Below are positions 1 through 64,000 of a DNA stretch of 64,000 nucleotides, piece by piece. Positions within the stretch are counted from its first letter, which is position 1; each line of letters begins with the position of its first letter. A program made the position numbers and the translations under genes. Source of the stretch: Candidatus Poribacteria bacterium (GTDB lineage Bacteria > Poribacteria > WGA-4E > WGA-3G); NCBI GenBank assembly GCA_012270865.1, contig JAAXHL010000100.1:1-64000 (forward strand), in the 5' to 3' direction. The notes below the pieces were generated by a model. It was not told the origin of the DNA. It saw nothing but the letters and a program-made list of their open reading frames with translations, and did no database searches.

Positions 1-13
1 GATTTGAGAAATA

Positions 14-88
14 TCAGTTAATTATAAAAACAGCGAAAGCAATATGCATCAGAAGCAGCACCGTTTTAAAATCAAGTGCGACTTTCAT
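14..88 (-). CDS. possible 24-aa hydrophobic peptide
   Basis: A short frame begins with ATG at 88, behind an AGGAG Shine-Dalgarno (96-100) at normal spacing, and ends at TGA 14-16. The product (MKVALDFKTVLL...) has a basic start and a hydrophobic run, like a signal peptide or single membrane segment that stops early. It could be a micro-peptide or the stump of a decayed exported protein. Only the good ribosome-binding site supports it. Confidence 0.25.
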   Translation of the reverse strand: MKVALDFKTVLLLMHIAFAVFIIN

Positions 89-163
89 GAATGAACTCCT
101 TTATTATTTTGTTAAAAGGCACTCTTATCTAAAACAGAAATTTATAAACTTATTATAATTCAC

Positions 164-287
164 AGGACTTACGCAATTTTGACGATATAGTGCTTCGTTA
201 GCAGGTAAACTCTCAAAAAACAGAAGCGTTCTCAGTGCACAGGCTAACAGTCTCCTATGCTACAAAAGAGCAACCTGCGTAAGTCCT
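164..287. repeat. GGACTTACGC-ended inverted-repeat element, copy 1
   Basis: AGGACTTACGCA (164-175) and TGCGTAAGTCCT (276-287) are perfect 12-bp inverted ends enclosing about 100 bp with no coding potential. Elements with matching ends lie at 33932-34022 and 60789-60922. The interiors differ, so this looks like a non-autonomous MITE-like family defined by its ends. Confidence 0.6.
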
Positions 288-303
288 AATTCACTATAAA
301 TGG

Positions 304-331
304 AATAGGCGCGGTTTTAACCGCGCCTATT
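304..331 (-). terminator. perfect 13-bp palindrome, probable terminator of the TonB receptor gene
   Basis: AATAGGCGCGGTT and its exact complement flank a TT loop, 37 bp past the stop codon of the receptor gene. There is no strong U-tract on the leftward transcript, so termination is likely but not textbook. The GGTT/AACC core is shared with other intergenic palindromes of this window. Confidence 0.5.
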
Positions 332-368
332 GTGAAAAGCATATTAATCACTTTTCGTAAAATAGGTT

Positions 369-3230
369 TTAGAAACTGTATCCGACTTTAGCATACCAGA
401 ACGCCCCATCAAAACCGAACGGACTAAACTGCCCATATTTGTTGCCGACAGAACCGGCACCATTCGGATTTTCATCGGGATAGGTATCAAGGATATTTCT
501 TCCACCGAGCGTGAGCGTTATTCCGGACCCTGCGGTGTAAGTGGTTTGCAAGTCGAAAATAACCCTTCCAGTGTATTCTCCGGTGCCTTCTACATCTGGA
601 TTCTGTAAGTAATCTTCAGAATCGAACCAACCACTGAAATAGCTGGCTCGCCCGAGTACGCTCCACACATCCGTTATGGATTGGAGGACAGTCAAGCTGG
701 CTCGGTGTTCGGGTAAATTCTCTTCCAGTTCCCTGATTCGATGATCGTCAAGCGTGTCTGGATTGTGGTCGGTAACTGTGGTGTTCGTGAAGTTATACAC
801 GGCAACGATCATACCATTCAGGACTGGTGCCGTAACGACGGTATCAACACCTTGAGTTGTGGTACTGAAGTCATTGATAAAGAACTGGAATGTTTCCAGG
901 TTCGCTGCACTGGTTACACCTGCGGCGATGAGATCCGCCTTCTGCGGTTCAGTCAATGTAAAGTGTTGTGACACCGATAACCGGTTTTTCAACCGAATAT
1001 CAAAAAAGTCCATCGTGAGATTGAGTCCCAAAATATCAACGGTAAATCCACCTGTGAAGTTATTTGATGTTTCTGGGTCAAGCGAGTTATCTTCCTTGCC
1101 TGTCACAACACCAACAGCGGCGTTGGTGGAAGGGATTGTTCCTTTATTAACGAGGTCACCCTTCGCGAAATCGTATTCAGTGGTAATGTTGAACGTATTT
1201 TGCTGTCCGGGTGTCGGTGCGCGGAACCCGGTACTATAACTTCCCCGCAACCGCATCGTTTCCGTAAGTTTGTAGTTTGCGGCGGCTTTGTAGTTCAGGG
1301 TGCTGCCGAAAATCTCAAATTGTTCACCGCGTACAGCGAGTGCTATCAGGAGTGGATCAATCGGTCTGATTTCAGTTTCCAGATAGGCGGCAACGTTGTA
1401 ACGGTGCCACTTGCCTGCAGCAACTGGGCTGAACCCCGAAAATCCGTTGGATGCGGCAGTGAAACCTTGCGCTGCGAGGGGTCCGATCTGATGCGACTCG
1501 CGTTCACCCTCTATGATTTCAAAGGCTTCGTCCCGATATTCCAAACCGGAAGCGAGGAACACCATGTCGCTGAGCGGATAGGTTACATCAAAGTTGAGGT
1601 TATAATCCGTCTGGATATAGTCGCCCGGATCAAAATATGTCGGTGTATTTGGGCCGAGCGAAGCATTAACAGTGTTGAAGATAAAGAAATCGGCATGGTT
1701 GCGTCCGAAAGAACCGCTGAGATCCCAGGTTAAGGGTTTACCTAACGCTTCTTCGAGAGCGGTGCCTTTAATGCCGACGATGACGGAACTGTCCCACATG
1801 AATGCGCCAAATCTGGGTGTGAATCCGCCTGGGAACATCTCTTGGAAATTGAATAGATTCGGGTCATTCCTGACGGCTTGCAACTTTTCTGGATCAGGAA
1901 CGTGATTGACTATCGGGATATCGTCGAAATCACTGGGAGAGATTTCCCTAAAGTCGGGTTCTGGCACGTCGAAGGGTTCACCAGCCTCTTCCGCTGCTAA
2001 CCGATCTGCTTCCCAAGTCGCGACTGCTTCTTGTGCGGCTGGCCAAGCGGCGAAATTAGTAGGTTTCGGCTCGTCGAACGGTGTACCCGCTTCTTCCGCT
2101 TCCATCCGCCTTGCATCCCAATCGTCATATTCTTCGCCAAATTCTTCAATTGCGGCATCCCAAGCTGCTGTTTCCTCTGTTAAGCCCCGCAGATCCCCGA
2201 CGAGCAACGTATCATCCCGCCCGGTTGGGCTAAACACGCCGTTACGAGTGTTTGGATTTCGGAAATAGAACCCACCTTCAACGCGCTTGCTTGCGTAGTT
2301 AGCGTGCCCGTAGAGTTTGATGGTATCTGTGAGCGTGGCACCGTAGTTTGCAAACAATTTGACATCATTCTCTATAATCGGCTGTCCCCAAATTTGCGCG
2401 GGGTCTTTCACACTGAAATTGCCTGCGTTAATCAAGTTTATGGCATCAGTCCGTTGGATGGAGCGGATGGTGGGATCTGCGCCTCCGTATTCAAAACTGA
2501 GGCTAGTCCACACGTTTGGATCCCCTAAACCGATGTTGCCGGCGAGCGCGAATTGCCTACCGTCGCCGAATTGGTAGATACCGGGTTTGAATTCAATCGA
2601 ACCGCCTTCATAGTTATCTTTCAATCGAAAATTCATCACACCAGCAATGGCATCAGAACCGTATTGTGCGGACGCGCCATCACGGAGGACCTCTACCTGT
2701 TGCAGTGCGATTGCCGGAATAGGTGCCAGGTCGGGTCCCTGTGAGCCATCAGACAGACCGTTCCCGAGCCAGTGAATCACTGCGGCACGGTGTCGCCGCT
2801 TGTTATTGACGAGTACCAATGTATGGTCTGGGGCAAGTCCTCGTAAATTCGCTGGACGTACCACTGTTGACGCATCACTAATCGGCTGCGTATTAACGTT
2901 ATAAGATGGCACCAAAGCTCTCAGCAGATCCGGTAGATCCGCGCCACCCTGCTTTTCAAAAGCCTCGTTTGACACAATATCAATCGGTACTGCCGAATCC
3001 AAGATGGAACGCGGTTGGGCACGCGTACCGACGACAACAAGACTCTCAAGTTGTATAGGGTCGCCGCTTGCAGATGCTTCTTCAGATGCCTCAGCCTCTT
3101 CTGTGGTTTCTGCTTCATCTTCTTCTGCAGCGTGTTGGTCTGCTATAACTGTCGTGAACGAGCACATCAAAATGGCTAAAACGATGCCAAGCACAACGAC
3201 AATCGGTTTAATATGATTTTTGGAAAACAT
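369..3230 (-). CDS. TonB-dependent outer-membrane receptor
   Basis: A 953-aa outer-membrane transporter that would import a ligand using TonB energy. Residues 1-30 form a signal peptide and 31-60 an acidic linker. A TonB-box-like LVVVGTR (64-70) is followed by the plug domain, with the typical VEVLRDGASAQYGSDAIAG segment near 180-200. The rest is barrel, ending in an aromatic residue (VGYSF). The ATG follows a GGGGG Shine-Dalgarno. Odd point: around residues 345-440 an acidic, probably helical insertion carries two related 20-residue units (WDARRMEAEEAGTPF and WEADRLAAEEAGEPF). The ligand cannot be told from sequence, and no iron or sugar genes lie beside it. Confidence 0.93.
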   Translation of the reverse strand: MFSKNHIKPIVVVLGIVLAILMCSFTTVIADQHAAEEDEAETTEEAEASEEASASGDPIQLESLVVVGTRAQPRSILDSAVPIDIVSNEAFEKQGGADLPDLLRALVPSYNVNTQPISDASTVVRPANLRGLAPDHTLVLVNNKRRHRAAVIHWLGNGLSDGSQGPDLAPIPAIALQQVEVLRDGASAQYGSDAIAGVMNFRLKDNYEGGSIEFKPGIYQFGDGRQFALAGNIGLGDPNVWTSLSFEYGGADPTIRSIQRTDAINLINAGNFSVKDPAQIWGQPIIENDVKLFANYGATLTDTIKLYGHANYASKRVEGGFYFRNPNTRNGVFSPTGRDDTLLVGDLRGLTEETAAWDAAIEEFGEEYDDWDARRMEAEEAGTPFDEPKPTNFAAWPAAQEAVATWEADRLAAEEAGEPFDVPEPDFREISPSDFDDIPIVNHVPDPEKLQAVRNDPNLFNFQEMFPGGFTPRFGAFMWDSSVIVGIKGTALEEALGKPLTWDLSGSFGRNHADFFIFNTVNASLGPNTPTYFDPGDYIQTDYNLNFDVTYPLSDMVFLASGLEYRDEAFEIIEGERESHQIGPLAAQGFTAASNGFSGFSPVAAGKWHRYNVAAYLETEIRPIDPLLIALAVRGEQFEIFGSTLNYKAAANYKLTETMRLRGSYSTGFRAPTPGQQNTFNITTEYDFAKGDLVNKGTIPSTNAAVGVVTGKEDNSLDPETSNNFTGGFTVDILGLNLTMDFFDIRLKNRLSVSQHFTLTEPQKADLIAAGVTSAANLETFQFFINDFSTTTQGVDTVVTAPVLNGMIVAVYNFTNTTVTDHNPDTLDDHRIRELEENLPEHRASLTVLQSITDVWSVLGRASYFSGWFDSEDYLQNPDVEGTGEYTGRVIFDLQTTYTAGSGITLTLGGRNILDTYPDENPNGAGSVGNKYGQFSPFGFDGAFWYAKVGYSF

Positions 3231-3576
3231 TACTATTCCCCCTGATAGTATCGGCGCGAACGCCAGATTTCGATTGCTAATCGTATAACTGGTGATTAAT
3301 GAAACACTTGTTTATTATAGTGGTTTAGAAAAGAGTGTAGGATTAAAAAGGTAGAAAACGCAGTCAGTAACCTACGCTTCACTTACAACACATACTATAA
3401 TTATACTAAATATGACGCAATTAAGCAAATTATGGCATAAAAAATTGTGATATGAGTCCAAAAATTGTCAATTAAGCACTTTTAGAGGGCTGTCCTTGTG
3501 TATTTGATCTGGCGTGAATACCGTTAGAAGACACGTTTTCAAGCAAGTCATGGGATTGCGGGTATCAAATTTAGCC

Positions 3577-3605
3577 TTGACATTAAAAATCTGTTGGTAT
3601 ATACT
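3577..3605 (+). promoter_or_regulatory. sigma-70 promoter for the 3702 gene
   Basis: TTGACA (3577-3582), 17 nt, TATACT (3600-3605). It predicts a start near 3612 and a 90-nt leader. The rest of the 470-nt gap between the receptor gene and 3702 is AT-rich and shows nothing else. Confidence 0.75.
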
Positions 3606-3701
3606 TTAAAAAATAGTTTAGACTTAGCGTGTTGATTATCCAAACGTTTTGTAGTGCAAGCTTTTGGTTTGCGGAACTCATATTAATAAAAAAACATCAT
3701 C

Positions 3702-5048
3702 ATGGCAAAGAAAAAAGGGCGCCGCTCCACCAATGTGGCCCGGAAGCGTGAAAAACGGAATCGCGACCGGAAATCCAGACAGAAGCAACTCGCTCATGAA
3801 AAGCAACGTAGGCTTCTTCATAGCAGATCAGAAGAAGAACATCTACACGCCTGTATTGCAGCGAGCCAGAAACTTCTTGATGAACCTGAGTTGGAAAATG
3901 TGCTTTTTGACCCAGAGTTGACGCAGAAACGTGTCGTGGAAGTCCTTACTGAAATCGAATTAGACGAACCGGACGCGCTGGACGATGATTTAGAAGATTT
4001 TCTTGTATCTGATGAATCGGACACGCTGGATAATAATTTAGAAGATTTTCTTATATCTGACGAATCTGTCTCCTCTTCTCCAACTGATGAAGGTGTTGAT
4101 GAAATAGGCTTGGACGAGATGCCGACACCGATGTCTACAGCGGAAGAGGCATGCGATCATTTTCGGGTTCAGGTGCTTCCACATCTGCTCACACCAGATT
4201 TCATAAGTCGATTAACACGCGCCTTGACAGCCTGTGAAACACGTCTGAGGCGGACTGGCAATCGAGAGCTCGCCGAGGTCGCTTTCGTTACGCGTTCACT
4301 TTTTGAAGCGGCGCCCCCGGAAGTCGTGGCGTTCCACCCGATGATCCAAACCATCGGTATCGAAACTTTACAGGCACTTGTGGCGGATATGGATGTAATG
4401 GCTGAGGGTCGCGAAGAGGTCGAAGGGATCCTATCGGATGTCTTGGCACAGGATGACTTAGAACCGTATCTATCCGAATCGGTGTCTGTTTTACCAGAAG
4501 CACCGTTAGAAGAGGATGTTGAGCGAGTTATTACCCCTACATCTGATTCCGTTGCGTCGGTTCCGCTGGAAAGCGTCGTTGAGGAGGCAGCAGAAGTCGA
4601 ACCTGAAGTTCTATTGTCTACCTTTAAGAACGCGGTAGAGATGGAGCCACCTATCGAATCGGAGAAAATTTCGGAACCGGAGCCGGTTGTGTATCTTCAG
4701 ACAGTACCGGAACCGCCAGAGCCTGTCCCAACACTGTCGCCTGATGAGCTTCCAGCACGAGCACTCTATAAAAATTTTGACGGTTTAGCGATAAAAGAGA
4801 GTTTTGAAGAGTCAACAGACGGCGCGCCTTCAGAGGAAGGGTTAGCGCATTATGCTTTGGTGAACGAGGACGAAGAAAAGATTGAGTTTGTTGATGCAGA
4901 TAACGAGCGGTACATCACCGTTACCGAGGACAGGCTGCAGTTACATGCGCGTTCTGAAGCGGAACTTGCCGTTGCGATGGCAGAAGTAGAAGCGCACTGT
5001 ACATCCGGCGTGATGTATCTCGCGAAAACAATTGAAGAGAGGAGGTAA
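3702..5048 (+). CDS. hypothetical acidic protein with basic N-terminus
   Basis: A 448-aa protein of unknown function. The first 40 residues are strongly basic (MAKKKGRRSTNVARKREKRN), like a nucleic-acid-binding tail; most of the remainder is acidic and low-complexity. Residues 91-122 are a tandem pair of 16-residue units (DxLDxxLEDFLxSDES) encoded by an in-frame 48-bp duplication at 3972-4067. A more globular stretch at about 150-250 is predicted helical. There is no signal peptide or membrane segment. It is followed with almost no gap by a 39-aa basic peptide gene whose Shine-Dalgarno overlaps this stop codon, so the two are probably translationally coupled. I recognise no family. Confidence 0.75.
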   Translation: MAKKKGRRSTNVARKREKRNRDRKSRQKQLAHEKQRRLLHSRSEEEHLHACIAASQKLLDEPELENVLFDPELTQKRVVEVLTEIELDEPDALDDDLEDFLVSDESDTLDNNLEDFLISDESVSSSPTDEGVDEIGLDEMPTPMSTAEEACDHFRVQVLPHLLTPDFISRLTRALTACETRLRRTGNRELAEVAFVTRSLFEAAPPEVVAFHPMIQTIGIETLQALVADMDVMAEGREEVEGILSDVLAQDDLEPYLSESVSVLPEAPLEEDVERVITPTSDSVASVPLESVVEEAAEVEPEVLLSTFKNAVEMEPPIESEKISEPEPVVYLQTVPEPPEPVPTLSPDELPARALYKNFDGLAIKESFEESTDGAPSEEGLAHYALVNEDEEKIEFVDADNERYITVTEDRLQLHARSEAELAVAMAEVEAHCTSGVMYLAKTIEERR

Positions 5049-5052
5049 AACG

Positions 5053-5172
5053 ATGCCAAGAAGTAAAAGCGGACAGGTCCGACGGCGGACACAGATCCGT
5101 CAACGCCAGTTACGTCGGTTAAAAAGAAAGAAAGCGGCATTGAAAGAACTGTTGCAAAATCGTGAAGCCTAA
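5053..5172 (+). CDS. 39-aa highly basic peptide
   Basis: ATG at 5053 is preceded by GGAGG (5041-5045), one of the best ribosome sites in the window and overlapping the stop of the upstream gene. The peptide (MPRSKSGQVRRRTQIRQRQL, then RRLKRKKAALKELLQ) is about 40% Arg/Lys and probably one amphipathic helix. That suggests RNA or DNA binding, or pairing with the acidic upstream protein. A terminator-like hairpin follows 20 bp after the stop. It resembles small basic ribosome-associated proteins only in composition, so no function is assigned. Confidence 0.6.
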   Translation: MPRSKSGQVRRRTQIRQRQLRRLKRKKAALKELLQNREA

Positions 5173-5191
5173 TGCCGGCATCCGTAGTTGC

Positions 5192-5211
5192 GGCGGGTCG
5201 CCGTACCCGCC
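5192..5211. terminator. hairpin between convergent genes
   Basis: GGCGGGT and ACCCGCC pair across a 6-nt loop, followed on the plus strand by a T-rich stretch (TTCGTTTTGATTTTTT). It lies between the 39-aa gene and the stop codon of the convergent nitroreductase gene, so it may serve both directions. Confidence 0.55.
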
Positions 5212-5987
5212 TACTTCGTTTTGATTTTTTCACTGTGTACAAACCCTGAAGTTTGTAACCGTACAGAATCCCCGCCTTCCGTCTCCACATATCCCATCCT
5301 GAGCAGTGTAATGATTTCGTGAGAGGTCGGTACGTTAAAGCGTTGGCGGATCTGTTCACGATCCGCAGCACTTTCGAGTGGTGCGCTGACAAACTGCACA
5401 CCGATTTTCAAAGCAGTCGCGGCAAGCAGTACATTCTGAATCAGCATCCCCATACTCAACCACATCCATCGGGTCGCGCCTTGACCGGGCGGGAATCTTT
5501 TGCAGTTCATCGTCACTAACATGAGCAGTGGTGCTTCGCGGACCTGTGTCGCTATCTCTCTCGCAGGAAGTTTTCCAGCACCGAGATGTCCGAGGAGCGT
5601 GAACGATTTTGCGTTTTTTAGGAATTCTTGTAGTAGTTTCTCAGGTGCGTCCTGAAGCGGTTTCGGTAGCGTGACGTGTTCGGAGAGCAGAACGCCGTCG
5701 CCACGTGCCTGCCATTCTGCCTCTGTTACACGCATCCATCGGCTGTTGTCGTCAAGGAATTTTGGGTCCTTGAATTGTGCGATGACTGCGCGTTCTGTCA
5801 AGTCAGCGAGAGCCGTTTTGCCTTCCGGTTCCTGAATTATCACGAGTTCCCAAGGTTGAACATTGAAAGGTGAGGGTGCCCATCGTGCCGCCTCAATGAG
5901 TTTCTGAAGGTCGTCGGCATCTATTGCGCGTTCTTGAAATGCACCACGATGGCTTCGGCGTTGGGTCATTGTATCAAAAACATTCAT
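5211..5987 (-). CDS. nitroreductase family protein
   Basis: A 258-aa FMN-dependent nitroreductase-fold oxidoreductase, expected to use NAD(P)H to reduce nitro compounds, quinones or similar substrates. Visible family features are the N-terminal QRRSHRGAF motif, RWAPSPFNVQPW (residues 35-46, the FMN-contacting APS-N-QPW block) and the C-terminal NVLLAATALKIG helix before the second flavin contact. The ATG overlaps the stop of the upstream kinase gene by four bases (ATGA), so the two are translationally coupled. The pairing does not reveal the substrate. Confidence 0.88.
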   Translation of the reverse strand: MNVFDTMTQRRSHRGAFQERAIDADDLQKLIEAARWAPSPFNVQPWELVIIQEPEGKTALADLTERAVIAQFKDPKFLDDNSRWMRVTEAEWQARGDGVLLSEHVTLPKPLQDAPEKLLQEFLKNAKSFTLLGHLGAGKLPAREIATQVREAPLLMLVTMNCKRFPPGQGATRWMWLSMGMLIQNVLLAATALKIGVQFVSAPLESAADREQIRQRFNVPTSHEIITLLRMGYVETEGGDSVRLQTSGFVHSEKIKTK

Positions 5988-7027
5988 GGATTAGCGAGGC
6001 TCCGATGGCGTTCAAGGACTTCTGCGGGTGAGGCAGTCCCGGTTGTGCCGATTTTGGTGACAGTGATAGAAGCCACCAGATTTCCGACATAAGCTGCTTC
6101 AACGGCGTGATCTGCTCCGAGGCAACAGAGTGTCGAGACAAGACCTGCCGAGACGCTGTCACCTGCGCCAACAAGGTCGGTTTGGTCGTCGATCGGGATC
6201 CCCGGAATGTGTGTGAACGTGTCGTTCCAATAGACGAGGATACCGTTTTCGCCGAGGGTGATGTATGTGGTGTTTTGCGTCTTCTCCGCGAGGCGAATGG
6301 CATCTTGTTTTGCTTCCTCAATGTCAACTTGCTGTCCATGCCAGTCCGGTTGAACGGCGCGTTTTGCCTCGAATCGGTTCGGTTTGATGATGACGTTTTG
6401 ATATTCACCAATCCGTGTGCGAGAATCGGCGAAAAAAACTTTTTCTCGGAATTGCGCTGCTGACTGACAGAGTGCCTCCCGTACGCGTGTTGTGAGGACT
6501 CCTAAATTCTCAATCGGCATCTGATCTCCGATGATGACCCCATCAACAAGTGGAAGGCAGGTTTGAAGTGCCGCAATAACGGCATCTTGAACTTCCGCTG
6601 GCATGGGGGATTGGTTCTCAATATCAAATCTCGGTCCCTCTGTTTCGACACCTTCATGACCGCGATGGATCGGTTTAAGATAGGTCGGCGTAACCCATCT
6701 GGGTGCTTGTACCATAAAATCTGTCAAGCATCCGTTTTCGCGTAGGCAGCTGAGGAGTGTCCTGCCGAACCCGTCCTCACCGATGACCCCCAGGGTGTAG
6801 ACAGTCCCAACGCCTAACGCTTTCAGGTTATTCGTAACGGTTCCTGCAGCACCCGGGCTGTAACGTTGTTCGACGACGGGGTTCGTATGCCACGGCGTTT
6901 CCAGCGAGAGCGTTGATCGCGTCTTGTCTATGTACCAGTAGGCATCAAGGTAGAAATCCCCTACGACAAGGATGCGTTGTTCGCGGAAGTTATTGAGAAT
7001 TGTTTTCAGACGCGCTTCGCTGATCAA
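5984..7027 (-). CDS. PfkB/RfaE-type carbohydrate kinase
   Basis: A ribokinase-fold sugar kinase of about 347 aa. Motif 1 is PGAAGTVTNNLKALG, the glycine-rich substrate lid; the C-terminal motif DLVGAGDSVSAG carries the catalytic Asp of the GAGD anion hole. The early VVGDFYLDAYW resembles the heptose-7-phosphate kinase (RfaE N-domain) branch. I place the start at TTG 7027 because GGAGG (7034-7038) sits 6 nt upstream; an earlier TTG at 7048 has no such site. It is coupled to the nitroreductase gene by an ATGA overlap. The true sugar is unknown. Confidence 0.85.
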   Translation of the reverse strand: MISEARLKTILNNFREQRILVVGDFYLDAYWYIDKTRSTLSLETPWHTNPVVEQRYSPGAAGTVTNNLKALGVGTVYTLGVIGEDGFGRTLLSCLRENGCLTDFMVQAPRWVTPTYLKPIHRGHEGVETEGPRFDIENQSPMPAEVQDAVIAALQTCLPLVDGVIIGDQMPIENLGVLTTRVREALCQSAAQFREKVFFADSRTRIGEYQNVIIKPNRFEAKRAVQPDWHGQQVDIEEAKQDAIRLAEKTQNTTYITLGENGILVYWNDTFTHIPGIPIDDQTDLVGAGDSVSAGLVSTLCCLGADHAVEAAYVGNLVASITVTKIGTTGTASPAEVLERHRSLANP

Positions 7028-7071
7028 GGTGTTCCTCCAAGATTTCAAGGTACTGTGCCGCTCGGCTAATC

Positions 7072-7080
7072 ATTATAGCA
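7072..7080 (-). promoter_or_regulatory. extended -10 promoter for the kinase-nitroreductase pair
   Basis: Read on the minus strand as TGCTATAAT, an extended -10 with no good -35 box. The predicted start is near 7065, giving a 38-nt leader to the TTG at 7027. Confidence 0.45.
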
Positions 7081-7133
7081 CACCTCCGTTTTTGCGAGAA
7101 CACCTAATTTGGTTGTGGTCTTATTTGCGCAAT

Positions 7134-7162
7134 TTGCAATATTGGCGTAGATGTGGTAAAAT
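7134..7162 (+). promoter_or_regulatory. sigma-70 promoter for the leuB-like gene
   Basis: TTGCAA (7134-7139), 17 nt, TAAAAT (7157-7162), 40 bp ahead of the gene's Shine-Dalgarno. Confidence 0.6.
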
Positions 7163-7208
7163 ATAGGGTATCCAAAATTCAAGATATGATTACCTTAGGA
7201 GAAAATCT

Positions 7209-8261
7209 ATGTATAAAATCGGTCTCATCCCAGGCGATGGGATTGGCCCCGAAGTGACGCGCGAAGCGATGAAGGTCTTCGGGGCAGCCGCTGCAGAAGC
7301 AGGCATTCAATATGAAACAGTCGAATACGATGTCGGTGGCGATCGGTATCTCGCAACCGGCGAGGTGCTACCGGATTCAGTGTTAGAAGAACTTCGCGGG
7401 TTAGACGCGATCTATCTCGGTGCGATCGGACATCCCGATGTTAAACCCGGCATTTTAGAGAAAGGTATCCTACTGAAGGTACGGTTTGAACTTGATCTCT
7501 ATATTAACCTCCGTCCCGTTAAACTCTATCCTGGCGTGCCGACCCCTCTGAAAGACAAAGGTCCCGAAGATATTGATTTCATTATTGTTCGCGAGAACAC
7601 CGAAGGGTTATATGCTGGCATCGGTGGGTTCCTGAAACGTGGGACACGCGATGAAGTGGCGATTCAGGAGATGATTAACACTTACAAAGGTGTAGAGCGC
7701 TGCGTCCGTTATGCCTACGAGTTGACGCAAAAACGGAACAAGGAAAACACCTTGACGCTCTGCGATAAAGCGAACGTGCTCACTTATGCACACGACCTCT
7801 GGCGCCGCGTTTTTGACGAAGTTGGTGAAGACTATCCTGCTATTAAAAAGGAATATGCGTTTGTCGATGCGACAACGATGTGGATGGTGAAGAACCCAGA
7901 ATGGTTTGATGTGGTTGTGACGTGTAACATGTTCGGCGACATCATCACCGACCTTGGGGCGATGATTCAAGGCGGTATGGGGATCGCGGCATCTGGCAAT
8001 TTGAACCCGGAGAGCGTCGCTATGTTTGAACCGATCCACGGTTCGGCACCGCGCTATACCGGCAAAAACGAGATTAATCCGATCGCAGCGATCGGTGCAG
8101 CAGGGATGATGCTGGACCATCTCGGCTATGCGGATGCCGCGCAAAAAGTCGAAAAATCGATTAGCGATTTACTCGGAAGCGGGAAAATCAAGGACCTGGG
8201 CGCCGGACGGATGGGGTATACGACTGAAGAGGTCGGCGATCTCATCGCGGAAGGCCTGTAA
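7209..8261 (+). CDS. leuB: isopropylmalate/isocitrate dehydrogenase family protein (LeuB-like)
   Basis: A 350-aa NAD(P)-dependent beta-decarboxylating dehydrogenase, most likely 3-isopropylmalate dehydrogenase of leucine synthesis. Family marks are [13 protein letters not shown] at the N-terminus, [18 protein letters not shown] near 95-112 (the substrate-binding arginine loop, in the form seen in actinobacterial-type LeuB), and the signature [19 protein letters not shown] near 240. FEPIHGSAP near 275 forms the cofactor site. AGGAG precedes the ATG. No leuA, leuC or leuD lies in the window, so homoisocitrate- or tartrate-type activity cannot be excluded. Confidence 0.8.
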
Positions 8262-8307
8262 GGCTGAAAGCGGTGTTTGGTCTGAAATCACGCGTATCGT
8301 GTCGGTT

Positions 8308-9066
8308 TCAGATGAGACGTGCTGTGAAGTTAATCCGATCTGAGTATCGGTTCCAACGGTTGAAGGTGTACATATCGTAGGCACTCAGCGATTTATATCC
8401 CGCTGCTTTGAGTAGGTCGTTGACAGTGTGAACTTCATAAATTCGTTGCTGATGGACCTCTTCATAGCGTCTGAACAATTCGCCTTCACGGATAAAAAAG
8501 GTCAGTAGGGTTCGACACATTTTCGTGTTATAGAGGTAGCTATTTTTCCAGATATAGGTGTAGTCTTCATGGTTTGAAGCGAACGTCTTGTTATGAAAAT
8601 GCTCAACGATGTTCCGTTCAGTCGTTACATCAAAGATGAAGAGTCCGTCTGGTTCTAAATGCTCAGCGACGTGTTGAAAGACGTTGCTGAGTTCGGTTTC
8701 ATCGTAAGCGTAGTTGATACTATCATACGTACAGAGGATCGCGTCGAACTGCTGGTTGAGTTGGAAATCTCGCATATCCCCGTGGTGCAGTTCGATATTC
8801 ACGTCGTGTGCTTCTGCTTTGTCTTTAGCGATTTCGAGCATGCCGACTGCGCGGTCTACACCAGTCATTTCATAGCCTTTTTGTGCGAGTTGTATTGTCA
8901 AGGCACAGGTACCGCACGCTAAATCGAGGATTCGGCGCGGTTTGCAATCATACTTGTCGAAAAGTGACTCGATGTAGTGGGTCCAACGCGCATAGTTGAC
9001 GTTTGTCATCATGCGGTCATAAGCATAAGCGAATTTTTCGTACGGCGGGGTTAGATGTATCTGCAT
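8308..9066 (-). CDS. class I SAM-dependent methyltransferase
   Basis: A 252-aa Rossmann-fold methyltransferase. Motif I is ILDLACGTCALTIQLA (about 47-62), followed by the acidic loop TGVDRAVGML and motif II HHGDMRDF (about 94-101). FDAILCTYDSINYA is the motif IV region. This arrangement is typical of small-molecule methyltransferases (Methyltransf_25/DUF-type), but the substrate is not evident. It lies 34 bp downstream of a small membrane-protein gene on the same strand and may share its promoter. Confidence 0.85.
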   Translation of the reverse strand: MQIHLTPPYEKFAYAYDRMMTNVNYARWTHYIESLFDKYDCKPRRILDLACGTCALTIQLAQKGYEMTGVDRAVGMLEIAKDKAEAHDVNIELHHGDMRDFQLNQQFDAILCTYDSINYAYDETELSNVFQHVAEHLEPDGLFIFDVTTERNIVEHFHNKTFASNHEDYTYIWKNSYLYNTKMCRTLLTFFIREGELFRRYEEVHQQRIYEVHTVNDLLKAAGYKSLSAYDMYTFNRWNRYSDRINFTARLI

Positions 9067-9100
9067 TGGTTAAATTTCGCTTGCAAATGGGGTCAGCAAA

Positions 9101-9490
9101 CTACTCTGACCCTCCTTTGAATCCAACAGAAGCGTCCATCATCCGCAGGAGTGTATTGATTTCGTTAGCGTCCCAGACTTCGTCACTGTTTGCTTCAATT
9201 GCGTATCTTCCGACGGCTCTCGTTTTGCGGAGGTCAATTCTCCCGGTGAGAAAGCTGAAGGGTAGCTGCATCCCGGCGGATTTAACTCGCTCAAACGTCG
9301 CTTCGATGTCCACCCGCTTAACGCCTTCAGGTGCTTGCCGAATCAGGGCATCCTTCACCATATCGGCACCGAAGTTGAATAACTCTTTGATGATAAGCCA
9401 CTGCAAAATAGCGAGGCATATAGTAAGGATTAAGAGAGCCGCCAAAACTTTGACGAGTCGCTGTCCCTTTTTTCCGTTTTCGGTACTCAC
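9101..9490 (-). CDS. hypothetical single-pass membrane protein
   Basis: About 129 aa from a GTG at 9490, with GGAGG at 9501-9505. A longer frame back to 9559 is unlikely to be translated because it would start inside the -35 box of the promoter at 9531-9559. A basic N-terminus (STENGKKGQRLVK) leads into one membrane helix (VLAALLILTICLAILQWLII), then a soluble domain of about 90 residues outside the cytoplasm. I recognise no family. The spacing suggests an operon with the methyltransferase gene. Confidence 0.65.
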   Translation of the reverse strand: MSTENGKKGQRLVKVLAALLILTICLAILQWLIIKELFNFGADMVKDALIRQAPEGVKRVDIEATFERVKSAGMQLPFSFLTGRIDLRKTRAVGRYAIEANSDEVWDANEINTLLRMMDASVGFKGGSE

Positions 9491-9530
9491 GTTAAATTTA
9501 CCTCCGGGTTGTATCCTATATCTACCTCTA

Positions 9531-9559
9531 ATATTAACAATTTCCGCAGAGATTGTCAA
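9531..9559 (-). promoter_or_regulatory. sigma-70 promoter for the membrane-protein gene
   Basis: On the minus strand TTGACA (9559-9554), 17 nt, TAATAT (9536-9531). It fixes the downstream start at GTG 9490 rather than the upstream ATG. Confidence 0.6.
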
Positions 9560-9616
9560 CAGAATTTTCTATCGTGAATAGTTGGCAGTCATCAGTCGCG
9601 AACGGGTCTAATAAAA

Positions 9617-10711
9617 ATGAAAATCGGTATTGTAGGCAGGCCGCAGGTCGGCAAAACGACGGTGTTTAACACTTTAGCGCAATCGAATGCAGAAATCGGC
9701 GGTTACACGAGCCGTGGACAGATCAATCTCAGTACGGCTAACGTTCCTGATGAACGGTTGGAGCGGTTAGCCGAAACTTTTGAATCCGAACGGATGACCC
9801 CTGCGACCATAGACTATGTAGATGTCGCTGGGGTAACCAAAGCGGATGTGGAGCAGGCGGAATTGGATTCAGGGATGCTTGCGGAACTTCGGAAGGTCGA
9901 TGCGCTTGCGCATGTCGTCAGGCTTTTTGAAAATGAAGCGGTTCCACACGTTGATGGCAGCGTTGATGGTGAGCGCGATATAGAGAACGTTTCGTTAGAG
10001 TTCGCACTATCAGACCTGCAAATCGTTGAGGGTAGACTTGACCGACTCCGAAAGCAGTATCAGAACCAGAAACTGCCAGAGCAGCAAAGCGAAATCCGGG
10101 TTTTAGAGGTGTGCCAACAGACATTAGAAGAAGGAAAACCGATCCGTGTCTTAGACTTATCTCCTAATGAAGAGAAAATGATACGCGGTTACGGGTTTCT
10201 GACACAGAAACCGTTGCTGTTAGTTTGCAATATTGATGAGACGCAGCTTGAGACGGCTGACGCTATCCTTGAACGCTTCAGTAAATATACGTCGGAACCG
10301 CAAACGGCAGTTATTGTACTCGCTGCGCAATTAGAGTTAGAACTCTCGCAGCTTGATGATGCGGATACCGAAATCTTTATGGAAGAGATGGGGTTGAGTG
10401 AATCTGCGTTAGATCGGTTTGTTCAGATTTCATATCGGTTGTTGGGACTCCTCACGTTCTTCACAATGAATTCGACCGATATACGTGCGTGGACGCTGCG
10501 TGAAGGACAAACCGCCGTTGAGGCAGCAGGACGTATCCACACAGACTTTGCGGAGGCTTTTATCCGTTCGGAGACGATTAACTGGGAAGACTTGGTTGGG
10601 TGCGGCAGTTATCAGGAAGCCCGAAGCAGAGGGTTGCTGAGAGCGGAGGGCAAAACCTATCAGGTTCAAGAGGGTGATGTCTTATTGATTCTCGCGAACC
10701 CGACGCGGTAG
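9617..10711 (+). CDS. ychF: YchF-type P-loop ATPase/GTPase
   Basis: A 364-aa Obg-family nucleotidase, a universally conserved ribosome-associated ATPase linked to stress responses. G1 is GRPQVGKTT (7-15) in place of the usual GLPNVGKST. G3 is DYVDVAGV, and G4 is NIDE rather than NKxD, the change that gives YchF its ATP preference. A helical arm (about 130-185) and a C-terminal TGS domain (FFTMNSTDIRAWTLREG onward) complete the family architecture, and the length is normal. Expression is probably from upstream of 9617, but no clear promoter was found. Confidence 0.93.
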   Translation: MKIGIVGRPQVGKTTVFNTLAQSNAEIGGYTSRGQINLSTANVPDERLERLAETFESERMTPATIDYVDVAGVTKADVEQAELDSGMLAELRKVDALAHVVRLFENEAVPHVDGSVDGERDIENVSLEFALSDLQIVEGRLDRLRKQYQNQKLPEQQSEIRVLEVCQQTLEEGKPIRVLDLSPNEEKMIRGYGFLTQKPLLLVCNIDETQLETADAILERFSKYTSEPQTAVIVLAAQLELELSQLDDADTEIFMEEMGLSESALDRFVQISYRLLGLLTFFTMNSTDIRAWTLREGQTAVEAAGRIHTDFAEAFIRSETINWEDLVGCGSYQEARSRGLLRAEGKTYQVQEGDVLLILANPTR

Positions 10712-10749
10712 CGGGCAGTTATGCTGTATGGCGAGTGTGATTGGTTCTG

Positions 10750-10810
10750 TATCGCGAGCAGAGTTTGCTCCTACAAGGAGTATCGCGAGCGCAGCTCGCT
10801 CCTACAAGGA
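10750..10810. repeat. two TGTAGGA-family hairpin repeats in tandem
   Basis: Two 30-bp units (10750-10779 and 10781-10810) read TATCGCGAGC, a 3-nt loop, a matching arm (GCTCGC, or the mutated TTTGCTC), then TCCTACAAGG. The same unit recurs at 17570-17595 and, inverted, four times at 57742-57885. They lie between the convergent ychF and plsC genes. Confidence 0.65.
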
Positions 10811-10814
10811 AAGG

Positions 10815-11465
10815 TTAAGGGAGCAGTTCGTCTCGTAAATCAGCGATTGCTTCCATCATCTGATTGCCCATCTCCTGATACATTTCGCGCCGGGTCTCGG
10901 ATTCCGGGGCGCTCAACTCAAGCGGTTCACCAAAGAGGACGGTCAATTTTGCGCGTCGGAATCGTTTGCTGTTGCGTGGCAGCATCCGTTCTGCGCCGCT
11001 GTGATAGACGGGAACTATGGGTACGCCGGCACGATGTGCGATAAAACAGGTGCCGTCGCGCGCCTTCCCTAATGTGCCATCAACGCTGCGGGTGCCTTCA
11101 GGGAACATCAACACGACGTTTCCTGCTTTCAGAAGTGAGATCGTCTTTCGTAATGCCCCCAGGTCCGGTGCCCCTCTATTCACGGGATAGGCGTTGTACA
11201 TTGAAATGAGTTTACCTAAGCCGGGGATGTCAAATGCATTGCTTCTCGCCATGAAATGGATTTCACGGTTCGCGGCGGAGCCGACGATCACGGGGTCAAG
11301 AAAACTGACGTGATTTGAAACGAGCAGTACGCCGCCGTCCTTTGGAATATGATGAACGCCTCTCGCCTCAAGGCGACCAAAGGCGTTACAAAATATGTTA
11401 GTTAGCCGATGTCCCCATCGGTAGAGTGGACGCTGTGTCCAGAAACCGTTATTTGTATACCACAT
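10815..11465 (-). CDS. plsC: 1-acyl-sn-glycerol-3-phosphate acyltransferase
   Basis: A 216-aa membrane-associated acyltransferase that would convert lysophosphatidate to phosphatidate. Motif I is NHVSFLDP (the HX4D catalytic pair), motif III is MFPEGTRS and motif IV is GVPIVPVYHSG. I start at ATG 11465, four bases past the cmk stop codon, rather than further upstream inside cmk. The order tyrA-cmk-plsC with overlaps or tiny gaps indicates one operon; cmk-plsC linkage is common in bacteria. Confidence 0.88.
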   Translation of the reverse strand: MWYTNNGFWTQRPLYRWGHRLTNIFCNAFGRLEARGVHHIPKDGGVLLVSNHVSFLDPVIVGSAANREIHFMARSNAFDIPGLGKLISMYNAYPVNRGAPDLGALRKTISLLKAGNVVLMFPEGTRSVDGTLGKARDGTCFIAHRAGVPIVPVYHSGAERMLPRNSKRFRRAKLTVLFGEPLELSAPESETRREMYQEMGNQMMEAIADLRDELLP

Positions 11466-11469
11466 AACT

Positions 11470-12153
11470 TTACTTTGACGGGTTCTCTCCTTTGCAGATT
11501 GCTGTGATAATAAAGTCAACCACTTCGTCAATTGTTTTGTCTGTTGTATCGACGATAATTGCGTCTTTAGCGGTGCGGAGTGGACTGTGTGCGCGTGTTG
11601 TGTCCTTTTCATCACGCTCTTTAATTTCTGCCTCAACGGATTTTAATGTTGCCTCTGCATCTTGCTTCCGTAGTTCTGCGAGTCTCCGCTTTGCGCGTTC
11701 TCTCACGGAGGCATCGAGATAAAACTTAAAATCGGCATCTGGAAAAACGATTGTCGTCAAATCTCGACCTTCGGCGACGATACTCCCTTCACTACCGATA
11801 CGTTGTTGATGCTTGACGATTTCATGGCGGATCTCTGGTATCTTTGCGACATCTGCGACGAGTCTGTTAACCTGTGGCGTGCGGATTTCGGCGGACACGT
11901 CTTCGTCATTGAGCAAGATTCGTTTTCCGTTATTCGTGAATTTGATATGGCATGTTTTTACTTGATCAATGAGTTCTGGACTATCACTTGTAAGTTCATT
12001 GTGTATTGCCAACACGGTTACGGCTCGGTACATCGCGCCGGAGTCGAGATAGAGCAGTCCAAGTTTTTCTGCGATGCGCCGTGCGACGGTGCTTTTGCCG
12101 GACCCGGCGGGTCCATCCATCGCAATTGTTACATGAGGTCCAATCTTGTTCAT
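11470..12153 (-). CDS. cmk: cytidylate kinase
   Basis: A 227-aa (d)CMP kinase of pyrimidine nucleotide synthesis. The P-loop is DGPAGSGKSTVARR (residues 14-27), followed by YLDSGAMYRAVT, the CMP-binding signature. GRDLTTIVFPDADFKFYLDA and a lid helix rich in Arg (ERAKRRLAELRKQD) complete the fold. The ATG overlaps the tyrA stop (ATGA), and its GGAGG lies inside the end of tyrA. Confidence 0.93.
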   Translation of the reverse strand: MNKIGPHVTIAMDGPAGSGKSTVARRIAEKLGLLYLDSGAMYRAVTVLAIHNELTSDSPELIDQVKTCHIKFTNNGKRILLNDEDVSAEIRTPQVNRLVADVAKIPEIRHEIVKHQQRIGSEGSIVAEGRDLTTIVFPDADFKFYLDASVRERAKRRLAELRKQDAEATLKSVEAEIKERDEKDTTRAHSPLRTAKDAIIVDTTDKTIDEVVDFIITAICKGENPSK

Positions 12154-13058
12154 ACGCCTCCAAATTCTTTTTTTCGTTTTTCGACTGTAACCTGTGCCTC
12201 CAGGAGTAGACGTTCAATCTCAGCGAGGTTATCAGTCTGAAGCAGCGTTTTGAATTCCGTTAAGTTCGTTATGATGTCGTCAATCAGAGATAAAAGGACA
12301 TCGCTATTCTGTGTGAAGATGTTGGTCCACAAGTCTGGTGATCCTGCTGCGATACGCGTGGTATCTTGGAAGCCGGTCGCCGTAAAATTCAGTGCCTTGC
12401 TGTCTTCGGTTTCTATATTCGCAACGGTGTTGGTGAGTATGCTCGCAATAAGGTGTGGGAGATGGCTTGCTGCCCCGATAAGTAGGTCGTGGATTTCCGG
12501 TGAAAGACGGCGCGGTACACCGCCAACAAATTCCCAAAGGTTTTCGATGAGTTTTAAGGCATCGGGATCGGTATTTTCTGTCGGCGTTAGGATACATGTT
12601 GCGTTTTCAAAAAGCGTCGCGTGTGCTGCACCGACACCTGTTTCATGTGAACCTGCCATCGGGTGTCCACCCACAAAACGGACGGTGTCTGTTCCGTGTG
12701 CCTGTAGTTGTGTCTCAATGGCTCGAACCATTGTCGATTTTGTGCTGCCGACATCTGTCAGGACGATCTGGCTCTGGTGTGTGCCGACAGATTCGATGAT
12801 GCGCTCGACGAACATCGGTACTAAGTTAACAGGTGGACACAGGACGACGAGATCGGTTTCTTGCAGCCCTTCGGCTAAATCGGTTGTGATGACATCAACC
12901 GCATTGAGCGTGCGTGCGGTTTCAAGTCTGCCGATATTTCGTCCGAGTCCGACGCGTTGCCCTTGAAACCGGTTCTTTTTGAGTGCCAGTCCGATAGAGC
13001 CGCCGATTAATCCGACACCCCATATTGTGATTCGTCGAAGTTGTTGTACCTGTTCCAT
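12150..13058 (-). CDS. tyrA: prephenate dehydrogenase
   Basis: A 302-aa NAD(P)-dependent dehydrogenase of tyrosine synthesis, converting prephenate to 4-hydroxyphenylpyruvate (or arogenate to tyrosine). The dinucleotide fold starts at ITIWGVGLIGGSIGLALKK. Later motifs are LTDVGSTKS and GGHPMAGSHETG (catalytic-His region). The C-terminal half is the helical dimerisation domain. There is no ACT or chorismate-mutase domain. I chose ATG 13058 over a TTG seven codons earlier. It is the first gene of the tyrA-cmk-plsC operon. Confidence 0.9.
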   Translation of the reverse strand: MEQVQQLRRITIWGVGLIGGSIGLALKKNRFQGQRVGLGRNIGRLETARTLNAVDVITTDLAEGLQETDLVVLCPPVNLVPMFVERIIESVGTHQSQIVLTDVGSTKSTMVRAIETQLQAHGTDTVRFVGGHPMAGSHETGVGAAHATLFENATCILTPTENTDPDALKLIENLWEFVGGVPRRLSPEIHDLLIGAASHLPHLIASILTNTVANIETEDSKALNFTATGFQDTTRIAAGSPDLWTNIFTQNSDVLLSLIDDIITNLTEFKTLLQTDNLAEIERLLLEAQVTVEKRKKEFGGV

Positions 13059-13125
13059 AGTTCGTCTCGGAAACCTCAAATCTACAAACCGATTGCGGTC
13101 TACCTCGTCATTAGAGGCTCTCTAT

Positions 13126-13155
13126 ATTTTACGAGAATTCGCCAATCTTTGTCAA
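13126..13155 (-). promoter_or_regulatory. sigma-70 promoter for tyrA-cmk-plsC
   Basis: On the minus strand TTGACA (13155-13150), 18 nt, TAAAAT (13131-13126). The predicted start is near 13119, 60 bp before the tyrA ATG. Confidence 0.6.
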
Positions 13156-13316
13156 GGGAAATAGTTGTTAGTTGTTAGTCATTAGCCTTCAGCAGCCAGT
13201 AAAAGAGGTTTTTGATAAGCCTGTGGGAACACGAACAAAACACACCTCTTTACTGATAGTTGATGGTTTCCAAAAGCCGATAACCGTCCCTCTGATAGCC
13301 AATTTTCTATTTTTTC

Positions 13317-13346
13317 TTGGCAAAATTAACACAGACGTGATAAAAT
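13317..13346 (+). promoter_or_regulatory. possible promoter for the TPR gene at 13405
   Basis: TTGGCA (13317-13322), 18 nt, TAAAAT (13341-13346). The 346-nt gap holding this and the tyrA promoter also contains TTAGTTGTTAGT heptamer-like repeats (13164-13196) and a T-rich run (13374-13397) just before the gene. Confidence 0.4.
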
Positions 13347-13404
13347 GAACTAAAATTAAAATCTTCTTCATCTGTTTTTTTTTTCTGTTTTTTTTTCGAG
13401 ACAC

Positions 13405-15567
13405 ATGAACGCAATAAAAGAGGCACATTATAATCTCGGCATCGCCTATCTGGAGGCGGGGCAATACAGCAGGGCTGTCCCTGAGTTCGAGTCGGCTATA
13501 AAGTTGGACCCGAATTTTATCGGTGCGCATTGTGCGCTCTGTCGCGCTTATCTCCAGCAGGATGAACTCGAAAATGCTGGCATTGCGGTTACGACGGCGT
13601 TGAAGCTCGATGCGACTCACCAACCGGCGATACTTCTACGGGGTATGATAACGGACGCGTACTATGACCGGGGCAAAATCCATCTTGATGACAGAGGGTA
13701 TACGGAGGCTGTCGCAGCGTTTCAGAAAGCGATCGCACTCGATGCGGATTTAGGCGGCAGTTCGCAGGACGCTGAGTCCGAAAAGACGCATATCCATGTC
13801 CATCTCGGTGCCGCTTATATTGGTATGAAGGCATACCCGCAAGCGATTGAAGCGTTGGAACGCGCGCTTACACAGGATGCCGACCTCGTTGATGCCCACT
13901 ATCACCTCGGCTACGCTTATGTAGAACAGGGAGAACATGATGAAGCGATCCCACACCTTGAGCGCGCTATCGCTATCGCTCCACACCTTAAACGTGCCCA
14001 CTATCATCTCGCTCGCGCCTACCGAGCATTAGGGAACTTAGAGGCGGCGACAAATGCTGTCACAGAGACACTAAGGCTTGACCCGAACTATCAACCTGCC
14101 CACGAACTTGCGGGGACGATCAAACAGGCGCATTACAATAGGGGTATCACGCACCTTAACAGTGAACGTTATAGCGAAGCCGTCACTGCTTTCCAAAATG
14201 CGATAACGTTGGATTCCGATTTTGTGACTGCACACTATAACCTCGGTTTGGCTTACCTGAAGATGGAGGCGTACCAACGCGCCCTCCCATCGCTTGAAAA
14301 AACGGTAACGCTTGATCCAAACCATAAGGCGGCGTATCACACGCTTGCGCTTGCCTATCTTGGGCAGCAGGAAATTGGAAAGGCGAGAGATGCCGCAAGA
14401 GCAGCGTTGAAAATAGACGCGAATTATCAACCTGCACTCTCACTTCTGGAAGCGGTTGATCCGAGTTTTACACCGCCTGAAACGCCGGAAACTGCACAGC
14501 CGGACCCAATACCGCCCATCAATCCACAATCGTCGGATACGAAGTCGAGACAAGAGATGCATTGTGATCTCGGTATCGCGTATTTGGAATCGAAAATGCA
14601 CGCCGAAGCGATCGCAGAATTCCGAAAGGCGATAGATGTGGACTCGGATTTCGTGGGCGCACACGTCGGTTTAGGCACGGTTTATCTTGAGATGGAGCAA
14701 TTAGACGATGCGGAAAACGCAGTGCGGGAAGCGTTGCGGATTGATGCCAACGCCGATGCTGCGCGTCAACTTTTGGAGGACATCAGACAGGCGCGTCCGG
14801 AACCTCCGCAACCTGAACCTACCGAACAGAAAGTTCCACCAACGGATACCCCTGATGTCCAACAGGATTTAGAGCGCGGACTCGCCTTTCTTAACAATCG
14901 GCAGTATGAACAGGCTGCGGCTGCGTTTAACCGAGTCATAAAGGCGGATCCGGATTCTATGGAAGCGCATTACGGTTTAGGTCAGGCATACCTTGAAATT
15001 GGTGCGTATGACGATGCTAAAGCATCAACGGAGGCAGCGTTAAAACTCAATCCGAACAGTCAAAAGGCTCGCGAATTGATTCAAATCATCGTATTCGCGA
15101 GGAATATAGAGAAAAATAAAAGAATTCGGAAGAAAGTGTTATCTTATGCGGCTGTTATATTGGTTGTTATGGTAGCAGCCTTTTTCGTGTGGCGATTGTT
15201 GCCGCCGCCTGTTTCGGATCCGAACCTCATAATGGAAGGATCTATGAGTAAAGATTATATATTTGGGGGTAAAACAGAAGATCTCATCCTGACGATCAAA
15301 AACAGTGGTGGTCCAGCGCACAACGTGGGAATTCGACTTCAACCCGAACATGGAAACAAAATAAGTTATGAACTTCCTACCTCTATTATTCCGGAAATGC
15401 TTGCAGGTGGTAAAGAAACAGTTAAAATCCCGATTACAGCAGATAGCAATATAATGGGAACTCAAGAAACACAGTTGCAAATTGAATTGTTAGCGGAAAA
15501 TGGAACGGAATTAGCGAGGACAAAATTTCGTATCAGACTTATCGGTCCTGTGCCTATAGAAAGATAA
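13405..15567 (+). CDS. TPR-repeat membrane protein
   Basis: A 720-aa protein with about a dozen tetratricopeptide repeats (typical unit AHYNLGLAYLKMEAYQRALP), in blocks separated by Pro/Gln-rich linkers near 355-380 and 455-480. One membrane helix follows (about 577-596, SYAAVILVVMVAAFFVW). The last 120 residues resemble a CARDB/Ig-like fold (LILTIKNSGGPAHNVGIRLQ). With no N-terminal signal peptide, the TPRs are probably cytoplasmic and the C-terminal domain extracytoplasmic. It likely forms an operon with the next TPR gene 10 bp downstream. Role inferred only as envelope scaffolding. Confidence 0.82.
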   Translation: MNAIKEAHYNLGIAYLEAGQYSRAVPEFESAIKLDPNFIGAHCALCRAYLQQDELENAGIAVTTALKLDATHQPAILLRGMITDAYYDRGKIHLDDRGYTEAVAAFQKAIALDADLGGSSQDAESEKTHIHVHLGAAYIGMKAYPQAIEALERALTQDADLVDAHYHLGYAYVEQGEHDEAIPHLERAIAIAPHLKRAHYHLARAYRALGNLEAATNAVTETLRLDPNYQPAHELAGTIKQAHYNRGITHLNSERYSEAVTAFQNAITLDSDFVTAHYNLGLAYLKMEAYQRALPSLEKTVTLDPNHKAAYHTLALAYLGQQEIGKARDAARAALKIDANYQPALSLLEAVDPSFTPPETPETAQPDPIPPINPQSSDTKSRQEMHCDLGIAYLESKMHAEAIAEFRKAIDVDSDFVGAHVGLGTVYLEMEQLDDAENAVREALRIDANADAARQLLEDIRQARPEPPQPEPTEQKVPPTDTPDVQQDLERGLAFLNNRQYEQAAAAFNRVIKADPDSMEAHYGLGQAYLEIGAYDDAKASTEAALKLNPNSQKARELIQIIVFARNIEKNKRIRKKVLSYAAVILVVMVAAFFVWRLLPPPVSDPNLIMEGSMSKDYIFGGKTEDLILTIKNSGGPAHNVGIRLQPEHGNKISYELPTSIIPEMLAGGKETVKIPITADSNIMGTQETQLQIELLAENGTELARTKFRIRLIGPVPIER

Positions 15568-15577
15568 GGAGATAGTG

Positions 15578-17461
15578 ATGAATGAAAGAATATGGGGAAT
15601 CATCGGCGGAGTTGCTTTGCTACTTGCCCTCTTATCGCCACTTGTGTTAGGGAATTCCAAAAAAGCGGAGAGGCTTTTTGAAGAGGCGGAAACGTTGTAT
15701 GAACGTTCCAATTATGAGAGTGCTATTGAAAAATATAAAGAAGCAATAAAGGCATCAAACAAACCCGGAGCAAAAACAGAACATATTGCCAAAGATTTCA
15801 CGACTCTTGTCAATCTCAAAATTGCGCAATGCTACTACTACCTTGCCGACAAGACGCAGGACGTTAATTATTATCGAGATGCCCTTGTCCATATCGAAAA
15901 CGTTTCGTCAAAAGCATACATTGCTGGGTACGGAGAAGAACTGACTCACCTATGGGCAGATATTCTCTACAAAACCGGAAAGTTTGATCTGGCAGAATCT
16001 AAATTTAACGAACTCATAAGCGATTTTCCGAACAGTCAATGGATACCTAAAGCACTCTATATTATCGGAGAGATAAACTATCAACAAGAAGACAAGGACG
16101 CAGCTCTGCGTACTTTTCAGAGACTTGTAAAAGAATTTCCGCATTCCGCATTTACAGCCGAAGCAGAGCAGCGTATTAGTGAGCTTTCAGTTTCAGATAG
16201 TGCTGATTCAAACGATTCGGATTCGCCTAATCCGCCGGAGACGACCTCTCCAGATGTGGTGATGTACAACAAGGCTACCGACTTAAAACAGCAAAACAAA
16301 GTCCACGATGCCGACCAACTCTATACAGACCTTATTGCCCGATTTCCAGAGAGCGAACATGTCACTGATGCCTATATTGGGAAAGCGGAAATCCATCTTC
16401 AAGCAGAAAATTACATAAAAGCGCGCGAAAATTACGAGGAAGCCATATACAGTACAGATGATGGGGGACGGAGAGTAGAAATTTATGAGGCATATCATCG
16501 CACCTATCTTACGCCTGATCCTATATATCCAACCCTACTGCCCGAACCTGATGACGAACTATTTATAAAAGGACAGCTGCTGCGAAAGGAAGGCCGATTC
16601 TTAGAGGCTGCTGAGGTGTTTGAGGCGTTTGCCAATAATAGTTTCTCCGCTGAAGATGTGTCATCAGGGTTTTTTTGGTCAGGACGTTGCTACTATGAGA
16701 AAAAACTATTCAGAAAATCAGTTGAAGCCTTCAAAAAACTTATTGCGGATTATGAGGATAGTTCATATACCATCAAAGCGTATTACTATTTGACTCTGGC
16801 ATATAGTGATTGGTCAGAAACACTTGCAGATACGTCGAAATATGAATTGGTAATCAGTACTGTTAACAAAGCCAACATGAAATATGGGAGCAACAATGAT
16901 TCCGCAATCCACGGATGGCTAAGTCGTATGCAGGATCTTAAAGACACCGCTGATAAAAAGTTGTCAATATCGTCTGCTTCAAAAAAAGAAGGAGAAGAAC
17001 CTTCCGTGGCAAATACAGAAGATACCGTTGTTCGCACAGAACCGGAAAATAAGGACCCCCAAACTGATCGGGAAACAAACGAACCTCCAAAACCTCCAAA
17101 GCCCAAGACACCTGATAAGAATGCGTACTACGGTCGCGGATTAACATTTTTTGATGAATCACAGTATAAAGAAGCAATTAAGGCATTCAAAAATGCTATT
17201 GATATTGACCCCGAATTTAAAGAAGCACACTTTTACCTTGGATTTATTTATATTAAACAGAAAAAGCACACTGAGGCTATAAAAGCGTTTGGAGAGGCAA
17301 TACGTATTGATCCTAATTTTAAACAGGCGTACTACAATCTCAGTCTCGTGTACTTGGAACTCAATGACCGTGGAAAAGCACATGAGGCGGCCAAGAGTGC
17401 CTTAAGGATTGACGAATATTATGAACCGGCGCGCCTCCTTATAGAATTCGTAACTGATTAA
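15578..17461 (+). CDS. TPR-repeat protein with N-terminal membrane anchor
   Basis: A 627-aa protein. ATG 15578 follows AGGAG (15567-15571). Residues 4-25 (IWGIIGGVALLLALLSPLVLG) are a signal anchor. Repeats of the BamD/CpoB type follow (AESKFNELISDFPNSQWIPKA; RTFQRLVKEFPHSAFTAEAEQ), which points to an extracytoplasmic scaffold. A charged Pro/Lys linker near 475-515 precedes three classic TPRs at the C-terminus. It is probably co-transcribed with the upstream TPR gene. The precise partner is unknown. Confidence 0.82.
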   Translation: MNERIWGIIGGVALLLALLSPLVLGNSKKAERLFEEAETLYERSNYESAIEKYKEAIKASNKPGAKTEHIAKDFTTLVNLKIAQCYYYLADKTQDVNYYRDALVHIENVSSKAYIAGYGEELTHLWADILYKTGKFDLAESKFNELISDFPNSQWIPKALYIIGEINYQQEDKDAALRTFQRLVKEFPHSAFTAEAEQRISELSVSDSADSNDSDSPNPPETTSPDVVMYNKATDLKQQNKVHDADQLYTDLIARFPESEHVTDAYIGKAEIHLQAENYIKARENYEEAIYSTDDGGRRVEIYEAYHRTYLTPDPIYPTLLPEPDDELFIKGQLLRKEGRFLEAAEVFEAFANNSFSAEDVSSGFFWSGRCYYEKKLFRKSVEAFKKLIADYEDSSYTIKAYYYLTLAYSDWSETLADTSKYELVISTVNKANMKYGSNNDSAIHGWLSRMQDLKDTADKKLSISSASKKEGEEPSVANTEDTVVRTEPENKDPQTDRETNEPPKPPKPKTPDKNAYYGRGLTFFDESQYKEAIKAFKNAIDIDPEFKEAHFYLGFIYIKQKKHTEAIKAFGEAIRIDPNFKQAYYNLSLVYLELNDRGKAHEAAKSALRIDEYYEPARLLIEFVTD

Positions 17462-17569
17462 CTGCGCCTACAAATTGGCATTGAGAACCGCAACTGACAC
17501 TCTTAAAAATTCAGGACGATTTAATTTTCGGCTTGATTTTCGTTTACGAATGTTGACGTTTTTGCGCAA

Positions 17570-17595
17570 GATCGCGAGCACAGCTCGCTCCTACA
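17570..17595. repeat. TGTAGGA-family hairpin repeat
   Basis: GATCGCGAGC, ACA, GCTCGCTCCTACA: a 6-bp stem with a 3-nt loop and the same flanks as the copies at 10750-10810. It stands in the 272-bp gap before the first WD40 gene. Confidence 0.6.
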
Positions 17596-17651
17596 GCAAA
17601 AAATATAGGTATATAAAGTAAATATAGAAAGCTAAATGCCCTTTTTAAAAT

Positions 17652-17680
17652 TTGACCTGAGTTTCATTGTGTGCTAAAAT
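17652..17680 (+). promoter_or_regulatory. sigma-70 promoter for the first WD40 gene
   Basis: TTGACC (17652-17657), 17 nt, TAAAAT (17675-17680), 54 bp before the ATG. Confidence 0.6.
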
Positions 17681-17733
17681 CAGGAAATATGAATATATTT
17701 GGCAAATCACCACTTTAAAAGGAGCTGGACTGC

Positions 17734-19530
17734 ATGCGAAAAATCTGCTTATTGGTTATTTTCTACCTACTAACATCAAATCTACTCTTATCTAACACTT
17801 TCGCGCAAGAACACACACAATGGGATTTACCTGAATATGCGAAAGCTCGCTTCGGGAAGGGGTGGATTCGTGATATAAAGTTTTCACCTTCTGGCAGACA
17901 GTTAGCGGTGGCAACTACTATAGGCGTTTGGATTTATGATGTTCGGACAGGTGACGAAGTGGCTTTGCTCTCAGGGATTGTTATGGGGGGTGCGAACTCA
18001 ATTTCATATTCCCCGGGTGGTCTCCTGCTGGCTTCTGCGCATTGGGATCATACAATCAGACTGTGGGATCTTAATGCCGATGTGGATCGACCGAGAACTA
18101 CTTTTAGAAATCATACAGGCGAGATTCATACTGTCACGTTCTCGCCTGATGGAAGCATGCTTGCTAGTGGAAGTGCTGATAAAACTATTCGGATTTGGAA
18201 TCCTCATGCGACTCTTGACAGGGAAAAACAAATCTCAATTCTGCCATATAGGGATTCTGTTAATACCTCAATTTTCTCTCCTGACAGCCAACTGTTAGCC
18301 GGTGGTAGTGAAGATGGCATGATTCACGTTTGGGATGCAGGAACTGGTGACTTGGTGTACAAGTTTGACGGACATACTGACTCAATTTGGGAAGTCGATT
18401 TTTCACCGGATGGCAGAATTCTTGCCAGTGCCAGTCTTGATAAGACGGTTCAATTGTGGAATCTTGTCGCACCCGGTGGTAGGTTTGCTGAACCGACGCA
18501 ACATATTTCACCTGTCTATGCAGTAGATTTCTCACAGGATGGACGTACTTTTGCGACCAGCGGAGCAGACGAGGAAATCCGGGTGTGGAGTACTGACACT
18601 CGTGAGGTTACTTCTACTCTTGAAGGGCACAGTGATATAATCCCAATTGTAGAACTATCAACTGATGGTACGACCCTGGCAAGTGGCAGTTTAGACGGCA
18701 CTGTTCGTTTATGGGACATGTGGCGTGCTTTGGAGCGGTTGACACTGGCAGGGCACACTGGCGGTGTTAAAGCGTTGACATACACAGAGGATAACCGCAT
18801 TCAAGCATGTGGTCCCGGATTAGATAACAAACTCCGGTTGTGGGATGCGGGGACAGGCAGGCAACTCGCTAAACTCGGTGAACATAGAGGGTTAACGCAG
18901 GCAGTTGCTTTCTCTAAAAATGGTAAAAGACTTGCCAGTGCGGGAGGTGAAAACGGCACAATTTTTGTATCGGACATCTCCAATGAAAACGGCGATGATA
19001 TTCTGGAAGCAACACTCACTGGAAATGCTCTCGGTATCACGGCGTTAGCACTGTCGCCTGCGGACACCACCCTTGCCAGTGGTGGCACGGATGGTAGGAT
19101 TTACCTGCTGGATGTTGATAAGGGGATTAAATTAAAAGTTATTAAAGGTGCTCAAGGGACTATTACTGCATTGACATTCTTCGCGGATGGTACCCATCTG
19201 TATAGTGGCGAAGAAAACGGGACTGTCCGGCGATGGGATGCCCTTACAGGTCAAGAAGTGTGGAATGGCCAAGGTTCGTTTAGTGCGATCACTGCCTTAG
19301 CATTTTCGGCAAGTGGACGTTTCCTCGCTATTGGAGATAAAATAGGAAAAATTCGGCTGTTCGATTTCGACTCGGAACCGGAGGTCCGCCAGAGCCGCAT
19401 ATTCACAAGTCATACCCGCAAGATAACCGCTCTCATGTTTTCTGAGAACGGCGATACGCTTGTTAGCGGTAGTGAAGATGGCACCATTATTCTTTGGGAT
19501 GTAAATGAAATTCTATCACAAATGGAATAA
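17734..19530 (+). CDS. exported WD40 beta-propeller protein, paralogue 1
   Basis: A 598-aa secreted or periplasmic protein. Residues 1-25 are a signal peptide (cleavage likely after NTFA). The mature start QWDLPEYAKARFGKG is shared with two paralogues at 22268 and 24320. About 13-14 WD40 blades follow, each of the form VxFSPDGxxLASGSxDxTIRxWD, probably two seven-bladed propellers acting as a protein-protein platform. GGAG precedes the ATG. No enzymatic motif is visible. Confidence 0.88.
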   Translation: MRKICLLVIFYLLTSNLLLSNTFAQEHTQWDLPEYAKARFGKGWIRDIKFSPSGRQLAVATTIGVWIYDVRTGDEVALLSGIVMGGANSISYSPGGLLLASAHWDHTIRLWDLNADVDRPRTTFRNHTGEIHTVTFSPDGSMLASGSADKTIRIWNPHATLDREKQISILPYRDSVNTSIFSPDSQLLAGGSEDGMIHVWDAGTGDLVYKFDGHTDSIWEVDFSPDGRILASASLDKTVQLWNLVAPGGRFAEPTQHISPVYAVDFSQDGRTFATSGADEEIRVWSTDTREVTSTLEGHSDIIPIVELSTDGTTLASGSLDGTVRLWDMWRALERLTLAGHTGGVKALTYTEDNRIQACGPGLDNKLRLWDAGTGRQLAKLGEHRGLTQAVAFSKNGKRLASAGGENGTIFVSDISNENGDDILEATLTGNALGITALALSPADTTLASGGTDGRIYLLDVDKGIKLKVIKGAQGTITALTFFADGTHLYSGEENGTVRRWDALTGQEVWNGQGSFSAITALAFSASGRFLAIGDKIGKIRLFDFDSEPEVRQSRIFTSHTRKITALMFSENGDTLVSGSEDGTIILWDVNEILSQME

Positions 19531-19706
19531 AAGTAAATGGATTCAGATGATCATTTCGTGGTTCCATCAAATTGCCTCAAATTCTATAGACATATCACCC
19601 CTACAGGGTGAAAAAATGTCTCGCAAACCCCATTAAAACATCCAAAATTCGTTAGTAGCAACTTGGGTTATCCAATACCGTTAAAGCCCAAATAGAGGGA
19701 TAAACC

Positions 19707-21089
19707 ATGAACACACGCACGATTAAGACGTATTATACCAAAAGGCGTAGGAACATGGCACTTTTTCTCTCTTTGACAGTGCACGCGATAGCGATTCTTC
19801 TTACTGCAGTATTGGTATTGAAACCTAAAATAGAACAGATGATAGAAAATAGTATCTCTGTGGATTTTGTCGAACTGCAGCAGGAGCATCAGCGGACACA
19901 AGCTCCGAAAAGGATAGTCCGAGAGGTGAAACGGAAGCAGACCACAGCAGGACCCTCCATTCGTAGCGCAGCAGCGAAACTTCCAACGGCAGCATTGTCA
20001 GCAGTCCCGCAGATTACGGATACGCCGAAATTAGAGGCACCACCGCTCTCCACAGTCGCAGACCTTGCCCCTTCTCCAGAGGCGATTCTCTCAGCGACTG
20101 AGGTTCCATCCGCTACAATAGAGAGAGGCAGCGGAGAAATCGAAGGCGGAAACGCGGTACGCGGTTCAGGAAATAGCGGCGAAATTGTGAGACAACGAAG
20201 TGGCAGTGCTGGTGAAAGTCTCGGTAACTTAACGGAATCTGGTGGCAGCGGACAAGATGCCTTCGGTGAAGGGATCCCGGAACTCATTGGCACTTACGAA
20301 ACTGACATCGGGGATAAACTCGGAAGTATCATTGACGAAGAAGATGGTATCGTGCGTGGACATATCCGACTGATACGCCTAAAGCACGAGATGAGTGATT
20401 GGTGGCAGGACCCGACAGCGATTCCATCTCTCCTAAAATGGTTGCGTGAGCATACGCCCGCGATTACGGCTGATATGCAATATGCAGGCGGCGCATTACC
20501 ACTAATGGACACACGCATCATGGATGCACCACTCGTGATTATGACAGGACATGACCAATCGATGTCAAAGAGTTACCAACGGTTGGCTGAGCGGAATTCG
20601 CAGGCATCAGGGTTCACGGATGCGGAGCGCGCAGCCTTACGCAAATATATTCTCGAATATAATGGCATGCTCTTTTTTGATTATTGTGGTAGTGGGGGGA
20701 ACGAAAAATCGTTCGCGAATCTCGTAGAAACCGAGTTACGTACAATATTTCCTGAGTACCCGATGACAACGCTCGATGATATGCGACATGAGATTTTTCA
20801 GTGCTATTTCAAACTAAAGAAAACACCTGTTGGGGGTTCAGCATTCTGGGGAACAGGATACAAAGGTGGGAACGTAAAATGGCGGCATATTAAGGGGATG
20901 TCGGTTCCCGGAGCGTTAGGTAAGCCTCGTCTGGCAGTGGTGTTTTGCCCGCTTGACTATCTATGCAGCATGGAAACCGCTGAAATCGATAGCCGTGCGC
21001 CGCTCGCGTCAAGACGTTCTTCGGATGTCTATCGGTTCATGACGAACATGTTTATTTACCAGATGCGGCAGCGGGCAGCGAACGAATAA
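19707..21089 (+). CDS. membrane protein with TonB-like N-terminus and DUF4159 domain
   Basis: A 460-aa protein. Residues 16-38 are one membrane helix in a TonB/energy-transducer-like context (LSLTVHAIAILLTAVLV, then ISVDFVEL). A long Ala/Pro/Gly/Ser-rich linker (about 60-190) could span the periplasm. The C-terminal 250 residues match what I know of DUF4159 proteins (DAPLVIMTGHDQS; MLFFDYCGSGGNEKSFANLVETELRTIFP). Such proteins are often next to MoxR/VWA or envelope genes. Here it sits among the WD40 genes. Function unknown. Confidence 0.7.
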   Translation: MNTRTIKTYYTKRRRNMALFLSLTVHAIAILLTAVLVLKPKIEQMIENSISVDFVELQQEHQRTQAPKRIVREVKRKQTTAGPSIRSAAAKLPTAALSAVPQITDTPKLEAPPLSTVADLAPSPEAILSATEVPSATIERGSGEIEGGNAVRGSGNSGEIVRQRSGSAGESLGNLTESGGSGQDAFGEGIPELIGTYETDIGDKLGSIIDEEDGIVRGHIRLIRLKHEMSDWWQDPTAIPSLLKWLREHTPAITADMQYAGGALPLMDTRIMDAPLVIMTGHDQSMSKSYQRLAERNSQASGFTDAERAALRKYILEYNGMLFFDYCGSGGNEKSFANLVETELRTIFPEYPMTTLDDMRHEIFQCYFKLKKTPVGGSAFWGTGYKGGNVKWRHIKGMSVPGALGKPRLAVVFCPLDYLCSMETAEIDSRAPLASRRSSDVYRFMTNMFIYQMRQRAANE

Positions 21090-21214
21090 CGACAAGAAAC
21101 GGGAGCGTTTAGCGAGTTTATTAAATGGACGTTTTGATCTTCGGATGAATTGGATGGTTGGAAGATTGGAAGGTGCTCCATCCTTCCACGCTTCCGCCCT
21201 TCCATCCTTCTTTC

Positions 21215-21985
21215 CTATTCCTTAATGACGAAGAATTTTTCCTCTTTGATCCGTTCTTCGGGGAAACGTGCCCGCGCCCAGATCGCCTTTGAATTTTCAA
21301 TCATCTGTGGATGTCCGCACGCGTAGACGACAGCGTTGGTGTGATCATAGCCGAGTTGATCGCCGTACTTGCGAATCACATCTTCGGCACGTCCACTCTC
21401 ACCTTCCCACTCTGCGTCCTCCCACGGACGACTCACTGTCGGGACAAATGTGAACCATTCTTCCTGTGCTGCAAGTTCGTTGAGTTCGTCCATATAATAG
21501 CCGAGTTCCCAAGAACGGCTCGCGCCGACAATGGCTAATATTTGGTGTGGACTTGTTTTGCCTTGTTCCTGCTCAATCTTTTGCGTCCGCGCAATACTGA
21601 TATACGGTGCAGCACCGGTCACAGTTCCAGCCATGACGTGGCGTGTCATACCGCTCTCCGTGTCCATCACGAATTTCCCGACGAGACGTTCCCGAAAAAA
21701 GACGGTATCGCCTAACTCCAGTGCCCAAAATAGAGGCGTGGTTGCACCCTCTGGCACTAACTCCACGAAAACCTCCATAAACGGTTCGTGCGGGGAAGAG
21801 ACTATGGAATACGGACGTTGAACGATTTTGCCGTCAACTTCAAAGCCGATAGTGGCATATTGTCCGGGTATAAACGGTAACTCCTTATCAACACGGAATT
21901 TGAACGCTGCTAAATCTTCAGAAAAGTCCTCACGTTCAATTAATTCACCTTTACAATATTGCGTCCTGGCGCGTCTTCTTTGCAT
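21215..21985 (-). CDS. ferredoxin/flavodoxin-NADP+ reductase-like flavoprotein
   Basis: A 256-aa FAD/NAD(P) oxidoreductase. The FAD site is RPYSIVSSP (57-65), the N-terminal barrel includes FIPGQYATIGF, and the nicotinamide side shows GTVTGAAPYIS (about 118-128) and YACGHPQMIE near 225. Length and motifs fit the bacterial Fpr class that passes electrons between NADPH and ferredoxin or flavodoxin. No iron-sulfur domain is present, so it needs a separate partner. It is a single gene opposite to its neighbours. Confidence 0.85.
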   Translation of the reverse strand: MQRRRARTQYCKGELIEREDFSEDLAAFKFRVDKELPFIPGQYATIGFEVDGKIVQRPYSIVSSPHEPFMEVFVELVPEGATTPLFWALELGDTVFFRERLVGKFVMDTESGMTRHVMAGTVTGAAPYISIARTQKIEQEQGKTSPHQILAIVGASRSWELGYYMDELNELAAQEEWFTFVPTVSRPWEDAEWEGESGRAEDVIRKYGDQLGYDHTNAVVYACGHPQMIENSKAIWARARFPEERIKEEKFFVIKE

Positions 21986-22075
21986 AATTATTTCCTTATA
22001 AACTTCCTCTAACAGATTTCGGCGCGTAAGTTCTGCCGAAAAGAAAATCGTAGAATTTAGACTAACTCTGCATAT

Positions 22076-22104
22076 ATTATACGCAAAACGCGAATGTATA
22101 TCAA
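22076..22104 (-). promoter_or_regulatory. sigma-70 promoter for the reductase gene
   Basis: On the minus strand TTGATA (22104-22099), 17 nt, TATAAT (22081-22076). The 85-nt leader can form a TTTCGG/CCGAAA hairpin. Confidence 0.65.
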
Positions 22105-22168
22105 GTTTTTTTCAAAGGCAGTCAGCAATTAGCCATCGGCAGTCAGCAGTTAGTTGTCAGTTAGATGC

Positions 22169-22197
22169 TTGCAATTCTGGTGTTTATGTGATAAACT
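22169..22197 (+). promoter_or_regulatory. sigma-70 promoter for the second WD40 gene
   Basis: TTGCAA (22169-22174), 17 nt, TAAACT (22192-22197), directly downstream of a CAGTTAG/CAGCAGT heptamer-like patch at 22117-22165. Confidence 0.5.
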
Positions 22198-22267
22198 GCG
22201 ATAGTACTCTGTCCATTTTTAAATTAAAATAAACTCGGTTCGTAGACCCGTGAAGGAGTTTCGGTGT

Positions 22268-24271
22268 ATGAAAAAAACAACCCTTTTCTATATTGTGCAT
22301 CTCTTTGTTTTCTGCTTACTGCTATCCAACGGTTTCGCACAAGACTATACGGCACAATGGCACTTACCCGAAGGCGCAAAAGCGCGTCTCGGCAGCGGCA
22401 AATTAAACAACATCATATTTTCACCCGACGGCACCCGAATCGCTGTGTCAACATCCATCGGCATCTGGGTTTATGATACGCAGACCAGAGAAGCCGTCTC
22501 GCTGTTCGCAGAGATACAGACTGGCAAAAAGGAAAGGTTTTTTCCCACAAAACCGCCGGAAGTATTGATATTCTCCGCTGATGCTGTCCTTGTTGCGAGT
22601 GCGCACGGGAACAGCATTTACGTCTGGGATACAGTGACAGGGGCGGCGTTCGCTATGCTTGATGAACATCCTGATGCTATTACAGCGATTGCCCTTTCAC
22701 CGGACAATACAAAACTTGCGACTGCAGGTGGAGATTGGGTAGTCCGTTTATGGGATGTTAGCACTGGCAAGTTTATCAACAGCCTAAGAGGACATCCAGG
22801 GGCAGTCAATGCAGTCACATTTTCGCCAGATGGCAAAATCCTCGCGAGCGCGGGTAGCAGGCTACGTTTGTGGGATGCGGATACCGGTGAGTTGCTACAC
22901 GCCGACGATAAAGACTTGGGTTCTATTAACCGACTCGTTTTTTCACCCGATGGTAAAATCCTTGCGGGTGCCGGTGGATGGGACCGCGCCGTACACTTTT
23001 GGGATGTGGACACGCGTACCCACCAGAAAACACCGAAAGGACATACCGGTGGGATCCAAGATATTGCATTTGCGCCTGATAGCAGAACACTTGTCTCCGT
23101 AGGAACTGACGCGATGCGATTGTGGGATGTTGTAGGTACCGAACTAAAAAGTCTACCCATACCGCAAGACAAAGTACCGCAACCTGTATCCCCTATTCTA
23201 AAACTCGAATCACTTAATCAGGCATACCTGCCGAGGCGGCGGGACGATGTCTATTCAGCAAGATTCTCAGAAGACGCGACACAACTCATCAGTGTCAGTC
23301 GCGATGTCAGTCTACATCTCTGGGATGTTGAAACCGGACTTTACCAAGCATCTTTCTCCCTCGGCGCACATAGCGATTTAGTCGGTGTCCTTGCTTTCTC
23401 TGAAGACAGTAAATACCTCGCCAGCAATGATGGATATCAAGAACGGATACGCGTCTGGGATGTTGAGGACGCGACACAACACGCCGTCTTGACCCCGGGA
23501 CAAGGTGGTGTTCTGAACCCTATCAGTGAACTAACGGTCTCTTCAGACATCAAAAAAATTGCCGGACGCGAATTACAGGGTACGATTCAGATCTGGGATG
23601 CTGAGACCGTAGAGCATCTGTCTTCCATACCGACAGACCGAATGATGCGTTACTGGCGACTGCTACTTTCGCCAGATGGTAAATATCTCGTTGGTAGAGA
23701 CATAATGGGAACGAACAAGATCGAGTTTTGGCAGACAGAACCCGGTGCGCATCTATTTACACTTGAGGACCACGTAAGTCCTGTGACTGCCTACGCATTC
23801 TCACCAGACAGCAAGATGTTCGCCAGTGGTGGTCAGGACTCGACCATTATTTTATGGGATGTTAAGACCGGCAAACGACTTGCCTATCTCATGGGATATA
23901 CAAAGAAGTCCATTCGTGCGTTTGCCTTTTCCGGGGATAGTCAAACACTTGCCAGTGCGAGTGGCAATAAGATCGTCTTATGGGATGTCAATACTCGGAA
24001 GCAGGTCAATAACTTTGATGCTGTCAACGATATCGCGGCGTTAGCCTTCTCTCCAGGGGGAAAGACACTCGCAAGCAGCGGTGAAGACAGACGTATTCAG
24101 GTCTGGAATTTATTAGATCCGATGCCGAGAACCCAAACCGTCTTCAGCGGACATCAAGGTTCTGTTCACGTGTTGATGTTCTCGCCGAATGGAGAAACGC
24201 TTGCAAGCGGAAGTGCGGACGGCACAATTCTCGTCTGGGATTGGGAGGACATCAGGCACAAAGGTAGATAA
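22268..24271 (+). CDS. exported WD40 beta-propeller protein, paralogue 2
   Basis: A 667-aa protein starting at ATG 22268 behind AAGGAG (22253-22258). The signal peptide ends near NGFAQ. Its mature start QWHLPEGAKARLGSGKLNNI is shared with the other two paralogues. About fourteen WD40 blades follow (for example AFSPDSKMFASGGQDSTIIL), with a non-repeat interruption near 305-330. No catalytic motif is seen. Only 48 bp separate it from the third paralogue, so the two are probably co-transcribed. Confidence 0.88.
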   Translation: MKKTTLFYIVHLFVFCLLLSNGFAQDYTAQWHLPEGAKARLGSGKLNNIIFSPDGTRIAVSTSIGIWVYDTQTREAVSLFAEIQTGKKERFFPTKPPEVLIFSADAVLVASAHGNSIYVWDTVTGAAFAMLDEHPDAITAIALSPDNTKLATAGGDWVVRLWDVSTGKFINSLRGHPGAVNAVTFSPDGKILASAGSRLRLWDADTGELLHADDKDLGSINRLVFSPDGKILAGAGGWDRAVHFWDVDTRTHQKTPKGHTGGIQDIAFAPDSRTLVSVGTDAMRLWDVVGTELKSLPIPQDKVPQPVSPILKLESLNQAYLPRRRDDVYSARFSEDATQLISVSRDVSLHLWDVETGLYQASFSLGAHSDLVGVLAFSEDSKYLASNDGYQERIRVWDVEDATQHAVLTPGQGGVLNPISELTVSSDIKKIAGRELQGTIQIWDAETVEHLSSIPTDRMMRYWRLLLSPDGKYLVGRDIMGTNKIEFWQTEPGAHLFTLEDHVSPVTAYAFSPDSKMFASGGQDSTIILWDVKTGKRLAYLMGYTKKSIRAFAFSGDSQTLASASGNKIVLWDVNTRKQVNNFDAVNDIAALAFSPGGKTLASSGEDRRIQVWNLLDPMPRTQTVFSGHQGSVHVLMFSPNGETLASGSADGTILVWDWEDIRHKGR

Positions 24272-24319
24272 ACACTCGGTTCATACCTGTAAAACAACTT
24301 TGAAAAAGGAGATTCAACT

Positions 24320-26449
24320 ATGAAAAAGATTGGACTGTTCTTCATAACCCTCTTGTTGATTGTTGGGCTTTTCTCAAGCGGAAGTCTTGCCGAAGATGAT
24401 ACGCAGTGGCAGTTAACTGAAGGTGCGAAAATGCGCCTCGGAAAAGGCAGTGTGAACGACATGCAGTTTTCTCCAGATGGTGCCGAATTCGCTGTCGCTA
24501 CCAGTATGGGTATCTGGATTTACGATGCTCAGACAGGCACAGAAATCACGATGATTAAACAACCGGATCGGGGGTTCTGGAGAGTTGCATTCTCACCTGA
24601 TGGGAACGTCCTTGCGTGTGCAACGGACAGTAACGGACGTGGAAAAATTCAATTGTGGGACAAGGCTGCTGGGGAACTTATCACAACGCTGCCGTCACCT
24701 ATTGTCATATCTTCTCTATTTTTTTCTCAGGATGGTACGAAACTCGCCTGTGCCGGCTCTTTTGGACGTGTTCATGTATGGGAAATTAGCCCCGAAACAC
24801 CTCCCGTGCTTGTTACAGACATAAGATTGGATTTTGAAAGTTGGAGCGGGCTTTGGCTAACTGAACTCTCACCGGATGGGCGTTTTCTTGCTATCGCGAT
24901 ACCCAATTGGAAAGATAAAGACTTCTCAATCCAATTGTGGGATGGTAAGACAGGAGAACTTTTGCATACTTTGACGGGTCATAAGCGATTGGTTACTGCG
25001 CTAACGTTTTCGCCCGACAGCAAAACATTAGTCAGTGGTGATGATTATGAAACGATTCATGTATGGGATGCTGAAACGGGTACCCTACAATCGAAAATGA
25101 AGTGGCCGGATCGCGTCTTGACCCATGTGTTAGCGTTTTCGCCGAGGGGTAGATTTCTTGGCAGTGCGCATGATGATGCGGTTCGCTTGTGGCATTATAC
25201 GGTTGGCGGGGTGCAACAGTGGGATTATGCAATCGGTGAATATCAAAACATCATGGATTTAAAAGCACACAAAGATTATGTTTACAGATTCGCGTTTTCG
25301 CCTGACGAATTGACGCTGCTCACTGCCAGTAAAGATGGCACCATTATCGCATGGAATACAACCACCGGTAGCCAACGTTTTACGTGTGAAGGTCACCAGC
25401 AAGGTATTGAAGTTGTCGTAAGTTACCAAAAGTTCCACGTTGTTTCCCACAATCTTGACGAAACTGAGGACCTCAAGGCTGAATGTAAAGCGTACCTCGG
25501 TGAAGGTGTCCGACTCGCCGACTGGAACGACATCGTTGCCTATCACCGAGAAGGCGGTTCAATGGCGGATTTCATCACCGAACTCAAAATACCGCTTGAG
25601 TATGTTAATCCTGAGGATATGGAAGCCATCCCGAACACCGGCTATCGTATTTCAAGGAACGGCGAGCTGCGATGGCAGAACGGAGATCGCCACTACTTCT
25701 TCGCGCGGCATGATCACGCCAGGCGAGGAGATTTTTTAGCGCACGACAACATTGACAATTACTTACTATCATTGGGTTCGTGGTTCGGCAAGGGCGGTTT
25801 CGCCCTCTGTTATGGGGACCCCAATAGCACAGAGCCACCCCCGGAGCCAGAGGTCATTCGCCCTAATTGGATGGGGAACCGCTCTATTCCAGCTGACGAG
25901 ATGCGGAACCGTCCCATTCAAGCGATTGTGCCAAGGACCGCCGAACCGATGCTGACACCGGTAGCGAGCTACCAAAAGTTTCACGTTGTTTCCCACAATC
26001 TGGATGAGACTGATGATCTCAAGGCGGAATGTAAGAAGCAATTGGGCGCAGGCGTGCGACTTGCAGACTGGAATGACATCCTCGCCTATCACCAAGCAGG
26101 TGGCTCAATGGCGGATTTCCTCACTGAACTCGAAATACCGCTTGAATATGTTGATCATAGGGATATGGAACCCATCCCGAACGCTGGCTATCGTATTTCA
26201 TGGGACGGTGAACTGCGGTGGCAGAACGGAAATCGTCACTTTTTCTTTGCGCGGCACGACCACATCAAGCGAGCAGGTTTTTTGGCACACGACAACATCG
26301 ATAATTACTTACTATCGTTGGGTTCATGGTTCGGCACCGGAGGTTTTGCACTCTGTTATGGTGACCTCAATGGCACAGAGCCACCGCCAGATCCGCCGGA
26401 ACTGCCAGAGGTTATTTTATCACCCCCTGGATCTCGACCGCTCGATTGA
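24320..26449 (+). CDS. exported WD40 propeller with duplicated C-terminal domain, paralogue 3
   Basis: A 709-aa protein. Residues 1-24 are a signal peptide (SGSLAEDD). QWQLTEGAKMRLGKGSVNDM is the shared paralogue start, followed by about seven WD40 blades up to residue 360. The C-terminal half is two direct copies (about 368-510 and 550-695) of an unfamiliar domain of roughly 140 residues, with conserved blocks YQKFHVVSHNLDET, DLKAECK, RLADWNDI, NIDNYLLSLGSWFG and ALCYGD. The units are joined by a Pro/Arg-rich linker. The Trp/His/Asp-rich core suggests a binding or hydrolytic domain, but I do not recognise it. Confidence 0.88.
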   Translation: MKKIGLFFITLLLIVGLFSSGSLAEDDTQWQLTEGAKMRLGKGSVNDMQFSPDGAEFAVATSMGIWIYDAQTGTEITMIKQPDRGFWRVAFSPDGNVLACATDSNGRGKIQLWDKAAGELITTLPSPIVISSLFFSQDGTKLACAGSFGRVHVWEISPETPPVLVTDIRLDFESWSGLWLTELSPDGRFLAIAIPNWKDKDFSIQLWDGKTGELLHTLTGHKRLVTALTFSPDSKTLVSGDDYETIHVWDAETGTLQSKMKWPDRVLTHVLAFSPRGRFLGSAHDDAVRLWHYTVGGVQQWDYAIGEYQNIMDLKAHKDYVYRFAFSPDELTLLTASKDGTIIAWNTTTGSQRFTCEGHQQGIEVVVSYQKFHVVSHNLDETEDLKAECKAYLGEGVRLADWNDIVAYHREGGSMADFITELKIPLEYVNPEDMEAIPNTGYRISRNGELRWQNGDRHYFFARHDHARRGDFLAHDNIDNYLLSLGSWFGKGGFALCYGDPNSTEPPPEPEVIRPNWMGNRSIPADEMRNRPIQAIVPRTAEPMLTPVASYQKFHVVSHNLDETDDLKAECKKQLGAGVRLADWNDILAYHQAGGSMADFLTELEIPLEYVDHRDMEPIPNAGYRISWDGELRWQNGNRHFFFARHDHIKRAGFLAHDNIDNYLLSLGSWFGTGGFALCYGDLNGTEPPPDPPELPEVILSPPGSRPLD

Positions 26450-26471
26450 TAAGACGCAAGCAGAAAATCGT

Positions 26472-27908
26472 TTACATTTCTGCCAGTTTCTTCTGTAGCC
26501 ATTTTCTCATCGGCGCGTCCCCTGGATCACAGACTTCGATGAAGTGTCCGGGTAACGGTTGCCCGATGAGTGCCTCAACGTCGCGTCGTCGTTCCGCGAC
26601 AACCGCGGGATGCTGGCTTGTGACGTTCACCTTCTCCTCTGGATCGTTACGGACATCAAAGAGTTCATCGCCTCTTTCATCGTTATAGCCGACCGAAGTG
26701 CAGAAGTTCCAGTGGTTATCGCGTACGCTGACGCGTCCGCGTGCGTTGCCCGTAGCAAAGCTAGCCCAACCTGTGATAATCCGGTCTCGAAGTACCGCTT
26801 TCTCCTGTGTAACGAGTTGCCACATATCTTCGCCATCCGTCCAACCGCACGGAATATCGAGCAAGTTCAAGAGTGTCGGCATCAGGTCGTGGTTCTGCAC
26901 AAACGCGGAAATGTCCTTGTCATTCGGTCCCTCTGGGTGGCGGATCATCAAGTTCAGCTGCGTATTGAACGGGTGCATCTTGTTCGCGCCTTTCCCAAAA
27001 CTCCCGTGGTCGCGGAGTTGTGTCCCGTGATCGGACATCAGCACGATCAACGTCTCGTCTTTGATGTTCAGCTGCTCTATCTTATCAAGCAGCACACCGA
27101 CCCATTTATCGACAAATGTGACTTCACCGAGATAGAGTGCCTCGATTCTGTTGCGTTCGTCTTCCGTAGGCCCGTCGCCTTCATTCGCACTCCCCGGCGT
27201 GATGAAATCTTTCCCGGAATAGTCAGGAAAATAGATATCGGCATAAGATTTCGGTGGGTCCCACGGTTCATGCGGATCGAAACTGTCCACCCATAAGAAG
27301 AAGGGACCGACGGTGTGGTTGTCCTCAAGCCAGTCGGCTGCGGCTCGGAAGACACGGGCGCAACTATAGTCGTCTTCTGATTGTCGGTGGCGTTGCGAGA
27401 GTAGATAGTTGACGAGTCCGGCGTGTCGTCGCCAGTTGATAGGTTCACGGACGTGTTTTCGGAGCAGGTCTTCAATCAGTCTCGGATCGCCGCTGTGCCA
27501 GTTATCGGATTCCTGTCCACGGATGAAGTCGAAATGTGCGAACCCGCGCGAGAAATTCATCGTCGGCTTGAACATGTGATATGTATCGGCAATGAGTGCG
27601 GTAAGATAGCCGCGTTCGAGCAAGACTTCGGCGATGGTGTCCTGTTCGGGTGGAATCTTATGCCAACCGGGGGCGTGGTGCCAATGTCCACGTCGGTCGA
27701 AGTTATACCGCCAAGGAAAACTTCGCATCCCGGTAAAGTTGCCGCGCCGTATCTGGAGCGTCGGTTGCCCTTCACCGAATGCGCGTGTGAAACGGACACT
27801 CTCGGATGCGAGTGCGTCGAGGTTCGGCGTTTGTACGTGGCTAAATTTCTTACCTTCGCCGATGATGTCGGCGCGGAACGTATCTAAACAGATACAGACA
27901 ATATTCAT
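26472..27908 (-). CDS. sulfatase-like alkaline-phosphatase-superfamily hydrolase
   Basis: A 478-aa protein with the sulfatase fold: metal-binding D9 in CLDTFRAD, DSFDPHEPW near 205, and MSDHGTQLRDHG near 285. The nucleophile position normally held by the Cys or Ser of C/S-x-P-x-R is Thr50 here (QPTLQIRRGNFTG, T50 and R54), so no formylglycine can form. A phosphohydrolase- or transferase-type reaction is therefore at least as likely as sulfate-ester hydrolysis. No signal peptide is visible. It lies 2 bp past pyrF, last in a minus-strand gene run. Confidence 0.85.
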   Translation of the reverse strand: MNIVCICLDTFRADIIGEGKKFSHVQTPNLDALASESVRFTRAFGEGQPTLQIRRGNFTGMRSFPWRYNFDRRGHWHHAPGWHKIPPEQDTIAEVLLERGYLTALIADTYHMFKPTMNFSRGFAHFDFIRGQESDNWHSGDPRLIEDLLRKHVREPINWRRHAGLVNYLLSQRHRQSEDDYSCARVFRAAADWLEDNHTVGPFFLWVDSFDPHEPWDPPKSYADIYFPDYSGKDFITPGSANEGDGPTEDERNRIEALYLGEVTFVDKWVGVLLDKIEQLNIKDETLIVLMSDHGTQLRDHGSFGKGANKMHPFNTQLNLMIRHPEGPNDKDISAFVQNHDLMPTLLNLLDIPCGWTDGEDMWQLVTQEKAVLRDRIITGWASFATGNARGRVSVRDNHWNFCTSVGYNDERGDELFDVRNDPEEKVNVTSQHPAVVAERRRDVEALIGQPLPGHFIEVCDPGDAPMRKWLQKKLAEM

Positions 27909-27910
27909 AT

Positions 27911-28624
27911 TTACCCCTCTCTCATTTCGTCAAGGATCATTCCGGCAGCCTCTAACGGGTCCTCTGCTTCGATGATCGGTCTGCCGACGACGATGTAATC
28001 TGCGCCGCGGCGAATTGCCTCTGCTGGTGTGGTGATACGGCGTTGGTCGTTGCTCTCTGCCCATTTGGGACGGATACCGGGTGTGACGATCAAGAAATTA
28101 TCGCCGCAGGCTTTTCGGATGGTTTCAATTTCCAGAGGCGATGCGACGACACCGTCCAATCCGGCTTCCTGTGCTAATTGTGCGAGATAGACGACCTGTT
28201 TTGTAAGTTGTCGTTCTGAGCCGAAATTCTGTTGAAAGCCGGTCTCGTCAATGCTCGTCAGAAGGGTCACGCCGAGTAGGATGGGTCTCGGAATGTTTTC
28301 TTCGTATGCGGCATCATCTGCGCTGTCTCTTGCGGCTTGCATCATCTCAAGTCCACCGGAGGCGTGCACGTTAATCATGTTCGCGCCGTGTTTCGTCATT
28401 GTATTGACATCGCGTGCGACAGTGTTGGGAATATCGTGAAATTTTAGATCGAGAAAAACTTTATGCCCTCTTGCGTTCAGCCATGGAAAACCCTCTGTTC
28501 CAAGGGTACTAAATGCTTGAAACCCGATTTTAACCCAACGGACGACTTCGACGAGTGTTCCGGATAACCAATCAATATCTTCACCGTCATCTGTATCCAA
28601 TGCGACGATTAATCTGTCTCTCAA
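27911..28624 (-). CDS. pyrF: orotidine 5'-phosphate decarboxylase
   Basis: A 237-aa TIM-barrel enzyme catalysing the last step of UMP synthesis. LIVALDTDD at the N-terminus and the signature LDLKFHDIPNTV (about 58-69, Asp-Lys-x-x-Asp catalytic network) are clear. TPGIRPKWAESNDQRR and GADYIVVGRPI supply the phosphate site. This is the bacterial type 1 form at normal length. The start is TTG at 28624 behind GGGAG; a nearby ATG at 28632 is out of frame and stops at once. Confidence 0.93.
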   Translation of the reverse strand: MRDRLIVALDTDDGEDIDWLSGTLVEVVRWVKIGFQAFSTLGTEGFPWLNARGHKVFLDLKFHDIPNTVARDVNTMTKHGANMINVHASGGLEMMQAARDSADDAAYEENIPRPILLGVTLLTSIDETGFQQNFGSERQLTKQVVYLAQLAQEAGLDGVVASPLEIETIRKACGDNFLIVTPGIRPKWAESNDQRRITTPAEAIRRGADYIVVGRPIIEAEDPLEAAGMILDEMREG

Positions 28625-28685
28625 TTTTTCATTCTCCCTTATAGAATTTTGCTCTTTAGCGAGATATATTCGCTATACAGTCCTT

Positions 28686-29168
28686 TTATTCACTGTCGTT
28701 AGCGGCCGGCAATATCTCCGGTTGAGCAGCAATTGCCTCTAAGTGGGCAATAATCGCCTTCATCTGGCTAATAATCGCCTTCATCTGGTCAATAATCGCC
28801 TGCTTTTCAGTTTTAAGTGCTTGTACTTTGACAATGAGCACATCCAATTCGGTAGTGATTTTTCTTGCTGTGCTTCGGATTACTTTTATTTCTTTGGTAA
28901 AGGCGTTTAAGTCAGCTATGAATTTTCGATATTCAGCACTATTTACCTGTGTTTCGGAGGGAAGTGTTTCACGCAGTTCCGTATACCTTGTGTTTAGTTT
29001 GGTAGATCTCGCATGCAGTGTTACAGTCCGCGCATGTAGTTCTGCAGCCTTGGCATGCAGCGTCTCAGGCCGACGAGAGTTCCTTAAATCCAGAGCCACG
29101 GACACAAGTATCCAGACGGTAAGAAGCCCTATAATGATAAGTGTCCATTTTTTTCTAAAAAGAGACAT
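28686..29168 (-). CDS. single-pass membrane protein with periplasmic coiled coil
   Basis: A 160-aa protein: basic start (MSLFRKKW), one membrane helix (TLIIIGLLTVWILVSVAL, 9-26), then about 125 residues of heptad repeats. LHAKAAELHARTVTLHARST and the later IIDQMKAIISQMKAIIAH are near-identical heptads encoded by 21-bp DNA repeats at 28738-28800. It resembles anchored coiled-coil spacer proteins without a specific family. It lies between argH and pyrF on the same strand. Confidence 0.7.
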   Translation of the reverse strand: MSLFRKKWTLIIIGLLTVWILVSVALDLRNSRRPETLHAKAAELHARTVTLHARSTKLNTRYTELRETLPSETQVNSAEYRKFIADLNAFTKEIKVIRSTARKITTELDVLIVKVQALKTEKQAIIDQMKAIISQMKAIIAHLEAIAAQPEILPAANDSE

Positions 29169-29192
29169 CTCAGTATCCTTCTATGAAACTGA

Positions 29193-30683
29193 CTATTTTC
29201 GCAAAACCTTATCAACCACTTGTTGGGTTTCTCGGTGTGCCTTTTCGATTTGTGTCTGGCAATGATAGATATGTTGTGCGATTTCATTGAGTTGTTTTTC
29301 AAAGTTGTCTGTCATCCGATGAACTTCCGCAGGCGATGTGCCGCCGAGGCTCTGGTTGTTCTGAATCGCGGACTTCGGATCCAGAATCTGTTGGAGCTGC
29401 GAAATCGGTATGTCAATACCCTGTTGCTTTAAGAGTGTTTGCGTTAGTTCCCAATCGGTGAATGTCTTTTCCTGTTTTACGAGTTCGCCGACAAGCGATC
29501 CGACAATCTCGTGGCACTCCCGGAAACTGATCTGATGCTCCTTGACGAGATGGTTCGCTAATTCGGTTGCTGTCGCGAAGTTCGCGTTTGTCAACTCAGC
29601 CATCCGTTCGGTTTTGAAGTCTGTTGTCTTGAGGAGTTCGGGTAGGATACCGAGGCACGCCTTGACAATATCAAACGCCTCCCAGAGCGGCGGTTTATCT
29701 TCTTGGAAATCGCGGTTATACCCCATCGGCAGCCCTTTGAGATTCGTCAGCAGGTCCAACAATGCGCCATAGACGCGTCCCGTACGCCCGCGTGTGAGTT
29801 CCGCTATGTCCGGGTTCTTCTTCTGTGGCATGATGGAACTCCCGAAACTATAGGCATCATCGAGTACGGCTATCCCGAATTCATAAGTCGTCCAATAGAC
29901 GATTTCCTCGCTAATCCGTGAGAGGTTCGCCATGACGAGCGACAACGCGAAGAGGGTCTCTGCGATAAAATCCCGACTGCTGATAACGTCCAGTGCGTGT
30001 TCGTGTGGTGCATCGAAACCGAGCAGTTTTGTTGTTAGTTCTCGGTCGATTGGAAAGGTCGTCCCAGCCAAAGCACAGGCACCGAGGGGGTTCATATTAG
30101 CGAGTGCGTAAGCGGATTGCAGGCGTTTCTGGTCCCGTAGAAACATGCTGATGTATGCAGTCGCCCAGAAACCGAGACTGATCGGTTGCGCGTGCTGTGT
30201 GTGCGTATACCCCGGCATCACAGTATCGGTGTGTGCCTTCGCAATCTGTAAGAAGGCTTCACAGAGTGTTGAGAGTCCGCGCTGGATATTGAGGATTTCG
30301 TCTCGGATGTAGAGGTGTGCATCGACGAGTACCTGATCGTTGCGGGAACGGGCAGTGTGGAGTTTACCGCCGAATTCGCGTCCTGCGTTCTCAATCAGGT
30401 AGGATTCGACGTTCATGTGGACATCTTCTTTATTCGGATCAAGCACAAAATCGCCGTTTTGGAAATCTTCTTCGGCTTTTCGGAGCCAACGTAGGATTTC
30501 TTTTAGGTCGGTATCGGAGATAATCCGTTGCCGGGCGAGCATAATCGCGTGTGCTTGGCTGCCCCAGATGTCGTATCCGATGAGCCGCGTATCGGCTTCA
30601 ATAGAGTGTGTGAAGGCGACTGTCTCTGTCGTGAGGCTTGTGCTGAAACGTCCACCCCAGAGCGTCTTTTGTGGTTTTCTCAT
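29193..30683 (-). CDS. argH: argininosuccinate lyase
   Basis: A 496-aa fumarase-superfamily enzyme splitting argininosuccinate to arginine and fumarate. The signature SSIMPQKKNPDIAEL (about 283-297) holds the catalytic Ser and the mobile loop. GRFSTSLTTE, SRNDQV and PGYTHTQHAQPIS (catalytic His) are in order. The length is slightly longer than the usual 460, with an extended C-terminus. No other arginine gene is near. It starts 6 bp after a small gene on the same strand. Confidence 0.95.
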   Translation of the reverse strand: MRKPQKTLWGGRFSTSLTTETVAFTHSIEADTRLIGYDIWGSQAHAIMLARQRIISDTDLKEILRWLRKAEEDFQNGDFVLDPNKEDVHMNVESYLIENAGREFGGKLHTARSRNDQVLVDAHLYIRDEILNIQRGLSTLCEAFLQIAKAHTDTVMPGYTHTQHAQPISLGFWATAYISMFLRDQKRLQSAYALANMNPLGACALAGTTFPIDRELTTKLLGFDAPHEHALDVISSRDFIAETLFALSLVMANLSRISEEIVYWTTYEFGIAVLDDAYSFGSSIMPQKKNPDIAELTRGRTGRVYGALLDLLTNLKGLPMGYNRDFQEDKPPLWEAFDIVKACLGILPELLKTTDFKTERMAELTNANFATATELANHLVKEHQISFRECHEIVGSLVGELVKQEKTFTDWELTQTLLKQQGIDIPISQLQQILDPKSAIQNNQSLGGTSPAEVHRMTDNFEKQLNEIAQHIYHCQTQIEKAHRETQQVVDKVLRK

Positions 30684-30689
30684 ATTCGG

Positions 30690-30947
30690 TTAGTCAAAAC
30701 GCGGTGGTTCTCGCATTGGTTCCCGTGGGGGTATCTCAAGTTCCACTCCACCGATCTGTTTGAAAAGCTTGTGGATAAACGTTCCAAGTCCCTTCTCTGG
30801 AATTTCTTGGACATGAGGTGTAAGTAATATGTTGTCTGCGTCTTTACCCTGAAGATCAGCAAGATAATCAACAGCCTCTTTGAGTTTTTCAGTAGAGAGT
30901 TGTTTGATTAACGTGGTTGCCTGTTTTTGTAAGTCCATTTTTTCCAT
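30690..30947 (-). CDS. small hypothetical protein, antitoxin-like helical N-terminus
   Basis: An 85-aa protein from ATG 30947, chosen because GGAGGG (30955-30960) lies 7 nt upstream. The N-terminal helices (TTLIKQLSTEKLKEAVDYLADLQ) resemble DUF2281-type small antitoxin proteins. The C-terminus is Pro/Glu/Arg-rich (ELEIPPREPMREPPRFD). No toxin gene is adjacent; argH follows after 6 bp. The antitoxin resemblance is weak. Confidence 0.6.
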   Translation of the reverse strand: MEKMDLQKQATTLIKQLSTEKLKEAVDYLADLQGKDADNILLTPHVQEIPEKGLGTFIHKLFKQIGGVELEIPPREPMREPPRFD

Positions 30948-30984
30948 TTTCAAACCCTCCGTTTTAAGATAATAACAATTATTA

Positions 30985-31839
30985 CTACATAACCTGCGGT
31001 GGACGGCGTATTGATGTCGGTTGGATAATTTTGCGTTGCTCTGGTGTCAGATGTGCTAATAATTCCTCCGAATGCGGATAGTCGAACCGCTCGCGGACGT
31101 ATCTCGGAGAGTAACGATAGACGATTGATCTGCGATACCCCTCATTTGTCCGTTCTGCTGAGCCGTGCGTGATTGCATCGGTGAACATGACGACATCGCC
31201 TGCCTTGAGGTGGACTTCCTGTGTCACGAAGGCTGTCCCCGCGGGTTTACCGGTCACACCGTCATAGACCAAGCCTTTTCCGTCTTGCTTCAGGCGCGGA
31301 TGTATCTCGGTGCATTTGTGGCTTCCGGGAACCAGGACCGGCGCGCCGTCTCCGGGACCGATGTCGTTGAGTGCCATCAGGACGTTAATCTGCCCGACCA
31401 TCCACTCGCCCGTGTTTTCCTGTCGGAAGGTCAGATAACTCAGCGGGACATGCCCACCACAGTGGATATGAATGAAGCCACCAGGACCGCGGACGTTAAG
31501 GAAATTCTCGTGGATCGAGAGTCCGTTCACTTCGTGGACGTATTTCTTAACCAACCCGATCCATGCGGGATGGTCGATTAACTTCTGAAAGACCTCGCCA
31601 CCTTCGATGATATTCTGAAAATTTACGCCGTTTTCGACGTTATAGGTATGCGTCTCAATGTTTCCGATCCAGCGTGGCGTGCCTCTATCGGCTGTTTTTT
31701 CTTCCCACGGTTGTTCGACGTACGCCCAATGTGCGTCAATCCACCCGTTTATCTTCTCCAGATCGTCTTTTGAGATTGCGTTTTCTAAAATGAGATAGCC
31801 TTGGAGGTCAAACAGATAATCTTGGAATTCTTGCTCCAT
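30985..31839 (-). CDS. phytanoyl-CoA dioxygenase family protein
   Basis: A 284-aa Fe(II)/2-oxoglutarate-dependent oxygenase (PhyH fold). ATG 31839 has GGAG 7 nt upstream. The barrel shows FIHIHCGGHVPLSYL where the first metal ligands belong, ALNDIGPGDGAPVLVPGSHK (the loop before the distal side), and DAITHGSAERTNEGYRRSIVYRY with the distal His and the 2-oxoglutarate-binding Arg. The usual H-x-D is not obvious in HIHCGG, so the exact metal ligands are uncertain. Expansions of this family are typical of Poribacteria. Substrate unknown. Confidence 0.85.
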   Translation of the reverse strand: MEQEFQDYLFDLQGYLILENAISKDDLEKINGWIDAHWAYVEQPWEEKTADRGTPRWIGNIETHTYNVENGVNFQNIIEGGEVFQKLIDHPAWIGLVKKYVHEVNGLSIHENFLNVRGPGGFIHIHCGGHVPLSYLTFRQENTGEWMVGQINVLMALNDIGPGDGAPVLVPGSHKCTEIHPRLKQDGKGLVYDGVTGKPAGTAFVTQEVHLKAGDVVMFTDAITHGSAERTNEGYRRSIVYRYSPRYVRERFDYPHSEELLAHLTPEQRKIIQPTSIRRPPQVM

Positions 31840-31875
31840 CTTTGGTCTCCTTACTCGCACGAACCCGATTGCAGG

Positions 31876-32002
31876 CGGGGTTTAATGAAGTTGAATAAAA
31901 TAAATCGATAATTGGGCGAGGTTACAAACCTCGCCTGCATGTCCTACCGACCCGGGGAAATCGTAATTACCGAATTAATAAATTAAACTTCATGTAACCC
32001 CG
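31876..32002. repeat. nested palindromes between phyH and thuA
   Basis: The outer arms CGGGGTTTAATGAAGTT (31876-31892) and AACTTCATGTAACCCCG (31986-32002) are complementary at 15 of 17 positions. Inside them GGCGAGGTT/AACCTCGCC (31915-31935) forms a perfect 9-bp hairpin with a 3-nt loop. It may terminate thuA transcription, which reads leftward into it. Confidence 0.6.
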
Positions 32003-32011
32003 CTTCCGCAA

Positions 32012-32815
32012 CTACAGATACGCGTCCAATTCGGCTTTCGTCGGTGTCGGCGTTGAGATACCACCTTCGGGGACATCCTTTTTCGCTGTCCACACGATAG
32101 CGTTGAGGATGAGTTTACGCATCTGGTCATCTCCCCATTTGCTGTGGTAATGTCCGCCGGTGAACCCGAAGCCGCGTCCGCCATCGGGACGTTCAACACA
32201 CCACGCCAAGTGCTGAGGTTCACCGTTTGCCACGGATGCACGTACATGCGGGTTCCCGCTATGCGGTCCATCGGGTCTTGTAAGCGTTGATTCGGGTGCG
32301 ATTGCACTCAGTAACGGCGTTACACCGTCCATATTTTCACGGAACCGCATGTGGTAGTACCACTCATCTTCGAGTGAGAACGGTTCGAGTCCGCGGGTGA
32401 TTGGGTGTTCGGGGAATCCTGTGAACGTTGCTGTCCAGTGCGGGTTGACGGATAGGTGCGTCTCGAAGTAGCCGCCGATCCAGTCCAAGAAACGGTCTCC
32501 GGGTTCACCTTTCGGAACTTCGACGGCATAATGTAGCATTGCGAGTCCGATCCCTTGTGTCGTGAGTTCCGAAATCTGTTCAAAGTGCGGAATGCTGAGA
32601 TGCCTTGCCCCACCGTCAGAATAAACAATGATTGCGTCTGCGCCTGCCAGAGTTTCGGGGTCTTCGGGCCATCCTTGGGAGACCACGGCTTCTACACCGT
32701 CAACATGCTTGTTCAATAGGTCTGCGAAGAGTGCGCATCCGGCGGGATGTTCATGTGAACCGCCGCCGTGGCTCGCGCTTCCTGCTACCATAACAATTCG
32801 AGATTTTTCTGACAT
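32012..32815 (-). CDS. ThuA domain-containing protein
   Basis: A 267-aa protein with the ThuA-like, glutamine-amidotransferase-like fold linked to trehalose or other sugar utilisation. Visible pieces are VMVAGSASHGGGSHEH at the N-terminus, IVYSDGGARHL, a cysteine-free nucleophile region (GIGLAMLHYAVEVPKG), DEWYYHMRF, and the C-terminal GFGFTGGHYHSKW, which is characteristic of the family. ThuA genes are commonly found with Gfo/Idh/MocA oxidoreductases and sugar-lactone hydrolases, as here. It is transcribed from a consensus promoter divergent from the amidohydrolase gene. Confidence 0.88.
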   Translation of the reverse strand: MSEKSRIVMVAGSASHGGGSHEHPAGCALFADLLNKHVDGVEAVVSQGWPEDPETLAGADAIIVYSDGGARHLSIPHFEQISELTTQGIGLAMLHYAVEVPKGEPGDRFLDWIGGYFETHLSVNPHWTATFTGFPEHPITRGLEPFSLEDEWYYHMRFRENMDGVTPLLSAIAPESTLTRPDGPHSGNPHVRASVANGEPQHLAWCVERPDGGRGFGFTGGHYHSKWGDDQMRKLILNAIVWTAKKDVPEGGISTPTPTKAELDAYL

Positions 32816-32897
32816 ATTTACTCCTTTATTTTACTTGCTCGCGGGTTTACCGAATCACAATTTTTCTGCGAACTCGCTTTTTTATTATTATGCTAAG

Positions 32898-32926
32898 ATT
32901 ATACACGTTCTGATTGTAGATGTCAA
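32898..32926 (-). promoter_or_regulatory. consensus sigma-70 promoter for thuA
   Basis: On the minus strand TTGACA (32926-32921), exactly 17 nt, TATAAT (32903-32898): a full consensus match. Its -35 box lies 11 bp from that of the divergent promoter. Confidence 0.8.
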
Positions 32927-32937
32927 TCTTTTAATGC

Positions 32938-32966
32938 TTGACAATCGCGGAAAGAACGATTAGAAT
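32938..32966 (+). promoter_or_regulatory. sigma-70 promoter for the amidohydrolase gene
   Basis: TTGACA (32938-32943), 17 nt, TAGAAT (32961-32966), back to back with the thuA promoter. Confidence 0.75.
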
Positions 32967-33002
32967 AGCCTCATAAATTTTACAGAAAGGAGGCACATCG
33001 CA

Positions 33003-33857
33003 ATGGAGAAATTTCCGATCGTTGACACGCACGTTCATTTATGGCATCCAGGACAGTTAAGATACCCGTGGCTTTCCGAAGTGCCTGCTCTCAATAGGCC
33101 TTATCTCTTAAAAGATTATATCGCAGCGTACGGCGAATTAGAGATCGAATCCATCGTTTTTGTCCAGTGCGATACACATCCAGATGATGGCTTGAAAGAG
33201 ACAGCATGGGTTACATCGCTCGCCGATGTGGACCCTCGGATTCAGGGGATCGTCGCGTGGGCACCGCTTGAGGAGGGTGAACGGGTCGCGCCTTTCGTCG
33301 AAAAATTGGCGGATAACCCACTCGTCAAAGGTATCCGCCGACTGATTCAATCCGAAAGCGTAGATTTCTGCGTCCAACCCGATTTTGTGAGGGGTGTCAA
33401 AACACTCTCCCGTTATGGACTGAGTTTTGACATCTGTATTTTCCATCCACAACTCGCCAACGCGATTCGGCTTGTGGAGCAGTGTCCGCACGTCCAATTC
33501 ATTTTAGATCATATCGGCAAACCCGACATCAAGAACCAACTCTTTGACCCGTGGAAAGAAGAGATTGAGGTGCTTGCAGCGTTCCCAAACGTCCACTGCA
33601 AAATATCGGGATTGGTAACAGAGGCTGACCCCGAAACGTGGACTCCTGCCGATCTACAGCCTTATATTGAGCACGTCATCGCCTGTTTCGGTTTCGATCG
33701 CGTTATATATGGGAGCGATTGGCCCGTCTCGACACAAGCAAGCCATTACCCACGCTGGGTACAGACATTGAAAGACGCAGTATCAGACTGTTCACCCGAA
33801 GAACAGCAAAACCTCTTCCGTGACAACGCTATTAAATTTTATCGGCTTGATTCATAA
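33003..33857 (+). CDS. amidohydrolase-2 family TIM-barrel hydrolase (fuconolactonase-like)
   Basis: A 284-aa metal-dependent hydrolase. DTHVHLWHP (8-16) supplies the HxH metal ligands and GSDWPVS near 238 the conserved Asp. The LWHP form and the sequence around QCDTHPDDGLKETAWV are typical of L-fuconolactonase/dicarboxylate-lactonase-like enzymes (COG3618), suggesting sugar-lactone hydrolysis. AGGAGG stands upstream of the ATG. The divergent arrangement with thuA suggests joint regulation in carbohydrate use. Confidence 0.85.
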   Translation: MEKFPIVDTHVHLWHPGQLRYPWLSEVPALNRPYLLKDYIAAYGELEIESIVFVQCDTHPDDGLKETAWVTSLADVDPRIQGIVAWAPLEEGERVAPFVEKLADNPLVKGIRRLIQSESVDFCVQPDFVRGVKTLSRYGLSFDICIFHPQLANAIRLVEQCPHVQFILDHIGKPDIKNQLFDPWKEEIEVLAAFPNVHCKISGLVTEADPETWTPADLQPYIEHVIACFGFDRVIYGSDWPVSTQASHYPRWVQTLKDAVSDCSPEEQQNLFRDNAIKFYRLDS

Positions 33858-33866
33858 GAAAATAAA

Positions 33867-33897
33867 AAGGGAAGAGTGAATCTTCCACCCTTCCCTT
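33867..33897 (+). terminator. hairpin after the amidohydrolase gene
   Basis: AAGGGAAG (33867-33874) pairs with CTTCCCTT (33890-33897), 10 bp past the stop. It is followed by T/C-rich sequence rather than a clean U-tract. Confidence 0.45.
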
Positions 33898-33931
33898 CTT
33901 CCATCCTTCAACTGTTCCATCATTTTTATAT

Positions 33932-34022
33932 AGGACTTACGCGTTTTTTCATGAAATTCTACATAATACGTCTGGCAGTCGGGGTTCCAAACCCCGCCTG
34001 CAAGAGGGTTTGCGTAAATCCT
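33932..34022. repeat. GGACTTACGC-ended inverted-repeat element, copy 2
   Basis: AGGACTTACGC (33932-33942) and GCGTAAATCCT (34012-34022) form inverted ends with one mismatch. Inside, GGGGTT/AACCCC (33981-33995) makes a small palindrome. It fills most of the 299-bp gap between the amidohydrolase and malate synthase genes. Confidence 0.6.
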
Positions 34023-34156
34023 GTTATAGTAGAATCTGTAATTATTTGCACACGCGGCGGAAACCGTAGGGGTTGGGGAACCCAACGTCTACTACGGACG
34101 TGTCGTGTGGAGTCCGTCCCGCGATGTGTAGACTCATTTTCGGATTTTACGCTATA

Positions 34157-36340
34157 TTAGCCGCCTATTTTGACCTCGCGTCGGCGCGGGTGTAGGACAA
34201 ACTCGGTGTATCCGTTCGGCAGTTCGCATCCTTTAAACACGAGGTCTAAAGCCGCTTGAAAAGCGATGCTTTCGTCGTAATTAGGCGACATATTCCGATA
34301 ATTCGGGTCGCCAGCGTTCTGTTCGTCAACGACTTTCGCCATCCGCTCGAATGTTTCCGTCACTTGTGCTTTACTCACAACCTCGTGATGCAGCCAATTC
34401 GCGATGTGCTGACTCGAAATCCGTAGTGTTGCCCGGTCTTCCATCAAACCGACGTTATTAATATCAGGTATCTTTGAGCAGCCGATCCCTTGATCGACCC
34501 ACCGGACGACGTATCCCAAGATGCCTTGTGCGTTGTTGTCCAATTCACGTTGGATTTCATCTGGTTGCAGTTCACGTTCCTTTAGTAGGGGTGGCGTTAG
34601 TAAGTCCGCCAAGCTTGCGCGTTGCCTTGCCGATAACTCCTTTATCCAGTTTGCAACGTCAACCCTATGGTAGTGCATTGCGTGAAGGGTTGCGGCTGTC
34701 GGGGATGGCACCCATGCGGTTGTCGCGCCTGCCAGCGGATGATTCACCTTCGTCTCGACCATCTCCGCCATTTTGTCAGGCTTCGTCCACATCCCTTTTC
34801 CAATCTGTGCGGTGCCCAGCAAGGCGGTCTCGATGCCGATATCGACGTTCCAATCCTCATAAGCGATCATCCACGGTTCGTTGCGGATGTCCATCTTTGG
34901 AATCATCGGTCCTGCTTCCATGCTTGTATGGATTTCGTCGCCGGTTCTATCCAAAAATCCTGTATTAATAAAGACGAGCCGTTCCCTTGCAAGCCGGATC
35001 GCCTCTTTGAGATTGACAGTTGTACGGCGTTCTTCATCCATAATCCCGATTTTAATGGTATTCGTCTGGAGCCTGAGCGCGGATTCTATCCACTCGAACA
35101 TCCGAATCGTCATATCCACCTCTTCGGGACCGTGGAACTTCGGTTTGACGATGTAAATGCTTCCGGTTTTACTGTTTGTGTGCGGATTTTTTCCGCGGAG
35201 GTCGTGTACTGCGGCGAAGGAGGTTACCATCGCGTCGAGGATACCTTCTGGGATTTCGTCGCCGTCTTTGGTTAGAACGGCATCTGTGTAGATATGGAGT
35301 CCAACGTTGCGGATCAGTAGCAGGCTCCTACCGGGGAGTGTCAATGTAAGCCCATCGGCTGTGGTAAACGTTTTATCAGGTGCGAGTCGTCGGGTCACCA
35401 TTTCGCCGTTCTTTTCAAACGTTGTTTCAAGTGTCCCTTTCATGATGCCGTTCCAGTTGCGATAGACGCGGACTTTATCCGCTGCATCGACTGCAGCGAC
35501 GGAGTCCTCACAATCTTGGATTGTGGTAATCGCGGATTCGAGGATAACATCGACGACCCCTGCTGGATGCGCCTTGCCGACGGGGTGTTCCCGATCTATC
35601 CGTATTTCGATATGCATCCCGTGATTTTGAAGTAGGATAGCCGCGAGTTCATCGTTTTTTTGTGTAAATCCTACGAACTTGGTCGGGTCCGCTAAGCCTG
35701 TCGCACTACCGTCTTTACGTATCGCGAGGAGTTGTCGTTCGTCGTGTTCGGCATTGAGGGTAAACAGTTTAACGTCAGCGTAGCTCCCCGTTTCGAGTGC
35801 TACCATTTCATCGAGAAACCGCTCGGTATATTCAATGACTTTCTGACCTCGGATCGGGTTATAGGTTGTACTTCGGGTTGCGCCGTCTGATTCGTCGATG
35901 ACATCGGTGCCGTAGAGTGCGTCGTAGAGGCTGCCCCACCGTGCATTCGCGGCGTTTAGTGCGTAGCGTGCGTTATCAACGGGAACGACCAATTGTGGAC
36001 CTGAGATAAACGCGATCTCAACGTCAACGTCCTCGGTAATTACGGTAAAATCGCGTCCTTCAGGCAGTAGATAGCCTATATCGGTCAGGAACGCCGCGTA
36101 CGCTTCACCGTCAATAGGAGCGTCTTTCCGTTCGATATGCCATGCGTCAATCTGCTGTTGGAGTGAATCCCGTTTCTCCAAGAGTGCCTTATTTTCCGGT
36201 GCAAACGCTGCAACGATGTCGTCAAACGCCTTCCAGAAAGCCTCTGCTTCTATCCCGGTGCCGGGTGCGATCTCGTCTCGGACCAAAGCGTACAAATCTT
36301 CATCTATTCTGAGGTTACCGATTGCAATTCGGTTTCCCAT
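34157..36340 (-). CDS. glcB: malate synthase G
   Basis: A 727-aa enzyme condensing glyoxylate with acetyl-CoA to malate. Isoform G is recognised by length and by the blocks [59 protein letters not shown] and [15 protein letters not shown], then the C-terminal helical plug. No isocitrate lyase gene is in the window, so it may serve glycolate/glyoxylate salvage rather than a linked glyoxylate shunt. It has its own sigma-70 promoter. Confidence 0.95.
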
Positions 36341-36432
36341 ACCCTTTTCTCCCTAAGGTGTTGTAAGGTGTTGGATCCTTGTTAGCCGATGCTTCGTTGC
36401 ACCGGCAGCCACTTTCGCCTGAATTGCCAAAT

Positions 36433-36461
36433 ATCATAGCAACAAATCTGCAGTTTGTCAA
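36433..36461 (-). promoter_or_regulatory. sigma-70 promoter for glcB
   Basis: On the minus strand TTGACA (36461-36456), 17 nt, TATGAT (36438-36433), giving a leader of about 85 nt. Confidence 0.7.
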
Positions 36462-36504
36462 TTGCTTTTTTGGTGAATTATGGCTTTTTTTTTATAGGAT
36501 TTAT

Positions 36505-37305
36505 TTACGTGTTGGGGTAATTCGGCTGGTTTCTCTTCTTGATGGGGGATTTTTGCCGGTCCTTCCGCCGCGATTTAAACACATCGCTTGTCTCTTCAAT
36601 ATGTTTAACACGATCCAGGAAGTACAAGCGCATCGGAGCCGCAGATTTATAATGCGGGTTATCTACAAGAACATCTGGTTCGCCTAACAGGTCGTTGATG
36701 AGACCTTTTGTCCAGCCGCGTTCAGAGATGAGCCGTGTCGGGGTGATTTTTTCTTTTTCACGCACTGCCTTGCGTGCTGCGGCTTTCTGCTCTTTTTCGG
36801 TTTGCCACAGTATTTTGAAATCGTCTGAACGTTCGACTTTGCGAACATCGGATTTTGGATAAATTGGATAGGTTAAGCGTCCTCCTAAAAAGGTCATAGA
36901 GAAAGATTCCCAGGACAAGAATCTATCGACGCGTTCGGGTGTCCAATGTCCACGTCCTAACAGTTCTTCGCGTGAGAAATGGGTGTCGGGATGGGCTTCC
37001 ATTTCTATATTCCAAATCTCACAGAATCTTTTTCGCATTGAGACATCGTGGAAATTCTCAAGCATCAATTCTTTTTCTGCTTTCTCAATATCGTTGTAAC
37101 GAAAGAGTCGAACCGTGTTTAAATCCTCGATTGTAATCACAGTAACACCTCCCGTTGTTGTCCCTACTTTTCTTTCGACTTCAAAATCCATGAGTTGGGT
37201 TTCAGAGAGGATCGTGCCACGTTTTCCGAGTTGGGATTTGGTGATGTATCCACCCTCTCTGATTGTGAAACTACGAGCGGGTTTCCGATGCTTTTGTTGT
37301 TTCAT
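36505..37305 (-). CDS. hypothetical protein with repeated W-T/LLGEPD motif
   Basis: A 266-aa basic cytoplasmic protein starting at ATG 37305 (GGAGG 6 nt upstream); an earlier in-frame start lies further from any ribosome site. It opens with a Lys/Arg-rich tail. Middle segments read YITKSQLGKRGTILSETQL and GHWTPERVDRFL. A C-terminal GWTKGLINDLLGEPDVLVDN is followed by YFLDRVKHIEET. The related W-T-x-x-x-(I/V/L) helices look like two degenerate helix-turn-helix units, so DNA binding is possible. I recognise no named family. Confidence 0.7.
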   Translation of the reverse strand: MKQQKHRKPARSFTIREGGYITKSQLGKRGTILSETQLMDFEVERKVGTTTGGVTVITIEDLNTVRLFRYNDIEKAEKELMLENFHDVSMRKRFCEIWNIEMEAHPDTHFSREELLGRGHWTPERVDRFLSWESFSMTFLGGRLTYPIYPKSDVRKVERSDDFKILWQTEKEQKAAARKAVREKEKITPTRLISERGWTKGLINDLLGEPDVLVDNPHYKSAAPMRLYFLDRVKHIEETSDVFKSRRKDRQKSPIKKRNQPNYPNT

Positions 37306-37356
37306 TGCGTACCTCCGGGCAGTTTTGTGTCGTACCCAAGACGGTTTCGATATCAG

Positions 37357-37385
37357 ATTATATTGCACTTATAGGTAATTGTCAA
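37357..37385 (-). promoter_or_regulatory. consensus sigma-70 promoter for the 37305 gene
   Basis: On the minus strand TTGACA (37385-37380), 17 nt, TATAAT (37362-37357), a full consensus match. Confidence 0.8.
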
Positions 37386-37482
37386 TTCCTTTTTGACCGA
37401 AGCACCGACACTCTTCTCAGGGTGATTTAGTTTTAAACAAATCATCAGATTTTCTAAATTTCTGAATTTTCTTTTCAGTCCC

Positions 37483-37503
37483 GGTGCGGTTCCAAACCGC
37501 ACC
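37483..37503. repeat. GGTT/AACC palindrome
   Basis: GGTGCGGTT and AACCGCACC form a perfect 9-bp stem around CCA. A second short palindrome, GCCCC-AGC-GGGGC, lies at 37686-37698. Both are in the 461-bp gap between divergent genes. Confidence 0.55.
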
Positions 37504-37576
37504 TACCGGCCCTGGGTGTTCAAAATTGGACGAAAAAACCGAGAACTAAATAGCCCTGCACCCTTCTGGAAAAAAG

Positions 37577-37605
37577 TTGTCTATTTTAGAGAAAAGTGTT
37601 ATGAT
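37577..37605 (+). promoter_or_regulatory. sigma-70 promoter for the Gfo/Idh/MocA gene
   Basis: TTGTCT (37577-37582), 17 nt, TATGAT (37600-37605). It implies an unusually long leader of about 155 nt, which contains the GCCCC-AGC-GGGGC hairpin. Confidence 0.5.
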
Positions 37606-37766
37606 ATTCAGCACAAATCTTTTAAGCACGTCAACTTGACCCAAAACCTGCCTGAAACGCGTAAGAAAAAGTGCGCAGCACCTATTCAGCCCCAGCGGGG
37701 CGGCATGTTTGTAGTGGAAGGGTTTTGATAGGGCGTTTCTTTAGTCCAGGAGTATATAAGTTAAAA

Positions 37767-38846
37767 ATGAAAATCGGAATTATTGGGTGTGGAACGATCA
37801 GTGGTGCCTATTTTGGTGGCGCACAGAACACCGACATCTTAAAAATCAAAGCCTGCGCGGATCTCCGAATGGAAGCCGCACAGGCACAAGCCGAAAGACA
37901 CAACTGTCAGGCGTTAAGTGTCGATGAACTGCTTGCTGACCCTGAGATCGAACTCGTCGTGAATCTCACGATTCCGCGGGCACACGTTGAAGTCGGATTA
38001 CAGGTTTTGGAAGCGGGTAAGCACGTCTATAGCGAGAAACCGCTCGGTGTGGATACGGAAAGTGGGAAGCAGCTGATTGAGACTGCGGCGGAAAAAGGGT
38101 TACGCGTCGGATCGGCACCGGATACGTTCCTCGGTGCGGGTGTCCAGACCTCTCGGCAGGTGCTGGATGCCGGAAAAGTCGGCAGACCGATCGCAGGTAC
38201 CGCGTTCATGTGCGGACATGGACCCGAAAGTTGGCATCCGAACCCAGCATTTTACTACGACATCGGCGGCGGACCGATGCTGGATATGGGGCCCTACTAC
38301 GTGACGGCACTCGTGAATATCCTCGGTCCCGTCAAGCGTGTCGCGGCGATTACCACAAAAGCGTTTGAAGAACGCATCGCAACGAGCGAAGCCATGCGCG
38401 GTCTGAAGATACCTGTCAAAACCACGACACATCTTGCTGGCACTATCGAATTCCAGAACGGTGCGATTATTACGATGATTATGAGTTTCGATATGTGGCG
38501 ACACAGGCTCCCGTGCATCGAAATCTATGGCGAAACCGGCTCAATGACTGTCCCCGATCCGAACGGCTTTGGCGGACCTGTCCATGTCTGTCCGGCAGGT
38601 GGCAATTGGGAAGAAGAGGAAATCCCGTTCCCGAACAACGCTCGGATGATCGGCGTGATTGATATGGTATCGGCAATCCGTTCGGGACGACCGCATCGTG
38701 CAAGCGGCGCGCTGGCATACCATGTGCTTGAGGTGATGTGTGCCTTCGACAAATCTTCGGAAACCGGCGAACATGTTATCATCGAAAGCACAACGGAACG
38801 TCCGGAACCTGTCCCACTCGGTCTGAACGAATGGGAGATAGATTAG
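37767..38846 (+). CDS. Gfo/Idh/MocA family oxidoreductase
   Basis: A 359-aa NAD(P)-dependent oxidoreductase. The Rossmann start is KIGIIGCGTISGAYFGG. VNLTIPRAHVEVGLQVLEAGKHVYSEKPLG holds the EKP motif that binds the nicotinamide and substrate. The catalytic-domain segment YYDIGGGPMLDMGPYYVTAL carries the conserved Gly-Pro-x-x-D and later Tyr. I start at ATG 37767, where the dinucleotide fold begins; upstream codons in frame encode nothing recognisable. Probable sugar or sugar-acid substrate, in keeping with nearby thuA. Confidence 0.88.
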   Translation: MKIGIIGCGTISGAYFGGAQNTDILKIKACADLRMEAAQAQAERHNCQALSVDELLADPEIELVVNLTIPRAHVEVGLQVLEAGKHVYSEKPLGVDTESGKQLIETAAEKGLRVGSAPDTFLGAGVQTSRQVLDAGKVGRPIAGTAFMCGHGPESWHPNPAFYYDIGGGPMLDMGPYYVTALVNILGPVKRVAAITTKAFEERIATSEAMRGLKIPVKTTTHLAGTIEFQNGAIITMIMSFDMWRHRLPCIEIYGETGSMTVPDPNGFGGPVHVCPAGGNWEEEEIPFPNNARMIGVIDMVSAIRSGRPHRASGALAYHVLEVMCAFDKSSETGEHVIIESTTERPEPVPLGLNEWEID

Positions 38847-38850
38847 GTTA

Positions 38851-38952
38851 GTTTTCAGTACGATTTTTCTGCGAAAAATCTTTCAGTTTTCAGTTGTCAG
38901 GACTTGGGTTTATCAGTGCCGATATCCTTGCAGGCGGGGTTGTAACCCCGCC
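38851..38952. repeat. CAGT-rich repeat plus GGCGGGGTT palindrome
   Basis: TTTTCAGTACGATTTTTCTG with GCGAAAAATCTTTCAGT (38853-38887) is repeated in inverted orientation at about 58489-58520. Farther on, GGCGGGGTT/AACCCCGCC (38933-38952) is a perfect 9-bp hairpin with a 2-nt loop. The gap separates convergent genes, so the hairpin may also terminate transcription. Confidence 0.55.
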
Positions 38953-38984
38953 ATTCAGACCTTCGCGCAATGCTCACCGCCGGG

Positions 38985-39935
38985 TCACTCACTATTTTTC
39001 AGATACTTATAGAGATCGCTGTCCGTTGTGAGGATGAGTTTCGTACTCGCGGCGGTTGTCTTTCGATACGTCTCTAAAGTCTGAATAAACGCATAGAACT
39101 CCGGGTCTTGACCGTGTGCTTCGGCATAAATCTGGATGGCTTGTGCATCGGCATCCCCTTTAATCTGTTCTGCCTCTTTATATGCCTCTGACTGGATGCG
39201 CTTCAACTCCTTCTGTTTCTGCCCCATGATGTTCGCGGCTTCGCCTTCGCCTTCCGATTTGTACTTCTCAGAGATACGTTGACGCTCCGAAATCATCTGG
39301 TCAAAGACTTTCTTGCGGACTTCGTCTACATAGTTAATGCGTTTTATTTGAACATCGACGAGTTCAACGCCGTATTGCGGAACAGTCTCCTGTACTTTCT
39401 CAAGTATCATGCGTGTAATCCGTTCCCTGCCGATCTGAATCTCTTCCAGCGGTTCACCAGATTGCCCCTCTTCTCCTTCGAGTACTTCGAGATCGAGGCT
39501 TAGGACGCGGTTTGAATCGCGCACGACTTCGATTAGGAGTTGTGCGGTTACCAAATCCCGCGCTGCGGAATCGATGATGTCATCTAAACGGGACTGTGCG
39601 AACTGTTCTGTTCCGAGTGCTTGATAGAATTTGAGGGCATCTTTAATACGCCACCGTGCTGTGGTATCAAGCCAGATGAACCGTTTGTCCTTTGTCGGAA
39701 TCTGGTTCGGGGACCCGTCCCATTCGAGGACACGTTTCTCGAAACGATGGACCTGCTGAATGAAAGGTGTTTTGAGTTTTAATCCGGCGGTAACAATAGG
39801 CTGTCCGACAGGACGACCGAATTCGGTAATGACGACCTGCTCGCCTTCGTAGACGACATAGAACATTCCTGCAGCGACTGGAACGGCTAAAATTATAACG
39901 ATAATCACGGGGATCAATATCTTTTTCGATTTCAT
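38985..39935 (-). CDS. hflC: HflC, SPFH-domain membrane protein
   Basis: About 316 aa from ATG 39935. One N-terminal membrane helix (ILIPVIIVIILAVPVAAGMFYVVYEG), an SPFH/band-7 domain (VVITEFGRPVGQPI onward), then a long Lys/Glu/Arg coiled coil (EKYKSEGEGEAANIMGQKQK). With HflK it forms the complex that surrounds and modulates the FtsH protease. A cytoplasm-to-periplasm orientation is expected. It directly follows hflK on the same strand. Confidence 0.92.
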   Translation of the reverse strand: MKSKKILIPVIIVIILAVPVAAGMFYVVYEGEQVVITEFGRPVGQPIVTAGLKLKTPFIQQVHRFEKRVLEWDGSPNQIPTKDKRFIWLDTTARWRIKDALKFYQALGTEQFAQSRLDDIIDSAARDLVTAQLLIEVVRDSNRVLSLDLEVLEGEEGQSGEPLEEIQIGRERITRMILEKVQETVPQYGVELVDVQIKRINYVDEVRKKVFDQMISERQRISEKYKSEGEGEAANIMGQKQKELKRIQSEAYKEAEQIKGDADAQAIQIYAEAHGQDPEFYAFIQTLETYRKTTAASTKLILTTDSDLYKYLKNSE

Positions 39936-39979
39936 ATTTTTTAATTTTCCTTGCGGTTCGGTTAGGTGGGAATGTTCCC

Positions 39980-40966
39980 TCACGGTTTTTGTTCGTTGAG
40001 TTGTAGAAGTGGGATAGGTAAGTTGGTTTTACTGTCAATCACATAAATCTCTTGGATCTGTGGTAAAACCTCTTGCATGGCTTCGAGATAGAGCCGTTGG
40101 CGGGTGACCTCTTTCGCCTTCTGGTATTCTGTGCGTATCGCCTTGAACCGGTCGGCATCGCCTTGTGCCTCGTTTACGCGTTTGAGTGCGTAACCTTGCG
40201 CCTCCGAAATCTGCTGTGCTGCCACCCCTTTCTCTTTGGGTACAGATTGGTTGTAATCGCGCCACGCTTCGTTGATCAGACGTTCCTTCTCCTGTTTCGC
40301 TTCGTTGACGGCGTTGAACGCTGCTTTCACGGTTTCCGGTGGATTGACATCTTGCAAGGTCACTGTTGCGACATCTAAACCTGTCTGATAGAGATCGAGC
40401 AGTTGCTGTAGATGTTGTTCAACTTCTGCGGCAATTTCGATACGACCGACGGTTAGCACCTCGGTCACAGTCCGGTCGCCAACGATTCGGCTCATGACGG
40501 ATTCTGAGAGGTCTCGCAAAGCGCGCTGCGGATTCCGTACAGAAAACAGGAAACTTTTCGGGTCCTTGATTTTATACTGCACCACCCATTCAACATCGGC
40601 GATACTCAGGTCGCCTGTCAGCATCAGAGATTCCTCCGAATAGTCGCGGGTATCGTACTGTGTCCGTACGCCTGCTCGAAGCGTCCGAAATCCGAATTCT
40701 TCTTTAAAGACTTTCCGGACGGGGACGTTAATGGCTCTCTCAATACCGAGCGGTAGTTTGAAGTGGAGTCCGGGTTCGGCTTGTCGGACAGACTTTCCGA
40801 ACATGAGGACGACTGCGATTTCGTCTGCCTCAACGGTATAAAAGCTTGTCGCCAAGCACGCTAAGACGATCACACCGATAACCACAAACAGAATCCGTTT
40901 CGGCGTAATGAGTTGGTTGTAGCCTCGCCTCGTAATTAGTTCCTGGAGTTCTTGTATATCTTGCAT
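39980..40966 (-). CDS. hflK: HflK, SPFH-domain membrane protein
   Basis: A 328-aa partner of HflC. The membrane helix is ILFVVIGVIVLACLATSF (25-42). The SPFH domain begins at VEADEIAVVLMFGKSVRQAEPGLHFKLP, the classic HflK form. The C-terminal coiled coil (EKGVAAQQISEAQGYALKRV) is followed by a tail ending in LPLL-like IPLLQLNEQKP. GGAG precedes the ATG. It is first in the hflK-hflC operon and reads from a sigma-70 promoter at 41005-41033. Confidence 0.92.
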   Translation of the reverse strand: MQDIQELQELITRRGYNQLITPKRILFVVIGVIVLACLATSFYTVEADEIAVVLMFGKSVRQAEPGLHFKLPLGIERAINVPVRKVFKEEFGFRTLRAGVRTQYDTRDYSEESLMLTGDLSIADVEWVVQYKIKDPKSFLFSVRNPQRALRDLSESVMSRIVGDRTVTEVLTVGRIEIAAEVEQHLQQLLDLYQTGLDVATVTLQDVNPPETVKAAFNAVNEAKQEKERLINEAWRDYNQSVPKEKGVAAQQISEAQGYALKRVNEAQGDADRFKAIRTEYQKAKEVTRQRLYLEAMQEVLPQIQEIYVIDSKTNLPIPLLQLNEQKP

Positions 40967-41004
40967 AGGAGTTCTCCTTTTTCGTTGTATGTCTTACTGA
41001 AACA

Positions 41005-41033
41005 ATGATAGCGTCTTTGGTAAAAACAGTCAA
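41005..41033 (-). promoter_or_regulatory. sigma-70 promoter for hflK-hflC
   Basis: On the minus strand TTGACT (41033-41028), 17 nt, TATCAT (41010-41005). Confidence 0.65.
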
Positions 41034-41206
41034 GAGGAAATGATTGTCGGGACTCTGGTATGGAGAGGAGCGGAAAATTGGAGGTAGGTTAACCTAAAAT
41101 CATAATGGTGATCCTTGATGCCTTTGTGCAACGCGTCTAATACGCCTTGAGTCGTGATCTGTTTGCTCGCACGGTCAAGGCGTTTAAGGGGTGTATTATC
41201 AGGGTG

Positions 41207-41443
41207 TCACTCGTTTCCGTTTGCGTTAAAGGCGAACTGTGTATCTATTTCGTCTAAACTTTGCGCGGTCATGGCTTGTTCTAAGAGTGTATCGAGGCGT
41301 GTTAGGTTGTCGATATTGCGGATTTCACGTGAAAGCGTTTCAGGTACATGCTGAAATTGGAGCTGCAGGAGTTTGAGTACCGCGTCCTGTTTGCCTTCCG
41401 CTTTGCCTTGTTCTATGAGAAATTCGGCTGTCGTCTGTGCCAT
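41207..41443 (-). CDS. orphan DUF4351-like tail of an Rpn/PD-(D/E)XK family protein
   Basis: A 78-aa frame behind AAGGAG. Its sequence (EQGKAEGKQDAVLKLLQLQF, VPETLSREI, LDTLLEQAMTAQSLDEI) matches the C-terminal DUF4351 tail that usually ends Rpn/PD-(D/E)XK nuclease-transposase proteins. The catalytic N-terminal domain is missing and nothing of it is seen on either side. It is either a remnant of such an element or a free-standing tail gene. It lies just outside the left flank of the CRISPR island. Confidence 0.6.
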   Translation of the reverse strand: MAQTTAEFLIEQGKAEGKQDAVLKLLQLQFQHVPETLSREIRNIDNLTRLDTLLEQAMTAQSLDEIDTQFAFNANGNE

Positions 41444-41504
41444 CGTTTCTAACTCCTTATCGTCTTGAAAAGTATAACATAGGAATCCCGAAAAATCAAC
41501 ACGA

Positions 41505-41620
41505 TCTAGCGAAACCTAGCGAAATCTAGCGAAAATTTCAGCGTTTTTTCAAAATACATAACATATATAAAGTATTAATACCTACAAAAAGGACAACACC
41601 AAAAACGGACAATTGAATGG
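41505..41620 (+). repeat. left inverted repeat of the CRISPR island, with 10-bp iterons
   Basis: Three 10-bp units (TCTAGCGAAA, CCTAGCGAAA, TCTAGCGAAA; 41505-41534) are followed by ATTTCAGCG, ACATAACATATATAAAGT, AAAAGGACAAC and CCAAAAACGGACAAT. The same series in the same order occurs on the opposite strand at 55408-55526. The iterons are at the outer edge in both copies. No transposase is present. Confidence 0.85.
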
Positions 41621-41658
41621 CTGTATGACTCCGAGTCTTGGGAACTGAACACAGACTC

Positions 41659-44181
41659 GTTTCAATCTCGTAATCAAGAATCTTTTATTTTCAAGGCAAT
41701 ACGTAATTAACGTGAGTTTGATAATTAAACGTGGGTTGGAGAATAAAATACAATATGGACGTAGGTTGGGTTGAGCGGTAAAGTCCCAGTCTCACTTTCG
41801 CTATACACAGCACTCCGTTCTTCAATGAACCGTTGGGGTAGATAGGTGTAGCGAAACCCAACATCCCAAACCATGTCGGTCTCATAATGCGTTGGGTTTC
41901 ACTCGGTTTGTGGTGATTTCCGGTTTCTTTGTTCTTGAAAACGCTGTGCTATGTGTGATTTTCAGTAAGTCTCCGTTCAACCCAACCTACGGAAGCTTCA
42001 ATTTTTATTTTCAAACTCACGTTAATTACTGTTCGGGCTTAATTATCTCAGCGTTTCAATCTCGTAATCGAGAATCTTTTCTTTTCAAGTCAGATGGCTT
42101 GGTGAATTGGCGGATTCAGATAAAATGTTTCAATCTCGTAATCGAGAATCTTTTCTTTTCAAGCGAAGTGCCTTTTTAGGCTGAAATCTAAAGCGTGTCC
42201 AGTTTCAATCTCGTAATCGAGAATCTTTTATTTTCAAGGCAAATGGATGGTTATTTCTTGACGGTTACTTTTGGAGGTTTCAATCTCGTAATCGAGAATC
42301 TTTTATTTTCAAGACCCATGTCGGACTCGCAGACAGGCTACTGCCTTCCTCGTTTCAATCTCGTAATCGAGAATCTTTTCTTTTCAAGAACCACCCAAAC
42401 CTGTATCCTGAAAAGGTGTCTGTTTTAGTTTCAATCTCGTAATCGAGAATCTTTTCTTTTCAAGGAACACGCGCTGCTAACCGAGACTGAAGAAGAAGCA
42501 CATGGTTTCAATCTCGTAATCGAGAATCTTTTCTTTTCAAGGCAAGGAGAGCAAGAAATCACAGCAGGAAAACAATCTGGTTTCAATCTCGTAATCGAGA
42601 ATCTTTTCTTTTCAAGGAACCACTATGTGATCCAGTCGGGTTGGAATATCGTTGTTTCAATCTCGTAATCGAGAATCTTTTCTTTTCAAGTCGTCATTGG
42701 AATATGGGACGGACATCGTGTATGCGAAGTTTCAATCTCGTAATCGAGAATCTTTTCTTTTCAAGATATTCTCATGGTAAACCTCTATGAGTAGGCACGT
42801 CCCCGAGTTTCAATCTCGTAATCGAGAATCTTTTCTTTTCAAGCTTGCGTGCTATAATTGAAGCGGGTTCACAGTTTGAGTTTCAATCTCGTAATCGAGA
42901 ATCTTTTCTTTTCAAGACAACAGTAGCACCGCCAGTGACAATCGCCCCTGTGATGTTTCAATCTCGTAATCGAGAATCTTTTCTTTTCAAGGAAATATCC
43001 AATCCGTACCCCGATTGCCAATTGGACGTTTCAATCTCGTAATCGAGAATCTTTTCTTTTCAAGGTCATAAGGCGTTGTGTCTACAAAGAGGTTTTTAAT
43101 CGTTTCAATCTCGTAATCGAGAATCTTTTCTTTTCAAGAATCTCAAAGGTATCACTGGACGCGAATTTTTTGTAGGTTTCAATCTCGTAATCGAGAATCT
43201 TTTCTTTTCAAGGTCACATACCCATCGGTGTGCGTCAGGGGCCATTCACCGCTAATGTTTCAATCTCGTAATCGAGAATCTTTTCTTTTCAAGCAACACA
43301 GAACGAAAATACTGGACACGCTTTGACTGGGTTTCAATCTCGTAATCGAGAATCTTTTCTTTTTAAGACGTTCAGTTTTCGGGTGGCTCATTTGTTGATG
43401 TCACTGGTTTCAATCTCGTAATCGAGAATCTTTTCTTTTCAAGCACATCGGTCGCCTTGATAAACTTGCGGATCGCATGTTTCAATCTCGTAATCGAGAA
43501 TCTTTTCTTTTCAAGTCCGATGTTCTCAACCTTTTCAGGTATCAACATTTCTGTTTCAATCTCGTAATCGAGAATCTTTTCTTTTCAAGTCCTGCCCGGC
43601 GGTGGGTTTGAGGGCATATCACCACAGTTTCAATCTCGTAATCGAGAATCTTTTCTTTTCAAGAGGAACAGGTAGAATTCATCAAGGAACACGGCATTCC
43701 GGTTTCAATCTCGTAATCGAGAATCTTTTCTTTTCAAGCCGCTATCAAGATACGTTCCGCTTCCTTGTAATTCAGTTTCAATCTCGTAATCGAGAATCTT
43801 TTCTTTTCAAGGCCACCCGACAAAAACGAAACATCAACGATAAACGCGTTTCAATCTCGTAATCGAGAATCTTTTCTTTTCAAGGCGTTCTTTTGCTTGT
43901 CAATATGCCCGTAGTGCTTAATGTTTCAATCTCGTAATCGAGAATCTTTTCTTTTCAAGTTTGCCTTGCCGAACCGTCCGCTTCAAATGGTCATAGTTTC
44001 AATCTCGTAATCGAGAATCTTTTCTTTTCAAGCGTGAGTTTACCAACGGCAAGGGTGCATTACACCATGTTTCAATCTCGTAATCGAGAATCTTTTCTTT
44101 TCAAGTAAAGGTGAAGATGCAACAGGATATACCGGCGATGTTCAGTTTCAATCTCGTAATCGAGAATCTTTTCTTTTCAAG
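41659..44181 (-). CRISPR. type I-D CRISPR array, 30 repeats
   Basis: Thirty 37-bp repeats starting GTTTCAATCTCGTAATCGAG on the plus strand separate 28 normal spacers of 35-44 bp and one interrupted spacer. On the minus strand each repeat ends GATTGAAAC and forms a TCTCG-ATTA-CGAGA hairpin, giving an ATTGAAAC crRNA handle. The array is therefore transcribed leftward from the leader beside cas2. The repeat at 41659 is degenerate, with a G-to-A change that breaks the stem, as expected at the leader-distal end. Those at 41659, 42202 and 42277 share a C-to-A change; 43331 has one C-to-T. The first spacer is split by a MITE-like element (41703-42029). Confidence 0.98.
41703..42029 (-). mobile_element. 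MITE-like element inserted in the oldest CRISPR spacer, copy 1
   Basis: Perfect 19-bp inverted ends, GTAATTAACGTGAGTTTGA (41703-41721) and its complement (42011-42029), enclose a second inverted pair, GTAGGTTGGGTTGA near 41761 and TCAACCCAACCTAC near 41977. There is no transposase. If TTAA at 41707-41710 and 42022-42025 is a target duplication, the original spacer would be 42 bp, within the array's range. A diverged copy in the opposite orientation is at 48364-48659. Confidence 0.8.
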
Positions 44182-44377
44182 AGCCGTCCATCGGAACCCT
44201 TGCCGCACGTGCCTCAACCTTATGCGTTTCTGTGAGCGAGGGACTTTGCCATATCCATAAACGCAGAACACATCGCAATAAAAGACTGAATGCACGGTCC
44301 ATAAGGGTCTCTACCTCTCTATGAGGGACCAAGGTTTTTTGGTCTCCTTCCGCAGACAGAATTAACTTTCTATGTTA
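44182..44377 (-). other. CRISPR leader
   Basis: About 195 bp between the array promoter and the first (newest) repeat. It holds no gene. The transcript side includes GGAGACC and GGTCCCTC segments that can pair. It sits between cas2 and the array on the same strand, as expected for a leader. Confidence 0.7.
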
Positions 44378-44406
44378 ATTTTAGACAATATAAGACTGTT
44401 TGTCAA
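44378..44406 (-). promoter_or_regulatory. array promoter overlapping the end of cas2
   Basis: On the minus strand TTGACA (44406-44401), 17 nt, TAAAAT (44383-44378). The -35 box lies inside the last codons of cas2. The predicted pre-crRNA start is near 44371. Confidence 0.7.
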
Positions 44407-44653
44407 GTCCTTTTTTTAAGCCGATCCGGTCAATCTGTTTCTCACAGGCTGCACAGAGATGATAAAAGGTGATCGTATCCTCCTGCAAATCAATCACTTT
44501 CTCTAACCGATCTTGGAGACGTAGCAGTGCGCGTCGATCGGTGTTGCACTCGAACACGCTAAACTGGATGCGACTGCCAAAGTCCTTGAGGATTTTGGCG
44601 ACTTTGTTTCGACGTTTGTCATCTGTAATGTCGTAAGCAACTGTGTAATGCAT
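44381..44653 (-). CDS. cas2: Cas2, with a disturbed start region
   Basis: About 90 aa. HYTVAYDITDDKRRNKVAKIL is the ferredoxin-fold start with the conserved Asp, RIQFSVFEC the second strand, and the C-terminus is normal. The start is damaged: a 19-bp unit is tandemly duplicated at 44641-44678. The ATG that keeps a good GGAGG (44681-44685, 8 nt away) is at 44672 and is out of frame, encoding only 17 residues. The in-frame ATG 44653 has no Shine-Dalgarno. Translation of Cas2 may be weak or lost. Confidence 0.85.
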   Translation of the reverse strand: MHYTVAYDITDDKRRNKVAKILKDFGSRIQFSVFECNTDRRALLRLQDRLEKVIDLQEDTITFYHLCAACEKQIDRIGLKKGLDKQSYIV

Positions 44654-44678
44654 CAACAACTGTGTAATGCATCAACAA
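44641..44678. repeat. 19-bp tandem duplication at the cas2 start
   Basis: CTGTGTAATGCATCAACAA occurs twice head to tail with no mismatch. Because 19 is not a multiple of three, it separates the ribosome site from the cas2 frame. Confidence 0.9.
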
Positions 44679-44695
44679 CTCCTCCATCCCTCACA

Positions 44696-45173
44696 CTACC
44701 GCACTGTCAGCGGCGTATATTGCTCAATTTCACCCGTCAAATATTTCGCAAGGAGCCGGACTTGCAATTCCATTGCCCTACGAAATGTGAGTTTATACTT
44801 AAATACTGGGTGCGTGATGGTTTCGTTCTTTCGGGTTTCATACGCTGCATAGAACACTTTCCGCCGATGGTCTTTGAGATACCAACCGCCGTGTGATTCT
44901 CTGAAATCTTCAGGTTTGATGCGTCGGTTGTTGATGAGCGTAATCACCACGGAGTCTGCGATAACGGGTCGGAATTCCTCCATCAAATCGAGGGCGAGGC
45001 ACGGTTTGCCATACTTCAATTGGTGAAAGAACCCGATATAAGGGTCTAACCCGACCGTCTGAATTGCGGAGATGATATCTGCGGTGAGCAACGAATAGGC
45101 GAAACTCAGTAACGCGTTGGTTGGATCTGCTGTAGGTGTTGATTTGTGAAAGTGGGATATAGGTTTCTGACAT
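44696..45173 (-). pseudogene. cas1: cas1, N-terminal half deleted and out of frame
   Basis: Only the C-terminal half of Cas1 remains: DPTNALLSFAYSLLTADIIS, then GLDPYIGFFHQ and ALDLMEEFRPVIAD, which hold the conserved His and Asp. This gives about 160 residues instead of about 330. The beta-sheet N-terminal domain and the catalytic Glu are absent. A good start survives at ATG 45173 (AAGGAG 7 nt upstream) but reads MSETYIPLSQINTY in another frame, consistent with an internal deletion of roughly 500 bp near 45130-45160. Integrase activity is not expected. Confidence 0.85.
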
Positions 45174-45185
45174 CTGAAATCTCCT

Positions 45186-46016
45186 TTAATCGACGCGCCG
45201 CGTCTGTCCCATCCCCATTGTAGTTTTATAACCCGTTCCGCAATAGAACGCGAAATCGGCTAAACAGTTCACGGCACGGAGTTGCTCGGTGTCAAGCGAA
45301 TCTTCGGGATAGAAAACACAGGCGCAGGTTCCGACCCACCCAGATTCTATATGCTTTCCAAAATGTTGTCGTTTCGATTCGGCGGCGACGCTGGTCACTT
45401 GTCCATGCTCATTAATGAACGTCAAGATTTCGGTTTTATCAAGTTTCATAGGTGCGAAGGCGTTCCATTTATTGACCCAACTCTGATAGCATCGAGTGAG
45501 ATCCACATAAGCATCGTTGCGGGTTTTCTGTCCACGCGGTGTCATTCTACGAAACGCTGTCGGTGAATAGAAACGGAAGCTCATCCGGGTATCCGTTTTT
45601 GCGGATTCGACGAGTTCGGCGTAGGTTTCGCTTTTGCTCCAGCTTCGTTCCTCTGTGGCGTGTGAGACCATCTGTCTGACCTGAAAGACTGCCTCTCCTA
45701 AGCGGATGGGTGGCATTGTGAGCGTCAAGAAGGCTTTTCCGAAGTGTTGAAACAGTTCGTCATCAAGGAACGTGAATCGGAGTTTACACTCGGTGCCTGC
45801 TCTGATGTGGAGTCGGTTATTCCGTTTTTTCGCCTTTGCGATGAGCGGTGAAACGGTGAACGGTTTTTGTGCGGCGTGTGCGTGAACGGCTTCCGCGACC
45901 TCTGGATTGCTCTTTTTGAGGATAGAGAGGAACGCTGCGTGTGCGTGGTGTCCCATGGTAGGGCGGAGTGTTACATCGGTTTCGGGTATAAGTGAGATAA
46001 GCGTGCTGATGGGCAT
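45186..46016 (-). CDS. cas6: CRISPR endoribonuclease Cas6
   Basis: A 276-aa RAMP protein that would cut pre-crRNA at the repeat hairpin. GHHAHAAFLSIL near the N-terminus is the first ferredoxin-fold element, and the C-terminal FYCGTGYKTTMGMGQTRRVD is the Gly-rich loop diagnostic of Cas6. AAGGAG precedes the ATG, 12 bp after the cas3' stop. The stop codon is 12 bp before the retained cas1 start. It appears intact. Confidence 0.88.
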   Translation of the reverse strand: MPISTLISLIPETDVTLRPTMGHHAHAAFLSILKKSNPEVAEAVHAHAAQKPFTVSPLIAKAKKRNNRLHIRAGTECKLRFTFLDDELFQHFGKAFLTLTMPPIRLGEAVFQVRQMVSHATEERSWSKSETYAELVESAKTDTRMSFRFYSPTAFRRMTPRGQKTRNDAYVDLTRCYQSWVNKWNAFAPMKLDKTEILTFINEHGQVTSVAAESKRQHFGKHIESGWVGTCACVFYPEDSLDTEQLRAVNCLADFAFYCGTGYKTTMGMGQTRRVD

Positions 46017-46028
46017 AGATGGTTCTCC

Positions 46029-48344
46029 TTATGTTGCGGCAGTTTGGTTTCTTTCTTTCCATTTGCCTTGCAACTCTGCATGGATTAGAAACGCTTGGGA
46101 TCCGAGGATTAATTGATACTCTTGCTGTTTTCCATCACCAAAGGTGACATTTAGTGGATAAGAAAACTGCCCCGTCGTTTCAAGTATTTTGTTGAGGGCG
46201 TACCGATTTTCTATCTTTGACAGCAAACAGGTTATGTAACGGTATGTCAAGATATTCTGCATTTCAAGTGGGACAACCCCATTCTTCAATCCTAAACGTA
46301 AGTCTTTCAATGCTGTGGGTCCGCAACAGTGCTGGCGTTCAAAGGACTCTTGGTCCGTTCCACCAGCATCGTAGTTGAATTGCGTATAGTCTCGTGGAGT
46401 CTTCAAACGATTCGCCTGCACGAAAAAATCACAATAATTTCCCCAGCCTCCTGTGAGTTCGTGATACTTTTCTTTTGTTGGGATGGTAGTAAATTCACAG
46501 TGGGATAGAACATGAAAAAGGTCGTATTCGGTATACTTAGCAGTATTCTGGAAAAGATTGTTTGGGTCATAGATACCGCAACGGATGCCGATATCCGAAC
46601 CGCGAAAGTTGAATAGAGATTGGATCGGGGTGTACTCCCGCTTGGCGTGTTCAAGAATATTGGCGCGATTTTTTTTGATAAGCGTTGCGAGTATTATTTT
46701 TTCCTTTTCTTTCGGTAACTTTTCAAAGGTTTCCAGTTCTTCGTTTATCCATGCTTGATGACGGCAGTAACTCCACGCAGCCCGTTCCCATTGATGACGA
46801 TCATAATCGTTATGGAAGGTGTTATTGGAGGTATCAATAACAGTTTTATAGGTAGTGTGCCATCGGATCTTTTTGAACATCTCGTCAAATGTTATATCGC
46901 TCTCCGTTGCAAAAACCTGTCGAATTATCTCAAACATTTCTCTAATTCTATCTTGCTGTTCTTCACCTGTCTGTCTATAAAGTTCGTAAATCGGATAGAA
47001 CGCCTCAAGCACTGCGTAAGACTGAATGTAATGGTAAAACCGATTATCTTCTCCAAGTGCATCTTTAACGAGGGTTGCAAATTCTCGGCGGTTATAAGTT
47101 TCGCCAGCACGCAATTGCGTGTGAAGTTTTCCCTGCACAAATGCGTGAGCGACACTGGTGTGTGTGGTGTCTTTCTTACCGAGCAATCTGCCTGCCCGTC
47201 CAATCCGCTGCGTGAATTCCGATCCGTAAAGTGCGTCAAAACAGACGAAATCAATGTTCTGCCGTGATTTGTCCATCTTTTTAAAGTTATAACCAATATC
47301 TACCGTCGGTGTTGCGAGAACAAGAGGAAAAGATTTCGTTGCGTCGCGCCGCTCTTTTGTCCCAACGGCACCGGTAATCAATCCAATTTTTTCTCTCAAT
47401 CCTTGCGTTTGTAGTGTCTGTTTAATATCATTGATAGTTCGGAGGGAGCTGCTGATAACAGCACCTTCTTTCTCTGAATGCAGCAAGTCACGAACCCATT
47501 CAGGGCGTGCCTTAAGTAGATTCTGCATTTTGCCACTGTGTACTGTCAATTCGAGTTCAGAAAGTGTCTGTATTTTTTCATAATTGTTGCTTTCTACTGG
47601 TTCATTATCTGGACTGATGCAGGAATATTTTAACCCGATCGTGTTGAGGTAGGTGAATACCTTCTCATCAGGTGTTGCCGAAAGCAAGCAGACCTTCCTT
47701 CCAGCATCAAAGTAACCATATTCCTTCGATAGAATAAAGAACATCAGAAAATTGGCAAGTTGTTTGGCATTATAATAGTGAAACTCATCAATGACGATGT
47801 ATTTGAAATCTTGTAAAAAACGACGGAACAAATTAGCACTATCCAAAGGTGAATAAACAGAATAAAAACAGAGATAAAAAATGTCAGGGTTCGTGACGAG
47901 AATCAACGGTTTCCGCTGTGTCATTTCAGGAAAGTATTCGCGCGGATTTTGAATAAGTTCTTGTAATTTTCGGGCATTTCTAACCTGATAACCGGGGTCG
48001 TCAATGACTTCCCATTCACGGAGTTTCTGACCCGTGACCTCGGCAACGTAGAAACTTAAATCCTGTTCCTCAACAAACTCTTGAATGTCATTTGCGTGTT
48101 GATGAATCAGTTCATTTGTCGGTGCGATGAACAGAACGTTTTCGTTTTCCAAATCGCAAACTCGAAGCAACGCAGCACGAGTTTTGCCTGTTCCTGTGTT
48201 GTAGGTGTTAATGACAAGGTCATTTGCCTTTAATGCATCATAAGTGCGTTGCTGATGGTAGAGCGGTGGATATTTGAGATCAAATTGGTTTGTCGGACTC
48301 ACTTTTTCATATCCTGCTTCCAGTCTAACTGTTATCTCTGGCAT
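46029..48344 (-). CDS. cas3: Cas3' helicase of type I-D, no HD domain
   Basis: A 771-aa superfamily-2 helicase. Walker A is NTGTGKTRAALL (49-60), Walker B is VIDEFHYY (about 185), motif III is LLSATP (about 220) and motif VI is QRIGRAGRLLG (about 385). There is no HD nuclease domain; in type I-D the HD resides in Cas10d, as here. I start at ATG 48344 (AAGGAG 7 nt upstream), because further-upstream codons come from a MITE-like element. The C-terminal 350 residues are Cas3'-specific. It appears intact. Confidence 0.9.
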   Translation of the reverse strand: MPEITVRLEAGYEKVSPTNQFDLKYPPLYHQQRTYDALKANDLVINTYNTGTGKTRAALLRVCDLENENVLFIAPTNELIHQHANDIQEFVEEQDLSFYVAEVTGQKLREWEVIDDPGYQVRNARKLQELIQNPREYFPEMTQRKPLILVTNPDIFYLCFYSVYSPLDSANLFRRFLQDFKYIVIDEFHYYNAKQLANFLMFFILSKEYGYFDAGRKVCLLSATPDEKVFTYLNTIGLKYSCISPDNEPVESNNYEKIQTLSELELTVHSGKMQNLLKARPEWVRDLLHSEKEGAVISSSLRTINDIKQTLQTQGLREKIGLITGAVGTKERRDATKSFPLVLATPTVDIGYNFKKMDKSRQNIDFVCFDALYGSEFTQRIGRAGRLLGKKDTTHTSVAHAFVQGKLHTQLRAGETYNRREFATLVKDALGEDNRFYHYIQSYAVLEAFYPIYELYRQTGEEQQDRIREMFEIIRQVFATESDITFDEMFKKIRWHTTYKTVIDTSNNTFHNDYDRHQWERAAWSYCRHQAWINEELETFEKLPKEKEKIILATLIKKNRANILEHAKREYTPIQSLFNFRGSDIGIRCGIYDPNNLFQNTAKYTEYDLFHVLSHCEFTTIPTKEKYHELTGGWGNYCDFFVQANRLKTPRDYTQFNYDAGGTDQESFERQHCCGPTALKDLRLGLKNGVVPLEMQNILTYRYITCLLSKIENRYALNKILETTGQFSYPLNVTFGDGKQQEYQLILGSQAFLIHAELQGKWKERNQTAAT

Positions 48345-48363
48345 GCTAACTCTCCTTGTATAA

Positions 48364-48659
48364 CATGAGTTTAAAATAAAAATTGAAGCGACCCGTAGCC
48401 CGTAGGTTGGGTTGAACGGAGACCTACTACAAATCGAACACAGCACAGTGTTTTCAAGGGAACAGAGAAACCTGAAATCACCAAAACCGAGTGAAACCCA
48501 ACGCACTATGATACCGATACTATTTGGGATGTTGGGTTTCGCTACATTTGTCTATATCAACGATTTATGGGAAGGTGTAACCTTGTGTATAAACACAAAA
48601 GTTTTATTGCTCAACCCAACCTACGGGATCGTATTCAGATTTTCAATTATCAAATGCGG
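48364..48659 (+). mobile_element. MITE-like element, copy 2, between csc1 and cas3'
   Basis: It carries ATGAGTTTAAAATAAAAATTGAAG at the left in slightly changed form, then CGTAGGTTGGGTTGAACGGA, GAGTGAAACCCAACGCA and GATGTTGGGTTTCGCTAC, ending CTCAACCCAACCTACGG. This is the reverse complement, with many substitutions, of the element in the CRISPR array. Its outer ends are more decayed. It fills the 355-bp gap upstream of cas3' inside the cas operon. Confidence 0.8.
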
Positions 48660-48699
48660 TTTTTTAAGAGTAAGGCGTGCAATGTAAAATTGACATGAC

Positions 48700-49416
48700 C
48701 TAAAAATCGGTATAGAACCGCATCCGTGCTGGTAGTAGTGTTTTATCGTCATCCGACAGTTCATAGAAGTCTCCAGACAATTGGACTTGCCGAATTAACG
48801 GTGTCGGTCGAATATTGAGCAGATCGAACATGCCGATCTGTGTTTCAGATGGTAAATCGTTCGGATTCAGATAATATCGGTAAGGCACGCCTTGCGCGTC
48901 GATTTCACGATAATTTTGTTTGTAAGCGGAGATTTTCGCTTTGCTCATGAACTTACCGAGACGGATATAACGTGGCACTCGAAATTCGTCTCGGCTTGTT
49001 ATATAAAAAACGCCTTTGTTGCCTATGGAAAGTAGTTTCAGCCTTCCAATCTGTGGGAAGTTCGTCGCCCGTGCCTTCAAGCGCGAATTAAAAATGCGTT
49101 CCCGATTGACTGAGATCGCGTTCTGTTCCATCTGATACCAGTATGAATCCGAAAGCGCGTTGAATCGAACCACTGTGAAACGCGGTTCCTCGATCAATGT
49201 ACCCGGCGTAACATAGATACCTGCCTCGTTGAGTTTTTCCAAATCCTCTGCGTAGGTAATTTCGCCATCGTTGTGGTAACCCGCACGGCACAATCCAAGG
49301 GCATAAGCAAGCGCGTAATTACCGATGACGGCCTCCGTTTGGAAGAAGTTGTTTACCTCGCGGCTGGCAAAAAAGAGGTTTTCCATGAGTTGAAACTCAC
49401 ACCGATAAATATGCAT
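48700..49416 (-). CDS. csc1: Csc1 (Cas5 of type I-D)
   Basis: A 238-aa RAMP subunit of the type I-D effector that caps the crRNA 5' handle. ATG 49416 follows GGAGG at 6 nt spacing. Recognition is by MHIYRCEFQLMENLFFASRE at the start and the central PRYIRLGKFMSKAKISA block typical of Csc1. It stands between csc2 and cas3'. No disruption is seen. Confidence 0.82.
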   Translation of the reverse strand: MHIYRCEFQLMENLFFASREVNNFFQTEAVIGNYALAYALGLCRAGYHNDGEITYAEDLEKLNEAGIYVTPGTLIEEPRFTVVRFNALSDSYWYQMEQNAISVNRERIFNSRLKARATNFPQIGRLKLLSIGNKGVFYITSRDEFRVPRYIRLGKFMSKAKISAYKQNYREIDAQGVPYRYYLNPNDLPSETQIGMFDLLNIRPTPLIRQVQLSGDFYELSDDDKTLLPARMRFYTDF

Positions 49417-49450
49417 GAGATACCTCCAATGTAGGATAGTTTTACCTATC

Positions 49451-50434
49451 CTACGTTTCACTTTTGCCATAGAGTGCTGTGATGCTATCTAACAACCCTT
49501 TCACTTCATCTGGTGAAGCAAATTGTTGCTGGATTTCGCCAATCAACTCAGTTATTTCTGTTTCGGTGAAGGGCTGTACGGTGCCTATGACTTCACCAGT
49601 TAACGCTGCGACGGCATCGGCAATTACCGACTTGACTTTGTTTCTGTCGAGCGGGAACTGCCTACCCTCTGAACCGAGTCGGTCATAAACAGCCTGCGTT
49701 AACTCCAAATTGCTGAAGATCTCACAATCACTGAAAATCGCCCCGACAAGTATGTTCCGCATCTTACCCAATCGTGAGGATATCGCACCGTAACGACGAC
49801 TCCGCAACACGTTTGCTATGACGTAGTGGATTTCGCCCGCTGTTAAATCTTTGAGGGTCTGCATATCAATGAACAGCGTTTCCGGTTTGACATATTCGTC
49901 TTCCTGAATGCTTGAGGATGCCTGTCCGGTAACGGGATCACGCATCGTGTTGTTATCGTAGAGCGCGTTGAATGTTCGCTTTGCTGTAACGGTTTGATAA
50001 GGTAGAATGCTGAAAGCATCGTCTGTTATGACGCGCGATTTTTGGGCACCACCACCGCCGACAGCATAACCGTAAATCATACAGTCAGCACACTGTGCGC
50101 ACGGCTTATTGCGGTTGAGGGCACAAATATTTTCCTCTTTTTCATCTCCTGTGTAGAATAGTAGGTTATGTTGTCGCAGAAGTTCACGACCCGTGCGACG
50201 CTCAACAGCGGTCTGTTTACGTTTACTAATCGTTACGCGAGAGATAGGATCGCGGTTCTCTGGTTCAAGTCCAGCGTGGATTGTATCTCGGCTTAACCCC
50301 TCACCGGAACCTTCTGTCCGGAAGATCATCTCTGATTCCGCCTTCCGCAAGACAATTAGTGTCAGATAACGGCTTTGCGGAAAGTTTTCGTATTTTTCGG
50401 CTATAAAGTCGGTATAATTATTCAAAATACTCAT
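49451..50434 (-). CDS. csc2: Csc2 (Cas7 backbone subunit of type I-D)
   Basis: A 327-aa RAMP protein that polymerises along the crRNA. A Cys cluster (CALNRNKPCAQCADCMIYG, about 103-121) forms the zinc-binding insertion known in Csc2. RKQTAVERRTGRELLRQHNL and VLRSRRYGAISSRLGKMRN are conserved blocks. The ATG overlaps the csc3 stop by four bases (ATGA), so the two subunits are coupled. Confidence 0.9.
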   Translation of the reverse strand: MSILNNYTDFIAEKYENFPQSRYLTLIVLRKAESEMIFRTEGSGEGLSRDTIHAGLEPENRDPISRVTISKRKQTAVERRTGRELLRQHNLLFYTGDEKEENICALNRNKPCAQCADCMIYGYAVGGGGAQKSRVITDDAFSILPYQTVTAKRTFNALYDNNTMRDPVTGQASSSIQEDEYVKPETLFIDMQTLKDLTAGEIHYVIANVLRSRRYGAISSRLGKMRNILVGAIFSDCEIFSNLELTQAVYDRLGSEGRQFPLDRNKVKSVIADAVAALTGEVIGTVQPFTETEITELIGEIQQQFASPDEVKGLLDSITALYGKSET

Positions 50435-53265
50435 GATTGTTGTTCCTCCTTGTCCCTATCACGTTTGGGGATCATTTCGGTAATGAAATAAAGATATCCG
50501 GAACGAATCCGTTTCCGGTTTTCAAGAAAATTAAGCAGATTGCCTTGATAAACGCCTTTGTAAATTTGATCAAACAGAACAGCGATAAATTGCGAAATAC
50601 TCTCCAATTTTTTAGCACCGTAGAACTGCTTATTAAGACGTTCAATTGATCGGGCGACTTCTTTAGACATAATGGCTCTCGCTTCTTCTTCAGTTTCGTA
50701 TTCAGGCTGCCAGCGTTCAAGGCAGTCAAATGCAACATCAAGCGGTTTCGCGAGTGAATTGTCTTTGAGACTCTCACCCTTCAATCTACCTTCCCATGCA
50801 ATACGGGCGAGTTCCTTAATGTGAGACATAATCGTTTCTCCTCCTTTCTGTGCCACGACATCGGCAATAAGTTGTGCCGTGTCACGGACGGTTACGAACT
50901 GCCGCGGTTCATTTCCGGCTTGTTCGCGTTTAATCATGCGGTGGGTTACATAGTAGAGTTCAAGCGCGTCGTGATTCAAACTCCGAATCAAGCGAATCAG
51001 ATCGTCAGCGTCAATGCTTCCAATCTTTGATCGAATGGTATGTAAGTTCAGGATCTGTTCAAATGCCTGTTGCGTCATGGCATTGTTCAGGTTGTTATCC
51101 GGCAACCATCCCCGAAATGCAGAAGGGATATGGTCAATAAAGAGGTGACTGAATTCGTCACCGGAAAAGAGTGGAATTGACGAATCGGTTATCACTGCTC
51201 GGCACCCTAAAAAGCGTTGATATAACAAGGCGTTTTCAATCGCAAATAAAATGTTCTCTGTATGATTGTTCCCGGGTGTGTTGACGGGGATCGTCAGAAT
51301 ATTTCCAAGTGCCTCTGAGAACCTCGGAAGTGGGTTTCCGTTGATTTTTGTCGGTGAAAACGTTAGTTCCAACTGTGTCTTTTCCTGATAGTTCCGAAGG
51401 ACATCATCTGTCTTGAGAAACACGGATGGGAAATCGGGATCGCGAAAATTTTCTTGTGCGCGTTGGAAAGCCCGAATAAAAATATTCGTAAAAAAGGAGG
51501 TTGGGTATAGATGAATAAAAAATGTAGCCGTGCTGCCACCGACATTGTAACAGAGTTTGTCGAGCATGTATTGGGTTCTGCATACACTGCAAACGCGGCG
51601 TTTCGGTTCACGCGATGATCCGCCCTCAAGTCGATTGGAAAACTGTTGTACCTTGATATTCGCTGGTACATCTGGCTTCATCCAGAGAGCGGTATCAAAT
51701 TCTGACCCGCAAGTACTACACTGAACGTGGTTATCCTCAACATAGCGTTTTAGATTTGTGCCAAAACCCCGTTCCCTATTAGCAACGAAGTTGAAATCAA
51801 CGTACTTAAGAACGTAATCAACCAACAGATTGAATTCGCTTTCGGTTTCTAAAGTTTCTAAAAACTGGGTGCCATCTTGGACAATCAACTCGTAAATCTC
51901 ATCAAACCCGCGACCGGCATTGTAGAGATCGCGTCCGATGATGTAGCCTCGGTCCCAAAGGGCACTAAACAAGGCGTATCGCTCGCGATAGGTTGTATCC
52001 TCAGAATTTAATGGCAATTCAAGCAGCCCGTAGATGTGTAACCACGCGTCGGTAACAGTCTTGGAAAAATGCTTATTAAGGAAGCTATAGTATGTTCTCA
52101 CTAATTCCCCGATCCGAATAGCATCATCGTCAGGCGGTAGTCGATAGGTTTCTGTCTCTAAGATTTTATCCAACAACGCCTTCTGTTCAGCCACATTTGG
52201 ATCTGAATTGTGCAACTTATCTTGAACGCCTTCAAGCCGCTCTCGACACTTAGCGTTCATGGCATCCACTTTCGCGTTTGCGACATACTTACGTTCGCTG
52301 ATGATATTCCAAACTTCATTCCAAATTTCTGAGAAAGAAACGCCGAGGGAAATACATTTTTCATCGACTTTTATACCGGCAGGACTCCCTTGAATAAACT
52401 TGGTGAATTCGCCACGAGTCTTTGATTCAATATTATGGACGACGGCGTTTCCAATTTCTGCGATTTCATCGGTTGTGATGTGAACATCGCGGTCCCGATC
52501 AACAAGATATGCTACACCGTCAGGATAATAGAGCAGCGGCAGCAAGCCTTTTTCGGATTCCAGATATTTCACAATTTCATTGTGGATGAGGTTCGTCAAA
52601 ATACCGCGCTGTTCGTTCACTTTATGGTATACGAACTTGTACTGAGTATCACAGATACTATTGATTTCTATGAGAAAATCCCGTTTCTTTGCACGTTCCT
52701 CAAGTGTTTTTGATAGGTCAATGACATCTATCGATCGGATAATAGGAACAAGGTAGTTCAGGAGCCTGTCCTTATCCAGTGAGTACGGATCATAATTCAG
52801 GTCAAGCGTTTCAGCGTAGGTGTTGTGGAAACGTGAATGGGCGCGAATCAGGACCTCAATATCTTTCAAATAATCTTCCCATTCAGGGAAGAAATTCCCT
52901 ATTTCAAGTTCTGTCAATACGCTACTGATATTTTCTGCGTTTGCGAGATAGTTAAAAGAACGCTTCGTTTCCTGGAATTCTTCAAGTTTGTTCAGATCAT
53001 GGACGCTGAAAGCACTGAATAGTACTTGAACCTCAATATCGTCAAGGTTCAATATCGGACGCAACCGCTCCAGCACGCAAATTCCATTCATGATATGAAG
53101 GTAAAGCGATTGTCCTGCTTTCGCACCATATTGGATGATTTCCTGATATTTACGTAACTTCCTATTGGCGATTGTGTCCATATAATTTTGAAAGATGTCG
53201 CCTGCTTCTGAATCGATTCCAAAAGTGAGTAATAAATCTTCGATTTCGGGCTTCTGTCTTGCCAT
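50431..53265 (-). CDS. csc3: Csc3/Cas10d, HD-containing large subunit of type I-D
   Basis: A 944-aa protein from ATG 53265 (AAGGAG 5 nt upstream). The N-terminal HD nuclease keeps H57, H89-D90, H143 and H147. Two CxxC pairs near 513-560 (CSTCG and CSVC) form a zinc finger, followed by degenerate Cas10-like palm regions without a GGDD. In type I-D this subunit replaces Cas8 and supplies the nuclease that works with Cas3'. It is first in the cas operon and appears intact. Confidence 0.92.
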   Translation of the reverse strand: MARQKPEIEDLLLTFGIDSEAGDIFQNYMDTIANRKLRKYQEIIQYGAKAGQSLYLHIMNGICVLERLRPILNLDDIEVQVLFSAFSVHDLNKLEEFQETKRSFNYLANAENISSVLTELEIGNFFPEWEDYLKDIEVLIRAHSRFHNTYAETLDLNYDPYSLDKDRLLNYLVPIIRSIDVIDLSKTLEERAKKRDFLIEINSICDTQYKFVYHKVNEQRGILTNLIHNEIVKYLESEKGLLPLLYYPDGVAYLVDRDRDVHITTDEIAEIGNAVVHNIESKTRGEFTKFIQGSPAGIKVDEKCISLGVSFSEIWNEVWNIISERKYVANAKVDAMNAKCRERLEGVQDKLHNSDPNVAEQKALLDKILETETYRLPPDDDAIRIGELVRTYYSFLNKHFSKTVTDAWLHIYGLLELPLNSEDTTYRERYALFSALWDRGYIIGRDLYNAGRGFDEIYELIVQDGTQFLETLETESEFNLLVDYVLKYVDFNFVANRERGFGTNLKRYVEDNHVQCSTCGSEFDTALWMKPDVPANIKVQQFSNRLEGGSSREPKRRVCSVCRTQYMLDKLCYNVGGSTATFFIHLYPTSFFTNIFIRAFQRAQENFRDPDFPSVFLKTDDVLRNYQEKTQLELTFSPTKINGNPLPRFSEALGNILTIPVNTPGNNHTENILFAIENALLYQRFLGCRAVITDSSIPLFSGDEFSHLFIDHIPSAFRGWLPDNNLNNAMTQQAFEQILNLHTIRSKIGSIDADDLIRLIRSLNHDALELYYVTHRMIKREQAGNEPRQFVTVRDTAQLIADVVAQKGGETIMSHIKELARIAWEGRLKGESLKDNSLAKPLDVAFDCLERWQPEYETEEEARAIMSKEVARSIERLNKQFYGAKKLESISQFIAVLFDQIYKGVYQGNLLNFLENRKRIRSGYLYFITEMIPKRDRDKEEQQS

Positions 53266-53340
53266 GATGTCTCCTTCCATTTGTCAACTTGGGGTACATA
53301 TAATCATGCAAACCCGCGATTGATGTCCAATTTTCCTTAA

Positions 53341-53349
53341 ATTATACCA
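53341..53349 (-). promoter_or_regulatory. extended -10 promoter for the cas operon
   Basis: On the minus strand TGGTATAAT with a weak -35 region. The predicted start is near 53334, giving a 68-nt leader to csc3. It diverges from the RNA promoter at 53448-53476. Confidence 0.55.
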
Positions 53350-53447
53350 CATAAAATTAGTGTTTTACGCAAAATAGAAAAAATCTAACTTAAAAATGCA
53401 AAAAATTCGCTCCTTTTTTCAAAAAAGTGAAATATCTCGTAAATTTC

Positions 53448-53476
53448 TTGACTTTGGACACAAAATTAGGTATACT
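53448..53476 (+). promoter_or_regulatory. strong sigma-70 promoter for the tandem RNA units
   Basis: TTGACT (53448-53453), 17 nt, TATACT (53471-53476). The predicted start at 53483 is 14 nt before the first structured unit, with no open reading frame downstream. Confidence 0.75.
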
Positions 53477-53496
53477 ATTATCAAATAGTTCTCTTG

Positions 53497-53592
53497 CAGA
53501 AGTAAAATCGCAGCCGAAAACTGTCGCGTATGCCGAGCTGCCTACTGATCAGTAGGATAGGTTGCCCACCTTCTCACTAAGGTGGTTTTCTG
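53497..53592 (+). ncRNA. structured RNA unit A (unrecognised)
   Basis: Ninety-six nucleotides whose ends pair (CAGAA with TTCTG). Inside are GCAGC/GCTGC, CTACTG/CAGTAG and CCACCTT/AAGGTGG stems, the last followed by TTTTCTG. About 38 nt at the 5' side (AGTAAAATCGCAGCCGAAAA, then CTGTCGCGTATGCC) and ATAGGTTGCCCACC are nearly identical in unit B, while the hairpin arms differ and stay paired. The unit is the first on a promoter-driven transcript between the cas operon and the WYL gene. Orientation is set by the promoter and the 3' U-run. Confidence 0.7.
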
Positions 53593-53627
53593 CCGGACGA
53601 CCCGCGGTTTAAAAATTAGATGAGAAT

Positions 53628-53726
53628 CAGAAGTAAAATCGCAGCCGAAAACTGTTGCGTATGCCAGACTGCCCGTTGACGGGTCGATGGGATAGGTTGC
53701 CCACCCCTCACAGGGGTGGTTTTCTG
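53628..53726 (+). ncRNA. structured RNA unit B (unrecognised)
   Basis: A second copy, 131 bp downstream of unit A. The end pairs CAGAA/TTCTG and the conserved segments are kept. The variable hairpins are now CCCGT/ACGGG and CCACCCC/GGGGTGG, so both changed on each side in a compensatory way. The GCAG/CTGC stem is one pair shorter. It could be processed from the same transcript as unit A or be a second domain of one RNA. Confidence 0.7.
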
Positions 53727-53796
53727 TGCAATCACTAACAAGCAGAAATACTATATGACAGACTTTCAAGAGCGTGTCAATTTTTTCGGGATTAAT

Positions 53797-53825
53797 TTGA
53801 CTTATCTTGTATTGAATGATATAGT
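53797..53825 (+). promoter_or_regulatory. sigma-70 promoter for a short RNA
   Basis: TTGACT (53797-53802), 17 nt, TATAGT (53820-53825), with a predicted start near 53832. Confidence 0.65.
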
Positions 53826-53831
53826 ATTTTC

Positions 53832-53883
53832 CAGTGCAGGACTGAACCCTCCCTCGGTGGTGGGTGTAGGTCCTGCTTTTTTT
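53832..53883 (+). ncRNA. putative ~52-nt small RNA with intrinsic terminator
   Basis: From the promoter above, a transcript of about 52 nt would end at GCAGGAC (53836-53842) paired with GTCCTGC (53870-53876) followed by seven T. The loop contains ACCCTCCC and GGTGGTGGGT, which can pair in part and expose a CCTCC that resembles an anti-Shine-Dalgarno. No coding frame fits. It lies between the tandem RNA units and the WYL gene. Confidence 0.6.
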
Positions 53884-53931
53884 ATACTAAGCAAGTTTCA
53901 ATATTAAATATGCACATTGTATGTTAAGGAC

Positions 53932-53950
53932 GGGCTGGGAAACCCAGCCC
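53932..53950. terminator. GGGCTGGG/CCCAGCCC hairpin
   Basis: A perfect 8-bp stem with an AAA loop, 115 bp past the WYL stop codon. It may end WYL transcription; it also resembles the dispersed palindrome family. Confidence 0.45.
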
Positions 53951-54064
53951 CTACAATTTTGTCATCGTCCCTGCTCCAAAAAATCGGAAGATTATTTTTT
54001 AATATTGCTTATTTGTTTCTTCAGGAATCTGGTCGTATAATTCCTAAAAACGCGAACACAATTT

Positions 54065-55108
54065 CTATGTCCCTTTCAAATCTCCAGAATAGATCCCGTG
54101 CATCCGGCGCACTATTTCTTCAAACTCCGCACGGAATTCTGGTGGGTCTAAGACCTCCACAGCATCGCCGAGACTCAATACCCAAAATGTGAAATCTTCT
54201 TTCGGGACCTCATAACGGACAATCACAGAACCGTCCGGACACTGTTCCGTAATCTCTTGGGATCGATGCCGTTCCTTTTCGGTCACGAGATATGCTTTGT
54301 GGGCAGCGATTTTCAGCGTCACGCGGATCGGGTCACCACTAAAGAGTTCCCATCGAGATGCTAAATCTTCGGACAATGAAAAATCCGCAGGCATTTCAAA
54401 AGTCTCGTCCGTTAGCATAACCCTTTGAAAACGGAGGATTTTGAAAGTAAGTGAGGCGTTTTCGGATTGGTTGGACCTCGCTTCAAGATACCAATCCGAT
54501 TTTCGGAAAAAGATGGCGTACGGGTGGAGTATGTGTCTAACGAACTCTGTTTTACCGCCCGGCTGATAAGTCGCTCGAACCACCTTTTGTTCGTAAAGTG
54601 CTTCTTCCAAGACACGAAAATTTCTTTCAGCGTCGTTATCGCCGTTATTACTATAGGGGTCCACACCTTCTGGAAGATGAAGATGTTCATCGGTCTCATC
54701 GGTGCTATCTACGCGTTCAAGTAATACCGGAGTATCCTTCTCCAATTTTGACTGGATATGTTCAGCAAGGGACACATCCAGTTTTTCCAAAACGCTTTTG
54801 AGGATTGTTTCAAGACGCTGTTCTTTTGCAAGCGGCGAGGCGGTAATCACCAATTCCAGAACCTGTGCTTCCTCTGATGTGATTCGCGGCCAACGTAGTG
54901 GACGTTCTGCCTCAATCCAATAGGAGCCTCTATCCTTTTTCAGATCGTAGAAGTCTCTGATAACTTTCAGGTCTTCATAAATGCGGGTTATATCAACGTC
55001 GTAAAATCCAGCTAAATCCCGGACTTTGATGCCTCTTGATGATTTCTTGAGACGTTCAATTATTTTCAGAATACGACGTACCTGTTTTCTTCCGTCACTA
55101 TAGCCCAT
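54065..55108 (-). CDS. WYL-domain transcriptional regulator
   Basis: A 347-aa protein from ATG 55108 (AAGGAG 8 nt upstream). The N-terminal winged helix (QVRRILKIIERLKKSSRGIK then VRDLAGFYDVDITRIYEDLK) would bind DNA. A central WYL domain follows (LHPYAIFFRKSDWYLEARS, with DWYLE matching the name motif), then a C-terminal WCX-like extension. WYL regulators are known near CRISPR-Cas loci and can sense nucleotide ligands. Here the gene lies inside the inverted repeats with the cas genes, so control of the locus is a reasonable inference. Confidence 0.88.
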   Translation of the reverse strand: MGYSDGRKQVRRILKIIERLKKSSRGIKVRDLAGFYDVDITRIYEDLKVIRDFYDLKKDRGSYWIEAERPLRWPRITSEEAQVLELVITASPLAKEQRLETILKSVLEKLDVSLAEHIQSKLEKDTPVLLERVDSTDETDEHLHLPEGVDPYSNNGDNDAERNFRVLEEALYEQKVVRATYQPGGKTEFVRHILHPYAIFFRKSDWYLEARSNQSENASLTFKILRFQRVMLTDETFEMPADFSLSEDLASRWELFSGDPIRVTLKIAAHKAYLVTEKERHRSQEITEQCPDGSVIVRYEVPKEDFTFWVLSLGDAVEVLDPPEFRAEFEEIVRRMHGIYSGDLKGT

Positions 55109-55277
55109 ATTTCTTGCTCCTTGGCAGATAGCCTCAAGAACTGTTCCTATCAAACAGAAACGAACGATTAGATATATCTGTGTTAAGTCTAACATAAGAA
55201 AACGCTGAACGCAAAATATTTCTATCCTTCCAATTTTCCACTATTCCGACCGTCTTTTGGTCTACTGGGAATCAAGG

Positions 55278-55376
55278 GTCGCAACCTAACAGGATACGCT
55301 ACGAAAGAGAGTCGCAACCTAACAGGATACGCTACGAAAGAGAGTCGCAACCTAACAGGATACGCTACGAAAGAGA
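55278..55376. repeat. three perfect 33-bp tandem repeats
   Basis: Units starting GTCGCAACCTAACAGGATAC and ending GCTACGAAAGAGA begin at 55278, 55311 and 55344 with no spacers between them. They lie between the WYL gene and the right inverted repeat, in its upstream region. The absence of spacers argues against a CRISPR. Confidence 0.9.
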
Positions 55377-55407
55377 AAATAAACGAATCTGTTCCCCGCT
55401 CAGGGTT

Positions 55408-55526
55408 ATTCTATTGTCCGTTTTTGGCGTTGTCCTTTTCGCAGACGTTAACACTTTATATATGTTATGTTTTTTTAAAACCGCTGAAATTTTCGCTAGA
55501 TTTCGCTAGATTTCGCTAGATTTCGC
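55408..55526 (-). repeat. right inverted repeat of the CRISPR island, with 10-bp iterons
   Basis: The complement of 41505-41620: CTATTGTCCG and TTTTTGGCGTTGTCC, then ACTTTATATATGTTATGT, CGCTGAAATTT, and three TTTCGCTAGA units plus TTTCGC (55491-55526). About 80% of positions match. The iterons again face outward. Beyond them the two flanks share no clear sequence, so this is the edge of the duplication. Confidence 0.85.
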
Positions 55527-55551
55527 ACCAGATCCTGCAAAAAAGACCTAA

Positions 55552-56322
<771 letters not shown>

Positions 56323-56326
56323 TAAT

Positions 56327-57721
56327 ATGGAAAATGCGATTGTTCTCGCTGCCGGATCCGGACGTAAGGTCTGGCCCTATGGCGAATTTCGACAGAAGTG
56401 TACGATCCCGATTGCGAATAAACCAATCGTTCGTCGGACTGTGGAGAACCTACTTGAGATCGGGTGTCAACGAATTATTGTCGTTGTCGGACATCACGCA
56501 CAACAGGTGCGCGGTGCAGTGGGGGATATACCTAACGTCGTTTTTGTTACACAGCAGACACTTGACGGCACAGCGAGTGCGGCGTTGATAGCCGTAGAAC
56601 ATCTCGAAGCAGAACCGTACCTCGTAATTCACGGGGATACTGTAACCACTTCCGAAAATCTTCGTAACTTTGTTAAGGCGTTTTGTGCGTCCGATGTGGA
56701 AGCAGCGGCACTTGTGCAACCCCTCGGCAGTGAAGACGCAAGCGATTGGCTCTGTGCGGGGATCGGCACAGCGGACGGAAATAACGGCAGCCTCTCGACA
56801 GTGACGGGTATTGAGGGACATCCACGCGGGGGTTCGTATCGGCTTTGCGGTGTCTACGCTTTTCAGAGCAGCGCGACGCCGTATCTTTTAAGGAACCCCG
56901 GCATCGTCACGAGCGTTCCTGTCGGCGGGATGCCACCACCGGAATCCGAAATCGCTCAGTCTCTGCAACTCATGATTGACGACGGTAGGACAGTTTTAGC
57001 GGTTCAGACATCGGACTTCTTTGTCGATGTTGATAAGCCGTGGCATGTACTTGAAGCGAATAGGCGATGCGTTGAATACCTCGCGAAGCAGGTTACGGAA
57101 GACAGGATAGCAGATGGCGCGAAAATTTCCGACGCTGCCGAGATTAATGGACACGTTGTGTTGGGAAAAAATACGGTAATTGGACCCCGCGTCGTCGTTA
57201 ACGGCACGCTAATTGCTGGTGCGAATAACAATATCACAAACGGTGCGATTTTACACGGGAATATCTACGTCGGGGATCAGTGCAGGATTAGCGATTATTG
57301 CGATGTCGAGAGTAGTGCGATCGGGAATCGGTGTATTATCGGTCACGGTGCGGAGATGTCCGGGGTGCTGTTCGATAAGGTCTATCTTTATCACTATTGC
57401 GAGATGTCGGGTGTTTTTGGATGCGCAACGGATATCGGTGCGGCGACAGTCTGCGGTACCCTCCGATTTGACGATAAGGATACACCGATACAGGTGGAGG
57501 GACGTTACGAGGTGCCGCCGTCCGGTGCGAACGCGACCTATATGGGAGATTATTGCCGCACCGGGGTGAATGCAATCATTATGCCGGGGCGGCGAATCGG
57601 GTCTTATAGTGTTGTCGGACCTGGTGTTATTTTATATGACGATGTGCCGAGCAAAACTATGGTGATGGCGAAGCAGGAACTGATTACCAAACCGTGGGGA
57701 CCGGAACGTTATGGGTGGTAG
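56327..57721 (+). CDS. bifunctional-type sugar-1-phosphate nucleotidyltransferase (GlmU-like)
   Basis: A 464-aa protein. The N-terminal nucleotidyltransferase domain has AIVLAAGSGRKVWPYG (5-20, the GxGxR-like activation loop), IPIANKPIVRRTVE, and LVIHGDTV with the metal-binding Asp. The C-terminal half is a left-handed beta-helix of hexapeptide repeats (ISDAAEINGHVVLGKNTVIG). The layout resembles GlmU/Sugar-1-P transferase fusions, but the acetyltransferase active-site residues are not clearly present. Nucleotide and sugar specificity are unknown. Co-transcribed with bioD. Confidence 0.85.
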   Translation: MENAIVLAAGSGRKVWPYGEFRQKCTIPIANKPIVRRTVENLLEIGCQRIIVVVGHHAQQVRGAVGDIPNVVFVTQQTLDGTASAALIAVEHLEAEPYLVIHGDTVTTSENLRNFVKAFCASDVEAAALVQPLGSEDASDWLCAGIGTADGNNGSLSTVTGIEGHPRGGSYRLCGVYAFQSSATPYLLRNPGIVTSVPVGGMPPPESEIAQSLQLMIDDGRTVLAVQTSDFFVDVDKPWHVLEANRRCVEYLAKQVTEDRIADGAKISDAAEINGHVVLGKNTVIGPRVVVNGTLIAGANNNITNGAILHGNIYVGDQCRISDYCDVESSAIGNRCIIGHGAEMSGVLFDKVYLYHYCEMSGVFGCATDIGAATVCGTLRFDDKDTPIQVEGRYEVPPSGANATYMGDYCRTGVNAIIMPGRRIGSYSVVGPGVILYDDVPSKTMVMAKQELITKPWGPERYGW

Positions 57722-57741
57722 ACGCATCGTGGTGCTCTTTC

Positions 57742-57885
57742 TGTAGGAGCGTGCTGTGCACGCGAGCATTGCTAATTTGTAGGAGCGTGCTGTGCACGCG
57801 AGCGTTGCTAATTTGTAGGAGCATGCTGTGCACGCGAGCATTGCTAATTTGTAGGAGCGTGCTGTGCACGCGAGCGTTGTTAATT
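57742..57885. repeat. four 36-bp tandem TGTAGGA hairpin repeats
   Basis: Units at 57742, 57778, 57814 and 57850 read TGTAGGAGCGTGC, TGT, GCACGCGAGC, then a spacer ending CTAATT. Each forms a GCGTGC/GCACGC stem; the third has GCATGC. They are the inverted form of the repeats at 10750-10810 and 17570-17595 and fill the gap between convergent genes. Confidence 0.85.
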
Positions 57886-58266
57886 CGGAAAAAGTTCCTT
57901 TAGCAGATCGGTCAGTTCATCATTGCCTGCGGCGAGTTCAAAGACGCGTCTGATTTTTTCATCACGGGCAGCCTCGGATTCAGGGGTTCCCTCCGGCGAC
58001 CATAGGATTTCAAGGGCTTTCGGGTTCAGTCGGTCATAAGTAACTTTGACGAGCGTGAAAGGGTAGTTTTCCGGGATGATGATGATCCAGTCAATCGTTT
58101 CACCACGTCCGGAATACTGTCTATCGACGGTAAGTTTTCCGTCTTGATGCGGAACGTTCTCTTTAATCCACTGCTTACGATCGAGAGCGTCGGTCTCAAA
58201 ATGTCCGACTTCCAGCCAGTTGCGTCCTGCTCCGTTGGGTTTAGTGGTAATTTCGATGCGTTGCAT
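57880..58266 (-). CDS. hypothetical protein
   Basis: A 128-aa soluble protein with no signal peptide or membrane segment. It reads MQRIEITTKPNGAGRNWLEV at the start, contains DWIIIIPENYPFTLVKVTYD, and ends in an acidic helix (NDELTDLLKELF). Predicted mixed alpha/beta. I recognise no family, and the neighbours are convergent or divergent, so context does not help. Confidence 0.6.
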   Translation of the reverse strand: MQRIEITTKPNGAGRNWLEVGHFETDALDRKQWIKENVPHQDGKLTVDRQYSGRGETIDWIIIIPENYPFTLVKVTYDRLNPKALEILWSPEGTPESEAARDEKIRRVFELAAGNDELTDLLKELFPN

Positions 58267-58385
58267 GTCTGTTTCTCCGCGCTATGTTTAGATTTTACTC
58301 GTAATCGGTGCGATTGGATATATCGGCTATGAGTGATAAGAAATTTTAGCATGTTATCCTGAAAAAGTCAAATAGTTGTTGATTA

Positions 58386-58545
58386 GTTGTCAGTTATCAG
58401 TTATCAGTTATCAGTTATCAGTTAAGAGACTTATGATTAACCGCAGGATTTCTTAACTGCGTACTGACAACTGTGTACTGAAAACTATTAACTGAAAGAT
58501 TTTTTCGGAAAAAAATCGTAGTGATAACTGAAAACTATTAAATAG
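58386..58545. repeat. CAGTTAT heptamers and CAGT-rich inverted element
   Basis: CAGTTAT repeats four times from 58391, followed by variants (GTACTGACAACTGTGTACTG) and an ACTGAAAGATTTTTTCGGAA/AAAAATC hairpin (58491-58518), the inverted form of 38853-38887. The rest of the 473-bp gap shows only the promoter at 58632. Confidence 0.7.
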
Positions 58546-58631
58546 ACATCATTTTTTCTGTGTGGATGATAGAAAAATTGGAAAAAATTGGCGTAAAGTC
58601 GCTAAATATGCGGATTAAAGGCACAATTAAC

Positions 58632-58660
58632 TTGCATTTCTGTAAAAAAAACGGTATGAT
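58632..58660 (+). promoter_or_regulatory. sigma-70 promoter for the LarA-like gene
   Basis: TTGCAT (58632-58637), 17 nt, TATGAT (58655-58660), with a 73-nt leader. Confidence 0.5.
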
Positions 58661-58739
58661 TGTAGTAAGGAAGGGTGTTTTCGTGTGAAAACGCGCTGAT
58701 ATTTGTATTTAACCTGCCAATTCAAAGGGATACGTCAAT

Positions 58740-60017
58740 ATGCGAGTGGAAATGCGATATGGAACTGGCACGTTACCGATCGAGATCCCCGATAAAAACG
58801 TTGCTGGGGTGCTTGAGATTTCGGAAAGTGCGCCGCTATCGGATGAAGATAGCGCGGTTCGGGAGGCAGTTGCGCGACCGATTGATTCGCCTCCGTTGGC
58901 TGAAATCGCGAAAGGACGCGACTCAGCATGTATCGTGATTTCAGACGTGACACGCCCTGTCCCGAATAAAGTGATCCTGCCGCCGATATTGGAAACACTG
59001 GAACACGCGGGTATTCCACGCGAAAAGATTACTATCCTCATTGCAACCGGTATCCATCGTCCTAATGAAGGCGAAGAGCTTGAAAAGATGGTCGGACGTT
59101 CAATCATGGACACGTACCGCATCGTCAACCATTTTTCACAATATCCGGAGCATCATGACTATTTAGGTATCACAAAAAACGGAACACCGGTTTACATTGA
59201 TAAGACATACCTTGCCTCGGATCTGAAGATTACGACAGGCTTAATCGAACCGCACCTGATGGCGGGATATTCCGGGGGTCGAAAAGCGATCTGTCCGGGT
59301 GTCGCATCGGTTGAGACGATGAAGGTGATGCACGGTCCCGAACTCATGGAGCATCCGAAATCGGCAGTCGGGATTTTGGACGGTAATCCGTTTCATATAG
59401 AAGCCACAGAGATCGCACTGATGGCGGGTGTTGACTTCAACCTGAACGTCGCGATTGACAAGGACCGTCGGATCACCGGCGTTTTCGCGGGAGATATGGT
59501 TGAATCGCATCGTGTCGGTTCACAATTTGTTGAAAAACATGCCAAGGTTACGCTTCCAGAACCGGCTGATGCGGTTGTTGTTTCGAGTGCAGGATACCCG
59601 TTAGATACGACCTTTTATCAAGCCATCAAAGGACTTTTGACCGCCGTTGAGATTGTCAAACAAGGCGGTAGTATCTTGTTAGTTGCGGCGTGCAGCGAAG
59701 GCATCGGTAGCAAACCGTTTACAGACCTGATTTTCAAGACCGATGATTTAAGTGCGTTTGTACAAGGACTTTACAATCCTGCGAACTTCGTCATTGACCA
59801 GTGGCAACTCGAAGAATTGGCGAAGGTCGCACGGAAGGCAGATATTTATTTTTATACGGATGGCATCCCATATCATCAGCGCGCGAAATTATTTGTCCAT
59901 CCGCTAAATAGTGCGCAGGAAGGTATTGAGGAACTCTTAACCCGCTACGGTGAGGATGTCCAAATTGCTGTCATTCCTGAAGGACCTTATGTTTTAGCAA
60001 AATTGGAAGGGGTCTAA
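58740..60017 (+). CDS. larA: LarA-family nickel-dependent racemase (DUF2088)
   Basis: A 425-aa protein of the lactate racemase family, which uses a nickel-pincer nucleotide cofactor. Recognisable pieces are ISDVTRPVPN (about 69-78), TGIHRP with a catalytic-type His, PHLMAGYSGGRKAICPG (about 172-188, holding the His and the Lys that tethers the pincer), and GIGSKPF. No larB, larC or larE is in the window. The substrate may be another 2-hydroxyacid, since the family is broader than lactate. Confidence 0.85.
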   Translation: MRVEMRYGTGTLPIEIPDKNVAGVLEISESAPLSDEDSAVREAVARPIDSPPLAEIAKGRDSACIVISDVTRPVPNKVILPPILETLEHAGIPREKITILIATGIHRPNEGEELEKMVGRSIMDTYRIVNHFSQYPEHHDYLGITKNGTPVYIDKTYLASDLKITTGLIEPHLMAGYSGGRKAICPGVASVETMKVMHGPELMEHPKSAVGILDGNPFHIEATEIALMAGVDFNLNVAIDKDRRITGVFAGDMVESHRVGSQFVEKHAKVTLPEPADAVVVSSAGYPLDTTFYQAIKGLLTAVEIVKQGGSILLVAACSEGIGSKPFTDLIFKTDDLSAFVQGLYNPANFVIDQWQLEELAKVARKADIYFYTDGIPYHQRAKLFVHPLNSAQEGIEELLTRYGEDVQIAVIPEGPYVLAKLEGV

Positions 60018-60109
60018 AGAACGGAAAATCTACTTTTTGTGTGAGCCTTATAGACGATTAGGCGTACCTCAACGATATTATTGGATTTATTTTATACCGA
60101 ATAAGCACA

Positions 60110-60781
60110 ATGGCAAATCCTACAGTGGTTCTCAGAGCGTATAGGGACGGTTTACACCTGATTATCAAGCCGCACCTATCTATAGCGGAAGTTGAAGTTG
60201 CGATTCAGCATGAGATATCGCGTATGAATCGTTCTTTGGTTGGCGCGACGCTTCAAATAGACCTTAAGTCTCCGACCTTAAGTGATGAGGAGATCGACTA
60301 TCTGAGGTCCAAACTGCAGGAGAATTATGATTTGATAGTGCGTGGTGTCGAGTTAGAAGATGATTCGGTTTCACCACCGATTGCAGCAGCGCCGACGACG
60401 CATGCCATCTCACAGACGATGGACACGCCGGCGACTCGCGAGGGTGAACCGTCTCGTATTGTACCCTATACGATCCGTTCCGGACAAATTGAGGAGTTTC
60501 CGCAAGGGAGTTTGATTATCTACGGCGATGTAAATTCTGGTGGTGAAGTGAGAGCTGGCGGTGATGTCGTCGTACTCGGCACATTGCGTGGGAGCGCGCA
60601 CGCTGGAACAAACGGTAGGTTATCCGCTGTGATTATCGCAATGGATTTTGCTCCGTTAAAACTTCAGATCGGAAATTATGTCAATCGGTCTGACCTGAAC
60701 GAGAAACCCCGAGGCTACCCGGAGATCGCACGTATTGGGGCAGAGGATGTCATTATCGTTGAAAAATTTGTTAAGTTTTAA
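60110..60781 (+). CDS. minC: septum-site determining protein MinC
   Basis: A 223-aa inhibitor of FtsZ assembly. The N-terminal domain (VVLRAYRDGLHLIIKP to about 110) is followed by a short linker and the C-terminal beta-helix (GSLIIYGDVNSGGEVRAGGD, then VVVLGTLRGSAHAG), which dimerises and binds MinD. Length is typical. minD starts 166 bp later, farther than usual because a repeat element lies between them. Confidence 0.9.
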   Translation: MANPTVVLRAYRDGLHLIIKPHLSIAEVEVAIQHEISRMNRSLVGATLQIDLKSPTLSDEEIDYLRSKLQENYDLIVRGVELEDDSVSPPIAAAPTTHAISQTMDTPATREGEPSRIVPYTIRSGQIEEFPQGSLIIYGDVNSGGEVRAGGDVVVLGTLRGSAHAGTNGRLSAVIIAMDFAPLKLQIGNYVNRSDLNEKPRGYPEIARIGAEDVIIVEKFVKF

Positions 60782-60788
60782 TACCTTT

Positions 60789-60922
60789 GGAGACTTACGC
60801 GACGCTTCTTGCGGGTGCCTTTCCGAGTACCGGATGGGGACCTCCCTTCCGGGTAACGGATGGGCGTACGGGTTTGTAAACCCGCTTCTCGCAAGCAATA
60901 TATAGGAAATCGCGTGAGTCCT
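60789..60922. repeat. GGACTTACGC-type element, copy 3, between minC and minD
   Basis: The ends GGAGACTTACGCGA (60789-60802) and TCGCGTGAGTCC (60910-60921) are inverted with one mismatch and a 2-bp offset. Inside lie CGGGTTT/AAACCCG (60869-60884) and a GGATGGG/CCGGGTAACGGATGG repeat. No coding sequence is present. Confidence 0.55.
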
Positions 60923-60947
60923 ATTTTCACAGAAGGAGGTTCCGGTT

Positions 60948-61742
60948 ATGGGAAAAGTGATCGTCGTGACATCAGGCAAAGGGGGTGTCGGTAAAACGAC
61001 ATCTACAGCCAATTTAGGAACAGCACTCGCCCTCTTAGGTAAGAGCGTCGTACTTGTTGATGCAGATGTCGGGCTTCGGAATCTTGATATCGTGATGGGG
61101 CTGGAGAGCCGAGTTGTTTATACTTCCATGGATGTCATCGAAAAACAGTGTGAACTTAACAAAGCCCTTGTTAGAGATCGACGCGTTAATGGGTTGATGT
61201 TGTTGGCGGCATCGCAGAAAAATAATAAAGATGATATGCAACCTGAACAGATGAAAGCCATCTGTGACAAGCTGCGTACGACTTACGATTTTATCCTCGT
61301 TGATTCGCCGGCAGGTATTGAGCGAGGCTTCCGAAATGCTTCCGCTGGCGCGGATGAAGCCATCGTCGTTACAACGCCTGATGTCTCTGCGATTCGGGAT
61401 GCTGACCGGATCATCGGGTTGCTACAAAACGCCGAAATTGAACCGATCAATCTGGTCATAAATCGTTTCTCACCGCAACTGGTTGGCAACGGAAGTATGA
61501 TGGACCAAGCCGACGTTTTGGATATCCTTAATATCGACCTCATCGGTGTTGTTCCAGAAGACAGTGGTGTCATTACATCTACGAACCGAGGTATACCCCT
61601 GGTTTATGAAGACGGTTCTCCCGGTGCTCAGGCTTATATGCGTATCGCGCGCCGCGTCACCGGACAGCGAATACCCATACCCGATTTAGAGCAGAAAGGT
61701 TTATTCAATAATATCCTAAACTGGTTCACGAAAAAAAGATAA
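60948..61742 (+). CDS. minD: septum-site determining ATPase MinD
   Basis: A 264-aa ParA-type ATPase that recruits MinC to the membrane. The deviant Walker A is TSGKGGVGKTTSTANLG (8-24), VDADVGLRNLDIVMGLE is switch I, and VDSPAGIERGF switch II. The C-terminal amphipathic helix (KGLFNNILNWFTKKR) would anchor it to the membrane. GGAGG precedes the ATG and minE follows 11 bp later. Confidence 0.96.
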   Translation: MGKVIVVTSGKGGVGKTTSTANLGTALALLGKSVVLVDADVGLRNLDIVMGLESRVVYTSMDVIEKQCELNKALVRDRRVNGLMLLAASQKNNKDDMQPEQMKAICDKLRTTYDFILVDSPAGIERGFRNASAGADEAIVVTTPDVSAIRDADRIIGLLQNAEIEPINLVINRFSPQLVGNGSMMDQADVLDILNIDLIGVVPEDSGVITSTNRGIPLVYEDGSPGAQAYMRIARRVTGQRIPIPDLEQKGLFNNILNWFTKKR

Positions 61743-61753
61743 GGAGTCTTCCG

Positions 61754-62026
61754 ATGAATTTAAGTATCAAACAACTCTTCGGACGCAAGCCGAAATCGAG
61801 CAATATTGCCAAACAGCGTCTGAAACTGGTCATCACGCAGGATAGGGTGGATGTCGATGACCGGTTTATGACGCGGCTACATCACGAACTGGCAGAGGTT
61901 TTGGCAAAGTACTTCGAGTTTTCCGCAAACTCTGTCAAGATGAACTTGAAGCAGGAAGGGAACTCTTATATTCTCGTCGCAGATTTTCCTTACACGAAGT
62001 TCCACGATATGAGCATGAGACAATAA
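61754..62026 (+). CDS. minE: cell division topological specificity factor MinE
   Basis: A 90-aa protein. The N-terminal membrane-targeting and MinD-binding segment leads into AKQRLKLVITQDRVDVDDRF, the family signature. The C-terminal dimer domain includes VLAKYFEFSANSVKMNLKQE. AAGGAG lies 9 nt before the ATG. It completes a minCDE operon that should set the division site in a rod-shaped cell. Confidence 0.88.
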   Translation: MNLSIKQLFGRKPKSSNIAKQRLKLVITQDRVDVDDRFMTRLHHELAEVLAKYFEFSANSVKMNLKQEGNSYILVADFPYTKFHDMSMRQ

Positions 62027-62094
62027 GCGTTCCATAGGGAGATTTATTACGTTTTCAAGCATATCAACAGGTAACTGAATTAAGGGAACAAGCA

Positions 62095-62895
62095 TCAGAG
62101 GATTATATCCCAAATCGCTTTGGCGACCCCGTTTTCATCGTTGGTGGTTGTGATATAATCGGCACAATCACGTATGGGTGGGACTGCGTTTGCCATTGCT
62201 ATGCCGAAACCTGCTGTCTTGATTAAACTTTCATCATTATAACTATCGCCAAAAGCGACAACCGTTTCCATCGGGATGTCGAACCGGTTGGCGAGTGCTG
62301 TCAATGCGCGACCTTTCGTGACACTTGGGTTCATAAATTCTATATATTCTGCTTGGGTCTGCGTAACGTAAAGCCTCTGTGCGTAATCGGTTTGAAACGC
62401 CTGCAAGAGCGGTTTTAATTTTTCAGCTGTATGGATAATAAGTAACTTCGTCGGCGTTTCGCCTGCTAATTCACGTAGATCCCCCACCGGTGTTGCCGGA
62501 ACCCCCGTTCGCTCCTCATATAAATCGCTCCACGCGTTCCGTTCGGCGACGTAGAGTTCATCGTTCAAGCAGTAATTGAGATGTAATTCCTGTTCAGCAC
62601 AATCGTTGACAATCGCTATCGCGTCCTCTGCTGGTACAGGCGTATGGTGATATATCTCCGCAGTCGTCGCGTGTTTTACCATCCCCCCGTTGTAAGAGAT
62701 AATAGGGTTTTCGAGTCCGATTTGATCACTGATCGGTTGGATTGAGCGGTGCATTCTTCCTGAAACCAATACGACGAGAGCATCGTTTGCCGCGAGCTGC
62801 CGAAGTGCGTCTCGGTTTTCTGCGGACAAGGTGTGTTCGCTACTTAGTAGGGTTCCATCTAAATCGAAAGCCGCTAAGCGACACGGTATTTTCAT
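62095..62895 (-). CDS. Cof-type HAD-superfamily phosphatase
   Basis: A 266-aa hydrolase of the Cof/YbiV class. FDLDGTLLSSEHTLS holds the DxD nucleophile motif (residues 10-12), VLVSGRM motif II, VTKGRALTALA the motif III Lys, and FGDSYNDESLIKTAGFGIAM motif IV. The C2 cap domain lies between motifs II and III. Likely acts on sugar phosphates or related small molecules; the specific substrate cannot be read. It is convergent with minE. Confidence 0.9.
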   Translation of the reverse strand: MKIPCRLAAFDLDGTLLSSEHTLSAENRDALRQLAANDALVVLVSGRMHRSIQPISDQIGLENPIISYNGGMVKHATTAEIYHHTPVPAEDAIAIVNDCAEQELHLNYCLNDELYVAERNAWSDLYEERTGVPATPVGDLRELAGETPTKLLIIHTAEKLKPLLQAFQTDYAQRLYVTQTQAEYIEFMNPSVTKGRALTALANRFDIPMETVVAFGDSYNDESLIKTAGFGIAMANAVPPIRDCADYITTTNDENGVAKAIWDIIL

Positions 62896-63013
62896 TTTTT
62901 ATTTCTTACTCCTATGCTAAAAAACGCCAAGCAAAACCTTTAACCTGCTTCGCGGTGAAGCACCATCGGAACCTCAGCAAAGCGGTCGGTTTACTGACGG
63001 TTGATGGCTGTTT

Positions 63014-64000
63014 TCACCAGACGGCTTGCTCCGTTTTTTGGTCGAAGAGGTGCATCTCCTTCTCATCAAAACCCAACCAGACGGTATCGCCTACCGCGGC
63101 GCGGAACGTCGGGTGTGTCCGAACACGAAGCAGAATAGGATCCTGCGTCTGTGAATGTGTGCCGAGACGGATATCGAGAATGTTGACAGCACCGAGCGGT
63201 TCAATCAGGTGTACCTGTGCCGGGATTTGCCGTTCACTCGGTTGGTTTGCGGCTGTGATATGCTCGGGACGGATACCGAATACCCAACCGTCTTCTTGTC
63301 CACGTGAAGTGATAGGTGCTTGTTGTTCTGGAGAGATTTGGAGATACACATCGGTATGGCTCAGACGTAGAACGGATGCTCCGTTTTGGCTTGTCAATTC
63401 GGCATCGAGCAGGTTCATGGTAGGCATTCCCATAAACCCTGCCACGAAGAGGCTTTGCGGTCTGTTGTAAATCTCGTGCGGTGTTCCGATCTGTTGTAAG
63501 ACACCGAGGTGGATGACAGCGATCCTATCAGCGAGGGACATGGCTTCAACTTGGTCGTGTGTTACAAAGATGGTTGTTGCGCCGATTTCGTGTTGGAGTC
63601 GTTTAATCTCAGCGCGCGTGTCCACACGAATTTTCGCGTCTAAGTTCGCCATCGGTTCATCGAGGAGATACACTTTCGGTTGACGTACCATAGCGCGCCC
63701 GAGCGCGACGCGTTGCATCTCTCCACCACTGAGCACGCTCGGTTTCCGATTCAACATATCCGAGATTTGCAGGATTTCAGCGACGCGCTTGACTTGTGTT
63801 TCAATTTCCGATTTTTCGACTTTAACTGCTTTCAGCGGAAAAGCGATGTTATCGTAGACGTTCAGATGTGGGTAGAGTGCGTAGAATTGAAATACGAAAG
63901 CGATGTCCCGATCGGCAGGAGAGAGATCGTTCACTCGCTGTCCGTCGATGAAGATGTCGCCTTCTTCGGGAGTTTCCAACCCTGCGATAAGTCGTAGCGT
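63014..64000 (-). CDS. MalK/UgpC-type ABC transporter ATPase, N-terminus beyond the window
   Basis: At least 328 residues are visible; the frame stays open to 64000 (TLRLIAGLETPEEGDIFIDG), so Walker A lies outside. Present are the Q-loop region (AFVFQFYALYPHLNVYDNIA), the signature LSGGEMQRVALGRAMV, Walker B VYLLDEPMANLD, and switch HDQVEAMSLAD. The C-terminal 110 residues are an OB-type regulatory domain (VFGIRPEHI). This subtype energises sugar, glycerol-phosphate or similar importers. No permease gene is visible here. Confidence 0.92.
   Translation of the reverse strand, partial: TLRLIAGLETPEEGDIFIDGQRVNDLSPADRDIAFVFQFYALYPHLNVYDNIAFPLKAVKVEKSEIETQVKRVAEILQISDMLNRKPSVLSGGEMQRVALGRAMVRQPKVYLLDEPMANLDAKIRVDTRAEIKRLQHEIGATTIFVTHDQVEAMSLADRIAVIHLGVLQQIGTPHEIYNRPQSLFVAGFMGMPTMNLLDAELTSQNGASVLRLSHTDVYLQISPEQQAPITSRGQEDGWVFGIRPEHITAANQPSERQIPAQVHLIEPLGAVNILDIRLGTHSQTQDPILLRVRTHPTFRAAVGDTVWLGFDEKEMHLFDQKTEQAVW

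Follow-up and report, generated by a model that had tools for sequence, protein, structure and literature searches.

A tandem structured small RNA associated with DUF3800 genes, retained without its protein partner in a Poribacteria defence locus

Small structured RNAs adjoining genes for DUF3800 proteins are represented in Rfam by the families DUF3800-I to DUF3800-XI. They have been catalogued since 2017, and we know of no function assigned to them; they reportedly lie beside DUF3800 genes and have a single-gene sRNA character (Weinberg 2017, gkx699, as cited in PMC10910872). Like the RNA described here (class 1), which lies in a 64,000-nt stretch of a Candidatus Poribacteria contig (hereafter the window), DUF3800-IX (RF02968) is a small structured RNA with its own promoter that converges with a DUF3800 gene. 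Inspected by eye, the two share a core in which a P2 helix, with CC/GG closing around CCGAA, is combined with one small and one variable hairpin and with AUAGG. Class 1 differs in having two more helices, the outer P1 and the 3' hairpin P5, and in that its units are paired in tandem and are frequently orphans; neither covariance model recovers the members of the other, the class-1 model R1 giving no DUF3800-IX matches. With DUF3800 RNAs in general class 1 shares the location beside DUF3800 and a presumed single-gene sRNA character; most of those RNAs are single, whereas class 1 is tandem, forms a sequence class new to Rfam 15 and is also present in defence loci that have lost the protein.

Two further systems are comparable. 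AbiF is neutralized through direct RNA-protein contact by two tandem abiF motifs (PMC12373285), and this antitoxin RNA (AbiF/RCd22) resembles class 1 in that a single small RNA carries two structured motifs in tandem and adjoins a defence-type protein; the AbiF RNA, however, precedes its gene, and AbiF has a structural link to Cas13 ancestors, whereas DUF3800 is convergent with its RNA and is predicted to be RNase H2-like. Type III toxin-antitoxin systems (ToxIN, TenpIN and CptIN) likewise combine RNA repeats with an adjoining ribonuclease-like protein, but their repeats of 34-50 nt are upstream of and co-transcribed with a toxin of ToxN/AbiQ fold, whereas class 1 has 97-nt convergent units and a partner modelled as RNase H2-like. 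Class 1 thus has the tandem repeats of type III systems and neither the upstream co-transcription nor a ToxN/AbiQ-like fold, and since arrangement and protein fold differ, membership is not claimed.

In the window, class 1 consists of two units on the plus strand, at 53497-53592 (111.5 bits with R1) and 53628-53726 (108.5 bits), which are approximately 81% identical and separated by a 35-nt linker (53593-53627); linkers at other class-1 loci are of about 8 or about 35 nt. Their positions agree with those in the initial annotation, as does the promoter TTGACT-17-TATACT (53448-53476, plus strand; 10 of 12 matches), which ends 20 nt 5' of unit 1 and has a TTGAC/TATACT-like counterpart at the equivalent position in 25 of 26 class-1 loci. 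In unit 1 the helices are P1 (53497-53502/53587-53592), P2 (53510-53515/53560-53565), P4 (53541-53547/53550-53556) and P5 (53566-53572/53579-53585); in unit 2 they are P1 (53628-53633/53721-53726), P2 (53641-53646/53695-53700), P4 (53672-53679/53684-53691) and P5 (53701-53707/53713-53719), the last being followed by a terminator-like TTTTCTG. A TGACA..TGTCA hairpin with a T-run (53756-53786, plus strand) is a weak candidate terminator of the tandem transcript (fold z-score -0.2). No third copy of the unit was detected in this genome (5.28 Mb in 223 contigs, 92.7% complete).

An alignment of 55 homologous units supports five helices: P1 (CAGAAG/TTTCTG), which closes the unit, the long-range P2 (GCAGCC/GGTTGC), the small hairpin P3, the variable hairpin P4 and the 3' hairpin P5. 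Pairing is kept in 97.8% of cells, and compensatory (two-sided) changes occur at 18 of 30 pairs; cells with such changes number 187, against 59.6 +/- 10 in shuffled alignments, none of 500 shuffles being as high, and sliding the helix register lowers pairing to 30-50%. G-U pairs (181) far outnumber A-C mispairs (15), implying that the RNA is read from the plus strand. The proposal of a structured RNA with covarying stems, first made from only the two window units, is therefore strongly supported by its homologues; a small structured RNA is present here in two tandem copies and has a promoter of its own. The units also contain a conserved stretch, GAAAACURUUGCGUAUGC. With regard to individual stems, the P5 arms (CCACCTT/AAGGTGG versus CCACCCC/GGGGTGG) and the end pairing CAGAA/TTCTG in both units had been correctly recognized, while P2, P3 and a second promoter with a hairpin RNA at 53797-53883 had been overlooked, and CCCGT/ACGGG in unit 2 was a mis-paired alternative inside P4, where the conserved helix is CCCGTTGA (53672-53679)/TCGATGGG (53684-53691).

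DNA and covariance-model searches located class-1 RNA in 25 of 85 Poribacteria genomes, all of one family, with at least two tandem copies at 25 of 27 loci and three or four units at L041, L052 and L057. At the I-D locus L041 (9000-9651), two class-1 tandem pairs follow each other, each with its own promoter, and only the second adjoins DUF3800. No Rfam 15 model matched the window at gathering score or either unit when both were searched, the Rfam DUF3800 models gave nothing for the window units at E<=10, and 12 homologous loci had no Rfam 15 match at E<=1. Exact motif hits were absent from viral contigs. The earlier statement that no family with such a layout is known is literally true for Rfam 15; a known kind nevertheless fits, that of RNAs adjoining DUF3800 genes, of which Rfam DUF3800-VIII and -IX are examples.

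This assignment is based on a small gene, c6, which lies between class-1 RNA and a WYL gene in many loci and corresponds to Pfam DUF3800. It converges with the RNA, its stop codon being 3-70 nt from the last unit; the class-1 DUF3800 gene of L099, for instance, occupies 5653-6252. A protein search for c6 in the same 85 genomes, run independently of the RNA, showed that all homologues with more than 48% identity are beside class-1 RNA, that all ten intact genes of the class-1 DUF3800 clade adjoin the RNA, and that no intact clade gene occurs without it in these genomes. Conversely, the gene is intact at 10, broken or fragmentary at 6 and absent at 11 (the window included) of the 27 class-1 loci, which belong to one family and are not independent observations; the window is thus outside the 16 loci with an intact or broken DUF3800 gene. 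No DUF3800 relatives were found in plasmids or viral contigs. A divergent class-1 RNA in another family (R1: 24.6 bits, E 6.6e-4) is 9 nt from, and convergent with, a 31%-identical DUF3800 gene. That class 1 is a kind of DUF3800-associated RNA is well supported by these data.

No DUF3800 gene was detected in the window's genome even at E 10, so that this organism has kept class-1 RNA, and also an orphan RNA belonging to another DUF3800 class, after the protein has gone. Orphan units show 96.9% pairing, compared with 98.7% at loci with DUF3800, and compensatory changes are seen in them as well, including two that distinguish the window from its closest orphan relative; the orphan units have therefore not yet decayed. 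It is possible that the orphan RNA has a protective or regulatory role.

An RNase H fold has been reported for DUF3800 (PMC10910872), and an AlphaFold model of c6 agrees with it (four sequences; pLDDT 78, pTM 0.79): its best PDB structure matches are all RNase H2/HII (E down to 4e-7, TM approximately 0.5), so that an RNase H2-like fold is predicted, while sequence searches of PDB returned no relatives. In a 12-sequence alignment, D19 (the presumed catalytic residue), E20 and G22 are invariant and D165 is nearly so; in L093, a close homologue, K replaces E20.

A similar layout, in which an RNA with its own promoter converges with the DUF3800 stop codon, is shared across DUF3800 subfamilies and with a second phylum. 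The second small RNA of the window is an orphan of this kind (class 3; 53836-53883, plus strand), a GCAGGAC-TGAACC..GTAG-GTCCTGC hairpin with a TTTTTTT end (fold z -4.1), preceded by the promoter TTGACT-17-TATAGT (53797-53825, plus strand) detected in a promoter scan of the window. Class-3 RNA converges on the 3' end of 231-aa DUF3800 genes (L134 and L136) and was also found in L048, L058, L112, L119, L135 and L159; in L112 it fills the slot of the window's class 1 beside an apparently truncated DUF3800 gene, and in L119, which is from another family, it lies between WYL and cas10d. Nine further DUF3800 genes (31-38% identical) each have, at the 3' end, an RNA of approximately 125 nt whose promoter is near-consensus and whose terminator is perfect. 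The distant DUF3800 genes of L121-L128 and L130 have an RNA of about this length (TTTGCCCGAATACGTGCCGTATGG..GCTAGAG..CTCTAGC-TTTT) that is not in Rfam, and 284-aa DUF3800 genes (L142, L144, L146-L148, L150 and L152-L155) have a convergent RNA, GCCAGTGGACAAAATTCGGG..TATATCCCTGGC-TTTTTT, also not in Rfam; the 231-aa and 284-aa proteins thus come with two further RNA types. No such convergent RNA was seen with the 300-aa subfamily (L137, L138, L140 and L141). Classes 2-4 of DUF3800-type RNA had no Rfam match at either gathering or permissive thresholds. Classes 1 and 3, at a minimum, are thus additions to what Rfam 15 contains, and the same phylum has further classes. Among 291 genomes of the second phylum, two DUF3800 genes (L166 and L168) have a Rfam DUF3800-IX RNA, convergent as in class 1. 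L158 has a Rfam DUF3800-VIII RNA (2314-2378) 5' of its DUF3800 gene and a second, different RNA converging on the 3' end of the gene.

A convergent near-consensus promoter within 250 nt of the stop codon was found for 33 of 60 DUF3800 genes and 15 of 445 other genes, a count in which the genes were picked by sequence pattern, related loci are not independent and class-1 promoters, being beyond 250 nt, are mostly not included, so that its p-value should not be read literally. A universal YGAA..UAGG core was considered for DUF3800 RNAs and rejected, as its strict form is present at 11 of 56 DUF3800 and 18 of 455 other gene ends (several of the latter belong to WYL genes with an orphan RNA alongside, or to DUF3800 genes missed by the name filter); the motif is recurrent, not universal.

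The telling feature of these data is an asymmetry: RNA without protein is common, and no protein of the clade was seen without RNA. Such a distribution is expected if the protein is costly without the RNA, and the retention of the RNA after loss of the protein in the window's genome suggests a possible role as the antidote in a toxin-antidote pair. As the data fit a protein tolerated only together with its RNA, we favour, with some reserve, the reading that class-1 RNA is an antitoxin-like RNA restraining a DUF3800 nuclease, which by analogy may work like a type III antitoxin or the AbiF-neutralizing RNA. According to this model, class-1 RNA would fold into repeated, putatively protein-binding units and would be produced in excess from a strong constitutive promoter, the units holding the nuclease inactive; if the RNA were lost or shut off, for example during infection or by loss of the locus, the nuclease would be freed. 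The orphan RNA of the window could then be a relic in decay or, alternatively, an anti-addiction copy protecting against incoming DUF3800 modules. Several points stand against an antitoxin: orphan copies have kept their fold, although a pure antitoxin that has no target need not do so; the RNA is convergent with DUF3800, whereas type III RNAs are transcribed upstream together with the toxin; most other DUF3800 RNAs are not in tandem; DUF3800 could instead require the RNA as a subunit; and the loci, being from one family, are not independent. The asymmetry makes the question of whether DUF3800 is an RNA-restrained toxin directly and cheaply testable. On a broader and rather speculative view, DUF3800 genes and their convergent RNAs might constitute a large and so far unrecognized set of RNA-controlled nuclease modules, antitoxin-like or RNA-dependent, that are interchangeable in loci for CRISPR and restriction systems; the two RNAs of the window and other solitary ones would then be protective anti-addiction copies.

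Among the alternatives, DUF3800 could be a ribonucleoprotein nuclease in which the RNA is the subunit that activates or guides it, comparable to the omegaRNA of TnpB, with orphans as relics. The strict co-location of clade and RNA agrees with this, as does the predicted RNase H-type fold of DUF3800 (also reported in PMC10910872), which is like that of several RNA-guided nucleases. We nevertheless consider it unlikely, because class 1 has no variable unpaired guide stretch, its variation falling in compensated stems while the long single-stranded part is best conserved, and because it is the protein that decays while orphan RNAs persist, opposite to the expectation for a subunit that has become useless.

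Still less probable is a regulatory action of the RNA on the adjacent defence operon or WYL gene without involvement of DUF3800. A divergent operon, in most cases one for defence, adjoins class-1 RNA at every locus, and WYL usually lies on its opposite side; the RNA also persists without DUF3800, with compensatory changes in orphans. However, the divergent operons are unrelated, including a window-like I-D type, a second I-D lineage (Cas10d approximately 25% identical), two I-B types and type I restriction (HsdRMS), which argues against a common cis target, and the DUF3800 partner recurs with divergent RNAs elsewhere. An I-D-specific element was rejected, since the neighbouring operon varies. 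The position next to a type I-D cas operon is thus true of the window and no property of the RNA; as to a role linked to the I-D/WYL position, a WYL gene adjoins most homologous loci but the cas operon is not the same throughout, and the constant partner is DUF3800. A CreTA-like or crRNA-like RNA guarding the CRISPR system, as a small promoter-driven RNA beside cas10d might suggest, is very improbable, because the best match to the local CRISPR repeat is no better than shuffles, so that degenerate repeats are lacking, and the same RNA occurs at restriction-modification loci. Functionless terminator or repeat debris, which the terminator-like score of P5 plus TTTTCTG in both units might indicate, is refuted by covariation (five helices in 55 copies), with the conserved promoter and the mere two copies in the genome also against it.

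In the window, the RNAs are flanked by cas10d (50431-53280, minus strand), with which the divergent type I-D operon begins and which is a neighbour outside the RNA module, and by a WYL-domain regulator (54065-55195, minus strand; Pfam WYL and WCX) that converges with them. At most homologous loci DUF3800 lies between class-1 RNA and WYL, and DUF3800-RNA pairs of class 1 and other classes are placed with a defence operon on one side and a WYL regulator on the other; a defence role of class-1 RNA is likely. In L037-L061, effector genes in the slot between the WYL/bioD flank and cas6 are exchanged (two I-D lineages and I-B) while cas6 and the flanking genes are constant, suggesting modular exchange at one chromosomal site. 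The window also contains a CRISPR array 3' of cas2 (41659-44204; approximately 30 repeats of 37 nt, GTTTCAATCTCGTAATCGAGAATCTTTTCTTTTCAAG) and two largely intergenic sets of near-perfect tandem repeats, at 55278-55376 (33 nt, three copies) and 57742-57885 (36 nt, four copies).
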